From Metallosphaera yellowstonensis MK1 (GTDB lineage Archaea; Thermoproteota; Thermoprotei_A; Sulfolobales; Sulfolobaceae): a stretch of 43,923 nucleotides of DNA. The position numbers were made by a program, and so were the translations under genes. The notes beneath the pieces were generated by a model. The model ran no database searches. It was not told where the DNA came from and was given only the letters and a program-made list of their open reading frames with translations. Where the stretch lies: contig NZ_JH597755.1 of the NCBI RefSeq assembly GCF_000243315.1, positions 50,113 through 94,035 on the forward strand, in the 5' to 3' direction. The first letter of the stretch is position 1, and each line of letters opens with the position of its first letter. Below are positions 1-43,923 of this stretch, one piece after another.

Positions 1-156
1 CTGCAAGTACTTCTTAATCTCGCTGTAAGGTATCCTATACTTCCCACCCTCAGTTCTCACCACCCTTATCTTCCCCTCCCTGATCCACCTTAACAAGGTT
101 GAGTATGAAATGCTGAGCAGTTGGCAAGCCTCCTTAGGTCTCAGTAGTCTCTCCAC
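1..156 (-). CDS. tnpA: IS607-family TnpA serine recombinase, N-terminal part, cut by window edge
   Basis: Reading leftwards from a GTG at 156, 52 codons stay open to the window edge. The protein begins VERLLRPKEACQLLSISY and continues through a helix-turn-helix with the signature RWIREGKIRVV, then EGGKYRIPYSEI. This is the MerR-like DNA-binding head of IS607 transposases; the serine-recombinase domain would lie outside the window. It is an intact-frame homologue of the decayed copy at 7019-7210 and is diverged from the TnpA at 9485. It transposes the element through a serine recombinase, here probably paired with a tnpB beyond the edge. Confidence in the family is high; whether the rest is intact is unknown. 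Confidence 0.85.
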   Translation of the reverse strand, partial: MERLLRPKEACQLLSISYSTLLRWIREGKIRVVRTEGGKYRIPYSEIKKYLQ

Positions 157-216
157 AAAATTAGTTGATAATAAATGAATATAAAAAGATTTCTATCAAC
201 GTGAAAAAGGATTCAG
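1..216 (-). repeat. Inverted copy 1 of an IS607 left end
   Basis: Positions 216 down to 1 match 6955 up to about 7169 on the other strand with scattered substitutions and a single one-base difference in length (216 versus 215). Similarity stops sharply at 216 and 6955, immediately before the shared CTGAATCCTTTTTCACG, so these are probably the outer boundaries of the element. The first ~60 bases are an AT-rich leader before the TnpA GTG. Confidence 0.8.
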
Positions 217-309
217 CCCAGCTGTGGACAGGGACACGGCCTTGTCTTCGACATCGCCCTGATCTACACCTCGGTGCTCTCCCAGGTCCCAGAAGGGGAG
301 TTCAAATGA
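217..309 (+). pseudogene. 3' remnant of an unrecognised gene, truncated by the IS607 end
   Basis: Directly next to the IS boundary at 216 a frame remains open to a TGA at 307-309. It reads GQGHGLVFDIALIYTS followed by VLSQVPEGEFK. The amphipathic, codon-like character suggests the last ~30 codons of a real gene whose 5' part was lost or displaced by the insertion. I cannot assign a family. Confidence 0.35.
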
Positions 310-772
310 CTTCCTCCCTGTCGCTCGGACAGTGCAGGTTATGCTAGAAGATCGCTTTTTCCCCAATCCTTGATTATTTTATTCCGTACATCTTGCACTC
401 TGGCGTATGTTGGTATTACTCACATAGATATGAACCTTGTCCTTAAAAACCAAGTGGTATAATAAATATTCAGTGCTTTGAGACTTCAGATGACTAGAAA
501 GGCCATTACAATGACCAATGAACATGATGACCTTTGTATTCAAGGTTCAAATTCTGAACTTACTGTTAGTTTTAATTATTCAGAAGTTCCAAACCCTTTT
601 CTGACATGTTCTGTTCAATTGGAGTGGACATCTTTTCCCCTTTTATCTTGAATGTGGTTTTAGGCACAACCCGCCATGCCCCTGACAGTCAGGTGGGATT
701 TCGAGATAGGAGACGGAAAACTTCGTTGGAAGAAGTGATTGGCCTACCTATTGACCTCGCGCGGTGTGACCT
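310..772. other. Intergenic stretch, no gene seen
   Basis: AT-rich DNA with stops in all frames. One short perfect-looking palindrome, CCTGACAGTCAGG, lies near 673-690. No convincing TATA box at the usual distance from the ATG at 773, and no RNA gene recognised. Confidence 0.5.
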
Positions 773-1945
773 ATGTTAAGCAGGACGTTCATGAGATTTT
801 GGATCGCAAGGAATTTCCTCAGAGTCACTAACGTCATGTTCACAGTTTACTTCATGTGGGAAATCGTAGTTAAGTATGATTCCGTCTTTTTAGCCAGCTT
901 GGTTCCAGCGTTCTCACTCCTCGGATATGTGGTTATAGCCGTTCCGTTCGGGTACTATCTAGATCGACTAAACAGATCTAAACTGATATTTCTTACATCA
1001 ATCCTATCATTTTTTGTATATTCAATACTAATGATGAGCGATGCCCTTTACGTTGTATACGGAGTAGCGCTAATTTCTTTTATGTTATTTATGACAATGG
1101 GGGATGCATTTTATGCAAGTATTAAGGAGTTAGTGGTATCAGAGGATCTGTCTAAGGCTATGTCCATGGGAAGCATAGGGAGAGCAATCAGTGATCTGGT
1201 AGGTATTCTGGCTGGAGGAGTAACGGCATATATAAGTCCTGCCTCATTCCCTCCCTTAGTTCTCTTACTTTCAGTAATTCCTGTAGTGTTTTCCTTCCCC
1301 TCTAAGATGGAAGAAAACTCGGGTTCTGGTTACTCCTACACTCACGCTCTAAAGGTAATAAAGCTCTTAATTCCCCTTTTGATCCTTGCTATGACGATCA
1401 ACGGAACGTTTGTTGTACTTGATGTTTATGCCTCTGGTCTATTCCATTTAATACTCAAAGCCTCGGCACTATATTATACCCTCTTTCTCCTCTCTTTTTC
1501 TCTGGGTGCGATCGTGGGTGGAGTAGTGGGAGGTTTGGTGGCAAAGAAGATCGCTCGTCCGCTATTTCTCTCGTTGATTTCACTAGGGTTTGGTCTTTCG
1601 TTCGTGGCCATAGCCCTCGATAGATCTCCGTCCCTGGAGTCCATTATATCTTTCTTGTTGGGCATTAGCGTATCGTTGATTAATATCCCCCTGGATACCC
1701 TACTCACTAGGATCGTTCCTAATCAAGTTATGGGTAGAGTCAATTCTATCATGCAGCTCTTTTTCACGGGTTCCTCTCCAGTCATGGCCTTCGTTTATGG
1801 TTACCTTACCAATTTCTTCAGCCTTGTAGATGTCATCATGGGTGTAGGGATATTTGGAATCATGATGTCTCTTCCCAGCTACTTCGTAATAAAAAACTTC
1901 ATGAAGATCAAGGACGAAGATGTAAAGCGGATTATGGAGAAGTAA
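773..1945 (+). CDS. MFS transporter, multidrug/siderophore-exporter-like
   Basis: A 390-residue integral membrane protein with about 12 hydrophobic segments. The loop between segments 2 and 3 carries GYYLDRLNRSKL, a degenerate version of the MFS motif G-x3-D-x2-G-R, and a long charged loop near residues 175-190 divides two six-helix halves. The second half has GGLVAKKIARPLF in the equivalent loop and NQVMGRVNSIMQLF typical of the MFS_3 (enterobactin exporter EntS-like) group. It is monocistronic: IS debris lies on both sides. The first ATG (773) follows the sequence GTGTGACCT and has no clear Shine-Dalgarno. Substrate unknown; efflux is the family's usual role. Confidence 0.75.
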   Translation: MLSRTFMRFWIARNFLRVTNVMFTVYFMWEIVVKYDSVFLASLVPAFSLLGYVVIAVPFGYYLDRLNRSKLIFLTSILSFFVYSILMMSDALYVVYGVALISFMLFMTMGDAFYASIKELVVSEDLSKAMSMGSIGRAISDLVGILAGGVTAYISPASFPPLVLLLSVIPVVFSFPSKMEENSGSGYSYTHALKVIKLLIPLLILAMTINGTFVVLDVYASGLFHLILKASALYYTLFLLSFSLGAIVGGVVGGLVAKKIARPLFLSLISLGFGLSFVAIALDRSPSLESIISFLLGISVSLINIPLDTLLTRIVPNQVMGRVNSIMQLFFTGSSPVMAFVYGYLTNFFSLVDVIMGVGIFGIMMSLPSYFVIKNFMKIKDEDVKRIMEK

Positions 1946-2043
1946 CATTCTCTCAGACCTTAAGGCAGGATGAGCTCTGAGGGGTCTCCCAGAGGTCCTC
2001 AACTGGTGTCCCTACCATGAACAGGAACATGATAAAATAAACG

Positions 2044-2085
2044 ACAGCAGTTATGGGACTTTAACGTAACTTAAAGATTTTCATC
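2044..2085. repeat. Half copy of the dispersed ~63-bp element (copy A)
   Basis: CAGCAGTTATGGGACTTT starts at 2044 and matches the CAGCAGTTATGGGACTTTCC end of the copy at 22640. No matching opposite terminus is found downstream, where the decayed transposase begins. Confidence 0.55.
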
Positions 2086-2104
2086 AACCTGGGCGGTCAG
2101 CCTA

Positions 2105-3086
2105 AAGGGCGCTCGAGAACCTGAGGAACACCTCCACGCTCCTCAGGTTCAGCTCCCCTACCAGCTCCCTGACGACGTTATTGATGGTGAAGATCGTGAG
2201 GTAGCCCTTAAGCTTCTCCCCCCTCCAGAACGAGGAGTCCCAGGGCCTTGACGTCCCTTGGAGGTACTCGATCTCCCACCCGACAGGCCTCCTCCCCGGT
2301 GAGCGAGAGGTCGGTCGTGTAGAGGTACCTGACGTGTGTCCCGAGTCGTGTTCCTGCGAGCGACTTCACCATGACAACTCAGCCTCCCAGGGTCAGGTCG
2401 GCGAAGTAGACTCCAGGGTATCCCACTGGGAGGTCTTCCTCGAGGGTGTCCTGGCCGACCCTGAGTTCGGTTGGACTTGAGCTCAGACACTACGTTGTCC
2501 GTCACGGGCTTCTCGGACAGTACTGGGGTCGAAGACGACCCTGGCTACCGGAAGGGCTCCTTGAGCACGTCCAACATCTGGCCAAGTCGATCTTGGTCTT
2601 GAACTCGGTGACCCTCACAAATCCAACATCTTCCTCACGGCGTAGGGGAAACCGTGAACGTCCTGCCCGTGGAGAGGTCCACTATGGCGACCGTGAGGAG
2701 CTTGGCCCTCTCGAACCTCCCGTGGGTGTGGCAGTAGGTCCAGTAGTTCCCGGGGGCTCACGTCTACCCGGAGCGTCGTGGTCCACGGTGTCGTCCACGA
2801 TGACGATCTGACCCTTCACCAGTCTGACAGGACCTCCAGCCCCTCCACGCGTCGTCCAGTTCTCCCAACGCCCCATCAATTCACGTTCCAACCCGAACGT
2901 CTCGGCCGCGTTCCTCACGCTGGCCCTCCCGCCCGTAAGATCATGAGGACGATAGACAACAAGAACTTCCTGCTCCTCCCGTTCCTCCTGACTACATCCA
3001 ACCTGTTGATCTCCCTGACCAGCCTCATATCAGCTTCCCTGATCGACCTCTCCTCGTTCCGCATCTTTTCAGCCGGAAGGCACTGA
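2105..3086 (-). pseudogene. Decayed DDE transposase (IS4/IS701-like), many frameshifts
   Basis: On the minus strand, short open segments in shifting frames line up as one transposase. An N-terminal part (about 3063 down to 2900) has RSRKFLLSIVLMIL and RNAAETFGLE; a central part (2830-2640) has the acidic motif QIVIVDDTVDHDA, then YCHTHGRFERAKLLTVAIVD and FTVSPYAVRKML; then VTDNVVSELKSNRT (about 2500), VRYLYTTDLSLTGEEA (2340-2290) and WEIEYLQG (2285-2260); the end reads LKGYLTIFTINNVVRELVG. The first Asp of the DDE set and the YTTD...EIE block are as in archaeal IS4-like transposases. At least six frame changes and internal stops mean it is dead. It is visibly GC-richer than its neighbours. 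Confidence 0.75.
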
Positions 3087-3207
3087 AAAATGAAAACTTC
3101 TCGCTAATACCGACTTTCTCGTATTACCTCCCTAAGATTCCCATCACTGCTGAATTATAGTCGCGGGTACGAATTACACTCATATGCCAAGGAGAGGTCA
3201 GCACAAT

Positions 3208-4032
3208 TCATAGTTTGTTGCAGACCAGAGCCGGTCTCCCCTTGTTCTCAGCTTCAAACCTCAACACGGACCCCCCTAACTCCTCACCTTCCCTTCTCGA
3301 AGTGGTCACGAAGACTTCCCTAAGGTCAATCCCACCGAAGGTCAGTGAAGTTACGATTTTGACAGGTAACCGAATCACCTGAACAGGCTTCTCGGCAAAG
3401 GGTTCCCAGACACTTATCACTCCTCCACCGTAGTGTGCAACCCACATTAGTCCGGTAGAGTCTAGAGTCATACCATCGGGAACTCCTGGGAGATAGGACG
3501 TTTTCACCGCAACCCCCTGAGGCTCCAGACGTTCCCCATTCCATTTGAAGGCGAAGATGCTCTTCTTGGGGCTGTCGACCAGGAAGAACGTATCCCCCAG
3601 CCAGTCGAGCCCGTTGGATATTATGAGACCATCGTGAAGCAAGGAGAACCTCCCTTCCCTGAACCTGTACATAGACCCTATCTCCCTGGTCTCCCTCAAG
3701 TCCATGGTACCCACCCAAAAGTCTCCCCAGGGGGAACACTTACCATCGTTAAACCTCACCTCCTCCGACGTATCAAGGGCGGATAGGGGGGAGAACCTTC
3801 CGTTCTTCCAGACGTATAAATCGTGATAGGCGGAGACCACCAGTCCTCCGTCCTCTCTTAATCCCAGGGCAGAGATCATCTTAGGGGAGGGATAAGTCAC
3901 GTGGCTGGAACCTTTGACCGTGTGTAGTTCTCCCTTTAATATATCTACCCAATATAGGGTGTTGTCCCTCCAATCCCACAGGGGACCTTCCCCTAAGATC
4001 GCGTCAGACTTTAGGAATACCTCAACTTTCAT
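3208..4032 (-). CDS. SMP-30/gluconolactonase family protein
   Basis: A six-bladed beta-propeller lactonase of about 274 residues, the normal family length. The N-terminal LGEGPLWDW carries the metal-binding Glu (E15). FNDGKCSPWGDFWVGTMD, IISNGLDW and GVPDGMTLDSTGLMW supply the Asn and Asp metal ligands expected of the family, which hydrolyses sugar lactones such as gluconolactone or xylonolactone. I place the start at the ATG at 4032 (MKVEVFLKSDAILGEGP); an in-frame ATG 13 codons upstream would add a basic extension not expected in the family. A dispersed inverted-repeat element lies 58 bp upstream. In Sulfolobales such a lactonase would serve non-phosphorylative sugar oxidation, but no sugar dehydrogenase is adjacent. 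Confidence 0.85.
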   Translation of the reverse strand: MKVEVFLKSDAILGEGPLWDWRDNTLYWVDILKGELHTVKGSSHVTYPSPKMISALGLREDGGLVVSAYHDLYVWKNGRFSPLSALDTSEEVRFNDGKCSPWGDFWVGTMDLRETREIGSMYRFREGRFSLLHDGLIISNGLDWLGDTFFLVDSPKKSIFAFKWNGERLEPQGVAVKTSYLPGVPDGMTLDSTGLMWVAHYGGGVISVWEPFAEKPVQVIRLPVKIVTSLTFGGIDLREVFVTTSRREGEELGGSVLRFEAENKGRPALVCNKL

Positions 4033-4090
4033 ACTTGATCTTCGTCGTCCGAGAATATAACTGACGTTCACTCCCAGTCAGTCTTCCTTA

Positions 4091-4152
4091 CAGCAGTTAT
4101 TAGATTTCGCCTCGACTTCAAGGCTACGCAACGAGAAATCCCATAACTGCTG
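4091..4152. repeat. Dispersed ~63-bp terminal-inverted-repeat element (copy B)
   Basis: Begins CAGCAGTTATTAGATTTCGC and ends GAGAAATCCCATAACTGCTG; the outer ten bases are exact inverted repeats. Internally it holds CTTCAAGGC. It is nearly identical to copy C at 9281-9344 and lies upstream of a minus-strand gene in both cases. Confidence 0.85.
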
Positions 4153-4914
4153 TTTGTAGAAAGACAAGTGAGTTTCTACTTGATAGTGAACGGGAGCGTC
4201 GAGGTACAGGTCACGGGGGTCGGTTACCTTTGGGCGCTGAGGAGATAGCCATCAGGAGGGTCACTCAGTTACATGAGGTCCTAGAGGAAGCCCAAAGGAT
4301 GAGACGAGAAGTTTACGGAATGGTACGCTTCTTTATAGCCCTATTGGATTCAGTGGTCGTCTCATTGGGATTGTTCATTCTCCTGTTGTTAATGGGGCCT
4401 TCCGCAACAGTTCTGGACTACCTCTTTTCCTTGTCGTCAAAGATCACCTGGAGCGCGAACCTATAACCCCCTTGATCATCCTTGACGCTTCCATCATGTT
4501 GTCACTTATGGGGTTCCCCTCTAGGTAACTATAGTCTGCCTTGGGTTAGGAGAGAATTTCATAACCGTGGTTGTAGTAGATCCACCTCTTGCCCCTTTAG
4601 GTCTTACATCCTCAACCAGTTGTACACCTGTAAACCGAGAGGTCGCACTTCCTTCAACGGGAAATCCCCTCATTTGTCAGGGGCGGTGGTCCCTCTAAAG
4701 TCTGAGGAAACATAAAGTAATGTTAAAACTGCATATACTTAAACCTATCTGAATTGGTTTTCAGTTATTATTTAGAAAATGATGAGGTGCATCCGACAAC
4801 TCTTCGCGTTATCTCTGAACGATGTTCTAAAACTAAATCTTATTTTTGATAACTTTCTATTACCATTAACGGAATTGTTTTTAAAGTATTTATAGAGAAG
4901 GCACTTGAGAAAGA
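4153..4914. other. Intergenic stretch before amt; weak ORFs only
   Basis: A TTG-initiated frame at 4230-4466 would encode 78 residues with one hydrophobic stretch (LFILLLLMGPSATVLDYL), but it lacks a ribosome site or recognisable family. A second frame at 4482-4715 is Cys/Arg/Ser-rich and unconvincing. From about 4716 the DNA becomes very AT-rich and leads into the amt promoter. This may be the debris of a lost membrane-protein gene. Confidence 0.4.
4876..4894 (+). promoter_or_regulatory. TATA box of amt
   Basis: TTTTTAAAGTATTTATAG is centred about 26 nt before the ATG at 4915, the spacing expected if transcription starts at or near the start codon (leaderless mRNA). Confidence 0.6.
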
Positions 4915-6396
4915 ATGATAAAAAGAATATTCGCGGGATTGCTGTTGATAATTCCCGTGATATTAGTGGTTTCTTCCTTGGGGGCCACTAACAGCTCCAT
5001 TCAACAGTTAAATCAGAGTATTTTAGCATTAGAGAATCACACGTCTGACTATCCTGCTGCTGCCGTACCCTCTTGGTTAGATACTGGAAGTAACGCGTGG
5101 ATGCTCACGGCTGCCACCTTCGTGGGACTACAGAGCGTCCCTGGAGTTGCATTATACTACGCAGGTCTGTCCAAGAAGAAGTATTCTATAAACAGTGCTA
5201 TGATGGTGTTCTACGCCTTTGCAGCGGTCTTGATAATCTGGATGATAGCTGGTTACAACTTCGGCTTTGGGAAACCCCTCTTTGAGATTAACGGTTACGG
5301 AATTTTAGGGTCTCCAACTCCAGCGTGGCAGGGAATTTACGAAGCATCTCAGACCGTCTACGGTCCTGGAAATACTCCACTGAACATTCCCACGTCCACC
5401 TACATATTTTTCCAGTTCGTCTTTGCAGCTATAACTCCAGTCCTCTTGGCAGGTGGAGTGCTGGAGAGGATGAACTTCAAGGCCTGGATGGTATTCGTTC
5501 CCCTCTGGTCCCTCTTAGTCTACTCCCCAGTGGCCTACTGGTTATTTGCTGGAGGCTGGCTCAACCAATTGGGAGCTGTGGACTTCTCTGGAGGATACGT
5601 TATACACGTCGATGCTGGTGTAGGTGCGTTGGCCGCTGCCCTGGCAGTGGGACCAAGGATGGCCTCGGAGAGGAAGTTGGAAGCTCATAGTTTACCCTTA
5701 ATCCTCGCTGGAGCAGGTTTAATCTGGTTAGGGTGGGACGGCTTCAATGGAGGAGATCCAGGTGGTTCCACCATAGATGCGGCCATAGCGGTCCTCAACA
5801 CCAATATAGCCACTGCCATGAGTGCGATAACTTGGATGCTCATGGACATGAAGTTCTTCGGCAAGCCCTCCCTAGTGGGAGCTACCTCTGGAGCTATAAC
5901 TGGACTAGTAGCCATCACTCCAGCTGCAGGGTACGTCAACGGATTCTACTCCATCCTGATAGGTATAGCTACTGGTTCCATACCTTGGCTAGCCCTGTAC
6001 AAGTTGGAACCCAAACTGAGAGTCGACGATAGCCTAGGCGTGTTCTCCACCCACGGTATAGCTGGGATAGTGGGAGGAATACTGACAGGCGTGTTCGCTG
6101 ACCCCAACGTAACTAAGTACGTGGATCCCGTATTGGTTGGTGCTCTCTACGGAAACGTGGCACAGATAGGAATACAGGCGTTAGGTGCTCTAGTGGTCTT
6201 CGTCTACGACTTCGCGGTGACTTACGGACTGTTGAAGGCAATAGGCCTCTTCATACCGCTCAGGGCCCCACCGGAAGTCTTGGCGCAGGGAGATTACGCG
6301 ATTCACGGTGAGGTGGCTTACGCTGAAGCCATGGCAGGTGGAGAAAGTAAGGTAACCCCAGCCAAGGAGGAAAGTAAAGAGGAAGAGAAGGAGTGA
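4915..6396 (+). CDS. amt: Amt/MEP/Rh family ammonium channel
   Basis: A 493-residue Amt protein that takes up ammonium across the cytoplasmic membrane. Residues 1-25 form a hydrophobic signal-like segment ending LGATNSS, followed by an extracellular Ser/Asn-rich stretch. [16 protein letters not shown] in the first core helix, [19 protein letters not shown], the first pore His in [16 protein letters not shown] (H231) and the second in [15 protein letters not shown] (H380) are the family hallmarks, so the twin-His pore is intact. The cytoplasmic tail ends in a Lys/Glu-rich run after SKVTPAKE. No glnK/glnB is adjacent, unusual for amt in many archaea; regulation may therefore act elsewhere or not by PII. 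Single gene with its own TATA box; converges on the macrodomain gene 26 bp away. Confidence 0.95.
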
Positions 6397-6422
6397 AGTG
6401 ATTTTTTAATTAACTAATTTTG

Positions 6423-6939
6423 TTAGTCCTTTGAGAAAATTTTGCTAAAGATGTTGTAAGCCTCTTGAGAGAAGAGGCACACTAAGAGTTCCATGTCGAT
6501 GTCCCTCATTTCCTTTACAACCTCAGTCATGACCTCAGCGCACGTCTCGTACGGATATCCGTAAATTCCCGTTGAGATGGCAGGTATGGCCAACCTCCTC
6601 ACTCTCAACTCCGTTGCTTTCTCTATTGATCTCCTCACGGCGGACTTGAGTTTGTCCCCCCATTCCGTATCTGGGTCCCACGGTGTGAATAATATACTTC
6701 ACCTTGAGCCTCCCAGCCTTAGTCACAGTGACCTCCCCAGCAGGTACAGGGCCAAATCTTCTCACGTATTCTCTGCTCTCCTCTTGGATCTCCCACCCAC
6801 CCTTTCTCACTATGACTTCAGCCACTCCTCCCCCGTGTTCCAGGATGGAATTGGCCGCGTTCACTATGGCGTCTGCCTCGGCCTCAGTTATGTCTCCCTT
6901 GATGAGGGATACCCTCATCTTTCCGACCTTGTATTCCAT
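6423..6939 (-). pseudogene. Macrodomain (ADP-ribose/O-acetyl-ADP-ribose) hydrolase, one-base frameshift
   Basis: From an ATG at 6939 the first ~92 codons read MRVSLIKGDITEAEADAI, then NAANSILEHGGGVAEVI, EYVRRFGPVPAGEV and YIIHTVGPRYG, the classic macrodomain substrate-binding motifs. The frame is then lost at a run of six C (6656-6661; G on the coding strand). One base fewer would join it to DKLKSAVRRSIEKATELRV and AIPAISTGIYGYPYETCAEV, the second half of the same fold, ending at 6423. The joined protein would be about 171 residues, normal for YmdB-type macrodomains. Either a young pseudogene, a sequencing error in the homopolymer, or frameshifting. The IS607 boundary at 6955 is only 15 bp upstream of the start. 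Confidence 0.85.
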
Positions 6940-6954
6940 GAGCCATGAAAGGTA

Positions 6955-7498
6955 CTGAATCCTTTTTCACGTTGATAGAAATCTTTTTATATTCATTTAT
7001 TATCAACTAATTTTGTGGAAAGACTACTGAGGCCAGGGAGGCTTGCCAACTGCTCAGCATTTCATACTCAACACTCCTACGGTGGATCAGGGAGGGAAAG
7101 ATAAGGGTGGTGACAACTGAGGGTGGGAAGTATAGGATACCTTATGGCGAGATTAAGAAATATTTGGAAAGGAAAGAAGAAACAAGAGCAGTAATTTACG
7201 CAAGGGTTTACCCATCTTATCTTATACTTCTACTATTTGCCCAGTCCACGGGACGAAGATCATTTACCAACCCGATGGGGGCGATGCCCCAAGGGTTGGT
7301 GTTTGTGAGAGGGGGAAAGAGAGGTGGCATAGGGACGTAGTTGCCCTCTATAATTTGAGGAAAAGGGCTGGAGATGTGAGCCCCGTGCCCTTAGGCTCAA
7401 AGGAGTCCCATGACCCACCTACCGTAAGTAGGTGGTTGAGGGCTAAGTCCCTACACTCGATCGTGATTGAAGACAAAATGAAATGAAAGTGTAGGGAC
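6955..7498 (+). mobile_element. Internally deleted IS607-type element (TnpA head joined to TnpB tail)
   Basis: The left boundary at 6955 is fixed by alignment with the copy at 216-1. The TnpA head (from GTG near 7016) has lost one base at about 7028-7035, breaking the frame; its C-terminal half of the HTH domain reads on as EGGKYRIPYGEIKKYLE and VIYARV (to about 7205). At 7215 it is joined directly to the TnpB tail. Downstream lies an 8-bp hairpin (7415-7435, arms CCACCTAC and GTAGGTGG) and an 11-bp inverted repeat (GTCCCTACACT at 7447-7457, AGTGTAGGGAC at 7488-7498), probably the right end. Roughly 1.3 kb of the original element is missing, so it can move only if served in trans. Confidence 0.8.
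7215..7486 (+). pseudogene. tnpB: TnpB C-terminal fragment (zinc-ribbon and last RuvC motif)
   Basis: In one frame ending at TGA 7484-7486 the translation reads CPVHGTKIIYQPDGGDAP, VGVCERGKERWHRDVVALYN and LRKRAGDVSPVP. This is the end of a TnpB: a zinc-ribbon-like Cys/His set followed by the HRDVVA block with the third catalytic Asp. All N-terminal two thirds, including the first catalytic Asp and the Glu, are absent, so it cannot be an active nuclease. A homologous but shorter tail occurs at 27163-27290. Confidence 0.7.
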
Positions 7499-7680
7499 AA
7501 ACGGATTTAACCATTAGTGATGTTTGAGGGACCCTCAGTCCTAAGATTAGTAAATGATTTCGGAGTTTGCGATAGTTATTAGATTCAGCTCGACCGCGGG
7601 AGGTTGGGCTAAGTCCCAAACTCCTACAGGATATTTTTCAAGGCAATTAATGGAGTTGCTGAGGACTTGGATCATTCTTA
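7499..7680. other. Gap with half copy of the dispersed element (copy G)
   Basis: GATAGTTATTAGATTCAGCTCG at 7571-7592 matches one arm of the ~63-bp element (consensus CAGTTATTAGATT); the other arm is missing. The rest leads into the promoter of the gene at 7702. Confidence 0.4.
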
Positions 7681-7702
7681 TATACTATTATTTCATAGTA
7701 TA
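7676..7702 (+). promoter_or_regulatory. Promoter with palindromic operator overlapping the start codon
   Basis: CTTATATAC is a TATA-like box about 26 nt before the ATG at 7702. It overlaps a perfect palindrome, TATACTAT (7681-7688) and ATAGTATA (7695-7702) with a 6-nt spacer, whose last base is the A of the ATG. Occupation of the palindrome would block both TATA binding and leaderless start, as expected of an autoregulated module. Confidence 0.6.
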
Positions 7703-8010
7703 TGTCTGTGAAGCTACAGGTCAAAGGTAACCACATGTACGTGACCATGTGGGACAAGCAGTCCAGGAGGCCTAGGAGGTTCTATTTAGGGAGACGGGAG
7801 GAAATGAAGAGGTGGGAGGAGCTGTTCAAGTTAGCTAGGGAGTATAGGGTGGGAAAAGATGAGGTAAGGGACTACGTGGATTATTTCCTTGATAAGGAAA
7901 CGAACCTGACCAAGGTCGAATATGTTATGCTCTCCCTGAGCTTAGGTGTAGATCTTTGGAAGTGGAGCGAAAGTTCAAGAACGCGTTCAGGACAGCAGTT
8001 AGGGAGATAA
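7702..8010 (+). CDS. Small protein upstream of nucleotidyltransferase; candidate antitoxin
   Basis: A 102-residue protein, begins MSVKLQVKGNHMYVTMWDKQ then RRPRRFYLGRREEMKRWEEL. The first 35 residues look like a beta-hairpin rich in Arg/Lys; the remainder is predicted helical with a Lys/Glu pattern. No family recognised with certainty. It starts at a leaderless ATG behind a palindromic promoter and overlaps the next gene by 55 nt, so the two are almost certainly co-expressed. The C-terminal ~18 residues, encoded in the overlap, are Ser/Arg-rich and low in structure. By position it would be the partner (antitoxin) of the nucleotidyltransferase; this is inference. Confidence 0.65.
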   Translation: MSVKLQVKGNHMYVTMWDKQSRRPRRFYLGRREEMKRWEELFKLAREYRVGKDEVRDYVDYFLDKETNLTKVEYVMLSLSLGVDLWKWSESSRTRSGQQLGR

Positions 8011-8504
8011 GGAGATTTTATCCCGAGCTTGCCTTGATAGGGAGGTTCGCGAGGAACTTTTACGCCAATCCCGAAACAACACTGGACATCGACTTCATCG
8101 TGAACTTGGATGACGTTGAGAAGTTGGCGGAGTTCATTGAATTCGTCTCAGGTAGATATGAAATCTTTCCAAAGGACGTAGGGCATTGGCAGTACAGGCT
8201 GGTGATTAAGGGCATGAGGATAGACGTTGTCAAACCTCCCTCCTTTAAGTTCGATGAGGAAGTTGTGCATAGGAGGAGAACGGTCAGGATAGAGGGAGTG
8301 GGGGAAGTCCCCATCCTATCCCCTGAGGACCTGGCGGTCCTTTACGTGGTAGCCTCCATCAAGAGAGGTATTAAGGATCTCATTAAGGCCAAGGACGTGG
8401 TAGTCTACTCATTGGGGAGGGAGGACTTCAATGAAAAATACTTCTTGAAGAAATGCGAGGAGAACGGCGTGAAGCCCATCTGCCTAGTCCTACTTCAGGA
8501 CTAG
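7956..8504 (+). CDS. AbiEii/MNT-like nucleotidyltransferase; candidate toxin
   Basis: A 182-residue protein of the polymerase-beta nucleotidyltransferase superfamily. LIGRFARNFYANPETTLDID contains a Gly-x-Ala helix start and the two catalytic Asp residues (D44, D46); a third carboxylate is D90 in GMRIDVVKPPS. LSPEDLAVLYVVASIKR and a helical tail (KDVVVYSLGREDFNEKYFLKK) match the helical domain seen in AbiEii-type proteins. The usual G-S motif is replaced by G-R, so catalysis should be tested rather than assumed. A TTG start at 7956 is favoured by AGGTG at 7945-7949; a GTG at 7962 is an alternative. Overlap with the upstream small gene fits a two-gene toxin-antitoxin or defence module. Confidence 0.75.
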   Translation: MEVERKFKNAFRTAVREIRRFYPELALIGRFARNFYANPETTLDIDFIVNLDDVEKLAEFIEFVSGRYEIFPKDVGHWQYRLVIKGMRIDVVKPPSFKFDEEVVHRRRTVRIEGVGEVPILSPEDLAVLYVVASIKRGIKDLIKAKDVVVYSLGREDFNEKYFLKKCEENGVKPICLVLLQD

Positions 8505-8653
8505 GAGTACAGGAAACGGCTCTTCCATCCAACCCTAGTGGGCAGGGCTAGCCTAAGCTAAGACTCTTCAATACTTAAAATTGAAACTAATTAGAACCAT
8601 AAAGAATCTTTCGAACTCACGGCCTTATCTGTTAAAAAGGTATTATTTCAAGT

Positions 8654-9244
8654 TTAATAGCTAAACCCTCTTTCCTCCAGCTTCTCTCTCAACCTCATCA
8701 GTGCGACTTCCCTCTTCCCCCTATAGAGGTAGACATCGTGAAGCTTACATTCCTTAACATTATAGATAGCTTCCTCAAGGAGAGCTAACCTCTCTAGTCC
8801 CAAAGCTTCCAGAATCTTCATTGACTTAATGTTAAGTCGATCGACGAACGCCGAGACGTAGGTCACTCCTGAATTGGAGAGGAGGACGTAGAGCATAACG
8901 TAGGTTAGACCCATACCTCTGAATTTTCGTCTCACCCAATAGGCTAACCTTCCCTCATGGGTTTGAACCTTGAAGGGGAAAAATGGAGCCACGAAGAGGC
9001 TAGCACCTCCCACTAGTTCATTGTTAATGAACGTAAGGTACCATAGACGTTGAGACGAATTCGAATCCTTCAGTATCTTACCTATTTCTTGGACATCCCT
9101 CACTTCCCCTAGGTAGTTCACTAAAACGAAGGAATCTTCGTCGTCTAAAAGTTCCCTCAAGGTAGCGTGAACCGTAGGGGCGTCCTGCTCCGTAGGTTCC
9201 CTCACCTCATAAGTTAATCCCGTTAATCTGTTCACGAAATGCAT
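8654..9244 (-). CDS. GNAT-family N-acetyltransferase
   Basis: A 196-residue acetyltransferase. The acetyl-CoA binding motif A is seen as AYWVRRKFRGMGLTYVMLYV (R/Q-x2-G-x-G/A version RGMGL, about residues 104-123), preceded by strand YLTFINNELVGGASLFV and followed by VSAFVDRLNIKSMKILEALG, the typical motif B with Asn and the LGF-like turn. N-terminal residues 1-45 (TYEVREPTEQDAPTVHATLR) form the first strand and helix of the fold. Substrate (protein N-terminus, small amine or antibiotic-like) is not evident. It is a single gene between a gap of 148 bp and a dispersed repeat 36 bp upstream. Confidence 0.85.
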   Translation of the reverse strand: MHFVNRLTGLTYEVREPTEQDAPTVHATLRELLDDEDSFVLVNYLGEVRDVQEIGKILKDSNSSQRLWYLTFINNELVGGASLFVAPFFPFKVQTHEGRLAYWVRRKFRGMGLTYVMLYVLLSNSGVTYVSAFVDRLNIKSMKILEALGLERLALLEEAIYNVKECKLHDVYLYRGKREVALMRLREKLEERGFSY

Positions 9245-9280
9245 GGGAATAACTTCGTCCCTCCATAAAAAACATGAGCA

Positions 9281-9344
9281 CAGCAGTTATTAGATTTTGC
9301 CTTGACTTCAAGGCTACACCTAACGAGAAATCCCATAACTGCTG
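9281..9344. repeat. Dispersed ~63-bp terminal-inverted-repeat element (copy C)
   Basis: CAGCAGTTATTAGATTTTGC at one end, GAAATCCCATAACTGCTG at the other; ten-base exact terminal inverted repeats and the internal CTTGACTTCAAGGC palindrome-like centre. Nearly identical to copy B (4091-4152). Confidence 0.85.
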
Positions 9345-9484
9345 ATGAGCAACAGTTTGTTCAGACACTTTGTAAATTTCAGCTCCTTGATACAGAATTT
9401 TATGAAGGAATCTCGCACTACCTGAAGGGGGCGAAAACTTCGCCGTAGTCAGCAGTTTCCGATAAACCGTGAAGTTTTTATACT

Positions 9485-10087
9485 TTGTATGTGAGTTTAA
9501 TTACAAGGCTGAAACCTAAGGAAGTGTGCCAACGCTTAGGAATATCATATCGCACACTACAGAGCTATGTTAAGAAAGGATACATAAAACCAGTAATATT
9601 ACAAAGCGGGAAGTGGAGGTTCAGAGAAGAGGACGTAGAAAAGTTAATAGGTATTGTTAGGAAGAGGAAAGTGATACTTTACGCAAGAGTATCATCAAAT
9701 ACACAAAAAGACGATTTAGTAAACCAAGTGAAGTACCTAGAGGAGAACGTTAAAGAATACGACCAAGTGATAACAGACGTGGGATCTTCATTGAACATGA
9801 AGAGAAAAGGATTCCTCAAGTTGTTAAGGATGATACTAAACAACGAAGTATCAAAAGTAGTTGTAGCCTACCCAGACAGACTAGTAAGGTTCGGCTTCGA
9901 GATAATTGAAGAAGTGTGCAAATCACACAACTGTGAGATAGTGGTGCTAAACAAGGAGGGCAAAACCCCAGAACAAGAACTGATAGAAGACTTAATCCCT
10001 ACTAGTCTCCTTTAGCGGAAAACTCTACGGAATGAGAAGTCATAAATACGAAAAGGTGAAGAAATGTGTCGAAGAAATTAAGGCTTA
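9485..10087 (+). pseudogene. tnpA: IS607-family TnpA serine recombinase, frameshifted near its C-terminus
   Basis: Opens at TTG 9485 or, more likely, GTG 9491. An HTH (KEVCQRLGISYRTLQSYVKK, residues 12-31) is followed by FREEDVEKLI and the serine-recombinase domain: VILYARVSSNTQKDDLVNQV with the catalytic Ser, then DVGSSLNMKRKGFLKLLRM and VVVAYPDRLVRFGFEIIEEV (Arg residues of the active site). The open frame stops at 10013-10015 after EDLIPTSLL. In the next frame FSGKLYGMRSHKYEKVKKC continues to a stop at 10085-10087, which is the conserved end of this family. So a single event between about 9996 and 10011 has removed ~25 C-terminal residues. A TATA-like GTTTTTATAC lies at 9472-9481. Confidence 0.8.
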
Positions 10088-11250
10088 AATCGTTTCAGCC
10101 AGAGGAGGAATACGTCTACCTAACTTACTCCTTGAAGAATGATAAGAAGGAGGAGAGCAAGATATTACTAGAGAACTATAAACACCTACTACAGAAAGCT
10201 TTAGACTGGTTATGGGAGAGGACTAAGATAGAGAAAAAAGAAACGAAGAAAGGTAAGAAAGTCAAAATAACCTTGCCTAAGAAAAAGGAAGTGTACAAGG
10301 TATTGAGAGACGAGCTTGAGAAGATTAACGTTTTAGCTTCCCACTACGTGGACAAAGCAATAAATGACGCTTACTCAGTGTTGAGGAGTTGGAAGAGGAG
10401 GGCCGAGAAGGGGCAAGCATCATTGAGGAAACCAACACTGAGGAAGGTTTACGTTAGGATAAAGTCTACTCTGAGGAAGGTTGATGGCGAAGACGTTAGG
10501 ATTACAGTAAGACCTTATGAATATTTGACCTTCTCTTGGTCTCACACTTGGTTCTCTAGAAGGGTTGAAGGACTTGAATTGGGTGAGCCCATAATTAAGG
10601 AGGATAAGGTGTATTTGCCATTTCGTTACAGATTACCTTGGTTTACTCCCCTAGATTTCCTAGCAATTGATAGCAACTTGTACACATTAGACGCTTATGA
10701 TGGTGATAAGTTTGTTACATTTTCCTTGAAGGAGTTGTATAGTCTAAAATTCGGCATGGAGTTGAAGAGGGGTAGAATACAGTCTTTTACTTCAAAGCAC
10801 GGTAGGAAGGGGAAGGAGTTGTTAAGGAAATATTCCCATAGAGAGAGGAACCGTGTGTCGGATTATATCCACAAGTTCGTGAATAAGTTGCTGGAGATGT
10901 ATCCTCTCACTATGTTTGCTGTTGAAAAGTTGAATAAGCAGTCCTTGTTCCGAGACGCTGATGACAAGCTGTCTAAGAAGATTTCAAGGACTGTATGGAG
11001 GACAATTCACCGTGTGCTTAAGTACAAGGCTCCCTTATACGGTTCTTTCGTTAAGGAGGTGAACCCACACCTTACATCTAAGTCCTGCCCCAGATGTGGA
11101 TGGGTTTCCCGAAAGGTCGGCAGGACTTTCAGGTGTGAGAGGTGTGGGTTCACTCTGGATAGGCAACTCAACGCATCCCTCAACATATACCTCAAGATGT
11201 GCGGGTTTCCCCACCTCTTTCTCACTCCCACTGGGAGTAGGTGGGTTTAG
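10066..11250 (+). CDS. tnpB: TnpB RNA-guided endonuclease of the IS607 element
   Basis: A 394-residue TnpB with GTG start overlapping the original tnpA end. N-terminal basic region (to about residue 190) with long Lys/Arg runs for RNA/DNA binding; RuvC-like domain with DFLAIDSNLYTLDAYDG (first catalytic Asp, D202), MFAVEKLNKQSLF (Glu, E287) and LDRQLNASLNIY (third Asp, D365). A zinc ribbon sits between the last two: C341-P-R-C344 and C357-E-R-C360. All catalytic and zinc residues are present, so it is probably active. TnpB proteins cut DNA guided by an omega-RNA from the transposon right end, here the structured segment just downstream. Note the first motif is AIDSN rather than the common GIDxG. 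Confidence 0.9.
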   Translation: MSKKLRLKSFQPEEEYVYLTYSLKNDKKEESKILLENYKHLLQKALDWLWERTKIEKKETKKGKKVKITLPKKKEVYKVLRDELEKINVLASHYVDKAINDAYSVLRSWKRRAEKGQASLRKPTLRKVYVRIKSTLRKVDGEDVRITVRPYEYLTFSWSHTWFSRRVEGLELGEPIIKEDKVYLPFRYRLPWFTPLDFLAIDSNLYTLDAYDGDKFVTFSLKELYSLKFGMELKRGRIQSFTSKHGRKGKELLRKYSHRERNRVSDYIHKFVNKLLEMYPLTMFAVEKLNKQSLFRDADDKLSKKISRTVWRTIHRVLKYKAPLYGSFVKEVNPHLTSKSCPRCGWVSRKVGRTFRCERCGFTLDRQLNASLNIYLKMCGFPHLFLTPTGSRWV

Positions 11251-11335
11251 GTTACCCCGCTAAGGGGGCGGAGGAGGATGAGTGGGGCAATGCCCCGTGA
11301 CTCTCGTGAAGCCCAAGGGCTGAGGATTGGATACA
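11230..11335 (+). ncRNA. Candidate omega-RNA/right-end structure of the TnpB element
   Basis: Downstream of and overlapping the tnpB stop the DNA reads TTACCCCGCTAAGGGGGCGG, GGAGGATGAGTGGGGCAATG and CCCCGTGA. A hairpin forms from GGGGC (11284-11288), loop AAT and GCCCC (11292-11296). The remnant at 35881-36080 has the same layout with GGAGC-AAT-GCTTC, so base changes preserve pairing. TnpB guide RNAs are made from exactly this position in known elements. The guide-determining 3' end cannot be placed without the true element boundary. Confidence 0.5.
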
Positions 11336-11345
11336 AATTCATGAA

Positions 11346-11767
11346 AATTCAATGAAGCCCAAACCCCATTCGCTGTGAGATGGATAAACACCCTAGTTCG
11401 AATGTCATTTTCCTAAGGGTACTCCGACAACAGTCGCAGAGTAGAGCGGGATCACCGAGATGTCTCGGTTGAAGCGAGGTTTCGTGAGGCTATGCCTTCG
11501 TCCCATCATACATGGTCACGTCCGCGCCAGGGTTCGACCGGTAGTGCTAAAGCTCCCCCTCTCTATGCAGAGCGGTGCCTCGGGGCAGGCGACTACACTT
11601 TTCCTCGAAGGACAAATGGGATTCCCGGTTGAAGGAAGTTCTCTACTCTGGAAGCCTGTAGCCGATCATTCCTGGAGAGCCCGGGGAATTGATCATATAA
11701 ATTCTATAATATAATTATTCATGATATAAACTATTTACCGAGATATACCTAATGGAATACTAAAGCA
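11346..11767. other. Gap before the amino-acid permease, unassigned GC-rich sequence
   Basis: From 11425 to 11690 the DNA is GC-richer than its surroundings. A frame at 11460-11714 (84 residues, Arg-rich) has an ATG but neither promoter nor recognisable family. The composition and abrupt change to AT-rich DNA at ~11695 suggest a decayed insertion or the 3' end of another mobile element. No tRNA or rRNA could be folded by eye. Confidence 0.35.
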
Positions 11768-11778
11768 AGTTTTATAAG
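11766..11778 (+). promoter_or_regulatory. TATA box of the amino-acid permease gene
   Basis: AAGTTTTATAAGG lies about 26 nt before the ATG at 11801, fitting a leaderless transcript. Confidence 0.6.
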
Positions 11779-11800
11779 GTATAAATAAGATTAAACAATA

Positions 11801-13273
11801 ATGACAGATAAACCCTACAAACTGGCCAAAGTAGTCGGTCCCATAGTCATCATGGCTTCGGCAGTGAGTCAGGAGTACGGTGCCGGAATAAACGCAGTGG
11901 CCACACAGAGTATAGGCTCATATCCATCTATCGGAAACTTGGTCCCCCTAATTATGTTTGTGACGGGTCTACTACTGCTCCCCAAGGTGTTCATGTACCA
12001 GAGGTTTGGGGGAATTGCGAGCAGGAGTGGAGGACAATACGTATGGATATCCAGGACTACGTCCCCTCGGGTAGGCTTCCTTGTACACTTCCTTTACTGG
12101 ATAGGTATAATTTCAGCTATAGGGTTCATAAGCTATACAGTGGGATCAACACTCGCTTCGACTTTGGTATCCCTAGGTATCACTGCTGGTGCATGGTTTG
12201 CGACATTTTACGGGCATCTGACGGTAGGTTTGATCCTGATTTGGACGTTCTTCCTAATACATTACTCTGGAGTTAAATCCTATGGAACCGTTGTAGTGAT
12301 CTTGTTCGGACTCATATTGTTCGCTGCGGCAACCTCAATGTACGTGGGTTTCAGTACCCCCAATACCGAATACGTAAATGTTCTTTCGTCCCAAATATTT
12401 AAGGGACCTATTCCTCACTACACTTTACCGTCAGTCACCTATTCAGCTTTCTTTGGGACTGTCACCCTCTTCGTTTTCGCTTATGCAGGAATAAGTGCTG
12501 CACCGATGTTGGGAGGAGAGGCCAAGAATCCCCAAAAGGACATGCCTAGAGGGATAGTCTATGCATGGATCATCGCCATAGTACTCTTCACGCTGGTCGC
12601 CCTTGCCATATTTCACACCGTAACGGGGGAGCAAGTCTACGCCCTCATCCAGTCTAAGAAGGCATATTATGCGACGTTACCTGGTATCTTGAGTATAGCA
12701 GAACCGCGCTTGCTGGGCGCAATATTTTCCATAATAGTGACCGTCATAATAGCGAAGACCATGTTACCCCAACTCCTAACTTCCAGCAGAACGTTGTTCG
12801 CGTGGGGAGAGGACCTGATACTACCTGCCCACTTCACTCACACCAACAAGTTCAAGGCTCCCGACTTCAGCCTTCTCATCTGTGCCATATTTGCTTCGGT
12901 GTACTTGGTCTATACATCTGTGGTAGGGGTCTCGGTGGTGGACATAAGGTCACTCTCCGTCCTCTTGGAAATGTTAGCGTTAGGAGCTGGAGTCCTAATG
13001 GCTGCTACTAAGGGAGAGAAAAAGGAAGAATGGGAGAAGAAGGTCGGAACGCCCGGCATGATAATAGCTGGCATCACCGGAATATTAGTTACGTTGATTG
13101 TCATTCCCTCGGTCGTGGTAGTCCCTCATGTGTCCCTAGTGCTTCAGCCCTCATTTCAAGTTGTCATGACGATTTTAGTGGGACTCGTAATCTATGAGGT
13201 CTCGAGGATCTTGAGGAAAAGAAACAATATAGACCTAGACGAGTTCATTAAAAAGAGTTTGCCATTGGAGTAA
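11801..13273 (+). CDS. APC-superfamily amino acid/polyamine permease
   Basis: A 490-residue protein with about 12 transmembrane segments. Near the N-terminus GPIVIMASAVSQEYGAGINA replaces the usual APC substrate-binding helix-1 pattern, followed by FGGIASRSGGQYVWISRTTS, matching the family G-G-x-Y-x-W motif of helix 2/3. FFGTVTLFVFAYAGISAAPM and LGGEAKNPQKDMPRGIVYAW form the highly conserved helix 6 and loop (G-E-x-K-N-P-x-K-x-I-P-R/K-G). It probably imports amino acids or related amines; the substrate is not evident. The gene runs towards the ThDP enzyme and their stops are 14 bp apart, so they are convergent rather than co-transcribed. Confidence 0.88.
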   Translation: MTDKPYKLAKVVGPIVIMASAVSQEYGAGINAVATQSIGSYPSIGNLVPLIMFVTGLLLLPKVFMYQRFGGIASRSGGQYVWISRTTSPRVGFLVHFLYWIGIISAIGFISYTVGSTLASTLVSLGITAGAWFATFYGHLTVGLILIWTFFLIHYSGVKSYGTVVVILFGLILFAAATSMYVGFSTPNTEYVNVLSSQIFKGPIPHYTLPSVTYSAFFGTVTLFVFAYAGISAAPMLGGEAKNPQKDMPRGIVYAWIIAIVLFTLVALAIFHTVTGEQVYALIQSKKAYYATLPGILSIAEPRLLGAIFSIIVTVIIAKTMLPQLLTSSRTLFAWGEDLILPAHFTHTNKFKAPDFSLLICAIFASVYLVYTSVVGVSVVDIRSLSVLLEMLALGAGVLMAATKGEKKEEWEKKVGTPGMIIAGITGILVTLIVIPSVVVVPHVSLVLQPSFQVVMTILVGLVIYEVSRILRKRNNIDLDEFIKKSLPLE

Positions 13274-13287
13274 AAATCTTTTTCTTC

Positions 13288-14769
13288 CTATACCTTCACT
13301 TCCAGAACTCTCCTGCGTACACCCTTTTCCATCAACCAATCCAATCCGTCATTAATGCTCTCAGTCTCTAGGGTTTCAAACCCGTAGGCTTCAGCAACCC
13401 TCAGTGGAGAAACCTTAGGCGAGAAAAACGGGGCGGAGTAGTCTGCCCTGGATCTCAAGGACTCGTATCCCTCATTATTTAATATCAATACTCTCAGGTC
13501 TATATCATAATTTGTAGCCGTCCAGAGGGCCTGAGGAGCGAAGTGAAAACTGCCATCCCCCACGAGAGTCACAGCATTACCTCCAGCCATGACGTAACCT
13601 ATGGACGCGGGAATGGCCCATCCCAGGAAGCCAGACCTGTTGGAAAAGTACAATCTCCTTCTCCGACCGAGGATCATCTTGACCGGTTCCTTATGGGAAG
13701 GAGTCTCCTCAAACACGGCGTAACCGTTGAGCCTAGAGGACAAGGCCTTCATTATTTCACCCACTCTCCCCTCCTTCACCTTGAGATCCAACACGTTTGA
13801 ACCTTCTCTCTCCGTCACCTTAGGGAGGATCTCCTTGAGGAAGCTCTTGGGATCACAAAGTATGGATCTCCAGGCTCTCTTGGTTGCCTCCTCCGAATCA
13901 GACGTTATCTGTATCACATTTCTGGTCCTGAGCTCTTCGTCCATGTAAAGGACATTGTGGAGCATTCCTCCAACCAGTAGTACAACATCATATTCGCTTA
14001 ACGCTGAGTTTATCCCGCTGGCGTTTCTGGGTAAGATTTTGACGAATTCGGCACTGGGAGACCTAGAGAAATGAGGTTCGGCAAATACGGGGGCCTTTAA
14101 CTTACTAGACAACTCCTTCAGCTCCTCGTGGGCATCTGTTATGTCTACCTCATATCCAGCCACTATGGCGATCCTCCGTGCTCTATTGAGCTCCTCGGCC
14201 AGAAGAGAGATGATGCTTGGATCGCATTGACGCTGGTAGTTCACTTGAGCGATCATGGGGTGAATCTCCTCCACTTGGGTGTCTATCTCCTCATCAACTA
14301 TGTCATATGGTATTCCCACTATTACTGGACCTGGAGGGGAAGATACAGCCGTCTTCACTCCCCTAAGTATAGCCTTTGGGACTTCTTCCCCGTATCTAAC
14401 GTCTATCACCCCCTTCGCATATGGGATCTCCCTCAAATCGGTGGAGAGTATGGGCTCATCGATCAGTTTCCTCGAGTTTTGTTGTCCCACTAGAATGAGT
14501 AAAGGTATTCTGTCTAACCTGGCCGAGTACACGTATCCCAGTGAGTTGGTTAGTCCAGGCGCCGCGTGTGTGTTAGTTACTCCTACCCTTCCAGTGTAAA
14601 GATGGTAACCGCTAGCCATCCCTAGTGCGTGACCGTCGTGAAGGGAGAGAACGTAATTCATGTGTCCTGGAAGATATTTGAGCAAGGACAGTTCTGTAGT
14701 TCCCGGATTGCCGAATATTGTTCTCGTGAAGTTAGATAGCTCCTTGAACACAACCTCGGCTACTTTCAT
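13288..14769 (-). CDS. ThDP-dependent decarboxylase, benzoylformate decarboxylase-like
   Basis: A 493-residue three-domain ThDP enzyme. The PYR domain has TIFGNPGTTELSLL, NTHAAPGLTNSLGYVYSAR and ILVGQQNSRKL; the centre has SSPPGPVIVGIPYDI; the PP domain has the ThDP motif GDGSFHFAPQALWTATNY with the closing Asn-Asn in ILNNEGYESLR. GNPGTTE and the HAAPG His (H68) point to benzoylformate decarboxylase rather than acetolactate synthase. The usual cofactor-activating Glu aligns with Asp45 in LSLHDGHALG. Family members decarboxylate 2-oxoacids to aldehydes or transfer the aldehyde unit. ATG start with AAAGTTTATATCCC about 32-43 nt upstream. It follows the sdh operon on the same strand after a 110-bp AT-rich gap, so probably has its own promoter. 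Confidence 0.8.
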   Translation of the reverse strand: MKVAEVVFKELSNFTRTIFGNPGTTELSLLKYLPGHMNYVLSLHDGHALGMASGYHLYTGRVGVTNTHAAPGLTNSLGYVYSARLDRIPLLILVGQQNSRKLIDEPILSTDLREIPYAKGVIDVRYGEEVPKAILRGVKTAVSSPPGPVIVGIPYDIVDEEIDTQVEEIHPMIAQVNYQRQCDPSIISLLAEELNRARRIAIVAGYEVDITDAHEELKELSSKLKAPVFAEPHFSRSPSAEFVKILPRNASGINSALSEYDVVLLVGGMLHNVLYMDEELRTRNVIQITSDSEEATKRAWRSILCDPKSFLKEILPKVTEREGSNVLDLKVKEGRVGEIMKALSSRLNGYAVFEETPSHKEPVKMILGRRRRLYFSNRSGFLGWAIPASIGYVMAGGNAVTLVGDGSFHFAPQALWTATNYDIDLRVLILNNEGYESLRSRADYSAPFFSPKVSPLRVAEAYGFETLETESINDGLDWLMEKGVRRRVLEVKV

Positions 14770-14879
14770 GCCTCTCGATTAAACTTTATCTGTGGGGATA
14801 TAAACTTTTCTATATATGAACAAATTTTACAACAAAAATCTATATCTTACTAAATAAGATATAAACACAATTATATTCC

Positions 14880-15596
14880 TTAGATCTTTCTCCTAAGGAT
14901 GAGGGACTTAGCCAGTTGAATGGAGAGAGATGGATCAACTCCCTTGGGACAGACCACTGAACAGGAGCCTGCAACCCTACATGACCATACTCCGTTGGGA
15001 GTGTCCAGAAGTAGTACTCGAAGCTTATCCGAGTCCCTCGAGTCAGCAGTGTACCTATAAGCTACGTTTATTGCAGCAGGGCCCAGGAAGTTGGGGTTTG
15101 AGGACACCACAGGACAGGCAGAGTAGCACAGGCCACACTGGATGCAGTAATTGAACTGAAGGTATCTCTTGACCTCCTCGTCAGTTTGTCTGTAGGGAGA
15201 TTTGGGACTCTCTTGTTCCTCCTCATCTTTAGCCACGAGGAAAGGCCTGACCTTTCTATACTTGGAGAAGAACGATGAGAGGTCTGGGACGAGTCCCCTG
15301 ATAGTTCCCACGTTCTTCAAAGGCTCGATCCTTATGGGTTCGTCTAAGTCCTTCATCTTGGTGAGACAGGCTAACCTTGGCCTTCCGTTAATTATCATCC
15401 CACAGGATCCGCAGAGCGCCATCCTACAAGAATATCTAAGCACTAGAGAGGGATCCTGTTCTTCCCTTATCTTAAGGAGTAGCTCGAGGACCGTAGTGTA
15501 TGGGTCCAGCTCCTCCCTCATCACTTCGTACTGCTTCTCTCTCTTCTCCTTTCCTTCCAATACCTTGACGACTAACTTCCCCACGTTTATCACCAC
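14880..15596 (-). CDS. sdhB: Succinate dehydrogenase/fumarate reductase iron-sulfur subunit
   Basis: A 238-residue SdhB. An N-terminal ferredoxin-like domain binds [2Fe-2S] through YSCRMALCGSCGMIINGR and the later Cys in PRLACLTK. The C-terminal domain carries CIQCGLCYSACP for [4Fe-4S] and CRVAGSCSVVCPKGVDPS for the [3Fe-4S] cluster next to the quinone. Electrons pass from the FAD of SdhA to the membrane anchors. GTG start at 15596 overlaps the end of sdhD by 7 nt, so translation is coupled. It is the last gene of the fum-sdh operon. Cysteine spacing is that of ordinary three-cluster SdhB rather than a divergent type. Confidence 0.93.
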   Translation of the reverse strand: MVINVGKLVVKVLEGKEKREKQYEVMREELDPYTTVLELLLKIREEQDPSLVLRYSCRMALCGSCGMIINGRPRLACLTKMKDLDEPIRIEPLKNVGTIRGLVPDLSSFFSKYRKVRPFLVAKDEEEQESPKSPYRQTDEEVKRYLQFNYCIQCGLCYSACPVVSSNPNFLGPAAINVAYRYTADSRDSDKLRVLLLDTPNGVWSCRVAGSCSVVCPKGVDPSLSIQLAKSLILRRKI

Positions 15597-15913
15597 ACAG
15601 TGAGTATCCCCAAGACGAGGATAATCAGAAATACCACCCCTAGAATTCCCAGCGCAGCTTTCACGGTCAGATTTGACTTTCCGCTGTCCAAGAGGGTCCT
15701 TCTAATTCCGAGGCTGGAGTGAGTTAGAATGAACGCGAGCAAGAGGATCAGTGTAACGGAATAGGCAGGATCCTTCAGTGATAACGCCACTTGGCTGAAC
15801 GACGTGTTAACAGTGAAGCCCCCCACAGACAGTTTGACAAGGTGTATTATCACGAGCAATAGTATTGCTAATCCAGAGAGGTAGGTCAGCTCCCTCAGGG
15901 TCGACTCCCTCAT
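15590..15913 (-). CDS. sdhD: Succinate dehydrogenase membrane anchor subunit (SdhD-like)
   Basis: A 107-residue protein with three hydrophobic helices (about 14-32, 52-70, 85-105). The second helix ends THSSLGIRRTLLDSG, fitting the H-x3-G-[IV]-R motif of haem-b anchors. Together with SdhC it would form the quinone site and hold haem b. The ATG overlaps the sdhC stop (ATGA). Weak sequence conservation is usual for this subunit; assignment rests on size, topology, motif and position between sdhC and sdhB. Confidence 0.8.
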   Translation of the reverse strand: MRESTLRELTYLSGLAILLLVIIHLVKLSVGGFTVNTSFSQVALSLKDPAYSVTLILLLAFILTHSSLGIRRTLLDSGKSNLTVKAALGILGVVFLIILVLGILTVW

Positions 15914-16314
15914 AGGAGTATCACCCCCGCTACTATGGTAAGGAATATCCCCAAGATCCCCATGAAGAGCACGTAACCCCTATGTCTTCTGTTCTTGAGC
16001 CAAACTTGATATGGGTACTCCTGTTCCTTAGGTTCGGTGAGGAGGTAACCAAACTCGATCAACATTATTCTGACCCCATTGAGTCCATGGAAGATCAGGG
16101 CAACCACGACGAGGAGAAGGACCACCCTACCTAGAAATGTGGAGTCCAACGATAGGAGAGAATTCCAAGCTCTTTCTCCGTAGGTTACTTGATGTACGAA
16201 GAGAACGTGAAGGACGATGAAGGCAGTTAGCCCCCAGCCCGTTATCCTATGGAGGGCGAAGAGTAGCCTCTCTATGTTCCACCCTCTCACCTTAAACCAT
16301 TCTGATGTTCCCAT
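15910..16314 (-). CDS. sdhC: Succinate dehydrogenase cytochrome b subunit (SdhC-like)
   Basis: A 134-residue membrane protein with three helices. ERLLFALHRITGWGLTAFIV has the His-Arg-x-[ST]-G quinone-site motif typical of SdhC, and LIFHGLNGVRIMLIEFG gives the H-x3-G-x-R signature near the haem. The ATG follows immediately after the sdhA stop. Characterised Sulfolobales complexes use SdhE/SdhF anchors with cysteine-rich domains; this one is the classical haem-anchor architecture. Confidence 0.85.
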   Translation of the reverse strand: MGTSEWFKVRGWNIERLLFALHRITGWGLTAFIVLHVLFVHQVTYGERAWNSLLSLDSTFLGRVVLLLVVVALIFHGLNGVRIMLIEFGYLLTEPKEQEYPYQVWLKNRRHRGYVLFMGILGIFLTIVAGVILL

Positions 16315-18036
16315 TCAGTACACCCTAGCCGTGGGCTTCCACTTGGTTATGGTCACTGGGTGGTAATCTATTACAGGTCCTTCCAGTGAGAACTTAGCTA
16401 GGGTGTGTTTGAGGAAGTTCTGGTCGTCCCTAGCCGGGAAGTCTACACGAAAGTGTGCGCCCCTCGACTCCCTCCTCTCCAAAGCCGACGTGGCTATGAC
16501 CTCCGCCATCTCAATTAAGTTCATGACCTCGTGGGCATGGATCCACTCTAGGTTGTACTCGAACGCCCTATCCCTAACGTAAAGGTCACTTAGCGACGTC
16601 TTGAGTCCCCTAATGGACTTTAAGGCTGAGGTAAGTCCTTCTTCACTCCGGAACACTCCGACCCCAACTTCCATAATGTTCTGCAATGAGTTCCTTATCT
16701 CATAGGGGGTGTGGGATCCCTTCTCCCTCCTGATGAGAGAGAAGGACCTCTCTACCTCTTTCTCGACCACCTCGTTCAGTCTATCCGTAGTGGGCTCCGT
16801 TTCGGACTCCAGGTAGGTGAAGGCGCTTCTTCCAGCCCACTTACCCATGACTAAACATGCGGGAAGGGAATTGGAGCCTAACCTGTTGGCTCCATGCAGA
16901 CTCACGTTAGCGACCTCTCCTGCCGCGAAGACCCCCTTGAGTGGGGTAGAGAGATCTGTTCCTAAAACATGGATCCCACCCATGGAGTAGTGGGCTGCTG
17001 GCAACACAGGAATCGGTTCGTCGAGAGGATCCTTTCCCAAGAACTGAATCGAATTCTCCCTGAAGGTCTTGTAAATTGTCTTTAACCTCTCCTCCCCTAC
17101 TGGTCTAGTATCAAGAAGTACCGCCTTCATTCCTCTAGGTCCTTCTAGTCCCTTACCTTCCTTTATCTCAGTCAAAATTGCCCTAGTTACGATGTCCCTA
17201 GCTGCCAATTCCATCTTATTCGGGGCGTACTTCCTCATGAACCTCTCCCCTTCATTGTTTAGTAAGATCGCGCCGTGACCTCTCAATGCCTCTGTAGCGG
17301 GTATTCCATAGGGCACCAGGGTGGTGGGCAACCACTGAATGAATTCCATATCCTTGAGGGGTATCCCAGCCCTGTATGCCATGGCGAGACCGTCTCCAGT
17401 GACCGTGTGCGAGTAAGTTACGTACTTGTATATCCTCCCTATTCCCCCAGTGGCGATTATCAGAGCCTTCGCCTTAAACAGGTAGAAGGAACCCGTAGCC
17501 CTATCTATGGCCAGAAGACCCCTAAACTTTCCTTCCGTTGAAATTATTGCCGTGGCGAAGTACTCGTGGTAGAACTTTACGTTATTGCCCTTCAGTGCCC
17601 TATCGTAGAGAGTCTTCATCAAGAAGAACCCAGTCCTATCGTAAGCGAAGAACGTCCTAGGAACTTCGTGAGCTCCAAATGCCCTAGCCAGTAGGTTTCC
17701 CTCCTTGTCTCTGGCCCACGGCATTCCCCAGTGCTCAAGTTGTAGTATTTCGCTCGGTGCGTCACGGACGAACGACTCTACAGCGTCTTGGTCAGCTAGG
17801 AAATCAGATCCCTTCACAGTGTCGTAAGCGTGTTGCTCAAAGGAGTCGCCTCTCTGCATCACGGCTGCCGCTCCTCCCTCTGGGGCCACAGAGTGAGATC
17901 TCATCACCTGTACCTTGGAGAGTACTGAAACTTCGTACTTACCACGGGCCAACTTGTCGAACTCTATGGCTGCCCTAAGTCCTGCCAGCCCGCTCCCAAG
18001 TACCACCAAGTCTGTCTTTATTACCTCCGGCTCCAT
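16315..18036 (-). CDS. sdhA: Succinate dehydrogenase/fumarate reductase flavoprotein subunit
   Basis: A 573-residue flavoprotein. VVLGSGLAGLRAAIE (residues 11-25) is the FAD Rossmann motif; MRSHSVAPEGGAAAV contains the His that covalently binds FAD; ALRGHGAILLNNEGERFMRKY supplies Thr/Arg of the active site; AAHYSMGGIHVLG and LHGANRLGSNSLPACLV give the other catalytic His and Arg. The usual F-H-P-T motif is IQWLPTTLV: the active-site His is Leu (residue 236). The enzyme interconverts succinate and fumarate; direction cannot be inferred from sequence. ATG with GGAGATTTGAG just before it. One nucleotide separates it from the fumB stop. The His-to-Leu change could alter substrate preference. Confidence 0.92.
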   Translation of the reverse strand: MEPEVIKTDLVVLGSGLAGLRAAIEFDKLARGKYEVSVLSKVQVMRSHSVAPEGGAAAVMQRGDSFEQHAYDTVKGSDFLADQDAVESFVRDAPSEILQLEHWGMPWARDKEGNLLARAFGAHEVPRTFFAYDRTGFFLMKTLYDRALKGNNVKFYHEYFATAIISTEGKFRGLLAIDRATGSFYLFKAKALIIATGGIGRIYKYVTYSHTVTGDGLAMAYRAGIPLKDMEFIQWLPTTLVPYGIPATEALRGHGAILLNNEGERFMRKYAPNKMELAARDIVTRAILTEIKEGKGLEGPRGMKAVLLDTRPVGEERLKTIYKTFRENSIQFLGKDPLDEPIPVLPAAHYSMGGIHVLGTDLSTPLKGVFAAGEVANVSLHGANRLGSNSLPACLVMGKWAGRSAFTYLESETEPTTDRLNEVVEKEVERSFSLIRREKGSHTPYEIRNSLQNIMEVGVGVFRSEEGLTSALKSIRGLKTSLSDLYVRDRAFEYNLEWIHAHEVMNLIEMAEVIATSALERRESRGAHFRVDFPARDDQNFLKHTLAKFSLEGPVIDYHPVTITKWKPTARVY

Positions 18037-18037
18037 C

Positions 18038-18610
18038 TCAAATCTCCTGGAGTAGATTCTTGAGGTTGTCAGAGACTTGCCTCTTCGTGTTCAGGAGTAA
18101 ATTGTTCCCTAACGTGTCTATTGCCACAAAGGCAGGTCCCAGAGCGTTGACTTTGACTTTAAAGAGAGCCTCCCCGTACAAATCCTCCCACCATACTCTC
18201 TCCACCCTCTCTATGGCTGAGGTGACCAGGGCCGCAGCGCCCCCCACAAACAGGAAGTAGAGCGCTTTACGATTCCTGAACTCCGGTGTCACGATTTCGC
18301 TCAGCTCTCCCTTCCCGATCAATCCCCTCACACCGAGGGAGAGAAGGGATGGGATATATTTCTCCATCCTCTGTGAAGTAGTGACCCCCACTGAGAGTAT
18401 ACTGTACCTTTCACCTTCCTTAATGAAACTTGGAGCCCCGAACAAGATCACTTGTCCGGTGAGATCCTCAGGTGGTTTGACTTTCTCCTCGAAGATCCTA
18501 CGGAGTGTCGCGTCCCTCATTATGTATATGTATCCTGTGAGGTAAACGGTATCGCCTAGCTTGAGTCCCTCAATGGATCCCTCATCCAGTGGAGTTTTCA
18601 ACTCTTTCAA
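18038..18610 (-). CDS. fumB: Class I fumarate hydratase (or L-tartrate dehydratase), beta subunit
   Basis: A 190-residue beta subunit of two-component class I Fe-S hydro-lyases. LKLGDTVYLTGYIYIMRDAT, VILFGAPSF, RGLIGKGELS and YLFVGGAAALVTSAIERVER are the swivel-domain signatures shared by fumarase and TtdB. The start is a TTG preceded by GGGGGGATAGGA, a strong Shine-Dalgarno, 2 nt after the alpha-subunit stop. The partner alpha subunit carries the iron-sulfur cluster. Fumarate/malate is the most likely substrate because sdh genes follow directly; tartrate cannot be excluded. Confidence 0.88.
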   Translation of the reverse strand: MKELKTPLDEGSIEGLKLGDTVYLTGYIYIMRDATLRRIFEEKVKPPEDLTGQVILFGAPSFIKEGERYSILSVGVTTSQRMEKYIPSLLSLGVRGLIGKGELSEIVTPEFRNRKALYFLFVGGAAALVTSAIERVERVWWEDLYGEALFKVKVNALGPAFVAIDTLGNNLLLNTKRQVSDNLKNLLQEI

Positions 18611-18612
18611 TC

Positions 18613-19503
18613 CTATCCCCCCAGATATTTTATGCTGAGGTCCTCACCTATTATGGCCTCAGCTCTCTCTCCTCTCCAGCACTGTATGTTCACGGCCACA
18701 GGGAGGCTACTTATGTGTGTTTCTGCTATCTCTACGTTTACTCCCAGGGCTGTAATCTTTCCACCTACACCCATTGGGCCTACACCCAACTTGTTTATTA
18801 GAAGGAATAGTTCATCTTCCATTTTCCTTCCAATTTCGTCCTCGCTTCTGGAACCGAGAGGTCTCAACGCTCCCTTCTTGGCCAGGTAAGTTACCTGTTC
18901 GAAGTCTCCCCCTATTCCCACCCCTACTATGTAGGGAGGACAACCCTTTCCTCCAGCGTTGGCCACAGTCTCTAATACGAACCTCTTGACACCCTTCAAT
19001 CCGTCCGCCGGTCTCAGCATGGCCAACGCACTCATGTTCTCAGATCCTGACCCCTTGGGTAACGCCACGATTTTCATGACCCCTTTCAGTCCCTCATTCA
19101 GCTCGACGTGTACTATGGGTGAACTCCTCCCAGTGTTATCTCCAGTGTTCACTCTAGTAATGGGATGAACCATGTTGGGTCTCAAGTGGTTCTTAACTGT
19201 GGCATCCCTAACCCCCTCCTTTATGGCCCTTATCAGTTTAGGCAGTGAGATCTCTACGTCCCCCAGCTCAACCAGGTAAACAGGCGTCCCAGTATCTTGG
19301 CACACTAGGAGGCTGCGCTTTCTCGCCACTTCGATATTCTTTATTATGGTATCCATCACCTCCTTACCTAGCGGGCTATCCTCGGTATCGTAGGATAGCC
19401 TTATCTTTTCAACAACGTCCTTAGGGATCACGGTGAGGGCCCTATAGTAGAGGGCCTCTGAGACCTCTCTCACTTTCTCGTAAAATTCAGAAGTAAACCC
19501 CAT
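18613..19503 (-). CDS. fumA: Class I fumarate hydratase (or L-tartrate dehydratase), alpha subunit
   Basis: A 296-residue alpha subunit. Three cysteines for a [4Fe-4S] cluster are visible in LLVCQDTGTPVYLVELG, GGKGCPPYIVGVGIGG and NIQCWRGERAEAI. HPITRVNTGDNTGRSSPIVH and MKIVALPKGSGSENMSALAM are typical of the FumA/TtdA N-terminal family. It adds water to fumarate to form malate. It is the first gene of a six-gene operon (fumA-fumB-sdhA-sdhC-sdhD-sdhB) with gaps of 2, 1, 0, -4 and -7 nt. The start at 19503 has a TATA-like box ~27 nt upstream and a GTATAC motif ~40 nt upstream. Confidence 0.9.
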   Translation of the reverse strand: MGFTSEFYEKVREVSEALYYRALTVIPKDVVEKIRLSYDTEDSPLGKEVMDTIIKNIEVARKRSLLVCQDTGTPVYLVELGDVEISLPKLIRAIKEGVRDATVKNHLRPNMVHPITRVNTGDNTGRSSPIVHVELNEGLKGVMKIVALPKGSGSENMSALAMLRPADGLKGVKRFVLETVANAGGKGCPPYIVGVGIGGDFEQVTYLAKKGALRPLGSRSEDEIGRKMEDELFLLINKLGVGPMGVGGKITALGVNVEIAETHISSLPVAVNIQCWRGERAEAIIGEDLSIKYLGG

Positions 19504-19522
19504 CAGACTAAAGTGGGATGCA

Positions 19523-19546
19523 AGATATATATACTTTTCTGTATAC
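19523..19546 (-). promoter_or_regulatory. Promoter and GTATAC motif of the fum-sdh operon
   Basis: On the minus strand AAGTATATATATC (TATA box) is centred about 27 nt before the fumA start, with CGTATACAG (GTATAC at 19541-19546) just upstream, at the position of BRE or slightly beyond. Confidence 0.55.
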
Positions 19547-19579
19547 GATATTAAATACTGAAATAAAAAGGGAAATAGC

Positions 19580-20971
19580 TTACTTATTCTTACCGAAGGT
19601 CTCCGATACCTCCTCTAGGGATTTTCCCTCCACGGAGCCCCTCTTCCCTATCACGGCTAAAACTACCAGTAGACCTACCAGTGAGAGAAGCCCTAAGAAA
19701 GTGTAGAGGGCGACAACCCCGCCTATACCAATTAGGATAGGCTCAAGGAAGCCAGTAGACGCCAAAGAGAGTCTGAACGCAGCTATATTGACCCCAGAGG
19801 CTATCCCTCTCATGTTGATGGGGAACAGCTCCGCCCCCCAGTTGATTATTATGGTTTGTGTGAAGACACTGGAGCCGTTGGAGATGAATATGATGGGTAG
19901 GAGGGCCCCAACGTTGTGGGTGAAAAGAACGATGGCTAGCGTAGATATTACTAAAACTGTTCCCCCCGCGATCAGGCTCTTGAGCCTCCCTATCCTGTCC
20001 GTTATGAGGGCCAAGATTAGGGTAAACACAATCTCAGCCATCCACACCTCAGGTACTTGGAATAGCACGGATGTCAGTTTAGATAGGCCGAGACTTTGGG
20101 TTATGTATGGAAAGAAGTAGGTAGCCAGGCCAGCGGGCATCGCAGTGGCATAGATCCCTATAAAACATGGAATTAGCAGCAGCAAATATATGGGAAGGTT
20201 CCTTTTAAAATCACGTACTTCGGCTGCCGCAGTTATGCCCTCATTTACACTCGTCCCTGTAACCCTCTGGACTGCCTCTAGGGCCTTATCCGTCTTTCCC
20301 TTGTAAAAAAGCCATCTCGCAGATTCTGGTACACTGTATCGAAGGACGGCGCCAATCAGTATTGGGATCAATCCCGTAACAAAAATTATTTTCCACACCT
20401 CTGGGGAGATGTTGGTAGAGGCTAGGAAGAAGTAACTAACCAACGTGCCCGTTACAAGCCCAGTCTGTGCCATTACCCAGAATAGCGCCAGTACTCTTCC
20501 TCTAATAGCCTTGGGAGCAAACTCCGATAAGAACGGAAGGGCTGCACCGTAATCCCCACCTATTGCGAAACCAGTCAGGATTCTGAAAACCTGGAACTCA
20601 GTGAAGTTGGTGCTGAAGATGGATAGTGTGGCGAAAAGTAGCATACAGATCAAGTCTATGAAGAATATTCTCGCTCTTCCGAATAGGTCAACGAGTGGAC
20701 CCCAAGTTAGCGCACCAATTAGTATTCCAATATTCAGGAAGAAGACGAAGTGTCCGTAAAGGACAGTACTGGCCTTGAAGAACTTTAAGTAGCTTAAGCT
20801 GGAAGGGGTCAGTATGCCCGCTGTGTTGTAATAGTCCGCGAAGGCACCTATCCCTGCCACAAGAAGTATGAGATATATCTTCTTGTTCAGCCTCGCATCG
20901 TCTATCAGCTCGAACGGATTCCGTCGTCCCTTTCTCAGGTCATCCTTGTCCGTGGGATGACCCCTTAACAT
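19580..20971 (-). CDS. MFS transporter, sugar-porter/metabolite-symporter type
   Basis: About 463 residues and 12 membrane segments. Loop 2-3 has WGPLVDLFGRARIFFIDL, loop 4-5 GGDYGAALPFLSEFAPKAIR, and after helix 6 comes YSVPESARWLFYKGKTDKAL, the PESPRWL motif of sugar/metabolite porters; loop 8-9 has ITDRIGRLKSL. Importer of an organic acid or sugar in the family. I choose the ATG at 20971 (MLRGHPTDKDD): GTATAC sits only 1-2 bp upstream of it, and an ATG at 21004 lies inside a second GTATAC region. It is 76 bp upstream of fumA on the same strand, so read-through into fum-sdh is possible. Confidence 0.82.
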   Translation of the reverse strand: MLRGHPTDKDDLRKGRRNPFELIDDARLNKKIYLILLVAGIGAFADYYNTAGILTPSSLSYLKFFKASTVLYGHFVFFLNIGILIGALTWGPLVDLFGRARIFFIDLICMLLFATLSIFSTNFTEFQVFRILTGFAIGGDYGAALPFLSEFAPKAIRGRVLALFWVMAQTGLVTGTLVSYFFLASTNISPEVWKIIFVTGLIPILIGAVLRYSVPESARWLFYKGKTDKALEAVQRVTGTSVNEGITAAAEVRDFKRNLPIYLLLLIPCFIGIYATAMPAGLATYFFPYITQSLGLSKLTSVLFQVPEVWMAEIVFTLILALITDRIGRLKSLIAGGTVLVISTLAIVLFTHNVGALLPIIFISNGSSVFTQTIIINWGAELFPINMRGIASGVNIAAFRLSLASTGFLEPILIGIGGVVALYTFLGLLSLVGLLVVLAVIGKRGSVEGKSLEEVSETFGKNK

Positions 20972-20972
20972 T

Positions 20973-21002
20973 GTATACCACTCATCATTTAATAATGTAT
21001 AC
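20973..21002 (-). promoter_or_regulatory. Paired GTATAC operators at an MFS gene start
   Basis: GTATAC at 20973-20978 (context TGGTATACAATG read on the minus strand) and at 20997-21002 (ATTGTATACAT), 24 bp apart. The first nearly touches the start codon. Confidence 0.55.
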
Positions 21003-21060
21003 AATCATACTTAAATAGTTTACTAGAAAATTGTCAGTATTGGTAGACCACGGTGAACGG

Positions 21061-22452
21061 TCATCCCTCAGTCTTGATCCAGCCTCGTCCATGGCCACTC
21101 CGTCCCTCCCACAAATTCCAGGCAAGCTGTACAAACTTATTCGGATTAAGTTGGTTCTGAGGATCTATCAACCTCTTTATGTCGCTCATTATTCTCAATA
21201 CTTCTAAACCGTTGTGGCTGTTGATCTGATAGGCCAACAACTCGGCCTTCATGAAACCTATCCCGTGTTCCCCAGACACGGAACCTCCCAAATCCACGGC
21301 TAATCTCCCTATCCTATCGTACAGTACCTGCAGTCGCTCATCGTCCCTGCTTTCTACCAATATGTTCGGATGCAGATTTCCATCCCCAAGGTGGGCTAGA
21401 AGGGCTATTCTCACCCCGTACTCGTTCTCCAGTTTCTTGATCTCACGGTACGCCACGTCGAGATATCCAAGGGGAACCACCACATCCTCTGATACTCTAT
21501 CCCTCCATTCCGCCTTGAGCGCCACTCCAGATAAGGCTCGAATTGACAGTATTTCTTCCTCATCTACTCTTTCAAACCTTAAGTTAAGCGAATCCAGAAC
21601 GTCCGTCACTCTTCTCTCATAGACAGGCGGAGTTGAGATTATCAGGACCCCACCACTGGAGGAGTTAAGGTTAGTGTTGAAGTGTTTATTGATGGCCCTC
21701 ACAACGGTTTCATCCATGTATTCGGCAACGTCCAGGATTGTACCCTGTCTCCTGAGCCGTTTAATTACCTCTACTCCTTCCTCAAATCGTTCAAGGTAAA
21801 TCAATACCGTGAATGGTTTCTCTGGAGGTAAAGGGGTTATCCTTAACCAAGCCTCAGTTATAATACCCAGTGTCCCCTCACTGCCTACGAACAGATGAAG
21901 TAGATCGTAGCCTGCCCTGTTCTTAACGAATGGTTCCCCAACGGTCACCAACTCACCGTTAGGTAAGACCACCTCTAAGCGTAGAACCCACTCCTTAAAC
22001 GTTCCGTATCTCACGCTTCTCATCCCCCCTGAGGCATTACTGATTACTCCCCCGACAGTGCACAAGAATGAGCTGGCAGGTTCAGGGGGAATGAAAAAAC
22101 CCCTTTTCCTTAGCTCGCCGTTTAGCTCTCCCAGTATCACTCCAGGTTGAACCCTAACATACCATTCTACATCGTTTATCTCTAGGATCCTGTTCATATA
22201 CTTCATGTCTAGAAGTATACAGCCTTCACAGGATAGATGTCCTGCAAGGCTCGTCCCACTCCCCCATACGACTACGGGGACTTTATATTTTTTCGCAACC
22301 GTTACGATCTTGATTACATCACTCTTATCTTTCGGATAGAAAACTAGGATAGGGTTTATTGGCAAGTTCAGGAAATCTGTCCTAGATTCCCTAGAGTGTT
22401 GGATTTCATCAAGTTCAGTGACAATTCTTTCCGTTAAGCTATCAGGATTCAC
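21061..22452 (-). CDS. FAD-linked hydroxyacid oxidase (GlcD/D-lactate dehydrogenase family)
   Basis: A 463-residue protein of the vanillyl-alcohol-oxidase fold. FAD_binding_4 domain: PVVVWGSGTSLAGHLSCEG, VQPGVILGELNGELRKRG, PPEPASSFLCTVGGVISNAS and GYDLLHLFVGSEGTLGIITE. C-terminal FAD-oxidase domain: LLAHLGDGNLHPNILVE and GGSVSGEHGIGFMKAELLA, whose His residues bind metal/substrate; ends IKRLIDPQNQLNPNKF as expected. It oxidises a 2-hydroxyacid such as D-lactate, glycolate or D-2-hydroxyglutarate to the 2-oxoacid. No iron-sulfur GlcF partner is adjacent. A perfect TTGTATACAA palindrome lies 73 bp upstream of the ATG, linking it to the neighbouring catabolic genes. Confidence 0.88.
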   Translation of the reverse strand: MNPDSLTERIVTELDEIQHSRESRTDFLNLPINPILVFYPKDKSDVIKIVTVAKKYKVPVVVWGSGTSLAGHLSCEGCILLDMKYMNRILEINDVEWYVRVQPGVILGELNGELRKRGFFIPPEPASSFLCTVGGVISNASGGMRSVRYGTFKEWVLRLEVVLPNGELVTVGEPFVKNRAGYDLLHLFVGSEGTLGIITEAWLRITPLPPEKPFTVLIYLERFEEGVEVIKRLRRQGTILDVAEYMDETVVRAINKHFNTNLNSSSGGVLIISTPPVYERRVTDVLDSLNLRFERVDEEEILSIRALSGVALKAEWRDRVSEDVVVPLGYLDVAYREIKKLENEYGVRIALLAHLGDGNLHPNILVESRDDERLQVLYDRIGRLAVDLGGSVSGEHGIGFMKAELLAYQINSHNGLEVLRIMSDIKRLIDPQNQLNPNKFVQLAWNLWEGRSGHGRGWIKTEG

Positions 22453-22524
22453 ATGAAGAACTTAGTTGAGGGACTAATAAACCCTTATTATGTGAAACAA
22501 ACAATAAGAACCCTAGATACGAAA

Positions 22525-22534
22525 TTGTATACAA
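22525..22534. promoter_or_regulatory. Perfect TTGTATACAA palindrome, candidate GntR operator
   Basis: Ten-base perfect palindrome upstream of the FAD-linked oxidase gene; the most symmetrical example of the GTATAC motif in the island. Confidence 0.5.
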
Positions 22535-22639
22535 CATAGTATAGAGCCCACCTATTGTACTTGTAGCATCGTGCTCCCAGTTGGTATTTAGCGAGTCAGC
22601 GAGGATCAAGTAGAAAGAAATCTCTTATCAAGTAAGATA

Positions 22640-22703
22640 CAGCAGTTATGGGACTTTCCCTTAAATATCGCCCTGTAATCAAGGCAAAATCTAATAACTG
22701 GTG
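22640..22703. repeat. Dispersed ~63-bp element (copy D)
   Basis: CAGCAGTTATGGGACTTTCC at one end; GGCAAAATCTAATAACTGGTG at the other. It is in the opposite orientation to copies B and C: the GGGA-bearing arm comes first. One terminal mismatch. Confidence 0.75.
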
Positions 22704-22976
22704 TAAGATAAATACTTTGTAATCTAAAAGAGACTATAATACAAACCATTGGACTTATCGCTAATAGTTCACAGCAATTAGAGAAACTAGAAACACTTTC
22801 AAGACATCACATCAATCTCTGTTACAAGTATCACCTCAGGTCGATATTAGTCAATTCTTATTAAGTACTAAGTAAATATCAGATTAACTAAGAAAATTCG
22901 ATAGACTCACTGGTATTAGGAAATTCTATATTAAATTCAAATACTAAGGAGATAATGGGAGTTGAAATTAAAAAAC

Positions 22977-24386
22977 TTAGGTTTTAGGAGTATCGGAGAT
23001 CATACCCAAAGACACGTCGAAGGCCTCCAGATCCACACTTCCACCCGCAAACACTGGATCCCATTTTACCAGAAGCACTACTATCAATGAGATCAATGGT
23101 GCTATGGAGAGATAAAGGAGAGCATTATAGAGACCCACGTAGGACTTAAGCAGTGGGAGTAAGTAGAAACCCAATATGCTTCCGACTCTCAGCATTCCTT
23201 GGGTGAAACCGGTGCCAACTCCCCTAATGTTAGGAGGGAAAGAGAGTGTTGCCATGGTCATCCCCTGAGAGCCTGGGCCTGAAGAGTGAAAGAAAATGAA
23301 AAGCCCCAAAAGCACGGCAGTCACAGCTATTGGCAGATATTTTCCTAATAATCCTAGGGCCACGAGGAGTATGAAACAGGGTATTAAACCGATTATCGTG
23401 AGTCTTCTTACACCGATCTTGTGAGTGAAGAGTGCCTGCCACGTCCCTCCCGCTATTCCTGCGACGTTAACCAGAGCTGTCCCTAAGACGGCTAGAAGAG
23501 TGTTCCCAGAGAATATTGCACTGAGAATGACGGGCAAATAGAAACCCACTGCGAAGTACTGGAGACTCTCTTCAACTGATATGGTAGTAGAGAGTAGGGT
23601 CCTCTTTCTATACCCCTTTTTGAATAGTTTCCTAAAATCTCCGAAACTAGTCACATTTTCAAGTGTTTGCTTAACCTTTATGTCGTCATATCCGTTAGTC
23701 CTCAGGAATTCCTCGATATCCTTTGGCGAACCTCTGGCGAATATCCATAATGGGCTCTCTTTCATATACTTATATCTTAGTGTGATAATTATGACTGCTG
23801 GAATGGCCCCCAAACCAATGACCCACCTCCATATATTCAGTCCAAAGTAACTATAATCCAAATACATCAGGAATGCTACGGTATAGATTATCACTGTAGC
23901 TATATACCACATGGCCTGCCAAAGGTTAACGTTTCTTCCCTTGGACTTGAGCGAGGAATATTCGGCTATCAGCGATAGTGCAGCAGGGAAATCTATTCCA
24001 ACTCCTACTCCTATTAGAAAACGGAAGAAGAGCAGCATTGGAAAGTTTACGGAAAGAGCCGCACCTATAGCCCCTATCACGAATAAGATGAGATCTATAA
24101 GGAACATTTCATATCTACCAATCCTATCTATTAGCCTCCCACCGTATAGCGCTCCCACCAGGGCACCGAAGGCCATGGCAGCAGTCATGGTGCCTACTAA
24201 GAAAGCAGTTAGATGAAATACCTGAGTTAGTTGTAATACACCTATTCCAATACTTCCGAAGTCGTAAGCGTCTATGAACGTTCCACCTAAAGCCAGAAGG
24301 ATCGTTCCTATACCTAGTTTGACCTTTATATCCCCCCTATTTATAAGTTCGAATAATTCTCTTCTACTGTTAATAATTTTTGTCAA
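22977..24386 (-). CDS. MFS transporter, sugar-porter type
   Basis: 469 residues, 12 membrane segments. FIDAYDFGSIGIGVLQL in helix 1, YGGRLIDRIGRYEMFLIDL in loop 2-3, GVGVGIDFPAALSLIAEYSS in helix 4-5, and KYMKESPLWIFARGSPKDIE after helix 6 match the metabolite/sugar porter group; FPPNIRGVGTGFTQGMLRVG in the second half. It starts with TTG at 24386, sharing TTGA with the HIBADH stop and preceded by GAGGTGA, so the two genes form an operon. Likely brings in the island's substrate. About 35-40 percent-looking similarity by eye to the paralogue at 27935, particularly helix 1 and loop 2-3. Confidence 0.83.
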   Translation of the reverse strand: MTKIINSRRELFELINRGDIKVKLGIGTILLALGGTFIDAYDFGSIGIGVLQLTQVFHLTAFLVGTMTAAMAFGALVGALYGGRLIDRIGRYEMFLIDLILFVIGAIGAALSVNFPMLLFFRFLIGVGVGIDFPAALSLIAEYSSLKSKGRNVNLWQAMWYIATVIIYTVAFLMYLDYSYFGLNIWRWVIGLGAIPAVIIITLRYKYMKESPLWIFARGSPKDIEEFLRTNGYDDIKVKQTLENVTSFGDFRKLFKKGYRKRTLLSTTISVEESLQYFAVGFYLPVILSAIFSGNTLLAVLGTALVNVAGIAGGTWQALFTHKIGVRRLTIIGLIPCFILLVALGLLGKYLPIAVTAVLLGLFIFFHSSGPGSQGMTMATLSFPPNIRGVGTGFTQGMLRVGSILGFYLLPLLKSYVGLYNALLYLSIAPLISLIVVLLVKWDPVFAGGSVDLEAFDVSLGMISDTPKT

Positions 24387-25309
24387 TCTTTCTTCACCTC
24401 AATCCATTTTTCGTATAGCTTGTATATCGCATTGGCGTCCAGTTCTCCCAATCCTTCTCTTTCAGCAATAGTGTATACATGTAATATGACAGAAGCTATG
24501 GGCGTAGGAACCCTCTGTTCCTCCGCATACTCTACAGCTAGATGGATATCTTTCCTAGTGAAACTCAGGGAGAACCTAGGGGAGAAATCTCCGTTCAAAA
24601 CCCAAGGGAGTCTCAATTCAGCCTGATATGACCATCCTCCCGTGTCCTTGAGGGCCTTGTAGAACACGTTTGGGTCTATTCCATTGGCCTTAGCCACACT
24701 GAAGGCCTCTAACAGTAGAGCCAGGTTTCCCAGTCCTATAACGTTGCTCAGTAACTTGAACAGGACAGCATTCCTTATCTCTCCCATGTAGTGTATGCTT
24801 TTCCCTAAATTCTCCAAGAACTGTTTGAGTTCCTCGAAAATCTCTTTCTTTCCTCCAACGAAGAGCGGTGATTCACCGACCTCAGCTTGGGCTGGCCCCT
24901 TTCCTAAGGTAACCACAAGCATTTTGCATCCCCTTCTTTCACATTCCTTCTCAATATCCTCCTCTGTTCTCACGTCTATTGTGCTTGTATCAATTACGTA
25001 GGAACCTCTTCTGATACCTTCCATTATTCCCATATCTCCTAGGTAGACCGATCTTACCGTCTTGCCATCAGGTAAGCTAGTGATCACTACTTCGGTGCTC
25101 TCAGCGACCTCCTTCGGGTTGTTTGAGGGGATGGCTCCTTTCTCTTGCACCCTCTTAACGGCCTCGTTTCTGACATCATAGACATGAATCGTGAACCCCC
25201 TTTTGAGGAGATTCGTGGCGATCCCTCCACCCATCTTTCCAAGTCCTATTACTCCCACTACGGGTTTCCGTCCTTCCCTCAAAACGTGATCCTGAGTTAG
25301 AGAGGACAT
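24383..25309 (-). CDS. 3-hydroxyisobutyrate dehydrogenase family (HIBADH/tartronate semialdehyde reductase-like)
   Basis: A 308-residue beta-hydroxyacid dehydrogenase. VVGVIGLGKMGGGIATNLLK (residues 18-37) is the NAD(P) Rossmann motif; FTIHVYDVRNEAVKRVQEKG gives the acidic end of strand 2, favouring NAD; VVTLGKGPAQAEVGESPLF is the substrate-binding Gly motif and FKLLSNVIGLGNLALLLEAF carries the catalytic Lys with conserved Asn. Family members reduce tartronate or succinate semialdehyde or oxidise 3-hydroxyisobutyrate. ATG start with TATTTAA-like promoter ~12-20 nt upstream, GTATAC ~60 nt upstream. Translationally coupled to the following MFS gene. Confidence 0.85.
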   Translation of the reverse strand: MSSLTQDHVLREGRKPVVGVIGLGKMGGGIATNLLKRGFTIHVYDVRNEAVKRVQEKGAIPSNNPKEVAESTEVVITSLPDGKTVRSVYLGDMGIMEGIRRGSYVIDTSTIDVRTEEDIEKECERRGCKMLVVTLGKGPAQAEVGESPLFVGGKKEIFEELKQFLENLGKSIHYMGEIRNAVLFKLLSNVIGLGNLALLLEAFSVAKANGIDPNVFYKALKDTGGWSYQAELRLPWVLNGDFSPRFSLSFTRKDIHLAVEYAEEQRVPTPIASVILHVYTIAEREGLGELDANAIYKLYEKWIEVKKD

Positions 25310-25576
25310 ATTCTGTCATTTTAAATACTAGATAAAGTTCTTATTTAATTTTGCGGTAGTTCTGAGGTATACGATATTAAATTGTAGTAAATATACATCA
25401 TAAAATTATTGATTAGTACACAGTATCATTAATTATAGTGAAAATAGTCTGCCGGCTCCGCTTAGTTAAACTATTAATCGATGAAGGTCGCGCGGGAAGT
25501 CCTATTTCCTCCAAAACGCTTAAGCTACAGAGAGCGCAAATCCGTTCCGTTTATATTCTAAATATAAAATGAGAAT
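25310..25576. promoter_or_regulatory. Divergent regulatory region between HIBADH and aldehyde dehydrogenase genes
   Basis: No gene. GTATAC at 25367-25372 (GAGGTATACGATATTAAAT, the same extended sequence as at 19541 and 29354 in part) lies 58 bp upstream of HIBADH. A GC-rich patch near 25450-25510 separates it from the aldehyde dehydrogenase promoter. Confidence 0.5.
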
Positions 25577-25608
25577 AAGTTTATAAGTATAGATACAAGA
25601 CTGTATAC
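25577..25608 (+). promoter_or_regulatory. Leaderless promoter of aldehyde dehydrogenase with operator touching ATG
   Basis: AAGTTTATAAGTAT is centred ~26 nt before the ATG at 25609. CTGTATAC ends at 25608, directly abutting the ATG, so a bound repressor would cover the transcription start. Confidence 0.6.
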
Positions 25609-27045
25609 ATGCAAGCTATAATAGGGGAGAGGGAGGTATCCTCTCAGAAGCTCATTGAGGTAAGGAACCCCGCGAGTGGGGAAGTAGTGGATACTGTTCC
25701 CTCACTAGATCGGGATCAGGTCAGAGAAGCCATCGATGTGGCCTATAACTCACAGGAGAAACTACTTGCCATGGCGGTAGCCAAGAGGAGTAAGGCCTTG
25801 CTTCAGATAGCTTCGCTCATAAGGGAGAGCCTCAACGATCTCGCTGTGCTCATGACGAGAGAGACCGGAAGGCCGATCAAGAGCTCTAGGGGAGAGATCG
25901 AAAGGACTGCCCAGATCTTTGAGCTGGCAGCCGCTGAGGTCAGGAGGGTGATGGAGGGAAAGTACGTACCCTTGGATGCCTATGAGTTCCCACCTGGGAA
26001 TGAGAGGAGGTTCGCCCTAGTGAGGAGGGAACCGCTGGGTGTGGTCGCGGCCATAACCCCTTTCAATTTCCCTGCTGCTAGTTTCGCACACAAGGTGGCC
26101 CCAGCACTAGCGGTGGGGAATACGGTGGTGTTCAAGCCGTCTTCTTTGACGCCTCTCACGCAGATGAGATTAGCAACTCTAGTCCTGAGGGTTTTTCCAA
26201 GGGGTGTCCTCAACGTGATAACCGGAGACTCGACCATGATAGGCGACGAGTTCGTGAACAACGAGAAGGTCAGCTTGATAACTTTCACAGGCTCTGCCTC
26301 TGTAGGTCTAGAGTTGGCCAGTAGAGCTGTTAAGCAGGGGAAGAGGGTGATTATGGAGTTGGGGGGAAGTGACGCCATGATAGTCCTCGAAGACGCTGAT
26401 CTGAAGAGAGCCGTTAAGTCGGCAGTCATTGGAAGGTTCGACTTTGCTGGTCAGTTCTGTAATGCCACCAAGAGGGTAATTGTTAGAAGGGAGGTTGAGG
26501 ATCAGTTCCTGAAGATGTTGAAGGAGGAACTCAAGAAGTTGAAGGCTGGAGATCCCTTGGACGAGTCCGTGGATGTCGCCCCACTAATTTCTGAGCAGGC
26601 TAGGGACAGGATGAGGGAATTTTTGGAAGATGCGGTAAAGGGAGGAGGTGAGATAGTGTTCCAGATTGACGTCCCTAAGCATGGAAACTATTTCCCACCA
26701 ACCGTGTTCAAGGCCCCGCCTAAACTGAAGCTCAGGGCATTGTGGGAGGAAACGTTCGGTCCCATCCTACCCGTAATACCTGTGGACAGCGACGATGAGG
26801 CTATCAAGGTGGCTAACTCCACTGAGTACGGGTTAGACGCATCGGTCTTCACTTCCAACTTCTCGAGAGCCTATGAGATCGCCACAAAGTTGAAAGTAGG
26901 CACAGTAGTCATAAACGATACTACTAGGTTGAGGTGGGACAACTTACCCTTCGGTGGAGTGAAGAAGAGTGGTATAGGAAGGGAGAGCATAGTGGACACC
27001 ATGACAGAGATGACTGAGACTAAGTTGTTAGTGTACTCCATTTAA
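25609..27045 (+). CDS. NAD(P)-dependent aldehyde dehydrogenase, semialdehyde dehydrogenase type
   Basis: A 478-residue ALDH-superfamily enzyme. EPLGVVAAITPFNFPAASFA, PALAVGNTVVFKPSSLTPLT and LITFTGSASVGLELASRAVK bind the cofactor; Glu250 in VIMELGGSDAMIVLEDADL is the general base and Cys284 in FAGQFCNATKRVIV the nucleophile; WEETFGPILPVIPV and NLPFGGVKKSGIGRES complete the family pattern. KPSS with Ser favours NADP tolerance. Candidates are 2-oxoglutarate semialdehyde, succinate semialdehyde or glyceraldehyde dehydrogenase, all used in archaeal sugar-acid breakdown. Leaderless ATG immediately after a GTATAC operator; divergent from the HIBADH operon. Confidence 0.87.
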   Translation: MQAIIGEREVSSQKLIEVRNPASGEVVDTVPSLDRDQVREAIDVAYNSQEKLLAMAVAKRSKALLQIASLIRESLNDLAVLMTRETGRPIKSSRGEIERTAQIFELAAAEVRRVMEGKYVPLDAYEFPPGNERRFALVRREPLGVVAAITPFNFPAASFAHKVAPALAVGNTVVFKPSSLTPLTQMRLATLVLRVFPRGVLNVITGDSTMIGDEFVNNEKVSLITFTGSASVGLELASRAVKQGKRVIMELGGSDAMIVLEDADLKRAVKSAVIGRFDFAGQFCNATKRVIVRREVEDQFLKMLKEELKKLKAGDPLDESVDVAPLISEQARDRMREFLEDAVKGGGEIVFQIDVPKHGNYFPPTVFKAPPKLKLRALWEETFGPILPVIPVDSDDEAIKVANSTEYGLDASVFTSNFSRAYEIATKLKVGTVVINDTTRLRWDNLPFGGVKKSGIGRESIVDTMTEMTETKLLVYSI

Positions 27046-27934
27046 CGAGATGGGCTGATTTTGCGTTGAAAATATTTTTATGTTTGTTCATTATAATTTT
27101 TATATAAAACATGAGCTCTCACACCGTGTAAGCTCTGCTCAAAGGTAAGTGATCCAAAGATGTGAACTTCGTGCTGTTGAGCTCCAAGGATTCCCAGGAT
27201 CCGCGTACCGCAATTTGTAGGTGGTTGAGGGCTTAAGTCCTCACACTCGATTACGATTGAACACAAAGTGAGTAGAATGAAAGTGTAGGGAGAGACTTAA
27301 CTCTTTCACGTGACTACTCGTTATTTTCAATTTTATAAATATCGTTTTGACGTCGGTCATGTTCATGTAGTATTACCCAAGAATTCTCTCTTAATGATCT
27401 CCCAACTGATGACGGGCACTGCTCACGAGGATGGGAGAAGTTGGATGGGTATTGAAGTTTCCCTCGACTAGCCCCAAGGACTTAAGGGTGACCGTGTATG
27501 ATCCCTTAGGAGGGGTGCCAGTGGCGGAATTAGAAGTGGTTAAAGAAGGTAAGTTACGCCACGGGTAAACACGGTTTCCTGGAATCCATAATAAAGATTG
27601 ATAATTTCTAACTACTGATTTTTAACAAGATATTATGTGAGTCGACTAATATTGGTGTATTGAAGATATAGAGAATGAAAGACCCTTTTTATCGTCTTTG
27701 GTTCAGTGAAGGCCACGTCTAACCTAGGCATAGGGAGTGGACAAAGGATATTAGGACGAGGATTGATGTGAAATAATGACCCATGTGAAAGCGCGGCTCC
27801 ATTATCAGGACCTGACTCAGAAGAATTTTCAGATAAAATAAGTTAAGGTTGTGTCGAATGTTTCAAAATTTCCTCTCTCTGATCGTGATACAAATTTCAA
27901 ACATAAGAGAATTAAAAAAAGTAGAGTACTAAAA
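27046..27934. other. Long gap with IS debris, otherwise no gene
   Basis: Contains the TnpB-element tail at 27163-27290. At 27469-27567 one frame reads SPKDLRVTVYDPLGGVPVAE then ELEVVKEGKLRHG before a TAA, possibly the last codons of a lost secreted or beta-rich protein. The rest (27570-27930) is AT-rich with stops in all frames. Confidence 0.45.
27163..27290 (+). mobile_element. Right-end remnant of a TnpB element
   Basis: GTAGGTGGTTGAGGGCTTAAG, CACACTCGATTACGATTGAA and ATGAAAGTGTAGGGA match, in order and spacing, the tail of the element at 7400-7498. The left arm of the hairpin (CCACCTAC there) is eroded here. No readable TnpB frame remains. Confidence 0.7.
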
Positions 27935-29287
27935 TTATTTCCACAATTGCTCCAGAGATTTACCTTTCGTCTCTGGGAGCATCACTATAGTTGCAATGAG
28001 AGCCACTACAGCGGCAGCCATCATCACATAAAGTGACTCGTGGAAGCTCATCAGTGGAAATACTACTGTTGAGAAAGTAGCAGCTATGATCCTTGAAACT
28101 CCCTGTTTCCAACCCTCCATAGTTCCTCTAATCCTGGTAGGGGCCAGCTCTGCAGAGAGGTCAAGGTGTAGTCCTCCTTGGAAGTTCAGGAAGAGGGCAA
28201 GGAGCGAGTATATCACAAGGAGAGTGAGCTTGCCTATTGTGCTAGGTACAAATATCAAAGCCAGAAACGCCAAGATACTACCTATCCATCCCACGTTGGC
28301 CAGAGGCTTCCTTCCGAACCTATCTATGGTGAATGCTATGATCAATATTGCTATTATATTCTCTATCCAGAACAAAGCGGAGGCGGTCTCCACAGGTAAA
28401 CTGAGGGATGTGGCAAAGAGCGAGCTCAAGACTCCCGCTGCGACGAAAGCTATCTGATAACCTGTATAGTATATAGCTATAAACGCGGCGTTCTTGGAAA
28501 ACTTAGTCAACAATTCCTTATAATAGGTGTTCCTGTTCGTCTCTGGTTTCGTCGTCTTTATTAAGGTCTTTTCCTCGTCTGTCAGCGGTCTCTCGATTAT
28601 GTTTTCAACTACTGTTATGGCCTCATCGGTTCTGTTCCTCTCAAGAAGCCACCTGGGAGACTCTGGACTACCCAACCTCGCCACTGCTATGATTACTGCT
28701 GGAATTATTGCCGAGGCTACCATGTAACGCCACGCATTGAGACCCCCGACACCAAGTAACCAATAACCGATCAGTATTGCCGCGAGCGCCCCCAGAGGAT
28801 AGAAGAGGATATCGTAGGCCATGAACTTCCCCCTGGACTTCACGGGAACGAACTCCGCCAGGTATGAGCTGGCAATGGGATAGTCTAGGCCCACCCCTAT
28901 TCCCACCAGAAGTCTCAACAGGAAGAGCATGTATCCGTTAATTGATATGGCTGACAGCCCAGCTATAATGACGAAGAAGACCAGATCTATGACAAACATG
29001 GTTTTCCTTCCTATCTTGTCAACGAGGTATCCTGATATTAGTGCGCCGATTCCGGTTCCTATCACCACAGCTACACCTATGGCGGTGACTAGTAGGGCGG
29101 TCAAGTGGAACACCGCCTTCAACTGGTTAAGTCCAGGAGTTAGGACAACCGTGTTATAGGCGTCTACAAAAACCCCTCCTCCCACCAACAGCAACATCTT
29201 ATAGTGGAACCATTTCTCTTTGGAGAGATCTAAATTACTGAATAGTCTCTCCTTAACCTTATCCCAAGTAAGGGACTTATCTGCCAT
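27935..29287 (-). CDS. MFS transporter, sugar-porter type
   Basis: 450 residues, 12 membrane segments, the most canonical sugar porter of the window: ISGYLVDKIGRKTMFVIDL (loop 2-3), GVGLDYPIASSYLAEFVPVK, GSPESPRWLLERNRTDEAIT (PESPRWL motif), FTIDRFGRKPLANVGWIG (loop 8-9) and a C-terminal LPETKGKSLEQLW. ATG at 29287, with CATTATAAC ~26 nt upstream and GTATAC (29354-29359) about 67 bp upstream. Its repeated operator and neighbours argue for uptake of the sugar acid or related compound broken down by the island. Confidence 0.87.
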   Translation of the reverse strand: MADKSLTWDKVKERLFSNLDLSKEKWFHYKMLLLVGGGVFVDAYNTVVLTPGLNQLKAVFHLTALLVTAIGVAVVIGTGIGALISGYLVDKIGRKTMFVIDLVFFVIIAGLSAISINGYMLFLLRLLVGIGVGLDYPIASSYLAEFVPVKSRGKFMAYDILFYPLGALAAILIGYWLLGVGGLNAWRYMVASAIIPAVIIAVARLGSPESPRWLLERNRTDEAITVVENIIERPLTDEEKTLIKTTKPETNRNTYYKELLTKFSKNAAFIAIYYTGYQIAFVAAGVLSSLFATSLSLPVETASALFWIENIIAILIIAFTIDRFGRKPLANVGWIGSILAFLALIFVPSTIGKLTLLVIYSLLALFLNFQGGLHLDLSAELAPTRIRGTMEGWKQGVSRIIAATFSTVVFPLMSFHESLYVMMAAAVVALIATIVMLPETKGKSLEQLWK

Positions 29288-29833
29288 TTGAATCTCATTC
29301 TACTTTGTTATAATGTGGTATATAATTTTTTGTTATATAGTACAGTTAATGAGGTATACGAAATTGAGTGAAAATTTAAATACATCATCATAAAAGTGGG
29401 AAGGTATCAGATTGATCTCTAGAGTTAAATAACAGTATTTAAGGGTCATGTTGTTTTCCCTGGAAGATAGTTGGCAATCAAAATGGAGAAGATCTTTGGG
29501 GTTTTGTTAAACCAGAGAACTTTGTACAATTGTAAGCAGCTGTTCTCTAAGATACCTCAGTTAGACGGGATTTATGGAGTACACTTTAGCCCATCATCAG
29601 CTCGTGTAGATTAACGGACGATAACTTACCCTCAGGACTAGAGAAATCTGTGACTCTCCACCATCTATAGGAAAAGGTTATGGGGAATAGAGTATACAAG
29701 ACCCTTATCAAGAATGGGAAGTCACGTGAGGGTTTGGATAAGTTCATGTTGAGGTGGGAAAGGTCGTGGATGGGTGGGCTATGTAGAAAGGTAATTTTAA
29801 TTTAAGGTAAAATCTAGAGTCACGCTCAGTAGA
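29288..29833. promoter_or_regulatory. Regulatory gap between MFS and Ldh2 genes
   Basis: No gene. Two GTATAC motifs: 29354-29359 (GAGGTATACGAAATTGAG) serving the MFS gene, and 29692-29697 (GAGTATACAAG) about 185 bp before the Ldh2 gene. The stretch between them shows no coding frame or known repeat. Confidence 0.45.
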
Positions 29834-29848
29834 GATAAAATATATACC
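29834..29848 (+). promoter_or_regulatory. TATA box of the Ldh2-family gene
   Basis: GATAAAATATATACC is centred ~36 nt before the ATG at 29879, giving a leader of roughly 10 nt. Confidence 0.5.
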
Positions 29849-29878
29849 TCTCTGGGGAATGCAACGTCTAGGTAGCAC

Positions 29879-30853
29879 ATGAAGGTAAGTGCAGAAGAGT
29901 TGAGAGGCCTCATCGTGGACATATTGCTTCAAAGGGGATTAGAGGAACCTCAGATTGTCGCTGAACATTTTGTGGAGGCTGAACTGAGGGGCCATTCGTC
30001 GCATGGAGTTCAAAGGGTCGTTCCGTTGGTGAAGGGATTAGAGCTGGGAACCATCAGGAGGAAACTAGAATTCAAGGTAGTCAAGGAGACACCCTCCTCA
30101 TTGCTCATTGATGCAATGCACAGCGTGGGCATAACCCTTTGGGCGTCTTTAATTCAGAGGAGTTTTCAGGAGCCGATTTCAATAATAGCAGTTAGAAATG
30201 CCTCTCACATAGGGTTTCTGGGATACTACACAGAGCGGTTGGCAAGAAAGGGATATGTGACTCTAATGATAGGAAACGCTGAACCCTCAGTGGTCTTCCC
30301 TGGAAAAAGGTTAAGGGTACTCTCTACCACACCCATCTCCATATCTATTCCCCATGAACCACCTTTCGTATTGGACATGGCCTTATCAGCTACCTCAAGG
30401 GGAAAGATAATAGAATCCCTCAGGAGAGGCGAGCCTATACAGCCTGGCCTAGCTGTGGACGAGGAAGGGAATCCGACGACCGATCCAGGAAAAGCCCTTA
30501 GAGGTGGACTCCTACCAATGGGAGGCACTAAGGGGTTTTTCCTAATGCTAGGCATAGAGCTCCTAGTCTCATTCATAACGGGCTCTGCAGTCGGTCCTGA
30601 GGTAAAGGGAGTACTTAACACAGAAAATCCTCCCAATAAAGGGGAAGTATTAATCGTCATAAACCCTCAGTTCCTTGAGAGCAATATTGGGGCCCTGAGT
30701 TCAATGAGGGGGATCTTGGACGCACCACTGCCAGGGGAGCATTCACTATTAACCAGAGAGAAGAGACTCCGTGAAGGGATAGATATAGACGAGACTCTGT
30801 GGAAGACCCTCATGGACTTGAGGAACAAAAACCCCTATTTCTCAGGAGGGTGA
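29879..30853 (+). CDS. Malate/L-lactate dehydrogenase (Ldh2 family)
   Basis: A 324-residue NAD(P)-dependent oxidoreductase of the family including archaeal malate dehydrogenase, ureidoglycolate dehydrogenase, 2,3-diketogulonate reductase and (R)-sulfolactate dehydrogenase ComC. AELRGHSSHGVQRVVPLVKG contains the conserved active-site His; AVRNASHIGFLGYYTERLAR the second catalytic His; FVLDMALSATSRGKIIESLR and GLLPMGGTKGFFLMLGIELL the cofactor and C-terminal motifs. Length is normal. In this cluster it could turn malate into oxaloacetate after Sdh and Fum, or oxidise a substrate-derived hydroxyacid. First gene of a co-oriented run, but a promoter separates it from the next. Confidence 0.87.
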   Translation: MKVSAEELRGLIVDILLQRGLEEPQIVAEHFVEAELRGHSSHGVQRVVPLVKGLELGTIRRKLEFKVVKETPSSLLIDAMHSVGITLWASLIQRSFQEPISIIAVRNASHIGFLGYYTERLARKGYVTLMIGNAEPSVVFPGKRLRVLSTTPISISIPHEPPFVLDMALSATSRGKIIESLRRGEPIQPGLAVDEEGNPTTDPGKALRGGLLPMGGTKGFFLMLGIELLVSFITGSAVGPEVKGVLNTENPPNKGEVLIVINPQFLESNIGALSSMRGILDAPLPGEHSLLTREKRLREGIDIDETLWKTLMDLRNKNPYFSGG

Positions 30854-30862
30854 TCATTTGAA

Positions 30863-30902
30863 CTGTATACATTATGGTATATACACAAAGTATATTAATA
30901 GC
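30863..30902 (+). promoter_or_regulatory. Promoter/operator of the UxaA-dehydratase operon
   Basis: CTGTATACAT (GTATAC 30865-30870) is followed by GGTATATACAC and then the TATA-like AAGTATATTAATAG centred ~26 nt before the ATG at 30920. Confidence 0.55.
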
Positions 30903-30919
30903 ATAGACAATTCTAACTT

Positions 30920-31210
30920 ATGCCGAGAGGTCTTATTCACTCAGAGTCAGATGACGTCTGTGTGGTAACTACAGACGTCCAAAAAGGGGAGGAAGTGTTA
31001 TGTGCCTATCTAGAGAAACCTGCTTCCCACGTAATGCTGAAGAGCCTAGACGATATTCCCCTAGGGCATAAAATAGCCTTGAGGGACATAAAGGCTGGGG
31101 AGAAGGTACTGAAGTACGGTAGGGTCATAGGAATTGCTACCAAAGACGTGATGAAAGGCCAGCACGTACATGTCCACAACCTAAGGTCATTGAGGTGGGG
31201 AAGGAGATGA
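30920..31210 (+). CDS. UxaA-family dehydratase, small SAF-domain subunit
   Basis: A 96-residue SAF-domain protein equal to the N-terminal domain of altronate dehydratase (UxaA) or the small subunit SuyA of sulfolactate sulfo-lyase. HVMLKSLDDIPLGHKIALRD, IKAGEKVLKYGRVIGIATKD and VMKGQHVHVHNLRSL are typical (I-P-x-G-H-K-I-A, G-x-x-V-H-x-H-N). The ATG is leaderless behind a TATA box. Its TGA overlaps the ATG of the large subunit (ATGA), confirming a two-subunit enzyme. Substrate: a sugar acid such as altronate/galactarate, or a sulfonated lactate; undecided. Confidence 0.86.
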   Translation: MPRGLIHSESDDVCVVTTDVQKGEEVLCAYLEKPASHVMLKSLDDIPLGHKIALRDIKAGEKVLKYGRVIGIATKDVMKGQHVHVHNLRSLRWGRR

Positions 31211-32367
31211 TGACAATAAAGGGTTACGTAAGAGAGAATGGGTCTGTGGGGGTAAGGAACCACGTTCTGGTCTTGCCCATAGACGATCTATCAAACTCAG
31301 CAGCTGTGGGAGTTGCAAAGCTGGTTAGGGGAACAACCGCGATACCCCACCCATACGGTAGACTACAATTCGGAAGGGATTTGGACCTTCTGTTTCACAT
31401 TCTCTCGGGTACGGGAGCAAACCCGAACGTAGCCGGGGTAGTAGTAATAGGCATAGAGGACAATTGGGCCAATAAGGTTGCCGACGGCATAGCTAGGACA
31501 GGAAAGCCTGTAGAGGTCTTCCCCATAGAGGGTTATGGAGACCTCAAGACAATAGAGAGGGCGTCCAGGAAGGCCAAGGAGATGGTTCAAGAGGCAAGTG
31601 AGAAGCAGAGAACCGAAGTTGATATATCTTCCATAGTCATGAGCGTGAAGTGTGGGGAATCTGATACCACGTCTGGTCTGGCCTCAAACCCCTCTGTTGG
31701 TGTAGTGGTGGATAAGATGGTGGACTTGGGAGCTGTGGCGATGTTCGGTGAGACCTCAGAGCTAACAGGGGCGGAGGACATAGTTGCGGAGAAGATGGTC
31801 ACCCCGGAGCTTAGGGAGAAGTTCCTAAAGATATACAAGGAGTACGTTGACGTTATAGAGCGTGAAGGGGTGGACCTACTTGGGTCTCAGCCCACTCAGG
31901 GTAACATCAAGGGAGGTCTCTCAACCATTGAGGAGAAGGCTCTTGGAAACATCCAGAAGCTTGGACACAGGAAGGTTAACTGCGTCTTAGATTACCTAGA
32001 TCCCCTCAGGAGGGAGAAGGGAGGTACCCTATGTTTCGTAAATACCTCCTCCGCTGCTGCAGAGGCAGTAACCCTGTTCGCCGCAAAGGGTTCAGTGGTA
32101 CACCTGTTCACTACTGGGCAAGGAAACATAGTGGGCCATCCCATCATCCCGGTCATTAAGATAACTGGGAATCCTAAGACCGCAAAGTTCATGAGTGAGC
32201 ACATTGACGTAGACGTCTCAGATCTCTTGGACTTGAAGATCTCCTTGGAGGAAGCTGGGGAAAGGGTATTCAATTACATGTTGAGGGTACTGAATGGCAG
32301 GCTCACGGCGGCTGAGGTACTCCAACACGACGAGTTCTCGCCCATAAAGCTGTACATAAGTGCCTGA
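31207..32367 (+). CDS. UxaA-family dehydratase, large catalytic subunit
   Basis: About 386 residues from the ATG at 31207. TIKGYVRENGSVGVRNHVLV is the start of the GD_AH domain; SVKCGESDTTSGLASNPSVG and FGETSELTGAEDIVAEKM carry the conserved Cys and Glu thought to bind Fe; TQGNIKGGLSTIEEKALGNI and TTGQGNIVGHPIIPVIKITG follow the UxaA C-terminal pattern. Enzymes of this family remove water from altronate or galactarate, or sulfite from sulfolactate (SuyB). The split arrangement (small plus large gene) resembles SuyAB but is also common for archaeal sugar-acid dehydratases. Followed after 20 bp by the enolase-superfamily gene. Confidence 0.88.
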   Translation: MMTIKGYVRENGSVGVRNHVLVLPIDDLSNSAAVGVAKLVRGTTAIPHPYGRLQFGRDLDLLFHILSGTGANPNVAGVVVIGIEDNWANKVADGIARTGKPVEVFPIEGYGDLKTIERASRKAKEMVQEASEKQRTEVDISSIVMSVKCGESDTTSGLASNPSVGVVVDKMVDLGAVAMFGETSELTGAEDIVAEKMVTPELREKFLKIYKEYVDVIEREGVDLLGSQPTQGNIKGGLSTIEEKALGNIQKLGHRKVNCVLDYLDPLRREKGGTLCFVNTSSAAAEAVTLFAAKGSVVHLFTTGQGNIVGHPIIPVIKITGNPKTAKFMSEHIDVDVSDLLDLKISLEEAGERVFNYMLRVLNGRLTAAEVLQHDEFSPIKLYISA

Positions 32368-32387
32368 TATCTCAGGGTGAGGACTCT

Positions 32388-33533
32388 GTGAAGGTAGAGG
32401 TTTTCAAGCTTTCCATACCTTTTTTGATCTATCCGGAATCCGAGTGGACAGATTCCTGGGCAGTTCACCTCTATGTTAAGGTTTCCAAGGGTGACGTAGT
32501 TGGGTGGGGAGAGACCCTGGTGGCGGGAAGTGGGATAATAGGGGCGTACTCCTCTGTGATAGAGGAGCTGATCTCCCCCGTCATCTCCAAGTTTAACTTA
32601 GAGTCTCCCTGGGATGTTGAGAATATATTAGAGAAACTCATGTTCACTGCAGGAACTTGTGGGGTAGTGACCGGTGCCATAAGTTCTGTTGAGATGGCCC
32701 TCTGGGACTTGAGGGCAAAGGAACTTGGGACATCCGTGGCAAATCTTTTGGGAGGCAAGATCAGGGACCAAATCCCGGTCTACGCCAGTTTGCCAAGGTA
32801 CTCCAGAGTTCAGGACGTAATTGAGGCCACCAAGAAGGCGTTGGAGAAAGGATTCAGTGTGGTCAAACTTCATCAACCACCAGGTAACGTATTGGAGGCA
32901 GTGAAGGAGATAAGGGAGAGGATTGGAAACGAGGTTAAGCTAGCCTTGGACCTCAACGCTCCCTTCGACCTCAAGGAGGCCAGGGTCTTCGTTGAAAAGG
33001 TCAATAGGTACGAGATAGAGTGGGTGGAGGAGCCTATATGGCCTCCCAACGACTACTATTCCCTTGAGAAACTCTGTCGGATTTCCCCTGTGCCCGTAGC
33101 TGCTGGGGAAAACGAATACACACTCCACGGCTTCAGGAACCTTCTGGAAGCCGGAGTATCGTATCTCCAACCAGATGTGGCCAAGATAGGAGGAGTAAGC
33201 AAAATGATGAAGGTGATCGATCTAGCTTCATCGTATAACGTGAGGGTTGCACCTCACGATAGACCAGACTCCTCCCCCTTGGCCTCCGTACATACTCTCC
33301 ATATAGCTTCTGCCAGGCCTGAGGTACAGGTAGTTGAGTATACGCTGGGAGAATATCCAGCAGATCTCTTCCATGACGCACCCTTGGTCAGGGGTGGGAA
33401 GGCAACAGTTCCTGACGGGAAGGGAATAGGTATGACGATCAAGGAGGAAATGATTAAGAATTACCCTCTAACCCCATCACTCAGAATATTAAAATTTAGC
33501 GATTTGGAAGGAAAATTCAAAGAAAACGGATAA
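32388..33533 (+). CDS. Enolase-superfamily sugar-acid dehydratase (mandelate racemase subgroup)
   Basis: A 381-residue protein with the capping domain (1-125) and TIM barrel. FSVVKLHQPPG holds the K-x-H acid/base pair (K160, H162); metal ligands are D188 (LALDLNAPF), E214 (WVEEPIWPP) and E241 (PVAAGENEYT); H290 in VAPHDRPDSS is the opposing base. GWGETLVAGSG and SSVEMALWDLRAKELG are typical of the lid. K-x-H with a distal His points to dehydration of acid sugars (gluconate, arabinonate, glucarate types), not to muconate cycloisomerase. GTG start after GGACTCT, 20 bp behind the UxaA large subunit, same operon. Confidence 0.88.
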   Translation: MKVEVFKLSIPFLIYPESEWTDSWAVHLYVKVSKGDVVGWGETLVAGSGIIGAYSSVIEELISPVISKFNLESPWDVENILEKLMFTAGTCGVVTGAISSVEMALWDLRAKELGTSVANLLGGKIRDQIPVYASLPRYSRVQDVIEATKKALEKGFSVVKLHQPPGNVLEAVKEIRERIGNEVKLALDLNAPFDLKEARVFVEKVNRYEIEWVEEPIWPPNDYYSLEKLCRISPVPVAAGENEYTLHGFRNLLEAGVSYLQPDVAKIGGVSKMMKVIDLASSYNVRVAPHDRPDSSPLASVHTLHIASARPEVQVVEYTLGEYPADLFHDAPLVRGGKATVPDGKGIGMTIKEEMIKNYPLTPSLRILKFSDLEGKFKENG

Positions 33534-33563
33534 TTTAATAAAACTGAATCCCATATTGTATCC
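33533..33563 (+). promoter_or_regulatory. Promoter of gntR with degenerate operator touching ATG
   Basis: AATTTAATAAAAC is ~26 nt before the ATG at 33564, and ATTGTATCC (GTATCC, one change from GTATAC) ends at 33563, directly abutting the ATG, like the aldehyde dehydrogenase gene. This would allow autoregulation. Confidence 0.55.
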
Positions 33564-34223
33564 ATGGCAAGCAATCTTAGCAAGATGGCATATGACGAGA
33601 TCTTAAAGAAGATAGTGGCCGGAGAGTACAGACAGGGTCAGTTACTAACCGAGGACAAGTTGTGCAAAGAACTCAACATGAGTAGGACTCCCGTCAGGGA
33701 GGCTCTAAGGGTTTTGGAGTCTGAGGGCGTAATAAAGAAAGTGAATAGGTCATACACCGTTATTTATGTCACGGCCAAGGAGGTCGAGTTCCTATATGAG
33801 GTCAGGATTCCACTTGAGATAACGGCCAGCGGATTAGCCGCGGAGAGAGCCACTGAGCAGGACATCCAAGAGATGGAGAGGGTACTGAGAGACGTTGAGG
33901 GAGAGACGTTTAAGGAGAACCCAGATCCTGCCAAATTAGCAGAGCTCAACGGATATTTCCACGACATCCTAGCTAGGGCGAGCGGAAACCCCTTCCTTCA
34001 ATCCTACCTCAGGGAGGTGAGGCTCAAGTTGAGGATAGTGAGGGTCACTTTGTTCACCAGCTTTGATAGAAGGCTGGACGAGCTGAGGGAGCATAAGGAG
34101 ATATTCAACGCGGTGAAAGCTAGGGACTCAAGTAGGGCCAGGGAAGTCATGTCTGAACATGAGAGGAACGTGTTGGAGTACCTAAGGAACAGAGTCTTCC
34201 CGATTCTCCTCCAGAGATCTTGA
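33564..34223 (+). CDS. GntR-family regulator, FadR subfamily (FCD domain)
   Basis: A 219-residue transcription factor. The winged helix is residues 1-75: ILKKIVAGEYRQGQLLTEDK, LCKELNMSRTPVREALRVLE (recognition helix R-T-P-V-R-E-A) and SEGVIKKVNRSYTVIYVT. The FCD ligand domain follows, with RIPLEITASGLAAERAT, YFHDILARASGNPFLQSY and EHKEIFNAVKARDSSRAREV, whose His residues can bind a metal and a carboxylate effector. Members bind palindromes of the form T-G-T-x-x-x-A-C-A or G-T-A-T-A-C; a GTATAC motif occurs before most operons of the island. It probably represses the catabolic genes until a sugar acid or derivative is bound. Bacterial-type regulator, so the island may have been transferred. 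Confidence 0.9.
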   Translation: MASNLSKMAYDEILKKIVAGEYRQGQLLTEDKLCKELNMSRTPVREALRVLESEGVIKKVNRSYTVIYVTAKEVEFLYEVRIPLEITASGLAAERATEQDIQEMERVLRDVEGETFKENPDPAKLAELNGYFHDILARASGNPFLQSYLREVRLKLRIVRVTLFTSFDRRLDELREHKEIFNAVKARDSSRAREVMSEHERNVLEYLRNRVFPILLQRS

Positions 34224-34572
34224 TTTCTTTTCCTCCCTAGTGTTATGGGTTGAGATTCTGGATCCTCGAGATTGCGTGTAATCATTAATGTCAGCTGGTG
34301 TGCTGAACTGAGAACCGTGTATACAAGGGCGTGGTAGCTCACTTAAAATCCTCATATGAGCACAGACCTCTGGGCACGTATTGTATGACGAGTCAATTCA
34401 TCCTCTTCTATGACCAATGTACTGACGACACACGTTCAAAACGTGAAACAAGGTTAGTTGTTTTCTGACCTTTCCTTAATTGACGTCCTGTTATCAAGGG
34501 AAATCTAATAACTACTACAAGGTATTGGACTCATCCTTATCACTTCTCCTTATCCCTAGAGCAAGAACGGAG
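34224..34572. other. Gap between gntR and MFS gene
   Basis: No gene. Contains an orphan GTATAC (34319-34324, context CGTGTATACAAGG) not near any start codon, and a degenerate dispersed element (34453-34516). Confidence 0.45.
34453..34516. repeat. Degenerate dispersed ~63-bp element (copy E)
   Basis: GTCCTGTTATCAAGGGAAATC and TAATAACT align with the distal half of copy D (GCCCTGTAATCAAGGCAAAATCTAATAACT when read in short blocks). Terminal repeats are eroded. Confidence 0.55.
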
Positions 34573-35733
34573 TCACTTTGGTTCGTTGACATACTTCACG
34601 TATCGTTGCACAAGAACGCCCAGCAATATTGTCAAGGGTATCATCAGTCCTATTTCAGCTCTTAGCCCTACTATTCCGGCAAGGTAGCCTGCCACGATAG
34701 GGGTAGCTGTTCCGTTTAACATCACAAAAGCGTAGAAGAGGCTGTTGGCACTATTGCGATACTTTACCGGTACACCCCTAACTATGGCTATAGTGGAGAT
34801 GGGTAACGTGGTGCCGTGGGGAACTCCAAGTATGAGGAGTCCCAATGCGTACTCAAGGAGATTATTGGAAAATAGCATTAGAGAGAGACCTAAACAGGTG
34901 AGTACTACTGAGGTTAGGACAGTGGGCCAGAGTCTAGTTACTGGTCTTACAGACATGAGGGCCCTGGCTAGTAACGAAGAGAAGAAGAAGAGAGAAAAGA
35001 GAGCCTCTATATCGGCCACACTGACGTGGAAAGTTTCCCTCGCGAAGATTCCTCCAAAGGCCAGGAGGAACGCAAAGACCACGTCATATGTGGCTATGTT
35101 TAACAACGATGCTATGAAACCTGGATTTCTCAATATCTCTTTGTTCAATCCACCTCTCACTCCCTCATCCTCTGGAAACTTGACGAATGGAGAGACAATG
35201 AGGCCTACACATGGAAAGATGGAGAACCATAGAAACACCTCTCGTAGGGACACGAAGTCGAGAAGCCAGGACTCCAATAGGGGTCCGAACACCAAGCTTA
35301 AGCTCAGGGCTAGGGCATAGAGTGAGAGCAACCTTTCCCTGGCCTTCCTATCCTCCAGAAGGCCCGCGGAAGTGATGAGGTTAGGCATTATCATTCCTAA
35401 GGATGCACCGGAGAGAACTGATAGAAACCAGATGGAGCTCGGAGAGGAAATGTAGAGTAGCGGGAAACAGACCAGATAGAGTAGGTTGGACACCATGAAT
35501 GCACGTCTCCTTTCCTTTGAAGTGAGCCTGGTGTTCAGTAGGCCACTTCCTAAGAAGGTAGAAAAGGACAGCAATCCAGATAGTAATCCGACCAGTGATT
35601 CGGGAAATAACATTTGGTATTTGGCCAACAATGGTAGGGAAGTTGACAATACGTTACTTGAGGCCCTAATTACAAAGGTGATAGGCAAGATTATGAGAAG
35701 GCCTTGTATGAAGGTGAAGTTCTCCTTCTTCAC
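34573..35733 (-). CDS. MFS transporter
   Basis: 386 residues, about 11-12 membrane segments. TSKERRRAFMVSNLLYLVCF corresponds to loop 2-3, GASLGMIMPNLITSAG to helix 4, and the second half has RALMSVRPVTRLWPTVLTSV and LGVPHGTTLPISTIAIVRGV, a pattern of drug/metabolite exporters with the motif PxxTxxSTIA. ATG at 35733 with CGTTTTATAATC ~26 nt upstream, i.e. leaderless. Substrate unknown. Not preceded by GTATAC, so probably outside the GntR regulon although next to it. Confidence 0.75.
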   Translation of the reverse strand: MKKENFTFIQGLLIILPITFVIRASSNVLSTSLPLLAKYQMLFPESLVGLLSGLLSFSTFLGSGLLNTRLTSKERRRAFMVSNLLYLVCFPLLYISSPSSIWFLSVLSGASLGMIMPNLITSAGLLEDRKARERLLSLYALALSLSLVFGPLLESWLLDFVSLREVFLWFSIFPCVGLIVSPFVKFPEDEGVRGGLNKEILRNPGFIASLLNIATYDVVFAFLLAFGGIFARETFHVSVADIEALFSLFFFSSLLARALMSVRPVTRLWPTVLTSVVLTCLGLSLMLFSNNLLEYALGLLILGVPHGTTLPISTIAIVRGVPVKYRNSANSLFYAFVMLNGTATPIVAGYLAGIVGLRAEIGLMIPLTILLGVLVQRYVKYVNEPK

Positions 35734-35880
35734 TGGAGTATATGGAACACTTGATTATAAAACGGCAATCGTTAGATTTCACCTTGAGTATAGGGCGATA
35801 CTTAAGTTTAAGGGAACTCCAATAATCGCTGCATGAAGATAGTACACCTTAATAGGGAATCAAGGGAAGGGGTTTGGGCC

Positions 35881-36080
35881 TCATAGGATTTCATATTGAT
35901 ATCAACCCTCAGCCTCTTGGGCTCCACCGGAGTCGCGAAGCATTGCTCCGATCATCCTCCTCCGCCCCATTAGCGGGATAACCCCACCCATCATAGTCAC
36001 CTGATGGGGAAACCTGCACATCCAGTGTGATCGCCGGCCACCTCTTCGGTATACCGCACCACATCCGGTGCCGGTCTTAT
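35881..36080 (-). mobile_element. Right-end remnant of a TnpB element (second copy of the 11.2-kb tail)
   Basis: On the minus strand it reads TGTGCAGGTTTCCCCATCAG, then TTATCCCGCTAATGGGGCGG, AGGAGGATGATCGGAGCAATG and GCCCAAGAGGCTGAGGGTTG, closely following 11200-11330. The hairpin arms are CGGAGC and GCTTCG (35936-35950 on this strand). The tnpB coding part is reduced to a short tail. The insertion lies in the otherwise empty gap 35734-36162. Confidence 0.75.
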
Positions 36081-36162
36081 CTAAATTACAATACATATGA
36101 TGTAATATAAACTTTACAGTTTATCCGAAACTTTTGGCAACGGCTCTTCTCCACGCTGGCGT

Positions 36163-36594
36163 TCAAAGGTTCAGAATCCTCTTTAGGATCTCCTCAGGTA
36201 TATTCACTGCTTTCCATATCTTGGGATTTATCGCCACTTGATCTACGTATCCTGTAGTGGTCACTTCCCCCTCTTTCAATATCTGAAATTGAAACCTAAT
36301 GACCTTCTCTGACAACCTCTGAGGAGATATGGTTACGGTGATCACGTCTCCTACTCTCAGGGGTCTCTTATACTCAGCGTGTGTCTCAACTATTACGAAC
36401 CACAGCTCATCGTTAACGTTAGGGTAGGGTATTCCGACCTTATCCTTCATGAATCTCTCAATGGTATTGGTGAAGAACCTATAATAGGACGCATAATGTG
36501 CTATTCCTTGGGCGTCAGTGTCATATATCCTGACTACGTCCTTGAACACGAACTCTAAGGTCAAGGCCAGTCCACCGTTAGTCCCCTGGGCCAA
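36163..36594 (-). CDS. Acyl-CoA thioesterase, 4HBT/YbgC hotdog family
   Basis: A 143-residue hotdog-fold thioesterase. VRIYDTDAQGIAHYASYYRF (residues 21-40) contains the catalytic-loop pattern D-T-D-A-x-G-x-x-H-x-x-Y; FVIVETHAEYKRPLRVGDVI and TVTISPQRLSEKVIRFQFQI are the typical strands; GYVDQVAINPKIWKAVNIPE the end. It would hydrolyse short acyl- or aryl-CoA thioesters. The start is a TTG at 36594, overlapping the encapsulin stop by 17 nt; a TTG at codon 12 is possible. Whichever start is right, it is translationally coupled to the encapsulin gene, so the pairing is probably real, although no thioesterase cargo of a capsid is known to me. Confidence 0.8.
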   Translation of the reverse strand: MAQGTNGGLALTLEFVFKDVVRIYDTDAQGIAHYASYYRFFTNTIERFMKDKVGIPYPNVNDELWFVIVETHAEYKRPLRVGDVITVTISPQRLSEKVIRFQFQILKEGEVTTTGYVDQVAINPKIWKAVNIPEEILKRILNL

Positions 36595-37654
36595 TCAGTA
36601 CTACAGCTCGACTGTCTAGGACATAAGGTGCCAATCTTCCCCAAATCATGTAAACCTCGTTTGTACCCTCCCTTCCTAAGTAGTCCACCGTGACTGGAGT
36701 AGACTCCAAGATGAAGAATCCTGGCTTGGCGGTGACTAGGATATGGTCTTTTACCTGCTCAGATATCACCAGGTTGACTGTAGATTTGATTAACTCTATC
36801 TCCAAGGTACCCGTCTTGTCCACAACCCTGTGAAGCATCGAATAGGTTCCCGGAGGAACAACTGCATAAATTCCCTTTGAGTAACCAGAGGAGTAGAGAG
36901 TCTCAATCGCCTTAACGATATCTAAGGCTATGTTGCCTGGCACTGTCCAGTCAGTCACCCTCTGTTTAGTGGACCTTTTAGTGGGGGACAAAGGGTGTTC
37001 CGTCAAGAGCAAAGAGTCCTCTTTCCTAGCGTAACGTGCTCCTGCACTAACTAATGCGTTTGATGCACTCACGGGATCAGCGTCAAACCTCACCTTAACC
37101 GTCTCCGTTAACCTCGGGAGAGGATATAATGTTGAGTTCTCCCCTTGCGTTATTCCTTCTTTTTCTTCAATGAGGTCATATACGGTGACAGAGTTCTTCG
37201 GGTAATTGACTACGTTTCCGATCTCCCTAATTCTCCTTGATGAAAGGCCTTCATTGAGATATCTCATTACCTGGTCACTCACTTCTCCATTTCTCCCTGG
37301 GTTACCCCCTTCACTCTTGGGTTCACTCCGTTCTTTAACTTCCAGTGGAATGGGAAAAGTCTCCTGGTCGCCTATGAGCTTAGAGGCCTCGTTCCATCCC
37401 TTCACTATGTAATTAAATTCCTCCTTGTTCAAAAGGTAGAGCAATCTTAGGAACTCGCCGAAATGTGTTATCTCTTCTCTGGCGATATCATCGTGGACTT
37501 TCTTTAACTTCTCGTCAGAGAACAACTTACCCTGCTGAAGGTAATAATTTATTGCGTCCAATTCGGCCATCAGAGCCCCCCTTAGGGCTCTGATCATCTC
37601 GTCCTTGTCTAAGCTCTCCTTTCTAAGGAGAGCTGTTGGATCAGAAGAGAACAT
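36578..37654 (-). CDS. Ferritin-like protein fused to encapsulin (HK97-fold) shell protein
   Basis: A 358-residue fusion. Residues 15-100 form a ferritin-like domain: MIRALRGALMAELDAINYYL and DDIAREEITHFGEFLRLLYL carry the ligands E31, E61 and H64 of the E...E-x-x-H type expected of encapsulated ferritin. Residues 105-130 (ERSEPKSEGGNPGRNGEVSD) are a hydrophilic linker. Residues ~135-358 match encapsulin: VNYPKNSVTVYDLIEEKEG, NIALDIVKAIETLYSSGYSK, YAVVPPGTYSMLHRV, DHILVTAKPGFFILESTPVT and RLAPYVLDSRAVVLIG. The same order occurs in the Pyrococcus furiosus virus-like particle protein (PF1192). It probably self-assembles into a shell with ferritin domains inside, storing or detoxifying iron. Leaderless ATG with CTTTTAATA ~26 nt upstream; followed by an overlapping thioesterase gene. 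Confidence 0.9.
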   Translation of the reverse strand: MFSSDPTALLRKESLDKDEMIRALRGALMAELDAINYYLQQGKLFSDEKLKKVHDDIAREEITHFGEFLRLLYLLNKEEFNYIVKGWNEASKLIGDQETFPIPLEVKERSEPKSEGGNPGRNGEVSDQVMRYLNEGLSSRRIREIGNVVNYPKNSVTVYDLIEEKEGITQGENSTLYPLPRLTETVKVRFDADPVSASNALVSAGARYARKEDSLLLTEHPLSPTKRSTKQRVTDWTVPGNIALDIVKAIETLYSSGYSKGIYAVVPPGTYSMLHRVVDKTGTLEIELIKSTVNLVISEQVKDHILVTAKPGFFILESTPVTVDYLGREGTNEVYMIWGRLAPYVLDSRAVVLIGPGD

Positions 37655-37671
37655 ACAAATAATCTTCTTTC

Positions 37672-37684
37672 GTGTATTAAAAGG
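37672..37684 (-). promoter_or_regulatory. TATA box of the encapsulin-thioesterase operon
   Basis: On the minus strand AACCTTTTAATAC is centred ~26 nt before the encapsulin ATG at 37654, fitting a leaderless transcript. Confidence 0.55.
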
Positions 37685-37845
37685 TTAGTTAGATAAAGGA
37701 TAGGTTTAGAGCTATAAAATTGAATTTACTTCTTTTTATTTGGAAAGAAATTCAATAATTCGAAACGGGAGCTATCAGGGCGAACCCTACCTGATATGGG
37801 AGGTAAAGGAGTCAAAGTTTTATTCGATAATTTTGATTGAGTCGG

Positions 37846-38958
37846 ATGCTAAGGGCTATTTTCTCGCTCCTGGCGGTCTTTCTCCTAGCCGCGTTAGCTG
37901 TGTATTCCATAAGTTTCATCCTCCCAGAGTTAGCTAGACAGTTGGGAAGTGGGGCCTATTTTGCTGTACCCCTGAGCTGGGTCGGTGGTGTCATTGGTGG
38001 AGTTGTGCTCTCAATCTTAGCTGACGTGTGGAGTAGGAGATTTTCGCTCCTGATCTCGATCCTCCTCTTTTTGATTCCGCTATTCCTTAACCTTGAGGTC
38101 CGGAATTTGCCTGAACTTTACCTTCTGTGGTTCACAATAGGCTTTGGCGTCAACGGAGAGAACGGCCTGAGTTACGCCTATGCTGCTGAACTTTCACCGA
38201 GTAGGATGAGGGGCTTGGTGGGGAGTTTGATGCAGGGCCTCTACTTTCTCGGTGGGCTCTTAGGCCTATTAATGTCCTACCTTCTGAGGAACCCATTCAC
38301 CTACTTCCTAACGGTCTCCCTTGTGGTCTTACTGTCTCTCCCCCTTTGGGTCTTCATCCCTGAGTCCAGGTTCAGAGGATCTGGAGAACTAAGCATGAGG
38401 GCATTTGGAGGGTCTACTCTCAAAACCCTCATCTTCGGCTCAATATTCGCTGTTGGTTCCTTTCTCTTCGTAGTCCCCTTGGTTTCCCTTAGCTTCACTC
38501 TGCTCACCTCTCTTGAACTACCTGCGTTCCAGACCATCGTCGTCGCTCTCCTAGTTGGCCTCGTGGGGTTCACCATAGCGGGCAGGTTGTCCGACAGGTT
38601 AGGGAGGAAAAGAACTACATATGTGTTCCTTGTCATATCCTTGATATTCTCCTCCCTGATGTTCCTGGAGGTTCCCTCCATCGTGGAATTCTCCGTAATA
38701 GCCCTGATGTTTGGCTCTGCCTTCTTCGCCTACTTTGGAGTATGGATGGGTGAGATCTTCCCTGGGGAGGTGAGGGCTACGGCAACTAACTTGGTGTTCT
38801 TTCTCGGAAGGCTCATAGGAGGAGGTTTCGGTGTAGCGATCGTGCTCCTCCTCCCCTTGGGTCTCCAGAGGGACTTGGCCGTGGCACTCCTTGCGTCCTC
38901 TATCCTCGTGGGGGTCGCCGTGTCAAAACTCCCTGAGACCGCGAAGGGGATCCAGTGA
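37846..38958 (+). CDS. MFS transporter
   Basis: About 370 residues, 12 segments. SWVGGVIGGVVLSILADVWS and RRFSLLISILLFLI form loop 2-3; GFGVNGENGLSYAYAAELSP and SRMRGLVGSLMQGLYFLGGL helix 4-5; TIAGRLSDRLGRKRTTYVFL is the loop 8-9 copy of G-R-x-x-D-R-x-G-R. I prefer the ATG at 37846 to a TTG 9 nt earlier because TATA-like GTTTTATTC lies 26 nt before it. IFPGEVRATATNLVFFLGRL is typical of metabolite/sugar-acid porters. C-terminal SKLPETAKGIQ resembles a cut PETKG motif. Probably an importer; substrate unknown. Confidence 0.8.
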   Translation: MLRAIFSLLAVFLLAALAVYSISFILPELARQLGSGAYFAVPLSWVGGVIGGVVLSILADVWSRRFSLLISILLFLIPLFLNLEVRNLPELYLLWFTIGFGVNGENGLSYAYAAELSPSRMRGLVGSLMQGLYFLGGLLGLLMSYLLRNPFTYFLTVSLVVLLSLPLWVFIPESRFRGSGELSMRAFGGSTLKTLIFGSIFAVGSFLFVVPLVSLSFTLLTSLELPAFQTIVVALLVGLVGFTIAGRLSDRLGRKRTTYVFLVISLIFSSLMFLEVPSIVEFSVIALMFGSAFFAYFGVWMGEIFPGEVRATATNLVFFLGRLIGGGFGVAIVLLLPLGLQRDLAVALLASSILVGVAVSKLPETAKGIQ

Positions 38959-38959
38959 G

Positions 38960-39018
38960 AGTATTTATGGGACTTTCCCTCAACCTCACGTCCAAGGCGA
39001 AATCTGAGCTATCTAGTT
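38960..39018. repeat. Degenerate dispersed ~63-bp element (copy F)
   Basis: AGTATTTATGGGACTTTCCC and CACGTCCAAGGCGAAATC align with the GGGACTTTCCC and CAAGGCAAAATC blocks of copy D. The far terminus reads CTATCTAG instead of ATAACTG. Lies between two plus-strand MFS genes. Confidence 0.55.
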
Positions 39019-39079
39019 AGTTAGGCGTTTAACATTATGATAACAAATCATTTTAACTGAGGTAGGATCAAGGAATAGT

Positions 39080-40516
39080 ATGAGAAGGTCGGTAATCCTC
39101 TTTGTGATGGTCCTTGGAACCCTCATGGCCGCTGTGGACTCCACCGTGGTCTTGTTGGCTCTGCCAACCATCACCACAGACCTGAGGGCTAACCTCTCCT
39201 CAGCCATATGGACAATACTGATCTACCTTCTTGTGACCGCAGTCATGACGACCCAGTTGGGGAGATTGGGTGACATGTTCGGAAGGTCGAGAACCTATAA
39301 CTTGGGCTTTCTTGTGTTCACCTTAGGATCAGCCCTTTGTGGGCTCTCCCCATCAATTACGTACCTCATCCTCTTCAGGGGGATTCAAGCCTTTGGAGCG
39401 TCCATGTTGCAGGCAAACTCAGGGGCCATAATAGCAGACGTGTTCCCACCGAGGGAGAGGGGAAAAGCGTATGGCTACACTGCAATAGGATGGAACGTTG
39501 GGGCTACGCTAGGAATAGTTGTGGGAGGCATACTCACGACTCTGGCTGGGTGGAGGTTCATCTTTTATATAAACGTACCCATAGGGGCCGTGGCCATATT
39601 TCTGGGCTTGAAATACGTCAAGGACGTCATGACTAGGGGTAGCCAGAAGCTCGACGTAGTTGGTATGACGCTCCTCCTTTTGGGTCTCTCAACCTTGACT
39701 TACGGAGCGTCAGATGTAGCCGGTAGGGGGATAAACCTGCTGAATGGGTCACTAATTTCCATGGGGGTAGCGTTCATAGTGGTCATGTTGGCTCTCGAGA
39801 GGAGGACTGAGAACCCCATCATAGATTTGAAGGCCTTCAAGAACAGGGTGCTCGCGTTCTCAGTTTTGGCATCTTTCTTTCAGAGTACTGGTTACCTATC
39901 TGTGGTTTTCATAGTTATCATGTATCTCCAGGGGATAAGGGGACTCTCTCCACTCAACGCTTCATTACTCTTGGTTCCAGGATACGTGATAGCCAGCTCC
40001 CTGGCCCCATTTGCGGGGAGACTCTCTGACAGGATGGGAGCCAGGATACCTGCAACCATAGGTGTGGCCATGATGATGAGTGCGGTCGTCATCTATATAG
40101 GCCTGTCCGTGAACACCCCACTCACGACCGTTATTCTGGCCTCAGTAGTGGGGGGACTGGGGTCCGCCCTGTTTTATCCTGCCAACAACAGTGCAGTCAT
40201 GGCGAACGCCAGGAGGGGATTCTACGGTGGTGCAAGCGGACTCCTGAGGACCCTGGCCAACCTGGGGACGCTCACCAGTTACGTGATAACCATAACTGTA
40301 GCGTCTCTCAGCGTACCTAGGTACGTTGCATTTGAGGTATTCTTGGGAACCACTGATCTGTTGGGAGGGGTTGCAACGAGTTTCCTTGAAGGAATAAGGT
40401 CAGCCCTATTGGTCTCCTTTGCGATACTCTTCATCGCATTAATACTCTCAGCTGTGAGGGGAAAGGAAGCGAGGGAGGAGAGAGTGGAGACGGTCACAGA
40501 ACTCCGTCCCTCCTGA
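39080..40516 (+). CDS. DHA2-type MFS drug transporter (EmrB/QacA family)
   Basis: 478 residues with about 14 membrane segments, as in the DHA2 family. [20 protein letters not shown] is the D1 motif (L-D-x-T-x-V-N/A-A-L-P), [20 protein letters not shown] motif [21 protein letters not shown] motif [21 protein letters not shown] motif C and [19 protein letters not shown] the W-R-x-x-F-x-x-N-x-P motif. It most likely exports hydrophobic or metabolite compounds with proton exchange. The 3' end overlaps the convergent CcdC-like gene by 23 nt. Confidence 0.9.
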
Positions 40517-40976
40517 TTACTCTGGCCTTGGTGACCAAGTGATACGACTCGCCCAAAAGGAGGCCACTTGAGAACATCAGAAGTGCGTCGAGGAGCGTGA
40601 GCACAGTGAATGACGTAGGGGAACCCACCTCGAGGTATGCCCTCAGTAAGAAGGAGGCCAACCAAAGCAGGTAAACCCATACAGATCTCTTGTAGTAGAG
40701 ATCTCCTCCAGAATAGTAAAACGATACTCCTGATCCCAGCTTGACTCCCATTAGGGCTCCAGCAAGGAGGCCAAGGAGAGAGGTGATAAACAGGGGGTCC
40801 GTGAAGTCCTGAGACAACAGACCTAATCCCAGCAAGAGATAAATCGCCGGTCTGAAGAAAACCCTAAACGGTCTGTACTTCCTCCCGTGAAGGCTCCTGT
40901 AAGAGCTCAGGGTTAAGATGAGGGCCAGGAAGACCAAGTAGAGAAAGTAGGTGTTCTCGAAAGGATTGGAGATCAT
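40494..40976 (-). CDS. CcdC-like (DUF1453) membrane protein
   Basis: 160 residues with about five hydrophobic helices. [20 protein letters not shown] and [20 protein letters not shown], then [20 protein letters not shown], match the pattern of the CcdC/DUF1453 family, whose molecular role is not well known. The ATG at 40976 has TTTTTAATAACC about 26 nt upstream. The 3' ends of this gene and the DHA2 transporter overlap. Confidence 0.6.
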
Positions 40977-41220
40977 GATTGAAGGATAGTCACCAGGTTA
41001 TTAAAAACTGTTTTATGTTCATATTTTGAACTGAAATTTGAGGCTCAAAAGGCTAGGTTAAGACAGAGTAGTCATCAGATGTTCCATTGATTGCAGGAAG
41101 GCGCCTAAGGGAAAACCCCTTAACCGCTAACGGAGGTTGTTAATTAGTCCTGACAACGCTAGTAAGACGGGAGTCAACTGCAGTGAAGAACGTTTTAACT
41201 GGGAGTTCAGTAAGATAGCC
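40977..41220. other. Intergenic region upstream of prolyl oligopeptidase gene
   Basis: Divergent promoters only. CGTTTTAAC at 41190-41198 is ~26 nt before the ATG at 41221. No repeat or RNA gene recognised. Confidence 0.45.
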
Positions 41221-42984
41221 ATGGACCCCTTTGAGTACCTGGAGGATCTGGAGGACGATAGGACCAAGAGGTTCATCGAGTCCTCTAACGCTCAAGTGGA
41301 GAAAAGATTGGGACAGAAGGCCAAGGAGGTCTTCCCGTCTCTCGTGGAGAAGTTGAGGGAGGAGAGACCCATTCAACTACTTGTTCTAGGTAACACTCAG
41401 GCCATCCTATATTACGGGGATGAGACCAGCCTGGAGATCTCTGGAAGGAGGATTAAGATGGAGTCCAGGGATCACGTCATCCATTCCCTGGAAAGGGTCT
41501 GGAACAGCCAATTGGTGAGGATCGGCGTGGGGATAAGAGGTTCAGATGAGGGTTACTCCCTCTTGATCGACCCCAACGGAGAAGTCGTGGGTAAGATAGA
41601 GGGACTGGTGAACCAGTTCTTCTACCAAGAGGGCAAACTCTGTTATGTCAAGGAGTACAGGAGGGAGAAGTCCCCAGACGGGGTGGAGCCCCCAGTGGAG
41701 AGGATTTTCTGTGGCGATGAGATGTTTCCCTTTTATCCAGGAAGGGGCGAGTGGTTGAGTGTAACTGCAGAGGAAAAGACTACTGCTCTGCTCAAAGGGA
41801 GAGGGTGGAGTGAAGCTACGCTCTACGTTGGCGAGTGGCCTGAGTTGAGGGAAGAAGACTCAGGGAAGATATCTTCAGTCCACATAGTGCGAGGTAGAGT
41901 CTACTACCTGAAGGGAAACGATGTGATGATGGATGGTAAGAGGTTGTTCTCCTCGAACCACCCAGTGGAGGACATGAAGGTAAACGAGAAATTTGTGGTA
42001 CTTAACGTAATCAAGGATTACAGGAGCTCTCTATCGGCTTTCACCCCCTCAGGGGAACCCCTTTGGGAGTACAGAGGGGAGCACGTGTACTCCTTCGACC
42101 TTATGGGAGAGGACGTGTATGCTTTGGAGACTTCCTTCACCACCTCCCACTCCCTGCTCAGGATAAGGGACGGTAAACCCTACCCGTTGAGGGTGGGAAG
42201 GCGTGAGGAGATGGAGGTAAAGGACGTATACGTTAAGGGAGACGTACTACTCCACGGGTTCCTCCTCACCAGGGGGAAGCCCAAAGGGGTCATCGTGTAT
42301 GGATACGGGGGCTTCTCCGTACCCGTCCTTCCCTTCTCCTCCGCCATCTTCCAAGAGTTGGTCAAGAGGGGTTACTCAGTCCTGGTGACTAACCTGAGGG
42401 GAGGCTCAGAGAACGGGGAGGAGTGGCACAGGCAGGGGATGCTCAGGAACAAGTTGAACGTCTTTAGGGACTTCTCCACGTTCCTTAGCCTCGTGAAGTC
42501 CCTGGGGGGTAGGACCGTAGCGATGGGAGGCAGTAATGGAGGTCTCCTCGTGGGTGCAACCATGAACATGTATCCTGACCTTGTGGACTGCGGTATCATA
42601 GGTTACCCAGTCCTCGACATGTTGAAGTTTCACAAGTTTCTTGCCGGGATGTATTGGACGTTCGAGTACGGCAACCCAGAGGGGGATGATAGGGACTTTC
42701 TGCTCTCCTACAGCCCTTACCATAACCTAAAGGAAGGATTGCCTCCGACCTTCGTTTACACTGGACTGAACGACGACAGAGTTCATCCCATGCACGCCCT
42801 GAAGTACACCGCCAAGTCTAGGTCCTTGGGTAATGACGTCATGCTCTTGGTGAACCTGAGATCCGGCCACAACGCTTCAACCCCTGAGTCCAGAGCTGAG
42901 GAGATGGCCTACGTGATGGCGTTCATCGAGGAATGTGTAGCTCACTCCTCCTCATCTCTCCATACTTTCACCATAAAGAAGTAA
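41221..42984 (+). CDS. Prolyl oligopeptidase family serine peptidase
   Basis: About 587 residues from the ATG at 41221 (MDPFEYLEDLEDDRTKRF), preferred over an upstream in-frame start because the TATA box fits and the family usually begins near this P-Y-x-W/Y-L-E-D motif. N-terminal beta-propeller (about 55-350) followed by alpha/beta hydrolase. The catalytic triad is S438 (AMGGSNGGLLVGATMNMYPD), D518 (GLNDDRVHPMHALKY) and H550 (RSGHNASTP). GYGGFSVPVLPFSSAIFQEL and VTNLRGGSENGEEWHRQGML shape the oxyanion and substrate pocket. It cleaves short peptides after Pro in the cytoplasm, feeding peptide catabolism. Standalone gene; the 3' end overlaps a convergent small gene. Confidence 0.9.
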   Translation: MDPFEYLEDLEDDRTKRFIESSNAQVEKRLGQKAKEVFPSLVEKLREERPIQLLVLGNTQAILYYGDETSLEISGRRIKMESRDHVIHSLERVWNSQLVRIGVGIRGSDEGYSLLIDPNGEVVGKIEGLVNQFFYQEGKLCYVKEYRREKSPDGVEPPVERIFCGDEMFPFYPGRGEWLSVTAEEKTTALLKGRGWSEATLYVGEWPELREEDSGKISSVHIVRGRVYYLKGNDVMMDGKRLFSSNHPVEDMKVNEKFVVLNVIKDYRSSLSAFTPSGEPLWEYRGEHVYSFDLMGEDVYALETSFTTSHSLLRIRDGKPYPLRVGRREEMEVKDVYVKGDVLLHGFLLTRGKPKGVIVYGYGGFSVPVLPFSSAIFQELVKRGYSVLVTNLRGGSENGEEWHRQGMLRNKLNVFRDFSTFLSLVKSLGGRTVAMGGSNGGLLVGATMNMYPDLVDCGIIGYPVLDMLKFHKFLAGMYWTFEYGNPEGDDRDFLLSYSPYHNLKEGLPPTFVYTGLNDDRVHPMHALKYTAKSRSLGNDVMLLVNLRSGHNASTPESRAEEMAYVMAFIEECVAHSSSSLHTFTIKK

Positions 42985-43130
42985 ATGGATATTGCCCAGA
43001 CCGCTGAGATGAGAACTAGAAGTGTCCCAACAGTGTAACCCCTCAGGGCCAGGTATACACCTAGGATAGTGAGGAAGAGTAGTCCTGAGGATATGTAGAG
43101 TACCTCAACTCTAGAGAGCGATGGATTCAT
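42942..43130 (-). CDS. Small two-helix membrane protein
   Basis: 62 residues from the ATG at 43130 (MNPSLSRVEVLYISSGLLF). Two hydrophobic segments, SSGLLFLTILGVYLALRG and TVGTLLVLISAVWAISIYFF, are followed by a charged end (KVWRDEEE). A TTG 7 codons upstream also exists; TATA-like AGTTAAAGTT fits the ATG. No family recognised. Overlaps the 3' end of the prolyl oligopeptidase gene by 43 nt in convergent orientation. Function unknown. Confidence 0.55.
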   Translation of the reverse strand: MNPSLSRVEVLYISSGLLFLTILGVYLALRGYTVGTLLVLISAVWAISIYFFMVKVWRDEEE

Positions 43131-43151
43131 AAGATATACTCTCGTGGACAA

Positions 43152-43406
43152 CTTTAACTTTCTGGGGGTTAAGGGGGCGGAAGTCCCCTCCGTGCGGTAG
43201 ACCCAAAATCGTATTATGAAAAATAATTCTGACAGAATAATATCGATTCATGGCAGATAACAGGATTTATAAGAGTATTAAGAATTCAGTTGAAGAAAGG
43301 TTTAAGGTGAGGGAGATGTGGTATTACCACGTGAGTAAGCGAGATGATAACACACCATCTCCCTCACCAAAACAACTTACAACAAATAGGATATAAATTA
43401 CTTTCC
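43152..43406. other. Gap with GC-rich block and strong inverted repeat
   Basis: GGGGTTAAGGGGGCGGAAGT and CCCCTCCGTGCGGTAG (43165-43200) can form a hairpin and vaguely resemble the TnpB right-end GGGGGCGG block. A 13-bp perfect inverted repeat, GGTGAGGGAGATG (43306-43318) and CATCTCCCTCACC (43356-43368), encloses a smaller palindrome GTGGTATTACCAC (43318-43330). Both lie immediately before the transposase gene and may be its left end. Confidence 0.5.
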
Positions 43407-43923
43407 ATGCTGAACTTCAAGGGAAAGAGAGGGGAAGAGGTGGCGAGAACCCTCATCTCAGCCTGTCTGTGGAACGATTCGGTGGAAAGTAAGTCGAGGA
43501 CGTATGGCGTGTCCCCACAGACCGTGAGGAATTACGTGGAGGAGCAAGGGGTGGAAGTGGTGGAAAAGCTGTTGGAACAAGTGAGGAAAATATCCTTGGA
43601 GACGCTGAAGGGAGTAAGGGAGATAGACCTCTCAATAGACTGGACCACCAAGACGTGGTACGGGAAAACGGTGGAGGGGCTCGGGAGTTCGGAGGAGGGG
43701 AGCTCTTGGAACTACGCAACTGCGACGACTAAGTTTGACGGGAAAGTGCTCCTACTAGCTTTCATCACACAAGTCAAGGGGATGACCAAGGATGAGATCG
43801 TGAAGGCCCTCGTGGAGCAAGTCGTCGCGATGGGGTTCAAGGTAAGGTTGATAACTCTCGACGCTGGTTTCTACACGATTGACGTGCTCAACTTCGTTTC
43901 GCAGTTCAAGTACGTAATCGGAG
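43407..43923 (+). CDS. DDE transposase (ISH3/IS4-like), 5' part, cut by window edge
   Basis: From an ATG at 43407, 172 codons remain open to the window end. An N-terminal helical region has KGKRGEEVARTLISACLWND and KSRTYGVSPQTVRNYVEEQG (HTH). REIDLSIDWTTKTWYGKTVE holds the first acidic residue, GSSWNYATATTKFDGKVLLL follows, and VRLITLDAGFYTIDVLNFVS holds the second. This order is that of ISH3-type archaeal transposases of Sulfolobales. No frameshift is seen in the visible part, so the element may be intact. A TATA-like AGGATATAAAT lies ~13-20 nt upstream. Confidence 0.85.
   Translation, partial: MLNFKGKRGEEVARTLISACLWNDSVESKSRTYGVSPQTVRNYVEEQGVEVVEKLLEQVRKISLETLKGVREIDLSIDWTTKTWYGKTVEGLGSSEEGSSWNYATATTKFDGKVLLLAFITQVKGMTKDEIVKALVEQVVAMGFKVRLITLDAGFYTIDVLNFVSQFKYVIG

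Follow-up and report, generated by a model that had tools for sequence, protein, structure and literature searches.

Metallosphaera yellowstonensis MK1 carries a gene in which a ferritin-like (Flp) domain is fused to an encapsulin shell, followed at once by a gene for a hotdog thioesterase, and this locus raises two questions: whether the fusion protein forms an iron-handling nanocompartment, and whether the thioesterase has any part in it. We have addressed both in a stretch of 43,923 nucleotides of the genome (the window). A preliminary description of the same DNA had proposed an iron-storage or redox nanocompartment, with the thioesterase as a second cargo, a partner enzyme or a mere neighbour. 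The whole is, with high probability, best explained by a Flp-fusion nanocompartment that oxidises and stores iron, next to an independent thioesterase; what we observed directly in its favour is the domain order, the ligands, the predicted fold, the homology and the lack of conservation of the gene pair.

Architecture of the fusion protein

Both open reading frames reported in the preliminary description are present on the minus strand at its coordinates, and the host does belong to the order Sulfolobales, as it had claimed. The larger one (36578..37654, minus strand, ATG start) encodes a Flp-fusion family 1 encapsulin of 358 amino acids, according to the reading frame, the Pfam, NCBIfam and PDB searches and the structural model. 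In this single frame an EncFtn-like ferritin domain (approximately residues 1-97) precedes a Linocin_M18/encapsulin domain (approximately residues 125-353), so that the fusion claimed earlier is confirmed in both its parts by family and PDB searches. On the DNA, family and PDB matches together with the alignment place the ferritin-like domain (residues 1-97) at 37364..37654, the alignment and the model place a linker of variable length and low confidence (about residues 98-126) at 37277..37363, and Pfam, profile search, model and fold search place the HK97-fold shell domain (about residues 127-358, plus the stop codon) at 36578..37276, all on the minus strand. Pfam Linocin_M18 matched residues 125-337 above the Pfam cutoff (E 1e-18), and Pfam EncFtn-like matched below it. 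The NCBIfam matches, EncB and ferrit_encaps at the N-terminus and the family 1 encapsulin shell at the C-terminus, were all below the curated cutoffs; because the family 1 shell equivalog scored 35 bits against a cutoff of 100 bits, we regard the protein as a divergent family 1 member.

The PDB searches agree with this assignment. Used as a single sequence, the protein matched 2E0Z, the virus-like particle of Pyrococcus furiosus, over residues 1-353 (E 1.6e-22), and also 5N5E, the excised ferritin domain of the same organism. A profile of 20 Sulfolobales relatives matched 2E0Z end to end (E 6.1e-81) and the 5N5E Flp crystal structure (E 5.9e-36), and it reached solved bacterial encapsulins as well. 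The AlphaFold model, built on an alignment of 42 fusion proteins, had a mean pLDDT of 89 and a pTM of 0.67, the latter for a monomer whose Flp domain has no defined position with respect to the shell. It begins with two paired long helices (17-44 and 48-75) and a third helix (77-94), continues with a low-confidence linker near residues 95-125 and ends in a mixed alpha/beta shell domain. Its top structural match in the PDB was 2E0Z chain A (E 1.7e-18, TM 0.83 on target), followed by many encapsulins; with this best match the model shows the HK97 topology that had been set as a test of the shell assignment.

Since HK97 is also a viral fold, and viral capsid proteins do match structurally, the shell protein could be the capsid protein of an integrated HK97-type virus, the more so as phage-like genes have been identified near the encapsulin gene of Sulfolobus solfataricus (PMC7355545). 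We consider a provirus extremely improbable here. The sequence homology is to family 1 encapsulins, and the viral contigs contained short Flp-like matches alone, with no fusion. Furthermore, the neighbours that we could identify are transporters, a GntR regulator and an enolase-superfamily enzyme, none of them terminase-, portal- or prohead protease-like, and no packaging or virion genes lie beside the shell gene at this locus. A provirus origin of the window copy was rejected on these grounds.

The di-iron site and the proposed function

The ligands E31, E61 and H64 proposed in the preliminary description are intact. They align with Glu32, Glu62 and His65 of Rhodospirillum rubrum EncFtn, which bind two irons between two chains (PMC5012862), and they provide the Glu/Glu/His set of an EncFtn ferroxidase. 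The segment D56-IAR-E60-E61-I-T63-H64 (DIAREEITH) fits the motif DXXXEEXA(T)H of archaeal fusions (PMC11202242), and the three ligands are kept in all of the aligned fusions but one. A full-length fusion from a congener (L017, G182:C1:1053768-1054793) has a degenerate ferritin site and an intact shell domain; relative to the window protein it carries A30T, D33E, Y38H, E61K and H64Q. This loss of two of the three di-iron ligands in a congener, together with the patchy presence of the gene in the genus, provides a natural experiment on the need for the ferritin part.

Assembly, internal location, ferroxidase activity and iron storage are taken here from the relatives of the protein. By analogy with them, the shell domain would assemble into a particle of icosahedral form, which is T=3 in P. 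furiosus, and this assembly would hold the fused N-terminal Flp domain inside. The Flp domains would pair, E31, E61 and H64 of two chains forming di-iron ferroxidase sites at which Fe(II) entering via the shell pores could be oxidised, and the ferric product would be stored in the lumen. For an aerobic thermoacidophile, such storage may serve as an iron buffer and keep oxidative damage low. The homology to the P. furiosus particle, the HK97 fold of the model and the di-iron ligands thus lend good support, by analogy, to the iron-storage or redox nanocompartment proposed earlier. A division of labour between ferroxidase and shell has been described (PMC5012862).

It could be argued that the compartment serves mainly in redox chemistry or the removal of oxidants and is not an iron store, as the same di-iron chemistry could act chiefly in oxidant protection and the host, probably an aerobic organism that oxidises iron in acid iron mats, could plausibly need protection from Fe(II) together with oxidant. 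However, in EncFtn relatives ferroxidase activity has been measured and iron storage depends on the shell (PMC5012862, PMC11202242). We find this alternative rather unlikely, although both functions overlap and are not distinguishable from sequence.

Start of the thioesterase gene and expression signals

The shorter reading frame encodes a 4HBT/YbgC-like hotdog protein, whose closest PDB entry is 2GF6 (E 1.9e-59). Read from its first in-frame TTG (36594), it spans 36163-36594 on the minus strand and encodes 143 amino acids, and on this reading it overlaps the encapsulin gene by 17 nt, as the preliminary description had it. The homologues, however, align from about query residue 9-14, and three congeners (L034, L033 and L035) have an ATG exactly at codon 11 (MTHEFVFE, MTHEFVFE and MTIEFVFE), which in the window is the TTG at 36564 (MTLEFVFK). 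A putative ribosome-binding motif, GGTGG (36572..36576, minus strand), lies directly behind the encapsulin TAA and 7 nt before this TTG; in archaea, GGTG pairs with a CACC in the tail of the 16S rRNA. From the homologue starts near codon 11 and the GGTGG, we infer that the two genes are probably separate, with a gap of 13 nt between them: the thioesterase (36163..36564, minus strand) probably starts at TTG 36564, 13 nt after the encapsulin stop and with its own ribosome-binding site, and the 17-nt overlap is probably an artefact of taking the first start codon. Upstream of the encapsulin ATG, a TATA-like element (TTTTAATA, 37675..37682, minus strand) is found at 21-28 nt, a spacing that is similar in front of the closest homologues. 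This spacing suggests that the element could act as a promoter for a nearly leaderless encapsulin mRNA. A transcript shared by encapsulin and thioesterase, read from sequence motifs alone, is plausible.

On the other side of the thioesterase gene, a gap of about 430 nt (35734-36162), partly GC-rich, separates it from the next transporter gene. An RNA gene in this gap was considered and dropped, as there was no Rfam match.

Linkage of the two genes

We compared the linkage across Sulfolobaceae genomes and searched for the pair beyond the window genome. Of the other Sulfolobaceae genomes, 12 carry both genes, in every case unlinked, at distances of 36, 62, 133, 258, 313, 316, 332, 400, 531, 844, 878 and 1183 kb. 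Eight genomes have the thioesterase without the encapsulin (G180, G181, G184, G185, G186, G195, G203 and G205) and three the encapsulin without the thioesterase (G200, G201 and G202), and the comparison of neighbourhoods showed no common flanks on either side. Apart from the window genome, the pair was found only in one metagenome contig, G197:C27 (JAFMDM010000131.1), whose 4617 bases differ from the window by 8 mismatches over the whole length (99.8% identity). This contig makes the gene pair real in a second assembly and is silent on its conservation between species. Horizontal transfer to the other genus to which G197 is assigned was considered, but misbinning of DNA from the same species is the more likely explanation, because the contig is 99.8% identical throughout, the MAG consists of 190 contigs and the congener G196 does not have the gene. 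In L108 a thioesterase-like gene of only 27% identity lies on the other strand, some 1 kb away from the fusion, and we put this down to chance.

The thioesterase could still have been recruited to the nanocompartment in this lineage, as a second cargo or as a partner enzyme. The two genes share a strand, the gap of about 13 nt holds a ribosome-binding motif and has no space for a separate promoter, the close spacing suggests co-transcription, and the arrangement is present in two assemblies. But the pair is unlinked in every one of the 12 genomes and each gene is kept elsewhere without the other; moreover, the thioesterase aligns end to end with its unlinked homologues, with no targeting peptide, loading tag or added terminal segment, so that neither a targeting extension nor a conserved linkage marks it as cargo. 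No thioesterase is mentioned in the main text of a large encapsulin survey (PMC8346489), and fusion encapsulins need no separately loaded cargo. We judge such a recruitment very improbable. Hardly more can be said for a thioesterase that co-transcription and coupled translation have put under the control of the encapsulin and that cooperates with the compartment in one lineage, for instance by dealing with acyl-CoA or with lipid damage under iron stress; this too seems to us most improbable. Absence of the pair from related genomes was what the preliminary description had itself named as evidence against a partnership, and none of the other Sulfolobaceae species examined has the pair. We regard a functional partnership as unlikely, and among the three options of that description the linkage data support the mere neighbour. 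The thioesterase would be an independent hotdog-fold enzyme, probably separate from the compartment and with no role in the particle, which became a neighbour in M. yellowstonensis and probably shares the transcript.

The adjacency is due to chance or is lineage-specific. The window genome (G000) has 2,817,452 bases in 21 contigs and the window a GC content of 47.5%, and for M. yellowstonensis MK1 a genome of 2.82 Mb with 47.7% GC and 283 transposon sequences, the highest number in the genus, has been reported (PMC7325606). This transposon load fits rearrangement as the origin of the pair, and in such a transposon-rich genome adjacency can pass for partnership. Elsewhere in the window, two adjacent genes (9485-10015 and 10066-11250) resemble, by eye, an IS607-type recombinase and TnpB; they are 88-90% identical to a pair that lies some 4 kb away from the encapsulin gene of G187 (L060:12741-14580), which points to recent mobility.

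Distribution and evolution of the fusion

A match was found in 124 of the 214 genomes of the order that were searched, a count made up of fusions and of matches to Flp alone; relatives occur across archaeal groups. The tree of 23 fusions places the window protein with those of genera g9 and g11 (support 94/98) and the protein of the congener G182 with genus g6 (99/96). The fusion gene is missing from four other congeners and is thus patchy in the genus. As the two copies of the same genus are not sisters and these congeners do not have the gene, transfer or differential loss seems likely.

Other observations concern the wider family. Two Flp-fusion encapsulins in Thermoplasmata MAGs (L073 and L074) branch with Sulfolobaceae proteins in a midpoint-rooted tree, which suggests transfer between archaeal phyla or misbinning. 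Within genus g6, the fusion gene is broken in G193 (L016/L068) and G189 (L013/L069): in one genome about 1.2 kb of DNA splits it near residue 57, and the other has six in-frame stops, which suggests decay of the gene in some members of the genus. Stand-alone Flp proteins of about 93-139 amino acids (L091, L092, L117 and L121-L150), 39-57% identical to the window Flp domain, occur in many MAGs of archaea and in a few of bacteria; the DNA fetched around their genes, where some contigs end close to the gene, contained no shell gene.

Comparison with known systems

For the thioesterase, the nearest structure, PDB 2GF6 (listed as 'conserved hypothetical protein'), is a close homologue that aligns over residues 12-140 without gaps; the window gene differs in its TTG start and in its position behind an encapsulin gene. 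The Flp-fusion encapsulins of the Sulfolobaceae have the same architecture as the window protein and are mostly 37-48% identical to it, but none of them lies beside the thioesterase gene in these genomes; the particle of S. solfataricus to which PMC8346489 refers belongs to this group. With P. furiosus PF1192 (2E0Z; Flp domain 5N5E), the comparison called for in the preliminary description revealed the same domain order, full-length homology, the Flp ligands and the same predicted shell fold, although the two are only 18% identical in the structural alignment and the linker is different. Flp-fusion encapsulins have been described as a class that is wholly archaeal and mostly crenarchaeal, with T=3 particles containing internal Flp cited for P. 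furiosus and S. solfataricus (PMC8346489), and the class is also treated in PMC11202242. With its N-terminal Flp fusion, its HK97 family 1-type shell and its archaeal host, the window protein is a further, divergent member of this published class, added from a probable iron oxidiser of acid mats in which iron buffering is a real physiological question.
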